Source: Bacteroidales bacterium
GTDB taxonomy: Bacteria; Bacteroidota; Bacteroidia; Bacteroidales; P3
Length of the DNA: 39,455 nt
Direction: 5' to 3'
Assembly (NCBI GenBank): GCA_017962615.1
Contig: JAGCUZ010000017.1
Location: 1 to 39,455 of the forward strand
In this document: one piece after another, positions 1 through 39,455 of the stretch
Layout: each line of letters begins with the position of its first letter
How positions within the stretch are numbered: position 1 is the first letter of the stretch
The notes under the pieces: generated by a model
Told to the model about the DNA's origin: nothing
Seen by the model: the letters and a program-made list of their open reading frames with translations, nothing else
The model's database searches: none
Translations under genes and position numbers: made by a program

Positions 1-68
1 AAAATCACCCCCGTTTTCCACCCTCTCGGCACCCAAAACCACCCCCGTTTTCCACCCCCTCGGCGCAC
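1..68. repeat. Two-unit 34-bp tandem repeat at window edge
   Basis: Bases 1-34 and 35-68 are near-identical copies of a C-rich unit (shared core ACCCCCGTTTTCCACC), joined with no spacer. Four differences are seen. The array may continue to the left of the window. Being contiguous, it is a minisatellite and not a CRISPR array. Confidence 0.85.
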
Positions 69-70
69 TA

Positions 71-182
71 AATATAGGGTACATTTAGAGAAGGTATAGA
101 GATGATAAAGAGTTGGTCCCACCAACTCCTTATCAACTATATACTTACGATTTACGTTCTATATACCAAAATCGGGGTGTTT
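71..182. repeat. Dispersed 112-bp hairpin element, copy 1
   Basis: This stretch aligns without gaps to 28223-28334. Its centre is a long imperfect palindrome: arms 94-117 and 121-144 (21 of 24 positions pair) around a CCC loop, with the inner stem GAGTTGGT/ACCAACTC. No ORF of note lies inside. The function is unknown; it could be a REP/MITE-like element, a terminator or a small RNA. From 183 to about 455 I see nothing recognisable. Confidence 0.8.
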
Positions 183-461
183 GCGAAAAAACAAAAGCAT
201 AAAATAATACCATATAACAATCTCATTGTAAATATATTGCAGAGATACTACCGAGAAATTGATAAAAAAAGCGGCATGACTGTCTAAACGCTGTAATCGG
301 GGGTGATGACGAGGGGGTGCAACCGGCTGTTGGAGATGTTTGATGAAACCTTTGGATATGTTTGATGAAATTGTTTTGCGGTGGCGCAATATTTTTATAT
401 AGTACTGCGTTAATGGGAAAGATTATCGGACGAATACCGTGCCGATACCGTCGAAAAAACG

Positions 462-469
462 TAATTTTG
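462..469 (+). promoter_or_regulatory. Promoter -7 box for the lipoprotein pair
   Basis: TAATTTTG matches the Bacteroidota TAnnTTTG box. No clear TTTG lies at the -33 position. Transcription would start near 476, about 20 nt before the ATG at 497, which supports that start over the ATG at 362. Confidence 0.5.
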
Positions 470-496
470 CAAACACACAGCCGATATAACCCCGCC

Positions 497-1423
497 ATGC
501 ACAGACATAGCAAACCAGTCTGCCTCACTTTGTTAATGGCATCCGTCATTATCCTCACGGGCTGCAGTTCGGGCCGTAGCCTGAAACAGACGATGCAGTT
601 TTCGGAATTGAACCTGGCCACGTCGACCAGCAACCCGTCGCAGCTGCTTTCGTACAACAGCAAGCCCACCCAGAACCACCTGCTGATACTCGCCCACGAG
701 TACCAGCGTGCCATACAGGCCGTTGGCGACGACTACTACGTGCGTCCGGGGCTGTACGCCGACTATGCGGTGGCGCTGGCCCGCCTTGGGTACGAGGAAG
801 AGGCCGCCGCGTGGTTCAACAAGGAGGCGGAGCGGTTTCCGGTGTCGAAGACCTACGTTGACGAGCTGAAACGCACCCTCGTGCCGCAGTATGCCAACGC
901 CAAACGGGTGGCCGACACGGTGAGCCTTACGCTGCCCGTACCCGTCGACGAGGAGGCTCTGGCCAAGGAGATAGCGCGGCAGTCGGTGCCGCCAACCCGC
1001 GAGGAGCTGGCGCGCGAACGTGCCGAGGCCCGCGAGCAGGCCGCCAAGGAGAAGAAAGAACTGCAGAAGGAACGCGAGCAGGAGCGCAAGGAGGCTGCCA
1101 AGGAGAAGAAACAGCTGCAGAAAGAAAAAGAGAAGGCCAAGAAACAGGCCGCCAAGGAGAAAGAGGCTGCCCGCAAGGAGGCCCTGAAAGAGAAGGAGGC
1201 CGCCCGCAAGCAGGCCATGAAGGAAAAGGAGGAGGCCCTGAAGGAGCTCCAGGAGCGCCGCAAGGAGGAGCAGAAGGCCATGGAGCAGGAACGCAAGGAC
1301 AACATACGCCTGGGCAAGGAGAAGGAAAAGGAGGCCAAGCAGGCCGAGGCCGAAAAGAAACGCCAGGAGCGCGGACAGAGCAAGATGGACCGTGCCGAAA
1401 AGAAGAAAGGAGGCGACCAATGA
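497..1423 (+). CDS. DUF4810-like lipoprotein with long K/E-rich helical tail
   Basis: This is a predicted 308-aa lipoprotein. The signal peptide ends in the lipobox LTGC (Cys23). Residues about 55-135 resemble DUF4810 (helical, TPR-like; note YADYAVALARLGYEEEAAAWF). That family usually sits between a CsgG-like lipoprotein and a DUF799 lipoprotein, in an operon thought to act at the outer membrane. From about residue 165 to the end the protein is almost entirely Lys, Glu, Ala and Gln with repeating AAKEKK/ARKEA units, predicted to be a long charged helix; most DUF4810 proteins lack this. I chose the ATG at 497 because it directly precedes the signal peptide and follows a promoter box; the reading frame is open upstream to 362. 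The stop overlaps the next gene in ATGA. No CsgG gene is visible. The family call is by eye. Confidence 0.65.
   Translation: MHRHSKPVCLTLLMASVIILTGCSSGRSLKQTMQFSELNLATSTSNPSQLLSYNSKPTQNHLLILAHEYQRAIQAVGDDYYVRPGLYADYAVALARLGYEEEAAAWFNKEAERFPVSKTYVDELKRTLVPQYANAKRVADTVSLTLPVPVDEEALAKEIARQSVPPTREELARERAEAREQAAKEKKELQKEREQERKEAAKEKKQLQKEKEKAKKQAAKEKEAARKEALKEKEAARKQAMKEKEEALKELQERRKEEQKAMEQERKDNIRLGKEKEKEAKQAEAEKKRQERGQSKMDRAEKKKGGDQ
1406..1413 (+). promoter_or_regulatory. Strong Shine-Dalgarno for the DUF799 gene
   Basis: AAAGGAGG lies 6 nt before the ATG at 1420 and inside the upstream CDS. Such a strong site is unusual for Bacteroidota and marks translational coupling at the ATGA overlap. Confidence 0.7.
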
Positions 1424-2265
1424 CCCTGAGCAAAAAACTTACCGTTACGCTGGCAGCCATAGGCCTGCTGCTGTGCACGGCCTGCAGCAGCACCAAGAAG
1501 GTAGAGCGCTACGAGATGGTGTACAACGAGGCCCCGCAGGTGATATACATAGCGCCTGTGATCGACCTCACGCCGCGCCGTCCCAACCACAACCCTACCG
1601 ACTCGGCCTACAACCGCGAGACATCGACGGCGGCCTACTACCTGTACCAGGCCATGGCCGAGCCGCTTAACCGCAAGGGATACTATACGATAAGTCCTTT
1701 CTCGTCGCGCGAGATAGTACGCCAGGAGAGCCGCACCACCACAGAGCTGAAAAACGGCGACCTGTCGGCGTATGCCACGCGCTACGGCGCCGACGCGGTG
1801 CTGTTTGCCACCATACACCGCTGGTACGACCAGCCGGGTGTGTGGACCGTGTATGTGGACTTTGCGCTGCGCTCGACGCGCACGGGGTCGATGATAGCCC
1901 ACACGGCGGTGAAGGCCGCCAAGGAGGTGCCGTACACCATAACCGGCAAACAGGTCAACCTTATCGACGACAGCCGTTTTGCCGAGAACATGGGAACCGA
2001 CAACGGCACCACGCAGAGGTGCATACTGCTTGAGCAGACGGCAGGCTTTGTGCTGCGCGACTACCCTGTGGCACGCGACAGGAGACAGTTCAACCGCGAC
2101 AAGTACGACGGCGCACTGCCCGACTACATAAAGCTGACAATCAACGACGAGGGTCGTTACCAAATGGAGCTGTCGTCGATGGAGGAGTTCGAATCGGGCA
2201 CAATACTGCTCGACAACGGAGCCGAAGAGCAGTCGATATTCAAACGTCTGTTCAACAAGAACTAA
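1420..2265 (+). CDS. DUF799 / GNA1162-family lipoprotein
   Basis: This is a 281-aa predicted lipoprotein: basic N-terminus, hydrophobic stretch, lipobox CTAC (Cys22). The body has the GNA1162/DUF799 pattern: IAPVIDLTPR, a conserved AEPLNRKGYYTISPF, then a GADAVLFATIHRWYD strand and a following beta region. In Proteobacteria this family is encoded with DUF4810 and CsgG-like lipoproteins, and here the DUF4810-like gene lies directly upstream with a 4-nt overlap, so the two call each other. The C-terminal about 80 residues, including a hydrophilic end, extend beyond the part I recognise. The likely place is the periplasmic face of the inner or outer membrane. The biochemical role of the family is not established. 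Confidence 0.7.
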   Translation: MTLSKKLTVTLAAIGLLLCTACSSTKKVERYEMVYNEAPQVIYIAPVIDLTPRRPNHNPTDSAYNRETSTAAYYLYQAMAEPLNRKGYYTISPFSSREIVRQESRTTTELKNGDLSAYATRYGADAVLFATIHRWYDQPGVWTVYVDFALRSTRTGSMIAHTAVKAAKEVPYTITGKQVNLIDDSRFAENMGTDNGTTQRCILLEQTAGFVLRDYPVARDRRQFNRDKYDGALPDYIKLTINDEGRYQMELSSMEEFESGTILLDNGAEEQSIFKRLFNKN

Positions 2266-2305
2266 GGAACAGTTTAAACGCGATTCGGGGTCATCCGGCC
2301 ACGAG

Positions 2306-3046
2306 TCAGCCGCACACCAGCCTCGGAGCCTCCGACGGGTCCATCTGAGGCACAAGCCGGCATGTGTCCATACGCAAAGCGAAGCGTATATCGTTGTCGT
2401 AGTCAAGCCTGCGGAGCCGCTCGACATGGGTGGCCTTGCCGCAATAGGCGTAGAGGTCGTCGCCAGCGGCGGCGAAGAGGTCCACAGCCATGACAGCCGC
2501 GTCGTTGGCCATGGCGTATAGCGGCTGTCCATCGCCGTCGCTGCGGCTCAAAAGCCTGCTTATAAAGGCTCCGGCAAAGAGGGTGTCCTCGAGGCTCACG
2601 GCCTCCTTCCATCCGGCACAAAGCACCACGATGTCCTGCGGGCAGGCCACGACGGCGTCGACAAGTGCGCTGATGTTGGCGAAAGCCCCGACGAAGAGCC
2701 TGCGGCTTGACGAGGCCTTGAGGATGGCCACGGTGCCGTTGGTGGTAGAATAGGCCAACCGCTTGCCTTTGAGGTCCATGGTGAGGTATTCGGTTGGCGA
2801 GTTGCCGCACACGGCGCCTTCGACCTTCTTGCCGTCGCGCTCGGACGCAAGGATGTAGCCCAGGTCGCGGTAGAACGGCAGCTCGTCGAGCGAAGCCAGC
2901 GGCACCACGCACTCGGCACCGGCCATGAAAGCCGCGCAGATGGAGGTGCTTGCCCTGAGAATGTCGACCACCACGGTGCAATGACCGTCGCGAATCTCGC
3001 GCAAATCATACATCACAGGACTAATACACAGTTCTATACGTCTCAT
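2306..3046 (-). CDS. comB: ComB-family 2-phosphosulfolactate phosphatase-like protein
   Basis: This 246-aa protein matches the ComB family, Mg2+-dependent phosphatases that release sulfolactate from 2-phosphosulfolactate in coenzyme M synthesis. Landmarks are VVVDILRASTSI near residues 25-36, the CGNSPTEY loop, STTNGT, and VLCAGW followed by SLEDTLFAGAF; the length is typical. It stands alone on the minus strand, convergent with the lipoprotein pair. No comA or comC homologue is seen nearby, and Bacteroidota are not known to make coenzyme M, so the true substrate here is uncertain. The ATG at 3046 sits about 17 nt from a predicted transcription start. Confidence 0.85.
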   Translation of the reverse strand: MRRIELCISPVMYDLREIRDGHCTVVVDILRASTSICAAFMAGAECVVPLASLDELPFYRDLGYILASERDGKKVEGAVCGNSPTEYLTMDLKGKRLAYSTTNGTVAILKASSSRRLFVGAFANISALVDAVVACPQDIVVLCAGWKEAVSLEDTLFAGAFISRLLSRSDGDGQPLYAMANDAAVMAVDLFAAAGDDLYAYCGKATHVERLRRLDYDNDIRFALRMDTCRLVPQMDPSEAPRLVCG

Positions 3047-3069
3047 TCTCTCGTAATGCTTTGAAAGTG

Positions 3070-3077
3070 CAAAGTTA
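3070..3077 (-). promoter_or_regulatory. Promoter -7 box of comB-like gene
   Basis: On the minus strand this reads TAACTTTG, a match to TAnnTTTG. The -33 region is weak. Transcription would start about 17 nt upstream of the ATG at 3046. Confidence 0.5.
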
Positions 3078-3192
3078 CACTTTTTTTGGAAACCGCGCCG
3101 ATTTCACGCCAGAATTTTCCCTCCGAAAATAATTAGTTCGCCCGTGCAATAAAAGCACATCTGTATCGTTACTATCATTTAAACAAATCATC

Positions 3193-3393
3193 ATGGCGAC
3201 AATAACACAGGAATACGACGGACACAACAGCGCTATCAAGCAGTTGATTGGCGTTATGCCACCCCTCGGTGCAAAAGAGCGCAAGGGCCATGACGAGACG
3301 ATGCATGCCATAGCTGACTACCGCAGCGGCAACGTCACCGTGTGCGACAGTTTCGAGGACTACCTCAAAAAAGTATCAATCTTGACAGATTAG
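3193..3393 (+). CDS. Small hypothetical protein, 66 aa
   Basis: This is a short soluble protein (N-terminus MATITQEYDG) without signal peptide or membrane segment. The shape, with an acidic C-terminal helix SFEDYLKKV, recalls small antitoxin-like Bacteroidales proteins that begin MATITQEYD, but no toxin partner lies downstream: the next 99 bp have no ORF. The ATG is preceded by an A-rich stretch. It is a likely real but low-information gene; a function cannot be assigned. Confidence 0.55.
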   Translation: MATITQEYDGHNSAIKQLIGVMPPLGAKERKGHDETMHAIADYRSGNVTVCDSFEDYLKKVSILTD

Positions 3394-3492
3394 TTGAAAA
3401 CATATCACTGGCGAAGAGGGTAAAGCAGGATCGCCTTCAAGTCAGTCACAAAGAATAAGTTCACAGAGCCTGCACGGTAAATTCACAAAGAT

Positions 3493-4911
3493 ATGAAATC
3501 AAAATTACTCGTATTCTCGGTCTTGACAGTTTTAACATTGGGGTCAGCGTGGGCCAAACCCGTTGACAGGGCAACCGCTTGCGCCGTCGCAACCAATTTC
3601 TATGCCATGAAATGCAAGCATGCCCCCGAATCATTGAGCGCCACCATAGCCTACGAGGCAACTGCGCTCAGCGGCAAGGATGCATCCAGCCCCAGTTTCT
3701 ATGTGGTCAACTTCGGAAACGAGGGCTTTGTCATAGTGGCCGGAGACGACAGGGCGCAGCCGGTGCTGGCCTTCTCGGACGAAGGCGCTTTTGTGGCCGA
3801 GAACATGCCTGCCCATATCCGCTTTTTCCTGGACGGGTACACGGAAGGGATACAGTATATAACCGACAATCAGCAATACAGTGATGAAGCCACCACGCAG
3901 CAGTGGGAATCGCTGCTTTCCGACAGCCATCCAGCGCCGAAAGCCGGCGATGTGGTCGTAGGACCGCTGCTTGGCAGCAACAAGTGGGCCCAGACCATGT
4001 ATTACAACGACTTATGCCCCGAGGATGCTACCGGCAACGCCGCCTATGGCGGTCATGCGGCTGTAGGGTGCGGTGCCATTGTCATGGGACAGGTGATGCG
4101 CTATTGGCGTTTCCCCACCACGGGCAACAGCCGACGCTCCTACAACAGCAGCCGTTACGGTACGCTCTCGGCCAACTTCGGCGCCACCACCTACCATTAC
4201 GAGAATATGCCCAACGCACTCACCCAATCGTATCATCCCGACAGCTGCGTGGAGGCTGTGGCCACTTTGCTGTATCACTGCGGCGTCGCGGTCAAGATGA
4301 ATTACGGTCCGGCCGCGAGCGTGGCCAACTCGAACAACATCGTGTCGGCACTCTCGACCTATTTCACATACCCCACCACCGTGCGGTATATTGAGAAGGC
4401 AAGTGTCACTTCGTCGCAATGGCTTGATTACCTGAAAGGCGAGCTCGACGAAAAGGCTCCTTTCATGTACGGCGGCAGCGGCAGCTATGGCGGGCACGTG
4501 TGGACCTGCGACGGCTATCGGGACGACGACTATTTCCATTTCAACTGGGGCTGGGGCGGTCAGCAAAACGGATACTTCGCCCTCACAAGCTGCAGCTCGT
4601 ACGGATTCAACAGCAACCATGCCATCATTATAGGCATCCGCGGTCCTGAACTGCCGGAAGCCATCGACGAGCATATCGCTGGAGATGTCAAGATATTCCC
4701 CAACCCTTCGGACGGCATGGTGTACGTGCGTACAGAATCACAGCAGGCACTGGAGCTGCAGGTTCTTGACATATCAGGCAGAATGCTTTCGCACAAAAGC
4801 GTGACCGGCAACGAGTTCACCGTGAACATGTCGGAGTATGCCTCGGGTACGTACATTCTTAGACTGGTCACAGAAAAAGGTGTTGAGACTCGCAGAATTA
4901 TCAAGAAGTAA
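3493..4911 (+). CDS. C10 (streptopain-like) cysteine protease with T9SS sorting tail
   Basis: This is a 472-aa secreted protease. Order: signal peptide (cleavage near residue 21); Spi-like inhibitory prodomain (about 25-140); C10 peptidase domain (about 155-385); type A C-terminal sorting domain (about 395-472). The catalytic Cys is Cys193 in VGCGAIVMGQVM and the catalytic His is His335 in GGHVWTCDGY, followed by the NWGWGG block at 351-356, the hallmark of SpeB-like enzymes. The tail starts VKIFPNPSDG and ends with TYILRL and a basic RRIIKK, as in cargo of the type IX secretion system, so the mature protein is likely exported across the outer membrane and either released or anchored there. 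An ABC exporter gene begins 39 bp downstream and may be co-transcribed. No T9SS machinery genes are in the window. Confidence 0.92.
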   Translation: MKSKLLVFSVLTVLTLGSAWAKPVDRATACAVATNFYAMKCKHAPESLSATIAYEATALSGKDASSPSFYVVNFGNEGFVIVAGDDRAQPVLAFSDEGAFVAENMPAHIRFFLDGYTEGIQYITDNQQYSDEATTQQWESLLSDSHPAPKAGDVVVGPLLGSNKWAQTMYYNDLCPEDATGNAAYGGHAAVGCGAIVMGQVMRYWRFPTTGNSRRSYNSSRYGTLSANFGATTYHYENMPNALTQSYHPDSCVEAVATLLYHCGVAVKMNYGPAASVANSNNIVSALSTYFTYPTTVRYIEKASVTSSQWLDYLKGELDEKAPFMYGGSGSYGGHVWTCDGYRDDDYFHFNWGWGGQQNGYFALTSCSSYGFNSNHAIIIGIRGPELPEAIDEHIAGDVKIFPNPSDGMVYVRTESQQALELQVLDISGRMLSHKSVTGNEFTVNMSEYASGTYILRLVTEKGVETRRIIKK

Positions 4912-4950
4912 AACGTTTTCGACAAGGTCCGCACTATAACGGGCACATCA

Positions 4951-6645
4951 GTGAAGCAGATAGCCAAAGCCTTCAACCTTGTGTGGCGGTGCAGCCACAA
5001 GGCTCTGACGCTCAAAATACTCTACACAGTAATACAGAGCGTGTTGCCGCTGTGCAACCTCTATCTGCTGAAGCTGTTGGTCGACGAGGTGACGCAACTG
5101 ATAGGCAACGAGAGCGTGGGGCAAGAGGTGGCCGGCGCATGGCTAATGATGCCGCTGGCTGTAGTGACCATAGCCTTTTGCTCGCTGTTTCTGCTCAACA
5201 GGCTCATAACTACGCTGTCGAACCTTAACAACGATATACTGCAGCAGAGGCTTGTAGACTATGTGAGCAACATAATACACACACAGTCGGCCAAGCTGGA
5301 CATGGCATACTACGACAATCCCGACTACCACGACACATTCCACCGTGCGCAACAGGAGGCCACCTACAGACCGATGCAGGTGATAAACAACCTGTTGGGC
5401 ACAGCCGGCGCCATACTGTCGATAGCAGGCGTCACGGTGCTGGTGGTGAGCTGGTCGTGGGAGGTGCTGCTGCTCATGATAGTGTCGATACTCCCCTCGT
5501 TCTTCGTGAAACTGGCCAAGTCGAAGCGCATATACGCCTTCAGGCGCGCCACCACCCAACTGTCGCGCCGAAGCAACTATTTCTCGGCACTCCTGACCGG
5601 CTACTTGTCGGCCAAAGAGGTGCGGGCCTTCGGGCTGGCGCCGATGCTGACGAAGCGTTTTGTGGGTGTGCGGGCCATGCTTGTAAGCAAAATACTGAAG
5701 ATATCGCGCTGGATAGCAGCCTGCGACGCGCTGTGCGCACTGCTTGAGACCATGGCGCTGCTGGCGGTCATCGTCATCCTTACCACGGAGACCGTTGCAG
5801 GCACGATGACGATAGGCTCGTTTGTGATGATTTTCGAGGCGTTCCGCCGCGGACAAGGGTATATGAACGCGTTGGTGACAGGCATCAGCGGGATATACGA
5901 CAACAGGCTGTTTCTGAACAACCTGTTTGAATTTCTTGAACTAAAGCCTAAGATAGTGTCGCCCGCCGTGGCACAGAAATTCCCCGAGGTTGTTGAACGT
6001 GTGGACTTTGAGCATATCACTTTTGCCTATCCACCCAACACCGAGAACGGACGACGCGTGGATGTGCTCAAAGACTTCAGCCTTATGGCAAAGCGTGGCA
6101 CCATCACTCACATAACAGGAGAAAACGGCTACGGCAAGACCACCCTGCTGAAGCTGATGCTGAGGCTGTACGACCCCGACGAGGGACGCATAACCATAAA
6201 CGGCATCGACATAAAAGAGTTCGACCTTAACGACTTGCGCCGCGGGGTGAGCGCTGTGTTCCAAGACTATATGCGCTACTACTTCACGGCAGGCGAGAAT
6301 GTGCGTATGGGCTACGTGGAGCAGATGGAACAAGGCGACGAGGCCGACGACAGCCTGCGAATGACCGAGGCCCTGAGGCAGAGCGGCGCCGAAAAGATAA
6401 TGCAACGCCTGCCCGAAGGACTTGGAACTATGCTGGGGCGCATGTTCGACAAAGGAGAAGAGCTGAGCATGGGGCAATGGCAACGTATCGCGCTGGCTCG
6501 GCAGCTGTACCGACAGGCACAGGTGCTGGTGTTTGACGAGCCCATGGCCTGGATGGACGTAGAAAGCCGGAAAGCCTTCAGGGCACATCTCGAAGAGCTG
6601 AAAGAAAACCACGTGGTCATCCTCATATCGCATCTTGAGGATTGA
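4951..6645 (+). CDS. ABC exporter, fused permease and ATPase
   Basis: This 564-aa protein has an N-terminal membrane domain with about six helices (residues about 20-300) and a C-terminal ATPase. Walker A is GENGYGKTT (Gly390-Thr398), the signature is LSMGQ (505-509), Walker B is VLVFDEP (Asp529, Glu530) and the switch His is His561. The protein stops only three residues after that His, so the usual C-terminal helix is missing. The D-loop region reads AWMD where SALD is usual. It begins with GTG. A half-transporter of this kind would act as a homodimer in the inner membrane, exporting lipid, peptide or drug; the substrate is not indicated. The upstream C10 protease is its only close neighbour. 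Confidence 0.88.
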   Translation: MKQIAKAFNLVWRCSHKALTLKILYTVIQSVLPLCNLYLLKLLVDEVTQLIGNESVGQEVAGAWLMMPLAVVTIAFCSLFLLNRLITTLSNLNNDILQQRLVDYVSNIIHTQSAKLDMAYYDNPDYHDTFHRAQQEATYRPMQVINNLLGTAGAILSIAGVTVLVVSWSWEVLLLMIVSILPSFFVKLAKSKRIYAFRRATTQLSRRSNYFSALLTGYLSAKEVRAFGLAPMLTKRFVGVRAMLVSKILKISRWIAACDALCALLETMALLAVIVILTTETVAGTMTIGSFVMIFEAFRRGQGYMNALVTGISGIYDNRLFLNNLFEFLELKPKIVSPAVAQKFPEVVERVDFEHITFAYPPNTENGRRVDVLKDFSLMAKRGTITHITGENGYGKTTLLKLMLRLYDPDEGRITINGIDIKEFDLNDLRRGVSAVFQDYMRYYFTAGENVRMGYVEQMEQGDEADDSLRMTEALRQSGAEKIMQRLPEGLGTMLGRMFDKGEELSMGQWQRIALARQLYRQAQVLVFDEPMAWMDVESRKAFRAHLEELKENHVVILISHLED

Positions 6646-6965
6646 GAAACCGACGGCGGGTCGGCGAAATCTTATTGCAGAAAGGTCGGCAGACGACCGT
6701 TTCAAGCGTTTCCTGCACCCATGATTGCCGGTGCCGAAAACGAGGTTATCAACAGATAAAAACAATCTGTTGAGTTTTTTTTTTGCAATTGTCATAAAAA
6801 ATCATTTACTTTGCAAAGAAATGCCCTTGAAGGGTGCTTATTTTAAAATGTTGCTAATGTTGTATTTGTGCTCAAATATCAACAGTCTGTGTGTAAGCAT
6901 AAACAAGGGTAGGCTTATAATATGTATACATTAAATAAAGAAATAAAAAGATAAACATCCATCCT
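6646..6965. other. Intergenic region before topA
   Basis: These 320 bp are AT-rich towards topA. They hold one good promoter candidate (6782-6813). A 37-codon open stretch from ATG 6821 has no recognisable features and I do not call it. Confidence 0.6.
6782..6813 (+). promoter_or_regulatory. Promoter candidate upstream of topA
   Basis: TTTG (6782-6785), then 20 nt, then TTACTTTG (6806-6813), which is one base off TAnnTTTG. Transcription from about 6820 would give topA an untranslated leader of about 145 nt. Confidence 0.45.
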
Positions 6966-9314
6966 ATGACAAAAAATTTAGTAATTGTAGAGTCACCGGC
7001 AAAGGCGAAAACAATAGAGAAATTTTTAGGCAAAGACTACACGGTAATGTCGAGCTACGGACACATACGTGACCTTGCCAAGAAAGAGATGAGCATCAAT
7101 GTGGAGAACAACTATGAGCCGATTTATCACATTGCCGAAGACAAGCACAAACTGGTGTCGGACCTGCAGAAAGCCGTGAAAGGCGCCGATGTGGTGTGGC
7201 TGGCGTCCGATGAAGACCGCGAGGGAGAGGCTATAGCCTGGCACCTCCACGAAACCCTCGACCTGAAGGGGAAAGACACTCACCGTATAGTTTTTAACGA
7301 GATTACCAAGCCCGCGATACTGCACGCCATCGAGAACCCGCGCGACATAGACATGAGCCTCGTGGCTGCACAGCAGGCCCGCCGCGTGCTTGACAGGCTT
7401 GTGGGTTACGAGATAAGCCCCATACTGTGGGCCAAGATTAAACCCGCGCTCAGCGCCGGACGCGTGCAGAGCGTGGCGGTGCGTCTCATAGTGGAACGCG
7501 AAGAAGAGGTGCAGAACTTCGAGTCGCAGAGCTATTTCAGACTCACAGCCCAGTTCAGCGTGCCGGGGCTTAACGGCAAGACGCTGAGCACCGAGCTGTC
7601 AAAGAGATTCGACAACAACACAGAGGCCGAGCAGTTTCTCAAATCGCTTGGCGACTGCGGGTTCAAGGTAACCAAGGTCGACACCAAGCCGATACACCGC
7701 ACCCCTGCCCCACCCTTCACCACCTCGACACTGCAACAGGAGGCAGGCCGCAAGCTGGGATTCAGCGTGGCACGTACCATGCAGATAGCTCAGCAGCTGT
7801 ACGAAAGCGGACATATCACATATATGCGTACCGACTCGGTCAACCTGTCGGACCTGGCTCTTAACATGGCCAGCAAAGAGATAGAGAGTCTGTACGGCAA
7901 AGAATATGTGAAGACTCGCCATTACACAACCAAGACCAAAGGTGCCCAGGAGGCCCACGAGGCTATCCGCCCCACCTACATGGAGAACACCACCATCAAC
8001 GCTGACTCGTCGCAGAAACGTCTTTACGAGCTGATATGGAAGCGCACCATCGCCTCGCAGATGAGCGACGCCGAGCTGGAAAAGACGACGGTGGAGATAA
8101 GCATAGACGGTCACCCCGAGCATTTCGGCTGCAGCGGCGAGCAGATGCTCTTCGACGGATTCCTGAAGGTATATATGGAGTCGGTGGACGACGAAGACGA
8201 CCAGGACACCGAGAACTCGAGCCGCCTGCTGCCGCCCGTGAAGGAGGGCAGCACGCTGAAGCTGGAATCGGCTGAGGCAAGCCAGCACTACACGCAGCAT
8301 CCGCCGCGCTACTCAGAGGCCAGCCTGGTGAAGAAGCTCGAGGACCTCGGCATAGGACGTCCTTCGACATACGCGCCGACAATCAGCACCATACTGAAAC
8401 GCGAATATGTAATAAAAGAAGACCGCGAGCCCGTGAGCAACGAGTGCATCGTGCTGCGACTGGAGAACGGGCACGACGTGAAGGTATCGACACGCACAGA
8501 GAAGTCGGGCGCCGAGAAAGGAAAACTCATCCCTACCGATATCGGAACAGTGGTGAACAAGTTCCTGCTGGAGCATTTCGACGAGATTCTTGACTACAAC
8601 TTCACGGCCACCGTCGAGAAAGACTTCGACGAGATTGCCTCGGGCAAGAAAGAGTGGCGCAAGGTTATAGACCAGTTCTACCAGCCATTCCACCGCAACA
8701 TAATTTCGACTCAGCAAAACAGCAAACGCACCAGCGGCCAGCGGCTGCTGGGCGTGGACCCGAAGAGCGGCAAGAACGTGTACGCCAAGATAGGTCGTTA
8801 CGGTACCCTTGTGCAGGTGGGCGACACCAACAGCGACGAGAAGCCCCACTTTGCCAGTATGAAGAAGGGGCAGAGCATCGAGAGCATCACCCTCGAAGAG
8901 GCTCTGAGCCTGTTCAGCCTGCCACGCACGGTTGGACGGTTCGAGGGGCACGACGTGGTGGTGTCGGTGGGTAGGTTTGGACCTTACGTGAGGCTGGACG
9001 ACAAGTTCTACTCGCTCAGCAAGACCGACGACCCATACGACATAACGCTCGACCGATGCATTAACATCATCAAGCTGAAACGCTCGTCGGAAGAGGAGAA
9101 GGCAAGACTGAAAGACCTATACCCCCGTCAAATAGGCGAACTGAACGGCTCGCCGATAGCAAGCAACATAGGTCGCTTCGGACCTTACCTGACATACAAC
9201 GGCGAGAACTTCCGCCTGACCAAGGACCAGGATCCGCTTGCAATAAACGAGGCTCAAGCGATAGAAATCATACAGGCTGCGCTTGAAAAGAGGGCGAAAA
9301 GCAAAAGAAAATAG
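6966..9314 (+). CDS. topA: DNA topoisomerase I
   Basis: This 782-aa type IA topoisomerase relaxes negative supercoils by cutting one DNA strand. The TOPRIM domain begins NLVIVESPAKAKTIEKFLG and includes SYGHIRDL and ASDEDREGEAIAWHL (acidic metal site). The catalytic tyrosine is Tyr286 in ITYMRTDS. Instead of Cys4 zinc fingers, the C-terminus carries repeats with GRYG/GRFGPY cores (near residues 610, 660 and 735), as is usual for this phylum. The ATG start agrees with the normal N-terminus. The TPR gene follows after 35 bp. Confidence 0.98.
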   Translation: MTKNLVIVESPAKAKTIEKFLGKDYTVMSSYGHIRDLAKKEMSINVENNYEPIYHIAEDKHKLVSDLQKAVKGADVVWLASDEDREGEAIAWHLHETLDLKGKDTHRIVFNEITKPAILHAIENPRDIDMSLVAAQQARRVLDRLVGYEISPILWAKIKPALSAGRVQSVAVRLIVEREEEVQNFESQSYFRLTAQFSVPGLNGKTLSTELSKRFDNNTEAEQFLKSLGDCGFKVTKVDTKPIHRTPAPPFTTSTLQQEAGRKLGFSVARTMQIAQQLYESGHITYMRTDSVNLSDLALNMASKEIESLYGKEYVKTRHYTTKTKGAQEAHEAIRPTYMENTTINADSSQKRLYELIWKRTIASQMSDAELEKTTVEISIDGHPEHFGCSGEQMLFDGFLKVYMESVDDEDDQDTENSSRLLPPVKEGSTLKLESAEASQHYTQHPPRYSEASLVKKLEDLGIGRPSTYAPTISTILKREYVIKEDREPVSNECIVLRLENGHDVKVSTRTEKSGAEKGKLIPTDIGTVVNKFLLEHFDEILDYNFTATVEKDFDEIASGKKEWRKVIDQFYQPFHRNIISTQQNSKRTSGQRLLGVDPKSGKNVYAKIGRYGTLVQVGDTNSDEKPHFASMKKGQSIESITLEEALSLFSLPRTVGRFEGHDVVVSVGRFGPYVRLDDKFYSLSKTDDPYDITLDRCINIIKLKRSSEEEKARLKDLYPRQIGELNGSPIASNIGRFGPYLTYNGENFRLTKDQDPLAINEAQAIEIIQAALEKRAKSKRK

Positions 9315-9349
9315 GCCGAAACATCTATCGACATAAACAGCAACCCACC

Positions 9350-10543
9350 GTGAACTGCAGAGCGTTAAGAGCCATAGCCTTGGTCATGATGATGACATTG
9401 GGCGCGGGACTGTCGGCACAGACGAATGGCGACATTCAGGATGGCGACACGGCGCTTGCGTCGTCGCTGGTGGCAAAAGGTAAAAACGCCGAATCGCTGC
9501 AGCTGCCCGACCTTGCCGAGCGTTACTACAACGAGGCGTTGGAAGCAGACCCGCAAAGCACGCTGGCTCACATGAGCCTCGGGCTGCTGCACGAAAGCCG
9601 CTTCCACCCCGAGCAGGCCTGCTTTGCGCTGCGCAAAGCCATAGAGTGCGACTCGCTGCTGACCGATGGACGTGGCAGCGCGTACACAGCAACGCTGTAC
9701 GAGCATCTGGCCTACAACCTTGTGGAATGCGGACGATACGACGAGGCCCGACCCTACACGGAAAGGGCCGTGGAGCTCAATCCGCAATCGGCATCGGCCT
9801 ATGCCAGCATGGCGTTGATAATAAACAGCACAAAGAACTACACTGCCGCCCTGACATGGGCCAACAAGGCCATAAAGAACGAACCGAAATATCCAAGAGC
9901 ATACAATGTGCTGGGAGTGATTCAGTACAACCAAGGACATGACAACGAGGCGATAGCACAGTTCCGCAAGACACTGTCGCTCGACCCGAACAACGTTGAC
10001 GCATACTACAACCTCGGATTGATGTACACCCAGCGCAACAATTTCGAGACAGCCATTCAATACCTGAAGAAAGGTTTGAAGCTGGAACCCAAGTCGATAA
10101 AGCTCTATTATTTCCTTGGGATTGCCTACATGCAGAAGAACGATGCAACCAAAGCCGTACAGTGCTACGAAGCCATATTGGAGATGGACAGCCTCAACGT
10201 GCGGGCGTTCAACCAGCTTGGCAGAATATACTGCAGCAAAGGCGACTACGATAAAGCCGTGGCCATGCACCAACGGGCTTCGCGCATAGACCCGCACGAC
10301 GCGACGGCTTTTAAACTACTCGGCAAGACGTATACCGAACGCGGACAGTACGACAAGGCTCTGCGAAGCTATCAGAAAGCTGTGCTGGTGAACGAAAAAG
10401 ACCACGACACCTACTGCCTTATAGCCCAACTGTATAACAAACAAGGCAACAATGCAAGAGAGACGGCATCATACAAGAAAGCCGCCAAACTGGGCAACAA
10501 AGAGGCTCAGGCGTGGATGGTGAAGCACGGCATGGGATGGTGA
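9350..10543 (+). CDS. Secreted tetratricopeptide-repeat protein
   Basis: This is a 397-aa protein with a signal peptide ending LSA-QT (cleavage near residue 24) and no lipobox, so it is probably periplasmic. From about residue 35 to the end it is made of about ten 34-residue TPR units with regular W/Y-G/A-x2-Y-x4-A-x3-P spacing (for example AYYNLGLMYTQRNNFETAIQ). TPR superhelices bind protein partners; nothing shows which. The start is GTG at 9350, the only start that places the signal peptide at the N-terminus. It lies 35 bp after topA and 33 bp before the fusion gene, so the three may be one transcript. Confidence 0.88.
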   Translation: MNCRALRAIALVMMMTLGAGLSAQTNGDIQDGDTALASSLVAKGKNAESLQLPDLAERYYNEALEADPQSTLAHMSLGLLHESRFHPEQACFALRKAIECDSLLTDGRGSAYTATLYEHLAYNLVECGRYDEARPYTERAVELNPQSASAYASMALIINSTKNYTAALTWANKAIKNEPKYPRAYNVLGVIQYNQGHDNEAIAQFRKTLSLDPNNVDAYYNLGLMYTQRNNFETAIQYLKKGLKLEPKSIKLYYFLGIAYMQKNDATKAVQCYEAILEMDSLNVRAFNQLGRIYCSKGDYDKAVAMHQRASRIDPHDATAFKLLGKTYTERGQYDKALRSYQKAVLVNEKDHDTYCLIAQLYNKQGNNARETASYKKAAKLGNKEAQAWMVKHGMGW

Positions 10544-10576
10544 GAAGCAGAGAATAGACATTAACACACCAAACGG

Positions 10577-13453
10577 TTGAAGACAATACTACATAATGTG
10601 CATATCGATGGATGTCAGCAAGACATCATCATTGATGGTTCGCAGGTAGTTGATATTGTCGCGACCGGCAAGACATTCCAAGAAAGCTGCGAAACCGACA
10701 TCGAGGATTGTACAGGCCATGCCGCCTTCCCCACCATGGCTAACGCCCATACCCATGCGGCAATGACTCTGCTGCGAGGTTGTGGCTCCGACGCGCCTTT
10801 GCACGAGTGGTTGACAAACTGGATATGGCCAAAGGAGGCAAAACTGACACCCGACATGGTGTACTGGGGCACACGCCTGGCCTGCCTTGAGATGATAAAA
10901 AGCGGCACGACGGGCTTCGCCAACATGTATTTCTATCTGGACGAAGAGGCTCGCGCCGTGGCCGACAGCGGCATACGTGCCATGCTGGGCTACAACATAC
11001 CTGACAGGGAGCCAATGGAGGGCATACAGAACCGCGTGGCAAAGTTTGCAGAGCAGCACTCCAGTGTCAATGGGTCAGATGAGCAGATGCTGCAATTCGC
11101 AATAGCCCCTCATGCCATATACACCGTAAACGGTGAACTGCTGGAATGGAGTGCAAAGACAGCCAACGAACTGGGCTGGCACTACCTCATACACATGAGC
11201 GAGACCCTGAAAGAGGTTGACGACTGCCTGCATCAGCACGGATGCCGCCCATACGAATATCTACAAAGACTCGGCATACCAGAGCTGCTGGGCGAAAGAC
11301 TTGTGGGCGCTCACAGTCTGCACCTGAACGGCAATGAGATTGAGATAATTGGCAGAAATCACTGCTCAGTGGTGCATAATCCAAACTCCAACCTGAAACT
11401 GGGGTCGGGATACAAGTTCCTATACAAAGAGCTGAAAGCGGCCGGAGCCAACATCGCCCTCGGCACAGACGGATGCGCGTCGAGCGACAACCTCGACATG
11501 CTTGAGGCAACCAAACTGATGGCTCTGCTGCAAAAAGGTTGGCGTAACGACCCCACCGTGATGCCTGCCAAGGAGGCTCTGAGCGTGGCAACCGAGAACG
11601 GCTTCAAGGCCATGGGCGTTAACGCCGGAAGGCTGGAGGCGGGCCGCAAAGCCGACCTGATGCTTGTAGACCTCGACAACACTGCCATGGCAACAGGCGA
11701 CGACTGCACCGCCAACCTGGTGTACGCCGCAAAACCGGAGGCAATTGACTCGGTGATGTGCAACGGTAAGTGGGTGATGCGCCATCGGACGGTAAAGGAC
11801 GAGAAACTTATCATAACCGAGGCCCGCAAGGCTGCAAAGAAACTACTGACGGTACTTACGGCTATAATCATCCTGACATGTACGGCATGCCACCGCAATG
11901 ACCCGACGGAGGGCAAAATGATATTCCGCTACAACGAAAGCTCGGGCATAAACACCCTCGACCCCGCTTTCGCCAAAGACCAGTCGCTGATATGGGCGGC
12001 GACGCAGCTGTACAACGGACTCGTGACAATGGATTCCAACCTGGAGGTGCAGCCGTGTATTGCCAAAAACTGGACCATCAGCCCCGACGGGCGGACCTAC
12101 ACTTTCACCCTGAGGGACGACGTATTTTTCCACAAGAACGCCCTATTCGGCAACGAAGACTCGACACGCCGTGTGACAGCGGGCGACTTCGTGTACAGTT
12201 TCAACCGCATACTCGACCCCAAAGTGGCATCGCCAGGACTATGGATTTTCAACAATGTGGACGCTGCCAACGGCTTCACCGCCAAGGACGACTCCACGCT
12301 CATCATAAGACTAAAGCAGCCATTCGCCCCGTTCATCGGCCTGTTGGGCATGCCCTACTGCAGCGTTGTGCCACGCGAAGTGGCAGAGCACTACGGGGCC
12401 GACTTCCGCAAACATCCGTGCGGCACAGGGCCGTTTGCTCTGCAGCTGTGGAAAGAGGGGGTGAAACTGGTGTTGAGGCGTAACCCGCTGTACTTCGAAA
12501 AGGATGAATCGGGCGCATCCCTGCCCTACCTCGACGCTGTGGCCGTGACGTTTATAGTGGACAGGCAGACGGCTTTCCTGGAGTTTGTGAAAGGCAACCT
12601 CGATTTCATGAACTCGCTGGCACCGTCGTACAAGGATGAGATACTGACACGCACGGGACAGCTGAAACAGAAGTATGCAAAAGATATCGACATGGTATCG
12701 ACTCCATACCTCAATACAGAATACTTAGGATTCCTTATGGACGACAAGGAGTCGCCGCTGCACGACAGAAGGGTGCGGCAAGCCATCAACTACGGCTTCG
12801 ACCGCCGCAAGATGATGAAATACATGCGAAATAACGTGGGCGTGCCGGGCTGCTACGGATTCATACCCTGCGGACTGCCGGGATACGACACCACTATCAC
12901 GCCGCGATACGAGTACAACCCTGTCAAGGCCAAACAGCTTCTGGCCGAAGCCGGCTATGCCGACGGCAAAGGGTTGCCTACGCTGACGCTGGCAACGACG
13001 GCAACCTACGTGGATCTATGCAAATTCATTCAGCAGCAACTGGGTCTTCTTGGAATGGACATACGCGTTGACGTGAATCCTCCCGGAGCACTGAGGGAAC
13101 AGATTGCCCAAAGCAAGAGTCAATGGTTCCGGGGGTCGTGGATTGCCGACTACCCCGACGCGGAAAACTACCTGTCGCTGTTCTACAGCGAAAACTTCTG
13201 CCCTGCCGGCCCGAACTACACGCACTTCGCCTCGGCAGAATACGACAAACTGTACAGAAAAGCCCAGTCGGAGACAGACGACTCTACAAGGACTGTTATG
13301 TACAAGACAATGAACCGGTTGATAATGGAAGAGGCTCCTGTAGTGGTACTATATTACGACCAAATACTGCATTTCACCCACAAAAACGTGACAGGACTGA
13401 GTTCAAATGCCATGAATGCATTGGACCTAAGAAAAGTAAAAATTAAGAATTAA
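10577..13453 (+). CDS. Fusion: MtaD/SsnA-type amidohydrolase plus OppA-type binding lipoprotein
   Basis: One open frame of 958 codons joins two proteins that are normally separate. Residues 1 to about 415 form a complete amidohydrolase like S-adenosylhomocysteine / 5-methylthioadenosine deaminases: metal ligands His58 and His60 (NAHTHAAM), His206 (HMSET), His246 (GAHSLHL) and Asp298 (LGTDGCASSDN). Residues about 424-438 are a signal-peptide-like segment ending in a lipobox-like CTAC (Cys438). Residues about 445-955 form a family 5 solute-binding protein (OppA/DppA): DFVYSFNRILDP, CGTGPF, RRVRQAINYGFDRRKMM, GFIPCGLPGY. The start is TTG. No start codon lies just before the signal-like segment; the nearest is ATG 11777 (Met401). 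If made as one chain, the deaminase would be cytosolic and the binding protein periplasmic, tethered by the hydrophobic segment. No oppBCDF genes are near. A frameshift or assembly artefact merging two overlapping genes is the main alternative. Confidence 0.9.
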   Translation: MKTILHNVHIDGCQQDIIIDGSQVVDIVATGKTFQESCETDIEDCTGHAAFPTMANAHTHAAMTLLRGCGSDAPLHEWLTNWIWPKEAKLTPDMVYWGTRLACLEMIKSGTTGFANMYFYLDEEARAVADSGIRAMLGYNIPDREPMEGIQNRVAKFAEQHSSVNGSDEQMLQFAIAPHAIYTVNGELLEWSAKTANELGWHYLIHMSETLKEVDDCLHQHGCRPYEYLQRLGIPELLGERLVGAHSLHLNGNEIEIIGRNHCSVVHNPNSNLKLGSGYKFLYKELKAAGANIALGTDGCASSDNLDMLEATKLMALLQKGWRNDPTVMPAKEALSVATENGFKAMGVNAGRLEAGRKADLMLVDLDNTAMATGDDCTANLVYAAKPEAIDSVMCNGKWVMRHRTVKDEKLIITEARKAAKKLLTVLTAIIILTCTACHRNDPTEGKMIFRYNESSGINTLDPAFAKDQSLIWAATQLYNGLVTMDSNLEVQPCIAKNWTISPDGRTYTFTLRDDVFFHKNALFGNEDSTRRVTAGDFVYSFNRILDPKVASPGLWIFNNVDAANGFTAKDDSTLIIRLKQPFAPFIGLLGMPYCSVVPREVAEHYGADFRKHPCGTGPFALQLWKEGVKLVLRRNPLYFEKDESGASLPYLDAVAVTFIVDRQTAFLEFVKGNLDFMNSLAPSYKDEILTRTGQLKQKYAKDIDMVSTPYLNTEYLGFLMDDKESPLHDRRVRQAINYGFDRRKMMKYMRNNVGVPGCYGFIPCGLPGYDTTITPRYEYNPVKAKQLLAEAGYADGKGLPTLTLATTATYVDLCKFIQQQLGLLGMDIRVDVNPPGALREQIAQSKSQWFRGSWIADYPDAENYLSLFYSENFCPAGPNYTHFASAEYDKLYRKAQSETDDSTRTVMYKTMNRLIMEEAPVVVLYYDQILHFTHKNVTGLSSNAMNALDLRKVKIKN

Positions 13454-13474
13454 AAATCTTATTAACGGACAAAC

Positions 13475-13506
13475 TTATCAACGTATCAACATATCAACGA
13501 ATTAAC
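13475..13506. repeat. Octamer array (GTTGATAY family)
   Basis: On the minus strand this is a run of GTTGATAY-type octamers; on the plus strand it reads TTATCAAC, GTATCAAC, ATATCAAC, GAATTAAC. It ends 31 nt before the next start codon. The same unit occurs at 30729-30815 and 33848-33870. Confidence 0.7.
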
Positions 13507-13537
13507 AAATAAATAATACTAACCTAAAACACGCACC

Positions 13538-14854
13538 ATGAAACAAAAATTATGTTTATTGCTTATTGCGACTTCGGTGGTCTTCGCCTCATGCCTGAAG
13601 GAGGACGACCTCGACAGGCTGCGCCACGACATGGTCATTGAGGCGGAACTGAGGCCCGACCTGGGCTTGCCGCTGGGCAAAGCGGAAATCACCATTGCCG
13701 ACCTGCTGGGCATGTTCAAGAAGACCAACGCCAACATTATGGTTGACGAATCGGGTCTGGTGACGCTTTACTATGACACTGTCATATCGACAAAGATAGT
13801 GTTTGACAGTAAAAAGGGTGACAAAGGCTCTTTCACCAAAGGGGCTTACACTAAATACCGGGAACAAATGGAGGGCAGGCTCAACATCGACATATTCGAC
13901 AACTTGAGCCACATGCCTGGCGGCGACAGCTTGATGGTGAACCGCGTGTACGCCTACATGCTGTCGGAGATAGTTGCCACTGCCAACGCCTTCACCGATC
14001 AGCTGATACAGAATCACGGCGTGAAGATGTACTTCAAGGACATGAGGCTGTACGCCAAATGCGAAGACGGCGTGAACGTGGAAATTCCTGTTAACGGAGT
14101 GGACAGCATACCTATTCGCAACCTGGGGCACCAATCGGGCAACGATGACAAATACCTGATGATGGACAGCACGGATATTGCGTACTTGATAAACCGCCGT
14201 CCGAGCGAGATACGATACACGATGGACCTAAACATCGATGTGCCGACGGCTGAGCTGACAAGCAACCCGTCAATGGAGCAGTTTATACACGACTCACTGG
14301 GACTGAACCAGATGATTGTGAACGCGCACTTTAACATGTACGTACCTTGCATCCTGTACGTCAACGGTCTGGAATTCACCACCAACATTGAGTTCCCCGC
14401 CGCATCGGAGCTGCAGAAACTGGTGCTGGACTCGTCGTACATAATGATTGAGATTGAGAACAAGCTGCCGTTTGAATTTGGCCTGCAGTGCGCCATGCTG
14501 GACGAAGACAGCGTAAAGCTGGGCTACCTGTTCGAGAGCTCGCAGGTGGGCAGCGCACCGATAGCACAAGCCGACCTTACGAGCTACGCAGTGAACGGCT
14601 CGACGCATTCGACGCTGCGCATACCACTAAGCTACAACAAGTTGGAATTGCTGAAAAAATCGAAGACTCTGCAGATGAAGTCGGTGCTGCAGACGGCGCC
14701 CTCGACAAGCGGCAAGCCTATGGTGGGCATAAAGTCGGAGGATGCCATGGCCCTCAGACTGTATGGCATATTCAAACCCCTGTTCCACGTGGAGATACCA
14801 CTGGGCGGAGACGATGGCGGCAATGACGGCGACAAGAAAGGAGGTGCAAGATGA
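13538..14854 (+). CDS. Envelope lipoprotein of unknown function
   Basis: This is a 438-aa predicted lipoprotein; the signal peptide ends FASC (Cys19), followed by KEDD, an acidic sequence often seen on surface-exposed Bacteroidota lipoproteins. The body is mostly beta-strand-like with no motif that I recognise. The C-terminus is Gly/Asp-rich (GGDDGGNDGDKKGG). It overlaps the DUF5723 gene by 4 nt (ATGA), so the two products are probably made together and may act together at the outer membrane. Confidence 0.8.
   Translation: MKQKLCLLLIATSVVFASCLKEDDLDRLRHDMVIEAELRPDLGLPLGKAEITIADLLGMFKKTNANIMVDESGLVTLYYDTVISTKIVFDSKKGDKGSFTKGAYTKYREQMEGRLNIDIFDNLSHMPGGDSLMVNRVYAYMLSEIVATANAFTDQLIQNHGVKMYFKDMRLYAKCEDGVNVEIPVNGVDSIPIRNLGHQSGNDDKYLMMDSTDIAYLINRRPSEIRYTMDLNIDVPTAELTSNPSMEQFIHDSLGLNQMIVNAHFNMYVPCILYVNGLEFTTNIEFPAASELQKLVLDSSYIMIEIENKLPFEFGLQCAMLDEDSVKLGYLFESSQVGSAPIAQADLTSYAVNGSTHSTLRIPLSYNKLELLKKSKTLQMKSVLQTAPSTSGKPMVGIKSEDAMALRLYGIFKPLFHVEIPLGGDDGGNDGDKKGGAR
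14837..14844 (+). promoter_or_regulatory. Strong Shine-Dalgarno for the DUF5723 gene
   Basis: AAAGGAGG lies 6 nt before ATG 14851 and inside the preceding CDS, as at 1406-1413. It supports coupled translation at the ATGA overlap. Confidence 0.7.
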
Positions 14855-16299
14855 AAAGACTGACAAGAATCGTCCTTATAGGACTTGCCTTGGTAGCAGC
14901 CTCCGGTCACAGCGCACTGCGGGCTCAGGAGAGCACGCTGTTCACCATGTCGACCCACATGCCGCAGCTCAACTACCTGAACCCGGCCTGCTTCCCATCG
15001 GGCGACAACTTCTATCTGGCTCTGCCCGACTTCAACATCAACTTCATCAGCCCGATAAGCATGAATAACATCATGCAGTACGACGAAACGAGGAACAAGA
15101 CGATAATCAACATCAACCATATACTCGACACCATGTCGCTGGGCGACTACGCACGACTCAACATGAGCGTACACCTGCTTGGGTTCGGATTCCGCACCAC
15201 GCACATGTTCTTTACCTTCTCGAGCCAGCTGCGCTTCAACGCCATGCTGGGTATACCGTACAACCTGTTTAACATAACGCGTACCGGCAACCTGGGCTAT
15301 GTGGGCGAGGGCAACGAGCTGCAGCTGCTTGACGGCAACCTTTTCAACATGAACATATATGCGGAATATGCCGTAGGGGCTGCTTACTCGTTCAACGAGC
15401 TGCCGATACCCGGACGCGTAGTGGTGGCTGTGCGACCCAAACTGCTGGTGGGCTATGCCAACATCAACACGGTCAACACTAACGCAAGTTTGTACACGGC
15501 CGAGGACTTCAGCATGCTGAGAGCCGACATAGCCTATCAGTTGCGCTCCTCGTCGGTGCTCAGCTACCATAACGGCGACATCACCGTAAACAAGTTCTTC
15601 CCCAGAAACTACGGCTTCGCCCTCGACCTTGGAGCCCGCTACAACGTCAACAACCTTGAGTTCTGCTTCAGCCTGCTCGACATGGGTGGTATATCGTGGA
15701 AAGAAAACGTGCACGAGATACGGCCGCAGAACGGCAACGGACAGTTTGAGTTCACCGGACTCGACATCGCCGGTCTTATCACCGAAGGTCAGATCGACTC
15801 CACCTATCTGCCTACGCTGAAAGACACGTTAGTGGCAACGATACAGCCCGTCAGCGTTGACGGTGAGAAATACTACCAAAAGATACCCACGAGATTCAAC
15901 ATCAGCGGTGCCTACCGCTACAAGAAACTGTTCAAAGCGGGTCTCACCCTGCACGGAGAGATTTACGACAAACGGTTCTACTCGACCACCACATTGTCGT
16001 GTGACATAGCCGTGGCCGACCGTGTGGAGCTGATGGCGGGTTTCTCGGTGATAAACAACGGCCAGAGCACCGACTGGTTCAACCCCGGCATCGGCGCATG
16101 CGTGTCGCTGTTCACGGCGCTGCAGCTGTACGCCATGATGGATTACACGTCGAGCGTATACCTCTTCGACGCCAAGTCCGTCAACATATATGCCGGATTG
16201 AACCTGATGCTGTTCCGCGGCGGGTCGGTATACGAACGCAAGCAAGCCAAGCAAAACCAGACCAGCGAGTTATTCCCCACCCTTACATCTGAACTTTAA
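14851..16299 (+). CDS. DUF5723-family outer-membrane beta-barrel protein
   Basis: This 482-aa protein has a signal peptide cut near LRA-QE (about residue 26). It then shows the DUF5723 pattern: HMPQLNYLNPACFP near the mature N-terminus, alternating amphipathic strands, and a GARYNVNNLEFCFSLLDMG segment followed by repeated strands to the end. Such proteins are predicted outer-membrane barrels of the Bacteroidota; a role in secretion or adhesion has been suggested for relatives but is not established. The start is fixed by the overlap with the upstream lipoprotein gene. Confidence 0.82.
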   Translation: MKRLTRIVLIGLALVAASGHSALRAQESTLFTMSTHMPQLNYLNPACFPSGDNFYLALPDFNINFISPISMNNIMQYDETRNKTIININHILDTMSLGDYARLNMSVHLLGFGFRTTHMFFTFSSQLRFNAMLGIPYNLFNITRTGNLGYVGEGNELQLLDGNLFNMNIYAEYAVGAAYSFNELPIPGRVVVAVRPKLLVGYANINTVNTNASLYTAEDFSMLRADIAYQLRSSSVLSYHNGDITVNKFFPRNYGFALDLGARYNVNNLEFCFSLLDMGGISWKENVHEIRPQNGNGQFEFTGLDIAGLITEGQIDSTYLPTLKDTLVATIQPVSVDGEKYYQKIPTRFNISGAYRYKKLFKAGLTLHGEIYDKRFYSTTTLSCDIAVADRVELMAGFSVINNGQSTDWFNPGIGACVSLFTALQLYAMMDYTSSVYLFDAKSVNIYAGLNLMLFRGGSVYERKQAKQNQTSELFPTLTSEL

Positions 16300-16307
16300 G
16301 CCGTCCT

Positions 16308-16343
16308 CTATCGTATCTATCCCATCTATCGCATCTATACAAT
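16308..16343. repeat. Nonamer array (CTATCGCAT family)
   Basis: Four 9-nt units in register (CTATCGTAT, CTATCCCAT, CTATCGCAT, CTATACAAT); the last unit runs into the ATG at 16342. Related arrays lie at 19985-20030 and 33886-33931. Confidence 0.8.
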
Positions 16344-16752
16344 GAACAACACATCACGCACACTGCTCACAATTGCGGCAATCATGCTTGCCACAGGCAT
16401 GACCGCTGCATGCAAGCGCGACTACGAGGAGTTCTACTTTGCCGGACGCGTGATAGGTGCCGAACTGTGTTCATCTACAACGATGGGGTACATGATACAG
16501 GTGGACCGTCCTTCCAACATCGGCGACACAATAACATTGGGCGAAGCGGTGCAGGAAAATGCCGTTATGGCCTACCGCTCACCCCGCAAACTGGTAAAAG
16601 ACGAGCGCGTGTACGGCGTGGCATATCTTACCAAGGACTTCGCCGCCTTGAACTGTATCGGAATATACAACTACAAACTGCCCGAGATGGTGCTGCTGAG
16701 CGTCGACGAAGATTCAGCAACAGTATTCTCAAAAACATGCCGAAGGCTTTAA
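16342..16752 (+). CDS. Small hypothetical lipoprotein
   Basis: This is a 136-aa protein with a signal peptide and lipobox TAAC (Cys24), then KRDYEEFYFAGRVIGAE and a short beta-rich body without a known motif. Its start codon abuts a 9-nt repeat array. The last codons (TCRRL-stop) are encoded by a sequence, TGCCGAAGGCT, that also occurs outside genes at 34010-34020, so the C-terminus may have been replaced by intergenic repeat DNA. It follows the DUF5723 gene by 42 bp and is probably co-transcribed. Confidence 0.7.
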   Translation: MNNTSRTLLTIAAIMLATGMTAACKRDYEEFYFAGRVIGAELCSSTTMGYMIQVDRPSNIGDTITLGEAVQENAVMAYRSPRKLVKDERVYGVAYLTKDFAALNCIGIYNYKLPEMVLLSVDEDSATVFSKTCRRL

Positions 16753-16766
16753 TTATTAATTGTTAA
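16746..16766. repeat. Short heptamer array (TTWTTAA family)
   Basis: TTATTAA and TTGTTAA units in register, with flanking partial units, ending 8 nt before the der start codon. Longer arrays of the same family are at 20998-21032 and 30834-30868. Confidence 0.6.
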
Positions 16767-16774
16767 TTTCATAA

Positions 16775-18082
16775 ATGTCGAACATAGTAGCCATAGTAGG
16801 TCGCCCGAATGTAGGCAAGTCAACGCTGTTCAACAGGTTGATTGAAGAGCGAAAAGCCATTGTGGACGAGACCAGCGGCGTTACCCGCGACCGCCAGTAC
16901 GGCCATTCCGACTGGAACGGCAAGCATTTCTCCGTAATCGACACCGGCGGATATGTGATGGGCGGCGACGACACCTTCGAAGAGGAGATTCGCAAACAGG
17001 TGCAGCTGGCAATCGAAGAGGCCGACGCAATACTGTTCCTTGTCGACGCCCGCGAGGGTCTTACACCTATGGATGAGGACGTTGCCGACATGCTGCGCCG
17101 TTGTTCAAAGAAGGTGCTGCTGGTGGCCAACAAGGTAGACACTCCCGCGCAGCTGGAGTCGCTGGCCGAGTTCTATCAGCTGGGGCTGGGCGACTGCTAC
17201 CCCATAGCCGGCATCAGCGGCAGCGGCACTGGCGACCTGCTGGATGCCTTGGTTGCCGACTTCGAAAGCGGAGAGGCCGAGCCGGACAGCGGCCTGCCGC
17301 GCATAGCCGTAGTGGGCAGGCCCAACGTGGGCAAAAGTTCGTTTATCAATATGATAACCGGACAGGAGCGGAATATCGTCACACCCATCGCCGGAACAAC
17401 CCGCGACTCGATATACACGCGCTACAACCTCTTCGGCTTCGACTTCAACCTGGTCGACACCGCAGGTATACGCAAGAAGCAGAAGGTGTCGGAGAATCTT
17501 GAGTTCTACTCGGTGATGCGCTCCATACGCGCCATCGAGAACAGCGACGTGTGTGTGCTGATACTCGACGCCAGCCAAGGGCTGGAGCAGCAGGACCTCA
17601 ACATCTTCAGCCTGATACAGCGCAACAACAAAGGCGTGGTAATCATGGTGAACAAATGGGACCTGGTTGAGAAAGAGACCAACACCAACAAACGGTTCGA
17701 GGAGCTGATACGCCAACGCATAGAACCGTTCTCCGACGTACCCATAGTGTTCACGTCGGTGATAAACAAGCAGCGTATATTCAAGGTGTTGGAGACTGTG
17801 CGGCAGGTGTACAATGCCCGTAGCCGCCGCATATCCACTTCCGAACTCAACGACACATTGCTGCCCATCGTGAAAGAGCAGAACCCTCCCCCGTCGGTAA
17901 AGGGGAAATGGGTCAAAATTAAGTACATAACCCAGCTGCCCACGGCTTATCCTCAATTTGTGTTCTTCTGCAACCTGCCGCAGTATGTGCGCGACCCGTA
18001 CAAGAGGTTCGTCGAGAACAGGATGCGCGAACTGTGGGACTTCAACGGCGTGCCTATAACAATTTATTTCAGAGACAAATGA
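16775..18082 (+). CDS. der: Ribosome-assembly GTPase Der (EngA)
   Basis: This 435-aa protein has the diagnostic tandem GTPase domains: first P-loop GRPNVGKST (residues about 8-16) with DTGGY and NKVD, second P-loop GRPNVGKSS (about 180-188) with DTAGIRKK and NKWD, and a C-terminal KH-like domain (about 355-435). Der helps assemble the 50S ribosomal subunit. Length and domains are standard. The stop overlaps the start of the S4-domain gene (ATGA), a pairing that fits since both products act on 50S subunits. Confidence 0.97.
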
Positions 18083-18474
18083 GCACCGACAAGAACAGCG
18101 ACGAAACATTACGTATCGACAAATGGCTGTGGGCTGTGAGGCTGTTCAAAACCCGCAGTCAGGCCTCCGAGGCGTGTCATGCCGGACGTGTGAAGATTGA
18201 CGACCGCCTGGTGAAACCGTCGCACGAAGTCAAGGTGGGCGAACGCTACGACATATCCATCGAGCAGCTCCACAAACGTGTGGAGGTGAAGCAGCTGACT
18301 CACAACCGAGTTGGTGCAAAGCTGGTGGAGAACTTCATGACCGACCTCACCCCGCAGGAGGAGTATGAGCGTATACAGATGGTGCGGCAGTACGGGTTTG
18401 AGCGCAGAGACCGTGGTATTGGCCGCCCAACAAAGAAAGACCGCCGTGAAATAGAGGAATTTAAATATAAATAA
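18079..18474 (+). CDS. hslR: Hsp15-like S4-domain RNA-binding protein
   Basis: This 131-aa protein has an N-terminal S4 domain (residues about 10-70: [19 protein letters not shown], then AGRVKID and [10 protein letters not shown]) and a basic C-terminal tail. E. coli Hsp15 binds 50S subunits that carry stalled nascent chains. I chose ATG 18079, which overlaps the der stop, over an upstream in-frame ATG inside der, because the protein then begins just before the S4 domain. Confidence 0.85.
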
Positions 18475-18491
18475 ACCACAAACGACTAATT

Positions 18492-19940
18492 ATGAGACTG
18501 ACTATGATATTATTGGATGCCCTGCCTCAGGCAACATCGTTTGCCACGCCGACCGTGTGGAACTGGCTGGTACAATTCTTCTTCATCGCCTTGGCGCTGC
18601 TTGTCGCCAACATCATCAGGTGCAAGGTGCCGCTACTGTCTAAAAGCCTTATACCCACGGCTCTGATTGGCGGCGTACTGATACTGTGCATGAAGGCGTT
18701 CCCGTTCTTCCAAACCATAGTGGACAAGACTTCGATGGAGGTGATAACCTACCATGCCCTGGGGCTTGGTTTTGTTGCCCTTGCTCTTAAGAACAACAAG
18801 ATAGAAAGCCGTTCCAGCACACTGAAGGTAACCGAGACGGGAGCCGTGACAGCGTCGACATACGTGATACAGGGCATTTGCGGACTGCTGATAACCATAC
18901 CGATGTACCTTGCCTACAAACAGGCCGGCAAGGGCGACAGCTTCTTCTACGGCAGCGGACTGCTGCTGCCTATGGGCTACGGACAGGGTCCTGGACAGGC
19001 TCTTAACTTTGGCACGATATACAGCCAACAGGCTGCCGACCAAGGCATCGCTTTCCACGGCACAGACTTCGGCCTCGCCATCGCCGCCATCGGCTTCCTC
19101 GTGGGCTCGCTGGTGGGTGTGGTGTATATGAACATACTGCGTCGCAAAGGGATGCTTAAGGCTAAAGGCAACGACTACCGCGAGATATACACGCTGAAGG
19201 ATTACGAGGACGAGAACGAAATTCCCAACACTGAGTCGGTCGACAAGCTGAGCATCCAGGTGTGTCTGGTGCTGTTTGTGTATGCAATGGTGTTCGCCCT
19301 CATGTACGGCGTGGAGCACCTCGACCTCGGCAACTTCGGTACCAAGACCCTGAAACCGATGGTATGGGGATTCAACTTCCTGTGGGGCACGCTGTTCGGC
19401 GTGCTTGTAAAGAGCATACTGCAGAAGTTCAAGGAGGCCAAGATTATGCAGCGCCAGTATGTGAACAACTACATGCTGAACCGCATCAGCGGACTCTGCT
19501 TCGACGTGATGATAATAGCCGGAACGGCGGCCATCAACTTCGAGAACCTGCGCACCATCTGGCTGCCGCTGCTGCTGGTCTGCACTCTGGGTGCCGTGGC
19601 CACGTTCTGGTTCGTGCACAAAGCCTGCCGTCACCTATACCCCGACTACCAGTACGAAGGATTCTTCTCGATGTTCGGCATGCTGACGGGCACGGCGAGC
19701 AACGGCATGATACTGCTGCGCGAGGTGGACCCGAAGTTTGAGACACCTGCGTCCAACAATCTGGTTCTGCAGACGATACCCGCCATAGTGCTGGGTTTCC
19801 CCGTGCTGCTGCTCATGGGCTTCGCCCCCAACAGTCTCACCAACACAATAATCACACTGGGAATACTCACCGCCTACATATTGATAATGAGCCTGTTTAT
19901 ATTTAGGAAGAAGATATTTAAAAAGAAGAAATCACGTTAG
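18492..19940 (+). CDS. GltS-like sodium/glutamate symporter family protein
   Basis: This is a 482-aa inner-membrane protein with about 11 to 12 hydrophobic helices. It resembles the ESS (GltS) family: a LVANIIRCKVPLLSKSLIPTALIGG segment in the first half, a GSGLLLPMGYGQGPGQALNFG loop in place of the GltS Gly-rich re-entrant loop, and a second repeat with GMLTGTASNGMILLREVDP. The substrate may be glutamate or another anion; the altered loop makes this uncertain. A cytoplasmic linker with many charged residues lies near residues 220-255. The basic tail KKIFKKKKSR ends directly at a repeat array. Confidence 0.8.
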   Translation: MRLTMILLDALPQATSFATPTVWNWLVQFFFIALALLVANIIRCKVPLLSKSLIPTALIGGVLILCMKAFPFFQTIVDKTSMEVITYHALGLGFVALALKNNKIESRSSTLKVTETGAVTASTYVIQGICGLLITIPMYLAYKQAGKGDSFFYGSGLLLPMGYGQGPGQALNFGTIYSQQAADQGIAFHGTDFGLAIAAIGFLVGSLVGVVYMNILRRKGMLKAKGNDYREIYTLKDYEDENEIPNTESVDKLSIQVCLVLFVYAMVFALMYGVEHLDLGNFGTKTLKPMVWGFNFLWGTLFGVLVKSILQKFKEAKIMQRQYVNNYMLNRISGLCFDVMIIAGTAAINFENLRTIWLPLLLVCTLGAVATFWFVHKACRHLYPDYQYEGFFSMFGMLTGTASNGMILLREVDPKFETPASNNLVLQTIPAIVLGFPVLLLMGFAPNSLTNTIITLGILTAYILIMSLFIFRKKIFKKKKSR

Positions 19941-20033
19941 TTTTAAGTTATAAGTTCTAAGTTTTAAGTGGCTGACGTACCACACTCTATCGTATCTATC
20001 ACATCTATCGCATCTATCCTATCATCTATTGTA
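19941..20033. repeat. Composite array: heptamers, cap, nonamers
   Basis: Starting right after the upstream stop: CTTANAA heptamers (on the minus strand; 19941-19967), the decamer cap GCGTCAGCCA in variant form (GTGGCTGACG on the plus strand, 19968-19977), then CTATCGCAT-type nonamers (19985-20030). It lies before pyrB. Confidence 0.85.
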
Positions 20034-20061
20034 TAACAAAAACTAAAAAACCACATATATT

Positions 20062-20979
20062 ATGAGTAATTTAAAAGGACGCAACCTGATTTCCATCACC
20101 GACTTCTCTAAGGAGGAGTACATTCAGGTGCTGGACATTGCCGAGGGGTTTGAGAAAAACCCGAAACAGAAAATCCTGAGTGACAAGGTTATCGCCACAC
20201 TGTTCTTCGAGCCGTCGACGCGCACACGCCTGAGTTTCGAGAGTGCGGCCAACCAGCTGGGGGCCCGCATCATCGGCTTCAGCGACCCGGGCGGCACGAG
20301 CGTGCAGAAAGGCGAGTCACTTCACGACACCATCGTCATGGTGTCGAGCTACAGCGACCTTATAGTTATGCGCAACCCCAAGGAGGGCTCGTCGCGCTAT
20401 GCCAGCGAGGTAGCCACGGTGCCTGTCATCAACGCCGGCGACGGCGCCAACCAGCACCCCACTCAGTGCATGCTCGACCTCTACTCTATCCGCAAGACGC
20501 AGGGAACGCTCGAGAATCTGAACATCGCCTGCGTGGGCGACCTGAAGTACGGGCGCACTGTGCACTCGCTGGTGCAGGCCATGTGCAACTTCAACGCCAC
20601 GTTCCATCTGGTTTCGCCCGAGGAGCTGAAACTGCCCAGTTCGGTGAAGATGAGCATCAAGGACGCAGGACTTAAATACTACCAGTACACTGATATACGC
20701 GACATAGTACCTGTGGCCGACATCATTTATATGACCCGCGTGCAGCGCGAGCGCTTCCCCGACCCGATGGAGTACGAGCGCGTCAAGGACAGCTGCATCC
20801 TCACCGCCTCAATGCTGAAGGGTTGCAAGGACACGATGCGTGTGCTGCACCCGCTGCCTCGCGTGAACGAGATCACCGTCGATGTCGACAGCACCCCCTA
20901 TGCCTACTACTTCCGTCAGGCTCAGAACGGTGTGTACGTGCGCCAAGCCCTGATGGCAGCAATCCTCGGCGTGAAGTGA
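20062..20979 (+). CDS. pyrB: Aspartate carbamoyltransferase catalytic subunit
   Basis: This 305-aa enzyme makes N-carbamoyl-aspartate from carbamoyl phosphate and aspartate, the first committed step of pyrimidine synthesis. Carbamoyl phosphate loop: FFEPSTRTRLSFE (Ser52-Arg56). Also present are the QHPTQCMLDLYSI segment, the aspartate-loop region MTRVQRERFPDPMEY, and HPLPRVNEI. Length is typical. pyrI follows 55 bp later, so a dodecameric, nucleotide-regulated enzyme is expected. Confidence 0.98.
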   Translation: MSNLKGRNLISITDFSKEEYIQVLDIAEGFEKNPKQKILSDKVIATLFFEPSTRTRLSFESAANQLGARIIGFSDPGGTSVQKGESLHDTIVMVSSYSDLIVMRNPKEGSSRYASEVATVPVINAGDGANQHPTQCMLDLYSIRKTQGTLENLNIACVGDLKYGRTVHSLVQAMCNFNATFHLVSPEELKLPSSVKMSIKDAGLKYYQYTDIRDIVPVADIIYMTRVQRERFPDPMEYERVKDSCILTASMLKGCKDTMRVLHPLPRVNEITVDVDSTPYAYYFRQAQNGVYVRQALMAAILGVK

Positions 20980-20997
20980 AAGTCTTAATTTCAAAGG

Positions 20998-21032
20998 TTT
21001 TTAATTTTTAATTATTAATTATTAATTTTTAA
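20998..21032. repeat. Heptamer array (TTWTTAA), five units
   Basis: Five exact units in register: TTTTTAA, TTTTTAA, TTATTAA, TTATTAA, TTTTTAA. The array stops 2 nt before the pyrI ATG and fills the ribosome-binding region. Confidence 0.9.
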
Positions 21033-21034
21033 TC

Positions 21035-21496
21035 ATGGAAACAAAGAAGGAATTAACGGTGTCGGCCATCGAGAATGGCACTGTCATCGACCATATACCC
21101 ACAACGGCATTGTTCCAGGTAATCCATATCCTCGGACTCGAAAACTACAAAGAAGAGGTGCTTATCGGCAACAACCTCGACAGTAAGAAAATCGACCACA
21201 AGGGTATCATCAAAATCAAGAACAAACATTTCAGCAAAGAGGAAATCAGCCGCATAGCTTTGGTGGCTCCTTACGCAACAATCATCAACATCGAGAACTA
21301 CTCCGTGGTTGACAAGTTCCAGACCGAGGTCCCCGAGCACATCGAGCGCTTCGTGAAATGCGCCAACCCCAAGTGCATCACCAATGCCGAGGCTGTGCCA
21401 ACCAAGTTTGACGTTGTCGACAAGGAGAACCTGAAGCTGAAGTGCCATTACTGCGAGAAGTTCACGACCAAGGAGACCCTGACGTTCATCCGCTAA
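21035..21496 (+). CDS. pyrI: Aspartate carbamoyltransferase regulatory subunit
   Basis: This 153-aa chain has the N-terminal nucleotide-binding domain (VSAIENGTVIDHIP, the usual opening) and a C-terminal zinc domain with Cys109, Cys114, Cys137 and Cys140 (CANPKC, CHYC), which hold the zinc that contacts PyrB. It lies downstream of pyrB in the usual order. An AT-only repeat array sits where a Shine-Dalgarno site would be. Confidence 0.97.
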   Translation: METKKELTVSAIENGTVIDHIPTTALFQVIHILGLENYKEEVLIGNNLDSKKIDHKGIIKIKNKHFSKEEISRIALVAPYATIINIENYSVVDKFQTEVPEHIERFVKCANPKCITNAEAVPTKFDVVDKENLKLKCHYCEKFTTKETLTFIR

Positions 21497-21506
21497 GCTT
21501 ACGGCC

Positions 21507-21974
21507 ATGAAAAAGCAACACTTCAAACGCTATTTCACGGCAATGGCCGTCGTCACGCTGCTGCTGTTGGTGATAAGCGTGGCGGCCATGTGGAAGCTGA
21601 ACAGCGAAGGACATCTGTTTTTCTTCATGCCCGTGTCGGTTGTGTACTTCTGCGTAATCACGTCGCTGCTGCACGTGGTCATTGTCAACAGCTGCTTCAA
21701 GGACCCGCGCTCATTCGTGAAGAATTTCCTCCTGCTGTCGGTGGGATACCTGCTGCTGAACCTGTTTGTCATCTTGATATTCATCTTCAACCACATGAAA
21801 GATGTGCATGCAGCCAAGTACTTCACCGTCACCTTCCTTATTCTCTACCTGGCCTATCTGGTGCTCGAAACCGTGTCGCTAAGCCTCTTTGTTACGAGGC
21901 AGCGGCGCGAGGCACAGCAGAAACTCGCCGAAGAGGCTTCCGCCGAAGAAAAGCCTGCGGCAGCCATAGAATAG
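21507..21974 (+). CDS. Small four-helix membrane protein, unknown
   Basis: This 155-aa protein has four predicted transmembrane helices (residues about 9-28, 36-58, 70-92 and 104-127), a basic N-terminus, and a charged, Ala/Glu-rich cytoplasmic tail. I recognise no family motif. It follows pyrI by 10 bp and ends before a terminator, so it is likely the last gene of the pyrBI transcript. Confidence 0.7.
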   Translation: MKKQHFKRYFTAMAVVTLLLLVISVAAMWKLNSEGHLFFFMPVSVVYFCVITSLLHVVIVNSCFKDPRSFVKNFLLLSVGYLLLNLFVILIFIFNHMKDVHAAKYFTVTFLILYLAYLVLETVSLSLFVTRQRREAQQKLAEEASAEEKPAAAIE

Positions 21975-22011
21975 GCTTCATACATCAAGGCATTCAAGCC
22001 TGCACTAACGC

Positions 22012-22049
22012 CGGGAGGCACACCACAACAGGTGCGCCTCCCGTTTGTT
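22012..22049 (+). terminator. Terminator after pyrBI operon
   Basis: Stem CGGGAGGC/GCCTCCCG extended inward by CACC/GGTG around an ACAACA loop, followed by the T-rich TTTGTTT. It lies between convergent genes and may serve both. Confidence 0.75.
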
Positions 22050-22074
22050 TAAAGAGCGTGAGTATATGCCAGTG

Positions 22075-23913
22075 TTAGAGCAGTTTGCCGATATATTGCT
22101 CCAAGTGTGCACGCCGCAGTATTGAGGCAATTTCTTGGCGGAACTCTTTCTTGTAGTAGAAAAACATCTGCTTCTGCTCGTGCTTCTCGTTAGGATGCCG
22201 CGGCACATACACGGGCTGCATCGTCTCGGGATTCACGCCGGTGTAGTACATCTCGGTGCTCAGCGTCATCGGCGTGGGCGTGAAATCCTGTATCTGCTCC
22301 AGCCTGTAGCCCAACCGTTTGAGCTTCAGAGCCAGCTCGGCCATGTCGCGCAAGCGGCAGCCTGGGTGCGAGCTTATGAAATAGGGTATCAGCTGATAGG
22401 GCAGCCCCGCCTTACGGCATATCTCGTCGAAGCGTTGCTTGCTCTCTACGAAGAGGTCGAATCCGGGCTTGCGCATCAGGTGCAGAACCGCGGCGCTGGC
22501 ATGTTCGGGAGCCACCTTCAGTCGGCCGCTTACATGGTGGTGCACCACCTCCTCGAAATACTTCCAGCCTTGGTTGCCGCCCGTGAAGAGGTCGCAGCGT
22601 ATGCCGCTGCCTATGTAGAGATGCTTCACGCCGGGCATAGCCGCCACCTTGCGGTAGAGGTCGATAAGCCGTCCGTGGTCGCTGTCGAGGTTTGGGCATA
22701 TCGACGGCTGTATGCAGCTGTAGCGAGCGCACTTAAGGCAGCGGCTCTTGTCTTTGCCGCCCATGCCGTACATATTGGCCGACGGGCCGCCAAGGTCGCT
22801 CAACACTCCTTTGAACTCGGGGTCGCGGGTAATCGCAGCCACCTCGCGCAGTATCGACTCCTCGCTACGCGACGCTATCTGCTTGCCTTGATGGGCCGAT
22901 ATGGTGCAGAACGAGCAGCCGCCGAAGCAGCCCCTGTGGGTGTTCACGCTCCAGCGTATCATCTCGAAAGCGGGTATCGCACCGCGTTTCTTGTATTTAG
23001 GATGGGGACGGCGCATATACGGCAGCTCGAACGAGGCGTCGATTTCCTCGGTTGTCATAGGCGGCTCGGGGGGATTGATAACGACGAAGTCCTCTCCCAC
23101 CCTCTGCACCAGCCTTGAGCAGACCATCTTGTTGCTCTCGCGTTCTATGATGCGGAAGTTCTCGGCCTCTTTCATCTTGTCTTTCTGGCAGCTCTCGTGG
23201 CTGTGCAGACTTATGGTGTCGCCTGCGTCGGCAGGCGTGCCGGTCGTCCTGTAGCCCACCTGAGGCAACCTCCGCAGCTCGTCGGTGCCGCCACCGTTGG
23301 AAATAACATCGGCTATCTTCCTCATCGTGCATTCGCCCATGCCGTACACGAGTAGGTCGGCGGGGCACTCGCACAGTATGCTCGGCCTCAGCCTGTCGGC
23401 CCAGTAGTCGTAGTGGGTAAGCCTGCGCATCGAAGCCTCGATGCCGCCAATCACCACAGGCACATCGGGATAGAGCCGCTTCAATATACGGCTGTAGACG
23501 TAGGTGGCGTAGTCGGGACGGAATCCCGCCATGCCGCCGGGCGTGTAGGCGTCGTCGTGACGCAGACGGCGGGCGGCGGTGTAGTGGTTCACCATCGAGT
23601 CCATAACGCCCGACGTGACGCCGAAAAACAGTCGCGGACGCCCGAACTTGCAGAAGTCGCGCAGCGACTCCACGCTCCCCCTCTCCTGCTCCTTGGGCAC
23701 GTTGGGCTGCGGTATTATCGCCACCCTGTAGCCCGCAGCCTCCAGTGTGCGGCCTATCACCGCCGTGCCGAAAGCCGGATGGTCCACGTATGCGTCGCCG
23801 CTTACAAGCACCACGTCCACGCCGTCCCATCCCCGTTGCCGAGTCTCCTCGAGGGTTATAGGCAGGAATTTCGCGCCCGTCAGCAACTCCGCAGGTCTCT
23901 CTATATGGTTCAC
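22075..23913 (-). CDS. ygiQ: YgiQ-family radical SAM protein
   Basis: This 612-aa protein belongs to the YgiQ family. The N-terminal domain (PITLEETRQRGWDGVDVVLVSGDAYVDHP) is characteristic, and the iron-sulfur cluster motif is Cys329-Cys333-Cys336 in RGCFGGCSFC. The C-terminal part includes KRLGYRLEQIQDFTPTPMTL. The reaction of the family is not known. The start is GTG at 23913. It stands alone on the minus strand, convergent with the pyrBI unit. Confidence 0.93.
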   Translation of the reverse strand: MNHIERPAELLTGAKFLPITLEETRQRGWDGVDVVLVSGDAYVDHPAFGTAVIGRTLEAAGYRVAIIPQPNVPKEQERGSVESLRDFCKFGRPRLFFGVTSGVMDSMVNHYTAARRLRHDDAYTPGGMAGFRPDYATYVYSRILKRLYPDVPVVIGGIEASMRRLTHYDYWADRLRPSILCECPADLLVYGMGECTMRKIADVISNGGGTDELRRLPQVGYRTTGTPADAGDTISLHSHESCQKDKMKEAENFRIIERESNKMVCSRLVQRVGEDFVVINPPEPPMTTEEIDASFELPYMRRPHPKYKKRGAIPAFEMIRWSVNTHRGCFGGCSFCTISAHQGKQIASRSEESILREVAAITRDPEFKGVLSDLGGPSANMYGMGGKDKSRCLKCARYSCIQPSICPNLDSDHGRLIDLYRKVAAMPGVKHLYIGSGIRCDLFTGGNQGWKYFEEVVHHHVSGRLKVAPEHASAAVLHLMRKPGFDLFVESKQRFDEICRKAGLPYQLIPYFISSHPGCRLRDMAELALKLKRLGYRLEQIQDFTPTPMTLSTEMYYTGVNPETMQPVYVPRHPNEKHEQKQMFFYYKKEFRQEIASILRRAHLEQYIGKLL

Positions 23914-24074
23914 GTCGTTTTGCGTTTACACCATTGTTAACGCAGTTCTTCACGTATTATTGCCCTGGCGGCATGCAATATGTTTCTGCGGCATATACAA
24001 GCCCCGCGGCAGTTAACAACAAAATATGTTGATAACTATTTGTCGGCAAACCGCTGCGATTGCGATTTTATTAG

Positions 24075-24082
24075 TAATTTTG
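24075..24082 (+). promoter_or_regulatory. Promoter -7 box of thioredoxin-fold gene
   Basis: TAATTTTG, an exact TAnnTTTG, 20 nt before the ATG at 24103. No clear TTTG at -33. Confidence 0.5.
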
Positions 24083-24102
24083 CAATTCAAAACCATGTAA
24101 CG

Positions 24103-25569
24103 ATGAAACGTCATTTGCTGCTCTCGTTTTTGTTGTGCGCCACCATATTCGGAGCATCGGCACAGCAAAACATAACCATTAAAGGCTCTGCCGTCAACGG
24201 GCGGGGCAAACTCGTCGAGCTGTATCGCTACACCGACCCCGTCAGCAACCGCCTCAAGCTGCTCGACTCCTGCCGCGTCGGCTCCAAGCAGGACTTCATC
24301 CTGCGCACCTACGCCAACTACCCCCTCCTGCTCGTGCTTCAGGTCGACGACTACAACATGTCGTTCTACGCCGAGCCGGGACGCGACTACAACGTGTCTA
24401 TACCCAACTTCAACTGGAACACCGACGAACAGAAGAACATCCACCTCGACCGTGTGCCGCTGCCCGTCGAGTTCAGCGGACTGCCGAGCAACGACATCAA
24501 CCTGCTCATCGACGACTTCCACACGATAATCGACACATTCATAGTGCGCAACCGCGTTCACTTCGACTATAAGTTCCACCCCGACAAGCGCTATTTCGAC
24601 ACCCTCGTGGCACTGCTTGGCGACATGTCGGCCGACGGTGACGGCGGCGATTTCCTTGCCCGCTACAAACGCTACTACCTCGCACGCCTCAAGTACGACC
24701 TGCGCTTCGAAAGCCGCGCACGCACCTTCAACAAAGAAATCGCCGGACAGCCCATCCTCTACTACGACGAAAGCTACATGTCGCTCTTCTGCGACCTCTT
24801 CGGCGACTATATCTCCCACGGCAACAAACTCCTCTCGCAGCGACAGATATGCCGCTGGGTCGAGAACCTCGACGTGAGCACCTACCTCGACTCCCTCGGC
24901 GTCGACCCGCTGCTGCGCAACGAGCAAGTACGCGAGCTCGCCTTCCTCGTAGCCATGAACGAGTCCTACTACGACTTCCGCAACTACGACCGCCAGTCGG
25001 TCTGCAAGACCCTCATGCGCTTCGCCAACACCACCAAGTTCCCAGAGCACAAACAGCTGGCCGAGACACTCCTGCAAGCCTACGCCGGAGAGGAAGGCGG
25101 CCAGCAGATGCCGCGCTTCGTCCTGCCCGACGCCGACGGACAGCTTGTCGACCTCAACAGCTACCGCGGCGAATGGATATACATCGCCTTCGTGCGATGC
25201 ACCGACCCCAACAGCATCGGCGAGCTTGAGACCATGTCGCACTTCATCGACAGCGTCTACAAGAAAAGCGACAGCATCGAGTTCATCACCATCGACTGCT
25301 GCCGCGACCGCGACAAGATGAACGAGTTCCTCGCCGGCAAACGCGGCAAAAAATACAGCTGGACCTGGCTGCACTTCGACGGTCGCTACGACCTCCTGCG
25401 CCAGTTCGACGTCTACAGCTACCCCTGGTTCGTCCTCATCGACCCCGACGGCCGCATCCACTACCACGTCACCCCCGCCCCATCCACCGGTTTCCTCATC
25501 ACCCCCCCCTGGCAGCGCGCCAAAACCGAGCCCAAGAAAGTCTTCTTCCTCGACCAGTACCGCCAATAA
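24103..25569 (+). CDS. Secreted thioredoxin-fold (TlpA/redoxin-like) protein
   Basis: This is a 488-aa exported protein: signal peptide cut near ASA-QQ (residue 20), a large N-terminal domain of about 320 residues as in Bacteroidales DUF4369/TlpA relatives (an early KGSAVNGRGKLVELYRY strand pair), then a thioredoxin fold from about 340 (MPRFVLPDADGQLVDLNSYRGEWIYIAFV). The redox site has only one cysteine: Cys366 in RCTDP where C-x-x-C is usual, with Pro369 replacing the second Cys. The cis-Pro loop (YSYPWFVLIDPDG) remains. So it is probably not a classical disulfide oxidoreductase. ATG 24103 was chosen for the signal peptide and promoter; the frame is open upstream to 23980. Fragments of its 3' end recur at 26509-26567 and 26833-26849. 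Confidence 0.82.
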   Translation: MKRHLLLSFLLCATIFGASAQQNITIKGSAVNGRGKLVELYRYTDPVSNRLKLLDSCRVGSKQDFILRTYANYPLLLVLQVDDYNMSFYAEPGRDYNVSIPNFNWNTDEQKNIHLDRVPLPVEFSGLPSNDINLLIDDFHTIIDTFIVRNRVHFDYKFHPDKRYFDTLVALLGDMSADGDGGDFLARYKRYYLARLKYDLRFESRARTFNKEIAGQPILYYDESYMSLFCDLFGDYISHGNKLLSQRQICRWVENLDVSTYLDSLGVDPLLRNEQVRELAFLVAMNESYYDFRNYDRQSVCKTLMRFANTTKFPEHKQLAETLLQAYAGEEGGQQMPRFVLPDADGQLVDLNSYRGEWIYIAFVRCTDPNSIGELETMSHFIDSVYKKSDSIEFITIDCCRDRDKMNEFLAGKRGKKYSWTWLHFDGRYDLLRQFDVYSYPWFVLIDPDGRIHYHVTPAPSTGFLITPPWQRAKTEPKKVFFLDQYRQ

Positions 25570-25604
25570 TCCCCTTAGCCCATTTCGGGGCAAACATCAT
25601 AAAA

Positions 25605-25638
25605 AGAAGGCGGCACGCAACCCTGCGCGCCGCCTTCT
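25605..25638. terminator. Hairpin between convergent genes
   Basis: Ten-bp perfect stem AGAAGGCGGC/GCCGCCTTCT, loop of 14 nt; A-run on its left gives a U-run for the minus-strand transcript. It could end transcripts from both sides. Confidence 0.65.
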
Positions 25639-25670
25639 GTGTCTATGCGATTTGAGTGTTTGTTAGTTAA

Positions 25671-26057
25671 TTACCAAGGTCTGCTTGCACTTCTGCATTC
25701 AGCTCCCCAAATTTCAATCTTTTTTATCTTAATACCACAAACCCCCTCTCCTACATCAACATGATTCACGTAGGAGCCGGACTTGCTAAAGTCTATTGTT
25801 CTTGTTACTTCTTTTTCAATACCTTTTGAATTAACATATGTGATTCTACAAAGTACTTTACCGTTAGCAGGTTGTTCAACACTTGGTTCTGTAGTAATAT
25901 CAATACCACCACGACAATCATTCGCGGTGCTTGAAAGATATGCGGTAATATGTCCACCATTACCACCTTCAAGTTTACACTGGTCCGCATGATGCTGTGC
26001 ATTGGCGGCGAGGCTGAGACCGAAGACGGCTACTAAAACTAAAAGTATTTTCTTCAT
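25671..26057 (-). CDS. Small secreted protein, unknown
   Basis: This is a 128-aa protein with a clear signal peptide (MKKILLVLVAVFGLSLAANA, cleavage before QHH). The mature part has four cysteines, probably forming disulfides, and a beta-rich look (GGHITAYLSST, VLCRITYVNSKG, VCGIKIKKIEIWG). No family is recognised. Base composition is richer in AT than the housekeeping genes on either side, in line with the accessory block that begins here. A promoter box at 26352-26359 would give it a leader of about 290 nt that contains the inverted repeat at 26193-26308. Confidence 0.7.
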   Translation of the reverse strand: MKKILLVLVAVFGLSLAANAQHHADQCKLEGGNGGHITAYLSSTANDCRGGIDITTEPSVEQPANGKVLCRITYVNSKGIEKEVTRTIDFSKSGSYVNHVDVGEGVCGIKIKKIEIWGAECRSASRPW

Positions 26058-26192
26058 TGTTCTTTTCTGGCGGTGTTTATCCTGTCGCCTGCAGTTTTGT
26101 GTGCTTGTTTATCGCATAGACAATTCACGTCCCGCCAGAGCCGAAAAGGACAACCATATTAAAAGAAGCGTGGCTCTGTATGCCACTTCTTT

Positions 26193-26308
26193 CGAATAGA
26201 GGTCGTAGGAATCACCTTGGGCTAAAGAAACGGAAACAGTCCACGCATATACACGTAAACCGTTACACTTCTCTGCGCCCTATTAGAAATTTCCTACGTT
26301 TCTATTCG
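26193..26308. repeat. Nested inverted repeat, possible leader RNA structure
   Basis: Arms 26193-26211 and 26291-26308 are inverted copies: CGAATAGA and CGTAGGAA on the left pair with TTCCTACG and TCTATTCG on the right, with 2-3 nt unpaired between the two blocks. Inside are AACGG and CCGTT near 26229 and 26264. Beside it, 26163-26191 forms another hairpin (AAGAAG, TGGC / GCCA, CTTCTT). On the minus strand it would lie in the 5' leader of the small secreted protein gene. Confidence 0.65.
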
Positions 26309-26351
26309 CAGAACGAGCATAACGCTTCGTGATTTCCTTTGAAATCGAGTG

Positions 26352-26359
26352 CAAAATTA
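26352..26359 (-). promoter_or_regulatory. Minus-strand -7 box upstream of leader
   Basis: Reads TAATTTTG on the minus strand; TTTC lies 20 nt further upstream in place of TTTG. Transcripts would start near 26345 and run into the inverted repeat and the gene at 25671-26057. Confidence 0.4.
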
Positions 26360-26508
26360 CACATTATTTTCCACATAGTGAAAACATTTTTTGCCACATG
26401 CTTGCAACCTCGTATCATTAGAACGCCCAAAAATCTCATAATCAACAACAAATAATTATTAACGCAAACAATAAAAATTCCCAAATGATTTCCCCAATGG
26501 CGCAACCA

Positions 26509-26567
26509 CGCCAAAACCGAGCCCAAGAAAGTCTTCTTCCTCGACCAGTACCGGCAATAGTCCCCTA
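26509..26567 (+). pseudogene. Remnant: 3' end of a thioredoxin-fold gene copy
   Basis: About 59 bp almost identical to 25518-25576, the last 17 codons and stop of the thioredoxin-fold gene, with TAG in place of the TAA stop. The DNA upstream does not match the gene. It is the tail of a lost paralogue or the footprint of a recombination. Confidence 0.85.
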
Positions 26568-26691
26568 CTGTCACCCATCCGAAACGCACACGCCCAAAAC
26601 GCGCCATGAAATGGCAACAACTGCCAGTCTGGACTAACAGGTATTGGTCATTGCGGTCGTGTTATAATTGTTTCACGATTGTACGACACAC

Positions 26692-26772
26692 TTTTTAGTC
26701 GGAGTTTTTGTAGCAACATTACACTTTTTAGTCGGAGTTTCTGTGCAAAACAACATTTTTTAGTCGGAGTTT
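26692..26772. repeat. Three direct repeats TTTTTAGTCGGAGTTT
   Basis: Exact 16-bp copies at 26692-26707, 26725-26740 and 26757-26772, spaced by 33 and 32 bp (about three helical turns). The last copy sits at the -33 position of the TATCTTTG box at 26786. They look like operator or activator sites. Confidence 0.85.
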
Positions 26773-26785
26773 CGTGATTATTTTG

Positions 26786-26793
26786 TATCTTTG
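26786..26793 (+). promoter_or_regulatory. Consensus -7 box downstream of operator repeats
   Basis: TATCTTTG is the ideal Bacteroidota box. ATG codons follow at 26798 and 26801, but the frame ends after eight codons at TAG, so the promoter appears to have lost its gene. Confidence 0.65.
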
Positions 26794-26832
26794 CTGCATG
26801 ATGTTCTGGACCGAGAATAGATAGCACACTGA

Positions 26833-26849
26833 ACCAGTACCGGCAATAG
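26833..26849 (+). repeat. Third copy of a thioredoxin-fold gene tail, 17 bp
   Basis: ACCAGTACCGGCAATAG is identical to 26544-26560 and shares the two bases by which that remnant differs from the intact gene. It is another leftover 3' end. Confidence 0.6.
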
Positions 26850-26901
26850 GCATCCTCAATCAGCCAATGGCACAATGCAAAACCATACACACCAACACAT
26901 A

Positions 26902-26938
26902 CGAAAAGCGACGTCACAAAATGTGACGTCGCTTTTCG
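26902..26938. terminator. Sixteen-bp perfect hairpin terminator
   Basis: CGAAAAGCGACGTCAC and its exact complement flank a 5-nt loop (AAAAT). It lies 18 nt after the end of the broken lipoprotein gene on the minus strand. Confidence 0.75.
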
Positions 26939-26955
26939 ATATACCATTTACAGTA

Positions 26956-27639
26956 TTACTGCAAATCTTTGACTAAACGAACAGGGTAATTAAAATCCCT
27001 GTCTCCGAAATAGCTAGTGACCACCTCCTTGTTGCTAAACGACAAGTATACAAGACGGTCTATTTCGTCTTCGATGGTTGACGACCAATAATTGCCACGT
27101 CCTTCTCCCGATACAGGCAGGAATATCGCTCCATTAGACTCCATCTGCTTCCATTGATCCTTAGTGTAGCTGTTGGTCGACCACCCGTTGCCGAACCCTG
27201 CCGTGAACCTGCAACCCGATGGCAACGTCCATTCATCAGGCAAAAGTATCATTCCGTTAATTCCGTTAACGCTCCCAATTGCCATCTTATTGCTTGAGTC
27301 TGTACGATAGCCGAACAAGAAGCGCCACTCGAATATCGAGAGTGTACGCCAGCCACCCGAAAGCTGTTTGCCCCAATCGTCTAAAACCTCATTCCCTTCG
27401 GCGTCGGTGCTGCTAGTTCAACCGAAACGCCCGCCAATGTCGTACTGATTTGTAGTAAACCCCTTGCCGCCCTCGGCCAGATTGCCAGGTGCAAACCGAA
27501 CCTTCTTGTCATACCAGACAGTATAAACGTTTTTAACGTTCTCTACAGGCTCCGACTCTGGTTCCTCAACGGGTTCCTTTTTGCATCCTGTCAAAAGAGG
27601 AAGGATGCAAAGCGCTGTCAACAAAATTTTTGTTCTCAT
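26956..27639 (-). pseudogene. FISUMP/DUF1566-like lipoprotein gene with one in-frame TGA
   Basis: The frame runs 228 codons from ATG 27639 to the stop at 26956, broken only by TGA at 27418-27420 (codon 74). The N-terminus is a lipoprotein signal (lipobox LTGC, Cys19) followed by an acidic spacer. Then come VRFAPGNLAEGGKGF, QYDIGGRFG, the TGA, and WGKQLSGGWRTLSIFEWRFLF, RTDSSNKMAIGSVNGINGMILLPDEW, KQMESNGAIFLPVSGEG, NYWSST and a terminal FNYPVRLV, the pattern of surface-exposed Fibrobacter/Bacteroidales repeat-domain lipoproteins. Relatives usually have Trp after FG, so TGA probably arose from TGG. Both halves remain intact and in frame, so the change is recent, a read error, or read through. 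Confidence 0.8.
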
Positions 27640-27660
27640 AATTTATTGATTTTTATTTTA

Positions 27661-27704
27661 GGGGCTCTTTGATATTTTCTATACTCAGCCTTGCGTAGAG
27701 CCCC
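27661..27704 (-). promoter_or_regulatory. Leader hairpin of the broken lipoprotein gene
   Basis: GGGGCTCT (27661-27668) pairs with AGAGCCCC (27697-27704). It lies in the predicted 5' leader, 22 nt before the start codon, and could influence translation. Confidence 0.55.
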
Positions 27705-27726
27705 GTTTAGACGCATAGAGCACGAG

Positions 27727-27734
27727 CAAAGATA
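27727..27734 (-). promoter_or_regulatory. Promoter -7 box of broken lipoprotein gene
   Basis: Reads TATCTTTG on the minus strand. A TTTG lies 25 nt upstream, slightly too far. Start of transcription would be near 27720. Confidence 0.55.
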
Positions 27735-27934
27735 TATATCTTTTTATTATATATGACGGCAAAATTGCCCATTTTGCCACAACAAAGCTCAAAAAAAGTT
27801 ATTAACAATCACACAATATACAGATTATCAAATAACAACAAAATTTATCATGTTGTATTTAAATCATCCGATAACACAAAGGTTCTACATAACAGTCGGC
27901 ATTCAATGTTTTGCAGACACTCTTAAAAATATCT

Positions 27935-27966
27935 TTTGCCAGTTTCAAAAGAAGTCAGTATTTTTG
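27935..27966 (+). promoter_or_regulatory. Near-perfect promoter for a non-coding transcript
   Basis: TTTG (27935-27938), 20 nt, TATTTTTG (27959-27966): both boxes and the spacing fit the Bacteroidota consensus. No start codon with a sizeable ORF follows. Confidence 0.65.
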
Positions 27967-27972
27967 CAAACT

Positions 27973-28076
27973 GAATCAAGTACCGATACTTGATTAAGCA
28001 TGCGGGGGGTAGACCGTTAACGCGGAGACTCCCGTTCCCTTTTATATAAGGTCCCGCATAGATAATCTGTTCGATA
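27973..28076 (+). ncRNA. Candidate structured small RNA
   Basis: It begins about 7 nt after the promoter above. Hairpin 1: ATCAAGTA/TACTTGAT around CCGA (27975-27994). Hairpin 2: ATGCGGG (28000-28006) pairs with CCCGCAT (28053-28059), enclosing a GGAG/CTCC element. A third weak stem, ATCTGT/ACAGAT, follows at 28064-28087. The 3' end is a guess. No known RNA family is recognised. Confidence 0.4.
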
Positions 28077-28222
28077 TGCACACAGATGATTTATATGCTT
28101 CTTTCGACCCGTTCCCTACCCTTCCACCTATAAATTCATTCCCATTTCAGGCTCCGTTTAGTCCCTTTTCTGTGTCTATTTTGTGTCTATTCAAGGTCTA
28201 TTTACGACCCATTTTGCACCTT

Positions 28223-28334
28223 AATATATAGTACATATAGAGTACATAAAGAGATGGTAAAGAGTTGGTCCCACCAACTCCTTATCAACTATATACTTAC
28301 GATTTATGTTATATATACCAAAATCGGGGTGTTG
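28223..28334. repeat. Dispersed 112-bp hairpin element, copy 2
   Basis: Gap-free match to 71-182, offset 28152. The central palindrome has arms 28246-28269 and 28273-28296 around CCC. The central 70 bp are nearly identical between copies and the flanks diverge sharply after 28334. From 28335 to 28500 I see nothing further. Confidence 0.8.
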
Positions 28335-28505
28335 ACGGATTTTTAAGAAGGTAGAATTTTACCATATTAATATTTGATATTCACATAATTACACACACAA
28401 ACCCATAAATAAAGTGTTTGTGCGGCGTGGGGGCTTTTTGCAGGTGTTTTGACACACTCTTTGGCTCTGAATTTATATGTAACGGGTGAGCGACTTTACA
28501 TAAAC

Positions 28506-28536
28506 ATAAAGCCCGCCGACGAGCGGCGGGCTTTAT
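28506..28536. terminator. Terminator of S9 peptidase gene
   Basis: Thirteen-bp perfect stem ATAAAGCCCGCCG/CGGCGGGCTTTAT with a 5-nt loop (ACGAG), about 70 nt past the peptidase stop on the minus strand. Confidence 0.75.
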
Positions 28537-28604
28537 GCTGTTGACGGGGGCCTGCGGTTAATAAACTACCATAAATAGTTTCCTAAAGACCGTTTAAAGG
28601 TTTC

Positions 28605-30713
28605 TTACTTTTTCAGCCACTGATCGAACCAGTCGATGAAGTTGCGGTGCCAGAGGAGGCTGTTCTGTGGTTTGAGCACCCAGTGGGTCTCGTCGGGGAA
28701 GTAGAGGTAGCGGCTGGGGATGTGGCGCATCTGGGCGGCGTTGTAGGCCGCCATGCCTTCGGAGGCGACGATGCGGAAGTCGAACTCGCTGTGTATCACA
28801 CACAGAGGTGTGTTCCACTTGTCGACGAAGAGGTGCGGCGAGTTGGCATAGCTCTTCTTTATCTGCGGGTTGTTCCAATCCCAGTACGGGCCGCCGAGGT
28901 CCCAGTTGTCAAACCACATCTCCTCGGTCTCGAGGTACTGTTGCTCGAAGTTGAACATGCCGTTGTGTGCCAGGAAGGCCTTGAAGCGACGGCCTTCGTT
29001 GTAGCCTTTCACATCGTGGTTATGTCCGGCGAGCCAGTATATGCTGTAGCCGCCAAATGAGGCGCCGCAGGCGCCGATGCGCTCACGGTCGATCTGCTTG
29101 AAGTTGTCGGCGAAATAGTCGGTGGCGCTCATATAGTCCTGCATGCAGAGTCCGCCGTAGTCGCCGCTGATCTCTTCAAGCCACTCCTTGCCGAAGCCGG
29201 GCACGCCGCGACGGTTGGGGGCGATAACGAAGTAGCCTGCGCCGCTCATCACCTCGAAGTTCCAGCGGGTGCTCCAGAACTGGCTGACGATGTTCTGCGG
29301 GCCGCCCTCGCAGAAGAGCAGAGCGGGATAGACCTTGGTGCTGTCGTAGTCGTAGGGGTAGATGAGCCAGGTGAGCATCTCCTTGCCGTCGACGGTCTTC
29401 ACCCAGTAGGGTTCGACCTTGCCCATGTGCACCTGCGAGAGGAGCTCGTCGTTGAAGGTGCTTACCTTACGGCCTTCGCTCACGCTGTCGCTGAGACTGT
29501 AGGCATAGAGTGTGGCGGGGTACTGGATGGAGACCTGGGTGGCGATGATGTTGTCGCCCGCCATCTGGAAGCCGTTGACGTCGTGCATGCCGTTGCTGAC
29601 CTGGCGCACCGCCTTGTTCTGACGGTTGAAGGCGAATATCTCCAGCGTCCCCTGGTACATCACCACGGCGGCCAGCTCGCTGTCGTCGCTGCTCCAGCTG
29701 ATGCCGCTCACGCCGTAGTCGAAGTTCTCGGTGAGGTCGCTCTTGGCGCCGCTCTCGAGGTCCATCACCATCAGGCGCAGCTTGTCGCTCTCGTAGCCGT
29801 CGCGCTCCATGCTCTCCCAGGCTATCATCTTGCCGTCGTGGCTGAACACGGGGTTCTGGTCGTAGCCCATGATGCCGTCGCTGATGTTGACGGTCTCGCC
29901 GGTCTCGATGTTATAGACGAAGATGTCGCTGTTGGTGGAATGGGCATAGTCGTAGCCGGTCTTCTTGCGGCAGGTGTAGGCAATGCTCTTGCTGTCGGGG
30001 CTGTAGTTGTACTGTTCCGTGCCGCCCCACGGACGCATGGGAGTCTCGTAAGGCTCGCCGCCAAGGATGTCGACCGCCTTGTCCATCAATGCCTTGCCGT
30101 TCTCCAGCGGTACATAGTAGATGTGCGGTATCTCGTCGACCCAGTTGTCCCAATGGCGGTACATAAGGTCTTCGTTGATGCGGCCTGTGGTCTTGTCGAG
30201 GCCTTTGAAGAGTTTGTTGATGTGCTCGGGACGCTCGACGGGGATGGTGCTGATGTAGACCAGCGACTTGCCGTCGGGAGCCACCTTGAAGCCCTCGAAG
30301 CCGCGCTCGCACTCGGCCACCTTGCTCTCGTGCTTGGTGCTGAGGTTCATGGAGATAATCTCCGTCCCACGGCAGAACATGACGATGTTTTCGTCGTACC
30401 ACACGGGGCTGAACTCCGATGCGTTGGTCTTCGTGAGCTGCACGGCGTCGCCGCCAGCGGCGGGCACCAAGTACAGGTCAGCATTATTCTTGTTCTGCTC
30501 CATGTCGGTGTAGCGCAGTGTGTAGAGCACCTGGCTGCCGTCGGGACTGACGGCGTACTCGCTCATCACACCGAGGCTCCACATCACCTCGGGGGTGAAA
30601 CGGCCGTCGACGACCTTCACGTCGGGTTTGCCGATGACGGCTTCTTCTTTGTCGGTTTTGCATCCCACGCAGGCAAGCGTGGCCGCAGCAATAATTAATA
30701 GTGTTTTTCGCAT
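28605..30713 (-). CDS. S9 family (prolyl oligopeptidase-type) peptidase, lipoprotein
   Basis: This is a 702-aa predicted lipoprotein (lipobox CVGC, Cys18). Residues about 40-420 form a WD40-like beta-propeller (repeated YAVSPDGSQVLYTLRY, YSPDSKSIAYTCRK, FSHDGKMIAWES, WSSDDSELAAVVM), and residues about 430-702 the alpha/beta-hydrolase domain. Catalytic triad by motif: Ser552 (GASFGGY), Asp645 (SEFDFRI), His677 (DETHW). Bacteroidota relatives such as DPP5 cut dipeptides from peptides in the periplasm; the exact specificity here is not readable. It is probably monocistronic, with a terminator downstream and repeat arrays upstream. Confidence 0.92.
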   Translation of the reverse strand: MRKTLLIIAAATLACVGCKTDKEEAVIGKPDVKVVDGRFTPEVMWSLGVMSEYAVSPDGSQVLYTLRYTDMEQNKNNADLYLVPAAGGDAVQLTKTNASEFSPVWYDENIVMFCRGTEIISMNLSTKHESKVAECERGFEGFKVAPDGKSLVYISTIPVERPEHINKLFKGLDKTTGRINEDLMYRHWDNWVDEIPHIYYVPLENGKALMDKAVDILGGEPYETPMRPWGGTEQYNYSPDSKSIAYTCRKKTGYDYAHSTNSDIFVYNIETGETVNISDGIMGYDQNPVFSHDGKMIAWESMERDGYESDKLRLMVMDLESGAKSDLTENFDYGVSGISWSSDDSELAAVVMYQGTLEIFAFNRQNKAVRQVSNGMHDVNGFQMAGDNIIATQVSIQYPATLYAYSLSDSVSEGRKVSTFNDELLSQVHMGKVEPYWVKTVDGKEMLTWLIYPYDYDSTKVYPALLFCEGGPQNIVSQFWSTRWNFEVMSGAGYFVIAPNRRGVPGFGKEWLEEISGDYGGLCMQDYMSATDYFADNFKQIDRERIGACGASFGGYSIYWLAGHNHDVKGYNEGRRFKAFLAHNGMFNFEQQYLETEEMWFDNWDLGGPYWDWNNPQIKKSYANSPHLFVDKWNTPLCVIHSEFDFRIVASEGMAAYNAAQMRHIPSRYLYFPDETHWVLKPQNSLLWHRNFIDWFDQWLKK

Positions 30714-30728
30714 GATATTTATTATTTT

Positions 30729-30906
30729 GTTGATATGTTTAATGTTGATACGTTGATATGTTGATATGTTGATACGTTGATATGTTGATATGTTGATACA
30801 TTAATATGTTTATCTGTTATTCGCGTCAGCCAATTTTTAATTTTTAATTATTAATTTTTAATTATTATCGCGTCAGCCACTTAAAACTTAAAACTTAGAA
30901 CTAATA
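30729..30906. repeat. Composite array: octamers, cap, heptamers, cap, heptamers
   Basis: In order: GTTGATAY octamers (30729-30815; seven perfect units at 30744-30799 in a C,T,T,C,T,T,C pattern); cap GCGTCAGCCA (30823-30832); TTWTTAA heptamers (30834-30868); cap GCGTCAGCCA (30870-30879); CTTAAAA heptamers (30880-30906). The last part overlaps the end of the dus gene and encodes its stop. Confidence 0.92.
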
Positions 30907-31832
30907 CCTAGAACCGACTCTGTCATCTCGCCAAGCGTGGGGGTGCGCAGCAGTGCACGCGCCTCGGTCTCCGGCACATGCAGGGCTTTGTACAGCAGGC
31001 ACCAGTATTCTTTTATCTTGCTCAGCTTCACCGCATCGGAGGCCTGCAGCCGCAGTATGTCGCCCACAAGATCCTCCACGAAGCCCGCGCAGAGCCTTAA
31101 GGCCTCCTCGTCCGACTGCGGCGCCGTGCCCTTTATACGCAGCGGCAGCAGCGGGTCGTAGAGCACCCCGCGGCCAATCATTACGTCGGCAATGCCCGTG
31201 AAGCGCTGCACCACGGTGCGGTAATCGGCCAGGGTGAAGATGTCGCCGTTGTATATTACCGGCTTGTCGATGAGCGGCAAGGCCCGAGCGAAGTGTCCGA
31301 GCTGCGGATGGCCCGAATACTGCTGCTTGCCGGTGCGCGGATGCAGGGTGACGCTCGCCAGCGGGTAGTCGTTGAGCACGGGTATGAGGGCGTATATCTC
31401 GTCGGGCGAGCAATGCCCCAGGCGCACCTTTACCGACAGGCGCACCGACAGTCGCGGCACCACGGCGTCGAGGATGCGCCGCACCTCGTCGGGATGAGCC
31501 AGCAGGCCCGAGCCGCGGTGCTTGGCGGCGATGCGGCGCATTGGGCAGCCGAGGTTCCAGTTCACCTCGTCGTAGCCCATCTGCGCCAGGCGTGCGGCCA
31601 TGGCCACAAACTCGTCGGGCTCGTTGCCGAGTATCTGCGGTATTATGGGTATCGACCCTCGGTTGGCGTCGGGGTTGACGTCGGCGAGGGCCTTGTTCTC
31701 GAAGCGCGGCACGTTGCCGTGGGTGAGCGATATGAAAGGAGCCACCGCCACGGCTATGGCTCCGGGGAACCGACGCTCGTAGGCCCGCCGGAAGAGGAGT
31801 TCCGTAAGTCCCTGCATCGGAGCCAGTATCAT
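30888..31832 (-). CDS. tRNA-dihydrouridine synthase
   Basis: This 314-aa flavoenzyme reduces uridine to dihydrouridine in tRNA. It begins MILAPMQGLTELLFRRAYERRF, the usual FMN-site opening; the catalytic Cys is Cys96 in NLGCPMRR; later come SVKVRLG, VTLHPRTGKQQYSGHP and IYNGDIF (FMN phosphate region), then a C-terminal helical domain. I chose ATG 31832, which overlaps the cvpA stop (ATGA) and has AAAGGAGG 7 nt upstream; the open frame continues further up without homology. The last codons (SSKF-stop) are made of a CTTAAAA repeat array. Confidence 0.92.
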   Translation of the reverse strand: MILAPMQGLTELLFRRAYERRFPGAIAVAVAPFISLTHGNVPRFENKALADVNPDANRGSIPIIPQILGNEPDEFVAMAARLAQMGYDEVNWNLGCPMRRIAAKHRGSGLLAHPDEVRRILDAVVPRLSVRLSVKVRLGHCSPDEIYALIPVLNDYPLASVTLHPRTGKQQYSGHPQLGHFARALPLIDKPVIYNGDIFTLADYRTVVQRFTGIADVMIGRGVLYDPLLPLRIKGTAPQSDEEALRLCAGFVEDLVGDILRLQASDAVKLSKIKEYWCLLYKALHVPETEARALLRTPTLGEMTESVLGISSKF

Positions 31833-32326
31833 TTGCACTCCTCCTTTTTCTGCGCCACATAAGCCTTCAGCGTGCCTATGAGCAGGTTGCCCGCCGAGTC
31901 GACGGGTTTGTAGAAGAGCGACGCCTCCTTGACCTGCGGCGGCAACAGCTTCTGCCTGAAGTCGATGACGTTGACGTAATATATAAGCACGCTGAGTATC
32001 ACCGTGCATTTCAGTATACCGAGCAGCGCCCCGGCCAGGTTGTTGAGCAGGCTCATGTGGACGAGCTTCACGGCTTTCTCGCACAGCCGTCCCACCAGCC
32101 GCGACAGCAGCACCACCCCCACGAAGATGAGGAAGAAGGCCGCAAGCACCGCGAAGGGACCGTCGGCGTTGATAAACTGCGAGAGGGTTTTGGAGAGGTG
32201 CACCGCGAGGATGCAGCCTGCCACGAGTCCCGCAAACGAGAAGACCTCGAAGATGAGTCCGCGCTTGAACCCTTTATATGTGAACCATGCAAGCGGTATG
32301 GCTAATATCAGGTCTAAGATATTCAT
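31829..32326 (-). CDS. CvpA family membrane protein
   Basis: This 165-aa protein has four predicted transmembrane helices with the CvpA opening MNILDLILAIPLAWFTYKGFKRGLIFE and the later LVGRLCEKAVKLVHMSLLNNLAGALLGILK block. E. coli CvpA is linked to colicin V production and envelope stress. It overlaps both neighbours by 4 nt, so it is part of a tight minus-strand operon. Its C-terminus (KKEECK) encodes the Shine-Dalgarno of dus. Confidence 0.88.
   Translation of the reverse strand: MNILDLILAIPLAWFTYKGFKRGLIFEVFSFAGLVAGCILAVHLSKTLSQFINADGPFAVLAAFFLIFVGVVLLSRLVGRLCEKAVKLVHMSLLNNLAGALLGILKCTVILSVLIYYVNVIDFRQKLLPPQVKEASLFYKPVDSAGNLLIGTLKAYVAQKKEECK
31840..31847 (-). promoter_or_regulatory. Strong Shine-Dalgarno for dus
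   Basis: Reads AAAGGAGG on the minus strand, 7 nt before ATG 31832, inside cvpA. It decides the dus start. Confidence 0.7.
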
Positions 32327-33201
32327 TGGCTAACGGTTTTAGGTCTAATAAGGTCGAAGGTGTACACTATGAGTCCCGCCCATATAAGCGCGAAGCACAC
32401 GAGGTGAGCCGTGGTGAAGGCCTCGCGGAACAGGAACACGCCTATGAGGAACTGCCCCGTGGGCGATATATATTGCAGGAATCCAAGGGTCGAGAGCGGT
32501 ATGCGCTCGGCGGCTTTGCCGAAGAGCAGCAGCGGCACCGCCGTCACCACGCCCGCGCCGGCAAGCAGCAGCATGGTGGGCACGTGCATGGTGCAGAGCG
32601 CGCTCTGGCCGTGCGAGGCAAGCAGACCTATGTAGATGGCGGCGGCCGGAGCCATCCAGAGCGTCTCGACCGTGAGCGCCGGCGTGGCGTTGAGCTGCAT
32701 CTTCTTCTTGATGAGGCCATAAAGCGCAAAGCTGACGGCAAGCGCCAGCGACACCACGGGCAGCTGTCCGTGACTCACCGTGAACCACGCCACCCCCGCA
32801 AAGGCCAGCACCAAGGCAAGCGTCTGCCTGCCGTTGAGCCGCTCACCGAGAAACAGGCAGCCGAAGAGCACGTTGATAAGCGGATTGATGTAATAGCCCA
32901 AACTGCTCTGCAACAGCATGTCGTGGTTGACAGCCCATATATACAGCCCCCAGTTGAAGGTGTTGAGCATCGCCGCCACAAGCAGCAGCAACCACTGCCC
33001 CAAGCCTTTCACATGGTCGGCAAGGCGTATGCGCCGCCACGAGCAGAAGAGGCACATCACCACCATCGACCAAAACATGCGGTGAGCCAGTATCTCGACC
33101 GAGTCGACGTGGCGCAGCAGCCTCCAGTAGAGCGGAAAAAGCCCCCAGATGCTGTACGACAGCACCCCGTATATCAGACCTTTGCGAAAGCGGGCGTCCA
33201 C
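32323..33201 (-). CDS. RarD-like EamA family transporter
   Basis: This 292-aa protein has ten predicted transmembrane helices in two EamA repeats. It opens KGLIYGVLSYSIWGLFPLYW and contains LGYYINPLINVLFGCLFLGERL and LGFLQYISPTGQFLIGVFLFRE, all typical of RarD. Such proteins move small metabolites across the inner membrane; the substrate is unknown. Start is GTG 33201, 16 nt after the rhomboid stop; the stop overlaps cvpA (ATGA). Confidence 0.9.
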   Translation of the reverse strand: MDARFRKGLIYGVLSYSIWGLFPLYWRLLRHVDSVEILAHRMFWSMVVMCLFCSWRRIRLADHVKGLGQWLLLLVAAMLNTFNWGLYIWAVNHDMLLQSSLGYYINPLINVLFGCLFLGERLNGRQTLALVLAFAGVAWFTVSHGQLPVVSLALAVSFALYGLIKKKMQLNATPALTVETLWMAPAAAIYIGLLASHGQSALCTMHVPTMLLLAGAGVVTAVPLLLFGKAAERIPLSTLGFLQYISPTGQFLIGVFLFREAFTTAHLVCFALIWAGLIVYTFDLIRPKTVSQ

Positions 33202-33217
33202 GTTGCAGATGAGTTTA

Positions 33218-33835
33218 TTACATGTATGAGTTGTACCTGCCGTATTTGCGGCGCCAGAAGAGCATTATAATCAGTCCCGTCAGCATGCCGCCGAGGTGGG
33301 CGAAATGGGCAATGCCGTCGCCGCTGCGCATGATGCCGTCGAAGAGCTCGATGGCGGCGTAGCCTATCACGAACCACTTGGCCTTGATGGGAAAGAGGAA
33401 GTAGAGGTAGATGCGCTGCTCGGGGAAAGTCATGCCGAAGGCAAGCAGTATGCCGTACACCGCACCCGATGCGCCCACCGTGGTGATGCCCAGCAAGGCG
33501 CACACCAGCGCCGCACCGAGGCCGCAGGCAAGGTAATATATCACGAAGCGGGCCGTGCCCCACAGGTTCTCGAGCGTGTAGCCGAACATCCACAGGGCGA
33601 ACATGTTGAACAGTATATGCTCGAAGTTGGCGTGCATGAACATGTAGGTGAAGCACTGCCACCAGTGGAACCACGGCGTCTGCACCGGATAGAGGGCCAA
33701 GTACATGTCGAGGTCAATGCCAACGCCACGCAGGGCATAGCGTGCCAGGAAGAATATTCCGTTTATTATCAGCAGGTTCTTCACCCCCGTAGGGAGCACT
33801 CCGAAACTCTGCGGCGAGTAGTATTGGTTGTTCAT
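33218..33835 (-). CDS. Rhomboid family intramembrane serine protease
   Basis: This 205-aa protein has about six membrane helices. Catalytic Ser123 lies in GASGAVYG and catalytic His180 in HFAHLGG; the WHWWQCFTYMFMHANFEHILFNMFALWMFG region (residues about 56-85) is the typical first part. Rhomboids cut within or near transmembrane segments of other proteins. It heads the rhomboid-rarD-cvpA-dus unit and follows mutL on the same strand, separated by a repeat-filled spacer. Confidence 0.93.
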   Translation of the reverse strand: MNNQYYSPQSFGVLPTGVKNLLIINGIFFLARYALRGVGIDLDMYLALYPVQTPWFHWWQCFTYMFMHANFEHILFNMFALWMFGYTLENLWGTARFVIYYLACGLGAALVCALLGITTVGASGAVYGILLAFGMTFPEQRIYLYFLFPIKAKWFVIGYAAIELFDGIMRSGDGIAHFAHLGGMLTGLIIMLFWRRKYGRYNSYM

Positions 33836-33847
33836 TTATGTTAATCT

Positions 33848-34009
33848 GTTGATATGTTTAATGTTGATATGTTATGTGCGCCAGCATCTATAGTCTCTAT
33901 CGCATATATCATCTTATATCGTATCTATAACCTTTTCAACCGCGCCAGCCACTTAAACCTTAGAACTAATAACTTAAAACTATAATTGCGTCAGCCACTT
34001 AAAACTTAA
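33848..34009. repeat. Composite array with three caps
   Basis: In order: GTTGATAT octamers (33848-33870); cap variant GCGCCAGC (33878-33885); CTATCGCAT-like nonamers, degenerate (33886-33931); cap variant GCGCCAGCCA (33942-33951); CTTANAA heptamers (33952-33987); cap GCGTCAGCCA (33988-33997); CTTAAAACTTAA (33998-34009). Then 34010-34020 carries TGCCGAAGGCT, also found at the end of the gene at 16342-16752. Confidence 0.9.
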
Positions 34010-34065
34010 TGCCGAAGGCTGTGAACACCGCTGAATAAAAACATGGGAAGTGAACAACTAACAAC

Positions 34066-36021
34066 TTAAAACTTATTATTGAATCTCCCGTCTATATCCT
34101 CGCGGCGTATCACCGTGATGGTGCGCTTGCCCGAGGGCGATATGTTGGGCACCTGGCAGCTGAAGAGGTCGGCAATAATCTGCTGCATCTCTTCGGGTTG
34201 CAGCGGCTGACCCGCCTTCACCGCCGAATGGCGTGCAAGGGTGAGGCACAGCGTGCGACTCTTGTCGCTGAACTTCTGCAACATGGCGCTTTTATAGTTA
34301 ATGATAAGCTGGTTGAAGAGCGCCTGCAGGTCGTTGTCGTCGAGGTTCGAGGGGGTCGCCGACACCACGAAGGTGTTGGTCCCCAGCACGTCGACGACGA
34401 AGCCCTGTGTGGCGAGTTGCGGCATCAGCTCTTTGAAGAGCTCCGAGTCGGCGGGCGAGAAGGTGCAGTTGACCGGGAAGAGCAGCTGCTGCGACACCAC
34501 CTGCTGCCTCTGCGCCATGAGCCGCTCAAAGAGTATGCGCTCGTGGGCATACTGCTGATGCACCACGAGGATGCCCGACTTTATGGTGCTGACGATATAG
34601 CAGCGTGCAAACTGAAAGGGCACGGGCGACACGTTGTCGCCTGCGTCGTCGCCGTCGTCGAAGGCCGAATCAAAGCCCAAGGAGCTTCTCCTCTCCGCTT
34701 CCGCTTCGCCGTCGCCGGTTCCCCGCTCCGCTGTCGGTGCTGTGGTTGCCGACATTGCTGGGGCTTCATCCTCTGGATGTTTCTCACTATCGAGAGGGCC
34801 GCCGGCTCTTTCTTCATCCGGCGTGATGGCGTTGAAGAAGTTGTTCCAAGGCGCAGCCGACGACACGCCTCCACCTCTATCGCTGTTGCCCCCCGCTGCG
34901 CGGCCGCTGCTGCCTGAGAAGGGGTTGTACGTGGGGTCAAGCCTCACCATGGGGGCCACGGGCAGCTGACCCTCCTTCAGCGGCGTGAAGTCGATACCCT
35001 GGGCGGGGTTGAACTCTATCTCGGTGGCCAGCGAGAACTGGCCCAAGGCCTTTCGCGTGGCAGCACGCAGTATGGCGAAGAGCACCTGGTCGTCCGCAAA
35101 CTTCACCTCGGTCTTTGTTGGGTGGATGTTCACGTCGATGCGGTCGGGCGGCACCTCCAGCGCCACGAAGTACGAAGGGTAGTAGTGGTCGGGTATCATC
35201 TGGTCGTAGGCCCTCTCTATGGCCGCGCTCAGCGCCGCGTTGCGTATGTAGCGGTTGTTCACGAAGAGGTACTGCTCGCCGCGCGTCTTGCGGGCATTCT
35301 CGGGCTTCGACACGTAGCCGCGGAGCCTCACCACGTCGGTCGCCTCCTCTATGGGGTACATGCGTTCGTTGCAGGCCTTGCCGAACAGGTTCGACACCCT
35401 TAGCGCCATGTTGCCGGGCTTCAGCTCGTAGAGGGGACGGTCGTTGTGGTACAGCGAGAACTCTATGTCGTGGTTGATGATGGCCACACGGCGGAATACC
35501 TCTTCGATATGCGACAGCTCTACGCTGTCTTTCTTGAGGAAGTTGCGACGGGCCGGCACGTTGAAGAAGAGGTTCTTCACCGCTATCGACGTGCCTATGG
35601 GGCACGAGCAGGGCTCCTGCTGCTTCACCGCCGAGCCCTCAATCACCACGCGCGTGCCCAGCTCGTTGTCGTGCAGGCGTGTCTTCAGCTCCACCTGCGC
35701 TATGGCGGCTATCGACGGCAGTGCCTCGCCGCGAAAGCCCATGGTACGTATGGCGAAGAGGTCGTTCGAGGCGTGTATCTTCGACGTGGCATGACGCTCG
35801 AAGCACAGGCGGGCGTCGGTGTCGCTCATTCCGCAGCCGTTGTCGATAACCTGTATAAGGGTGCGGCCTGCGTCGCGCAGTATCAGCTGAATCCTCGTGG
35901 CACCCGCGTCGATGGCGTTCTCAAGCAGCTCCTTCACGGCCCCGGCAGGGCGGTCCACCACCTCGCCTGCGGCTATCTGGTTGGCTATGGCATCGGGTAA
36001 TATACTGATTATGTCCGACAT
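34066..36021 (-). CDS. mutL: DNA mismatch repair protein MutL
   Basis: This 651-aa protein has the GHKL ATPase domain: LPDAIANQIAAGEVVDRPAGAVKEL, LLENAIDAGAT, DNGCGM, TMGFRGEALPSIAA; then the transducer domain (DVNIHPTKTEVKF), an acidic Gly/Ser-rich linker (residues about 375-465) and a C-terminal dimerisation domain. The place of the endonuclease motif DQHA(X)2E(X)4E reads HQQYAHERILFE (His488 for Asp, Gln490 for His), so metal binding may be lost. ATG 36021 (MSDIISILPD) is the usual start and lies about 25 nt from a predicted transcription start. The last codons (NNKF-stop) fall in a CTTAAAA-type repeat. Confidence 0.96.
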   Translation of the reverse strand: MSDIISILPDAIANQIAAGEVVDRPAGAVKELLENAIDAGATRIQLILRDAGRTLIQVIDNGCGMSDTDARLCFERHATSKIHASNDLFAIRTMGFRGEALPSIAAIAQVELKTRLHDNELGTRVVIEGSAVKQQEPCSCPIGTSIAVKNLFFNVPARRNFLKKDSVELSHIEEVFRRVAIINHDIEFSLYHNDRPLYELKPGNMALRVSNLFGKACNERMYPIEEATDVVRLRGYVSKPENARKTRGEQYLFVNNRYIRNAALSAAIERAYDQMIPDHYYPSYFVALEVPPDRIDVNIHPTKTEVKFADDQVLFAILRAATRKALGQFSLATEIEFNPAQGIDFTPLKEGQLPVAPMVRLDPTYNPFSGSSGRAAGGNSDRGGGVSSAAPWNNFFNAITPDEERAGGPLDSEKHPEDEAPAMSATTAPTAERGTGDGEAEAERRSSLGFDSAFDDGDDAGDNVSPVPFQFARCYIVSTIKSGILVVHQQYAHERILFERLMAQRQQVVSQQLLFPVNCTFSPADSELFKELMPQLATQGFVVDVLGTNTFVVSATPSNLDDNDLQALFNQLIINYKSAMLQKFSDKSRTLCLTLARHSAVKAGQPLQPEEMQQIIADLFSCQVPNISPSGKRTITVIRREDIDGRFNNKF

Positions 36022-36052
36022 ATTATGGAGTGTCAATTATTGGTTCAACATG

Positions 36053-36083
36053 CAAAATTACGTCTTTTACTTCGTTTGGCAAA
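36053..36083 (-). promoter_or_regulatory. Consensus promoter of mutL
   Basis: On the minus strand: TTTG (36083-36080), 19 nt, TAATTTTG (36060-36053). Transcription would start near 36046. This supports the ATG at 36021. Confidence 0.75.
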
Positions 36084-36117
36084 ATCTTTTTATAAACACC
36101 CGCGCGCACCCATGCCC

Positions 36118-37041
36118 TCACCTGCACGCAGGCATGCGGCAGGCCTCCGGCACATGCGCCGCCTGATACCGCTTGCCGCCCTCGAAAGCGTTCACCGGCA
36201 GGTTCACAACGCTGTCAACCCGCAGGTAGCCGTCGTTGTTGCGGCAGCGCGCGGCACGCAGGTGGTCGGGCACGAAGTAGCGCGCCTCTCCCCCACCCTT
36301 CGCCGGACGGTAGAACACGTTGCACACCTTCTCCCACAACGAATGTCCGCGCCCCTCCTCGTCGGGCAGCCAGCCCAACTGCTTGAGGTTGGATATCATC
36401 CTGTTAAGCTCGTAGCCGCGGCCGCACCACGCAAGGCGTGCCTGCGGCATGTTGCCGAAGCCCAGAGCCTGCGGCAGACGTGCCGCGTCGGCGGCACCGA
36501 GCAAGCCGTTGCGCAGCAGGCCGTCGGCCATCGACCGCAGCACCTCGGGCTGCCGTTCGTACATGTAAACCGCTTTGCTGGTGGGCGTTATACGCAAAAG
36601 CGGGTCTCTGTCGGTCGGCGGAGCCGAAAAAGCGCCGTCATCAGTGCCCGCCGCCACCGCCTCGCGCGGCATTGCGACAACTGTTGTGTTTTTTTCGCGC
36701 CTTGCACTTTGCGGCAGCCACGGCACCAGCAGGCTGCGCCGCTGACGCAACGACGCCTGGCGCTCCAGCAGATCGGCAATGCGCTGGGCAGCGGCGATAA
36801 GCGCCTCGGCACCCTCGCACGACGGCGCCATCGACGCCGCCTCTACCAGCAGCACATGCTGCACCCACACCGGATAGGCCATACCCTCCAAGGCTGTAAG
36901 TATCGCGTCGGCATCGGCCCTGCTGCTGAACAGCATGAAGCACGCGCCGCTCTGCTTCACCGTGCACTCCACCGACAGTCCTCCCGCCTCCCTTCGGCAG
37001 GTAACCGTCTGCACCACGGGTATGGAACTCCTCGACGCCAC
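36118..37041 (-). CDS. Hypothetical protein, 307 aa
   Basis: I do not recognise this protein. It is soluble, GC-rich in coding and basic. The first 110 residues look alpha/beta with a helical stretch (GAEALIAAAQRIADLLERQASLRQR); a low-complexity linker lies at about 118-145; the C-terminal part (150-300) is helical with LRSMADGLLRNGLLGAADAARLP, GRGYELNRMISNLKQLGWLP and VFYRPAKGGGEARYFVPDHLR, a pattern that may be a winged-helix-like or nucleic-acid-associated module. Start is GTG 37041, just after a good promoter. It is divergent from a small HTH gene. Confidence 0.65.
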   Translation of the reverse strand: MASRSSIPVVQTVTCRREAGGLSVECTVKQSGACFMLFSSRADADAILTALEGMAYPVWVQHVLLVEAASMAPSCEGAEALIAAAQRIADLLERQASLRQRRSLLVPWLPQSARREKNTTVVAMPREAVAAGTDDGAFSAPPTDRDPLLRITPTSKAVYMYERQPEVLRSMADGLLRNGLLGAADAARLPQALGFGNMPQARLAWCGRGYELNRMISNLKQLGWLPDEEGRGHSLWEKVCNVFYRPAKGGGEARYFVPDHLRAARCRNNDGYLRVDSVVNLPVNAFEGGKRYQAAHVPEACRMPACR

Positions 37042-37084
37042 TGCGTATGTGTTTTTGCCCTGTTTTTTCGATACTTACGGTTTG

Positions 37085-37114
37085 CAAAGTTACGAAAAAA
37101 TACCGATATGCAAA
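37085..37114 (-). promoter_or_regulatory. Promoter of the 307-aa protein gene
   Basis: On the minus strand: TTTG (37114-37111), 18 nt, TAACTTTG (37092-37085). Transcription would start near 37078, 37 nt before the GTG. Confidence 0.65.
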
Positions 37115-37116
37115 CG

Positions 37117-37146
37117 AAAAAAAACAGCGGTTTTGCAAACCGCTGT
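37117..37146 (-). terminator. Intrinsic terminator insulating the divergent promoters
   Basis: Ten-bp stem ACAGCGGTTT/AAACCGCTGT with a 3-nt loop (37124-37146), followed on the minus strand by a run of T (complement of 37117-37123). It ends minus-strand transcripts just before the -33 box at 37114. Confidence 0.75.
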
Positions 37147-37222
37147 GTATGAAACACTACGGTTTGCACACCATTGCAAAACCGTTGTGCTTTTTCTCCT
37201 CCCGCCACTCGTCGGCACTCCA

Positions 37223-37230
37223 TATCTTTG
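37223..37230 (+). promoter_or_regulatory. Promoter -7 box of HTH gene
   Basis: TATCTTTG, ideal box, 20 nt before ATG 37250. No TTTG at the expected -33 place. Confidence 0.6.
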
Positions 37231-37249
37231 CCTCAAAAAACAACACAAA

Positions 37250-37483
37250 ATGGCATCACAACAACCACCGACAGCCACCGAATGGCTCGACACCTTCGAC
37301 GTAATGAAGCTGCTCAAGTGCAGCCGTCCAACAATCCTTGCGTTGCGTCGGCGCGGCCTGCTCCGCGCCCACTGCTTCCCCGGGGGCAACAGGGTCTACT
37401 TCGACCGAGCCGAAATCGACAGCATACTGCGCCAAAACGTGGTCATGGAAAACGGCAAAGTCGACAACACCTATCGTGCATGA
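37250..37483 (+). CDS. Excisionase/MerR-like helix-turn-helix protein
   Basis: This 77-aa protein carries one HTH_17-type DNA-binding domain (residues about 12-60: LDTFDVMKLLKCSRPTILALRRRG, then GGNRVYFDRAEIDSIL). Such proteins act as excisionases or small regulators. No integrase with which it could pair is adjacent. ATG 37250 was chosen because it follows the -7 box by 20 nt; the frame is open upstream but overlaps the divergent gene. Confidence 0.8.
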   Translation: MASQQPPTATEWLDTFDVMKLLKCSRPTILALRRRGLLRAHCFPGGNRVYFDRAEIDSILRQNVVMENGKVDNTYRA

Positions 37484-37929
37484 CCCCGTTTCCCGTACTG
37501 TTTGGAGTCGGTTGTAGTATGCCAGACGGTGGGAAAATATCGCTATGGGATAGTAGGCGTGGCGTTTTCATAGAACTCCGGAGAAAACGGAAGGGTAAAA
37601 CTGCATGTTTTCGTTCAGTCTTTATGTCGTAGGGGCGTCCTCAGAAGTGATTCTTTAAGCGTTAAATCAACTTTCGGGCTCCTTTTCTTCTTCTTTCTCG
37701 CTTATATTATGTCAAATCCCCAAATATTACAACACGAAAAGATAGAGCAACTGTCACTAATGAATATATGATAATTACATATCCTTTTTTCGCCGGTTTC
37801 TTTCTCCTTTATATGTTTCCTTCAATTGTGCCAACTTCGTTTCATTAAATCTAAACATGTTAATAGTTACCAAAGGGATGCAACAGAATATTAGAATGAA
37901 AAAGTAGTCACATGCATTGCGCGCCTTGG
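37484..37929. other. Intergenic region, nothing recognised
   Basis: About 450 bp, increasingly AT-rich to the right. I see no RNA gene, no clear terminator and no ORF that I would support. A 67-codon minus-strand frame (37775-37978) overlaps the next gene in another frame and has no family signature. Confidence 0.5.
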
Positions 37930-39072
37930 TCAATGGAGATGCCTGAAATTCAGGAACCCGTTGTTGGGCTTGTCCCACTGCTCGGTGCCGTCGTATATCA
38001 CCTGCGTGGAAAGCACATCGTCGCCATAGACCGTTCGCAGATAGTCTAATGTGCGGAAGAAGTCGGCATGATATGCTGTTGCCGACTTTATTTCATAGGC
38101 CATGAGCTTGCCCTTCTCCTCCATCAGCAAGTCGACTTCGCGCTTCGACTTGTCCTTATAGAAGAATAGGTTGCTTTCCTGTCCGTTGTTGTAGAGGTGT
38201 TTGAGTGCGTCGACAACAACCATATTCTCGAACAGTGCGCCGCGCAGAGGGGAGTTGGCCACGTCGGCTTCGCTTCCCAACCCAAGCAGGTAGCATGCCA
38301 GACCGACATCATGGAAATAGAGCTTTGGCGTTTTTGACAGCCGTTTGCCCACATTACGGTAATAGGGCGGGAGCAGAAAGACAACGTAAGAGGCTTCCAA
38401 GACGCTGAGCCATGCTTGGATGGTTTTCAGCGACACGCCGACCTCGTCGGCAAGGTTGCTGGCAACAAACTCGTTGCCTACGCGTGTGGCACATATACGC
38501 ACAAACTTGCGGAAAAGGTTCATATCCTTTATGTTGACTATCTGCTGCACATCACGCTGCACGTATGTGCTGAAATAGCTGTCGTATACTACTGTCGCGG
38601 GACGCCCCTTGCCCCATACTGCAGGATAGAAGCCGTTGTGTATCAAGGCGTCGGTGGACATGTTGTCGGCCGACGATATCTCTGCTATGGATAACGGCAA
38701 GAGGCGAAGCAAGGCGACTCTGCCTGCAAGCGACTGGCTGATATTCTGCATCATCAGCCAGTTGCTGCTGCCCGACAGGACATAGCGGCGTGTGTCGTCC
38801 TCGTCGGTCGATATCTGCAATGCCGAAAACAGCTCAGGCAGACGGTGTGCCTCGTCGATAACCAACCCTTTGGTGTGGCTCTGAAGATAGCCTTTTATGT
38901 CCTGCCGCACCATCTCGCGGCTCTCCTCGTCTTCAAGATTCACATAGTCATAATCCTCAAAGGTCATCTGGCATAACGTTGTTTTTCCCGACTGCCGAGG
39001 ACCTGTGACCGAAATGATTGGGAACCATTTGGTGTATTCCTGTAACTTTTTTTCTAATATTCTCTTATACAT
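37930..39072 (-). CDS. AAA family ATPase with DUF4143 domain
   Basis: This 380-aa protein has an N-terminal AAA_14-type ATPase: Walker A GPRQSGKTT (Lys30), Walker B GLVIDEAHR (69-77), sensor-like LSGSSNWLMM. The C-terminal DUF4143 domain (from about 190) includes a winged-helix-like segment (LADEVGVSLKTIQAWLSVLE), LYFHDVGLACYLLGL, and the REVDLLMEEKGKLMAYEIKSA motif, a PD-(D/E)xK-nuclease-like fold. The family is widely multiplied in Bacteroidales genomes and its role is unclear. ATG 39072 (MYKRILEKK) is the family-typical start; an in-frame ATG at 39114 lies upstream of the predicted transcription start. Confidence 0.9.
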   Translation of the reverse strand: MYKRILEKKLQEYTKWFPIISVTGPRQSGKTTLCQMTFEDYDYVNLEDEESREMVRQDIKGYLQSHTKGLVIDEAHRLPELFSALQISTDEDDTRRYVLSGSSNWLMMQNISQSLAGRVALLRLLPLSIAEISSADNMSTDALIHNGFYPAVWGKGRPATVVYDSYFSTYVQRDVQQIVNIKDMNLFRKFVRICATRVGNEFVASNLADEVGVSLKTIQAWLSVLEASYVVFLLPPYYRNVGKRLSKTPKLYFHDVGLACYLLGLGSEADVANSPLRGALFENMVVVDALKHLYNNGQESNLFFYKDKSKREVDLLMEEKGKLMAYEIKSATAYHADFFRTLDYLRTVYGDDVLSTQVIYDGTEQWDKPNNGFLNFRHLH

Positions 39073-39078
39073 AGCTTG

Positions 39079-39107
39079 GCCAAATATGGAATTCAACTCC
39101 AAATTTG
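39079..39107. promoter_or_regulatory. Inverted repeat over the AAA gene transcription start
   Basis: CAAATATGGA and TCCAAATTTG (9 of 10 bases pair) flank ATTCAAC at 39081-39107. It covers the predicted transcription start and 5' leader, ending 9 nt before the ATG at 39072. It may be an operator or an mRNA hairpin. A second copy is at 39246-39274. Confidence 0.7.
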
Positions 39108-39111
39108 ACTG

Positions 39112-39119
39112 CAAAAATA
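39112..39119 (-). promoter_or_regulatory. Promoter -7 box of AAA ATPase gene
   Basis: Reads TATTTTTG on the minus strand. About 20 nt upstream is TAGTCTCCGG, which resembles the TAGTCGGAG repeats at 26692-26772. Confidence 0.6.
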
Positions 39120-39245
39120 CGCATTTTTTTATAACCGGAGACTATTTTGGGCATTTTTATTGCTTTTTTGCGACATAAACAGACTATAACTGGCTTAATT
39201 TGCCACTTATAAGCATCTTTATATCACTATATTAATACCACATTA

Positions 39246-39274
39246 GCCAAATATGGAATTCAACTCCAGATTTG
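39246..39274. repeat. Second copy of the AAA-gene inverted repeat
   Basis: 28 of 29 bases match 39079-39107, 167 bp away in the same orientation. It could be a second operator site or mark an old insertion or deletion boundary. Confidence 0.8.
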
Positions 39275-39325
39275 GACAAATTTTGAACCTTGTTGAGGGT
39301 TTTGATGGTGGATTAGGGGGCTGTG

Positions 39326-39455
39326 TCAGCGTTTTTTGTAGTGGGGGTGGTAGGTCTCGATGGTCTGCCGGAGGTACTGGCGCGACAGGTGCGTGTAGAT
39401 CTCTGTTGTGGTTATGCTTGCATGACCCAGCATCTCCTGCACAGAACGCAGGTCG
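39326..39455 (-). CDS. xerD: Tyrosine recombinase, XerD-type, C-terminal end (partial)
   Basis: The last 42 codons of a gene that continues beyond the window. The translation contains [23 protein letters not shown], in which LGH supplies the second catalytic His region and IYTH holds the nucleophilic Tyr, and ends [13 protein letters not shown]. This is the C-terminus of XerC/XerD recombinases that resolve chromosome dimers; the YHP ending favours XerD. An integrase of a mobile element cannot be ruled out from so short a piece. Confidence 0.85.

Follow-up and report, generated by a model that had tools for sequence, protein, structure and literature searches.

The window, a 39,455-nt stretch of DNA from the assembly of a Bacteroidales bacterium (GCA_017962615.1, contig JAGCUZ010000017.1), carries a gene in which a deaminase-type amidohydrolase and a family-5 solute-binding lipoprotein are joined in frame. 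A single open frame spans both, as the first-pass annotation had reported, and the stretch AKKLLTVLTAIIILTCTAC that it had quoted between the two halves is indeed present. The frame has a TTG start and a TAA stop. The TTG codon is the earliest possible start, since an in-frame stop upstream bars any further one, and the start residue coincides in alignments with that of several split deaminase relatives. In order, the protein is composed of the amidohydrolase, a short uncharged segment, the lipobox cysteine Cys438 and a complete family-5 binding protein (Table 1). Elsewhere in the window, positions 3493-4911 encode a C10 peptidase with a Spi-type inhibitor propeptide and a Por secretion tail. 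A 9-bp unit, TCTATCGCA, is found in tandem at two intergenic places (16307-16338 and 19986-20018), and an 8-bp repeat, TGTTGATA, occurs ~11 times in an intergenic stretch at 30728-30818.

Table 1. Coordinates of the fused gene and its parts in the window
Feature	Position	Strand	Remarks
Whole fused gene	10577..13453	+	958 codons; ortholog of the same structure in G078 (L089:7467-10343, 958 aa)
Deaminase half, residues 1-424	10577..11848	+	Amidohydro_1 at residues 51-400 (Pfam); nearest solved structure 4f0r
Active-site stretch (His58, His60, His206, Glu209, His246, Asp298)	10748..11473	+	Identical in 21/21 aligned deaminases of the genus
Deaminase C-terminal tail, residues 401-424	11777..11848	+	Homologous tails in split deaminases; 11/24 residues identical in G078
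Uncharged segment, residues 425-437	11849..11887	+	Derived from the binding protein's signal-peptide core; uncharged also in G078, 2/13 residues identical
Lipobox cysteine, Cys438	11888..11890	+	Ala precedes Cys in both fused proteins
Family-5 solute-binding protein, residues 438-958	11888..13450	+	SBP_bac_5 at residues 490-872; 372/498 residues (461-958) identical to G078

The Amidohydro_1 match in the first half scores 212.9 bits for a Pfam cut-off of 25. The five active-site residues named in the first-pass annotation (His58, His60, His206, His246 and Asp298) are all present, as is Glu209. These six residues, which make up the HxH, H, HxxE and D pattern of the MTA/SAH deaminases, are conserved in every aligned deaminase of the genus, including that of the genome G078 described below. 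They align with those of the solved MTA/SAH deaminase 4f0r, which is also the best structural match (E 9.7e-73). The NCBIfam equivalog cut-offs are missed, with a best deaminase-family score of 367.9 (cut-off 609) and a score of 241.4 for the named MTA/SAH deaminase model (cut-off 779); we therefore call this half deaminase-type and assign no substrate to it. Thus, the enzyme shares its catalytic residues and its best solved match with the MTA/SAH deaminases of the amidohydrolase superfamily. Nevertheless, the latter, such as 4f0r, are soluble, single-domain proteins with neither a signal segment nor a second domain, whereas the window protein has both. Profile searches of 10 genomes of the genus detected SAH hydrolase in none (0/10). 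A need for the deaminase for want of SAH hydrolase is a weak argument, as G078 carries an MTA/SAH nucleosidase that scores above its cut-off. A role in menaquinone synthesis by the futalosine route was rejected, since MqnA-type VitK2_biosynth was likewise found in 0/10 genomes.

The second half matches SBP_bac_5 over its full length, above the gathering score (272.9 bits, cut-off 32.4), and among solved structures its best match is the binding protein of a peptide ABC transporter, 8upi. The full-length match and the lipobox are in common with the DppA/OppA-type family-5 binding proteins (8upi, 1uqw, 8ay0). These normally have N-terminal export with nothing before the signal peptide, in contrast with the window protein, which has a deaminase in front. 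Residues 427-942 also match the phage protein family phrog_18374, of unknown function (E 1.3e-70).

We surveyed the Opp importer in 10 genomes of the genus, namely the window's own (G000), G078 and eight others. Each of the 10 encodes exactly one SBP_bac_5 protein, exactly one OppC_N protein and at least two proteins matching BPD_transp_1, one of them OppB-like. An OppD-OppF-like fused ATPase, recognised as one frame that matches oligo_HPY twice, is present in 9 of them; none was detected in the window genome, which is 67% complete. Family checks covered OppB, OppC and OppDF of G078, OppB and OppC of G000 and OppDF of G030, with OppB of G078 and G000 assigned by NCBIfam. A cognate Opp/Dpp-type permease and ATPase were thus found at the genome level, with every part at another locus: the OppB-like and OppC-like genes of the window genome sit on contigs different from that of the fusion, and the earlier remark that no oppBCDF lies nearby holds among the neighbouring genes scanned. 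Throughout the genus, as surveyed here, the parts are encoded singly and apart, in G078 with the OppD-OppF-like fused ATPase at L136 (G078:C23), the OppB-like protein at L137 (G078:C14) and the OppC-like protein at L117 (G078:C52). An importer is thus available to the binding domain, and nothing else of family 5 that could replace it was seen among the 10 genomes. In the fused species, a deaminase is attached to the sole domain of this family that was seen.

When 120 genus genomes were searched, one further uninterrupted match came to light, G078:C26, with 67% identity over query residues 1-957 (66% between the two fused proteins). The corresponding frame of G078 is also fused (Table 1), and the two junctions, MRHRTVKDEKLIITEARKAAKKLLTVLTAIIILTCTAC in the window and MRHREVPGETLVKSKVRTLAKQLMAAAAVVLLLLTSAC in G078, align without a gap. 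Synteny extends beyond the gene, as 11 of 13 queried ORFs of the window match the G078 locus with their order kept. The fused query gave one match each in these two genomes, and they harbour the only two fusions, in both cases among the matches listed, in the 120 genus genomes and in 190 genomes of the family that include those 120; fusions of comparable identity would stand high in such a list. Apart from the window's own, no fusion was found among the matches listed for 393 genomes sampled from the order, nor in a sample of 395 genomes from the phylum (E <= 1e-60). A set of 25 loci from named GTDB records comprises no fused gene either. Seven genomes that stood out by long open frames (G105, G005, G085, G116, G106, G130 and G023) were inspected, and none has a fusion with this deaminase. 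In another family of the order, a relative of the deaminase lies inside a 693-codon open frame (G407:C51:44598-45902).

In the relatives, the two genes are commonly neighbours. Among 77 distinct binding-protein rows, at least 50 have the deaminase upstream, two of them fused, the available flank often being only ~1.5 kb. This leaves at least 48 split pairs among the 75 distinct non-fused rows. The split pairs have the same families, order and strand as the fusion. Unlike it, they encode two proteins, and the lipoprotein has its own start codon and a positively charged n-region. An ATG is at position -4 in 17 of the 48 pairs, an overlap of 4 nt, and between -10 and +30 nt in 34, which supports the earlier proposal of an ancestral layout of two closely spaced or overlapping genes. 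Such pairs could fuse through a short frame change. At two loci, a TTG codon overlaps the deaminase stop by 4 nt: at L046:1486-1488 it is the likely start of the binding protein, and at L004:1483-1485 an ATG is found 47 nt further downstream.

The first-pass annotation had also read the residues KKLLTVL as the remnant of an old lipoprotein start. This reading did not hold. Compared unaligned, split deaminases end in tails such as EARRVAKKLLQK*, EAKRVVKKLIKK* and EARRVVKKLIKV*, so that KKLL or KKLI is the C-terminal tail of the deaminase. From one alignment, in which the C-terminal halves of separate deaminases fell onto the binding protein, only the unaligned tails were taken. Based on these tails, we assign AKKLL in the window to the deaminase and only what follows to the signal peptide of the binding protein. 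A remnant start 'MKKLLTVL' was rejected on these grounds, and a small deletion within the 4-nt overlap was dropped as the fusing mutation.

Phylogenetic analyses group the two fused genes together in two trees of three. The fused rows form a clade both in a tree of 46 deaminases (support 100/99) and in a binding-protein tree built with care from 22 rows (support 96/92). A quicker binding-protein tree, of 76 rows, leaves the pair in an open fork of seven. In the deaminase tree, G030, whose genes are separate, branches next to the fused pair, with an unstarred support of 83/88. With a shared junction and kept gene order, the fusion most likely arose in a common ancestor of the two species, each represented by one genome, and has been kept since.

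Between the window and G078, dN/dS (NG86) is 0.32/1.83, about 0.17, for the deaminase half (residues 1-424) and 0.20/1.58, about 0.13, for the binding half (residues 425-958), which shows purifying selection on both. Low dN/dS at dS 1.6-1.8 indicates that the fusion outlasted near-saturation at silent sites with both halves kept. Both halves look functional. Among 81 deaminase positions that are invariant in 19 split rows, 9 (11.1%) are changed in one or both fused rows, compared with a mean of 3.5% (sd 2.4, max 12.0) in control pairs of split rows. For the binding protein, 9 of 201 such positions (4.5%) changed, with a control mean of 2.8% (sd 1.5, max 6.5). The six catalytic residues are not among the changed positions. 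The excess in the deaminase hints at an altered constraint on the enzyme half. The deaminase distance of the fused pair is close to what its binding-protein distance would lead one to expect (z 0.06 among 210 pairs), and each fused row, averaged across all its pairs, lies 0.7-0.8 sd above the distance line.

The junction has several features of a lipoprotein signal. Between the window and G078, 11 of the 13 residues at positions 425-437 have changed, and the segment is uncharged and ends in Ala-Cys in both proteins, as expected if a signal function and a lipobox are under selection. The residue at -1 of the lipobox Cys is A, S or G in 76/76 rows. Over the 15 residues that precede the Cys, mean hydropathy reaches 2.41 in the window (rank 11/76) and 2.45 in G078 (rank 8/76), the 76 rows having a mean of 1.95 (sd 0.36). 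In the fused proteins, the uncharged run amounts to 15-16 residues, and the positive charges ahead of the hydrophobic core are supplied by the deaminase tail. Two features are atypical, the internal position of the signal and a Cys at -3 in the window, found in only 2 of the 76 rows.

We tentatively favour, with somewhat less than even confidence, the view that the gene encodes a processed, two-in-one precursor and not a coupled sensor. Two neighbouring genes, one for an MTA/SAH-type nucleoside deaminase and the other for the genome's only family-5 lipoprotein, of the oligopeptide/dipeptide type, fused in frame, and one ribosome would make one chain. The enzyme half would fold in the cytosol. 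The positively charged tail of the deaminase and the old signal-peptide core would together form an internal signal, through which the binding domain would be exported. Cys438 would then be lipidated, and signal peptidase II would cut before it. The predicted products are a normal lipoprotein for the single Opp importer and an equal number of deaminase molecules, whose hydrophobic C-terminal tail would sit in the inner membrane. The location of the enzyme inside and of the binding domain outside had been put forward in the first-pass annotation; while its KKLLTVL origin fell, that layout stands as the natural reading of a cytosol-type deaminase joined to a lipoprotein-type binding protein. The predicted cut at the lipobox, which had not been considered there, would separate the halves. 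Several observations may argue against such a precursor, namely the -3 Cys of the window, the changes at otherwise invariant deaminase positions, the open fork of the 76-row tree and an in-frame ATG at the junction of G078, from which the binding half could possibly be translated separately. The simplest guess at the reason for keeping the fusion is an equal supply of the two proteins near one membrane, in line with a survey of short gene overlaps that reports their enrichment for subunits of complexes (PMC10666635).

A protein that remains uncut is possible, if rather doubtful. The hydrophobic segment would then serve as the membrane anchor of a bitopic protein, and peptide binding or Opp docking would be coupled to the activity or location of the deaminase. 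The one-chain sequence evidence in two species, the high hydropathy ranks of both segments and the unusual -3 Cys of the window are consistent with this arrangement. Nevertheless, an uncharged run of this length is short for a membrane span, and Ala-Cys was kept in both proteins although the rest of the segment changed. Mainly for the latter reason, we prefer cutting to the uncut form. In a more specific version, which we consider distinctly unlikely, the only family-5 domain, docked on the single Opp importer beyond the inner membrane, would position or switch a purine-nucleoside deaminase within the cell. If so, peptide capture would directly control nucleoside salvage.

Alternatively, most of the binding protein might be made by internal initiation, in G078 from the junction ATG and in the window from the ATG at 11777, the latter yielding a long n-region, with the fused chain being minor or incidental. 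This appears unlikely. The window ATG precedes the Cys by 37 residues, a distance equal to that of the only listed Met of L040; however, the Met that it encodes is also kept in split deaminases (e.g. L003, L043 and L002) and is not necessarily a start. At the junction itself, the window lacks a start codon, as no in-frame ATG, GTG or TTG is present between 11777 and 11918. G078 does have one, but a lipoprotein initiated there would lack any K or R before its Cys, making G078 the sole such case, judged by the nearest Met, among the 69 rows in which a Met precedes the Cys by 12-45 residues. Furthermore, the 20 nt preceding this ATG contain 30% A+T, compared with 40-95% ahead of the starts of 13 window ORFs, a comparison made across genomes.

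Decay or neutral joining, with one half functionless, is highly doubtful. The slightly higher rate of change at otherwise invariant deaminase positions would fit such a scenario, as would the presence and placement of the deaminase, both of which vary among lineages, and the MTA/SAH nucleosidase of G078, which may make the deaminase dispensable. Against it stand the low dN/dS of both halves, the conservation of all six catalytic residues and the ordinary ratio of the deaminase-to-SBP distances. In addition, the fusion holds the only copy of either family found per genome, for the deaminase among the matches listed. Lastly, a frameshift or assembly slip in the window genome, with its 71 contigs and partial completeness, was rejected as a very unlikely origin of the fusion, since an independent species has an identical junction layout of equal length in a different DNA sequence, and the relatives are thus not all encoded by two separate genes.

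Fused genes, bitopic proteins and precursors that are cut internally are all familiar; what appears to be new is the pairing described here. We found no description of a fusion between a deaminase and a family-5 binding protein in the open-licence literature. SgrR-type regulators likewise carry a C-terminal family-5 binding domain after an N-terminal domain that works in the cytosol, where it binds DNA. In contrast with the fusion of the window, which keeps the signal core and the lipobox, the binding domain of SgrR is itself cytosolic. The FbcH cytochrome b/c1 precursor of Bradyrhizobium is cut at an internal signal sequence to give two working proteins, as proposed here. Nevertheless, FbcH gives rise to membrane cytochromes and is cut by signal peptidase I, whereas the window protein combines a soluble enzyme with a lipoprotein site. 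Bitopic receptors such as PknB or CadC, in which one membrane span joins a large cytosolic N-terminal domain to a periplasmic C-terminal sensor, resemble the layout of the uncut form. They harbour a kinase or DNA-binding domain and have no lipobox, unlike the fusion, whose N-terminal domain is a metabolic deaminase.

As a signal peptide normally must be N-terminal, the fusion of a cytosolic enzyme with an exported lipoprotein is unexpected. It is nevertheless kept by selection in two species, beside many close relatives with separate genes. The fusion thus allows one to test in a natural setting if the lipoprotein machinery can process a signal that is internal and preceded by a folded enzyme of ~46 kDa. 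It similarly provides a natural test of whether the products of the gene pair, in which the short overlaps suggest coupled translation, work together.
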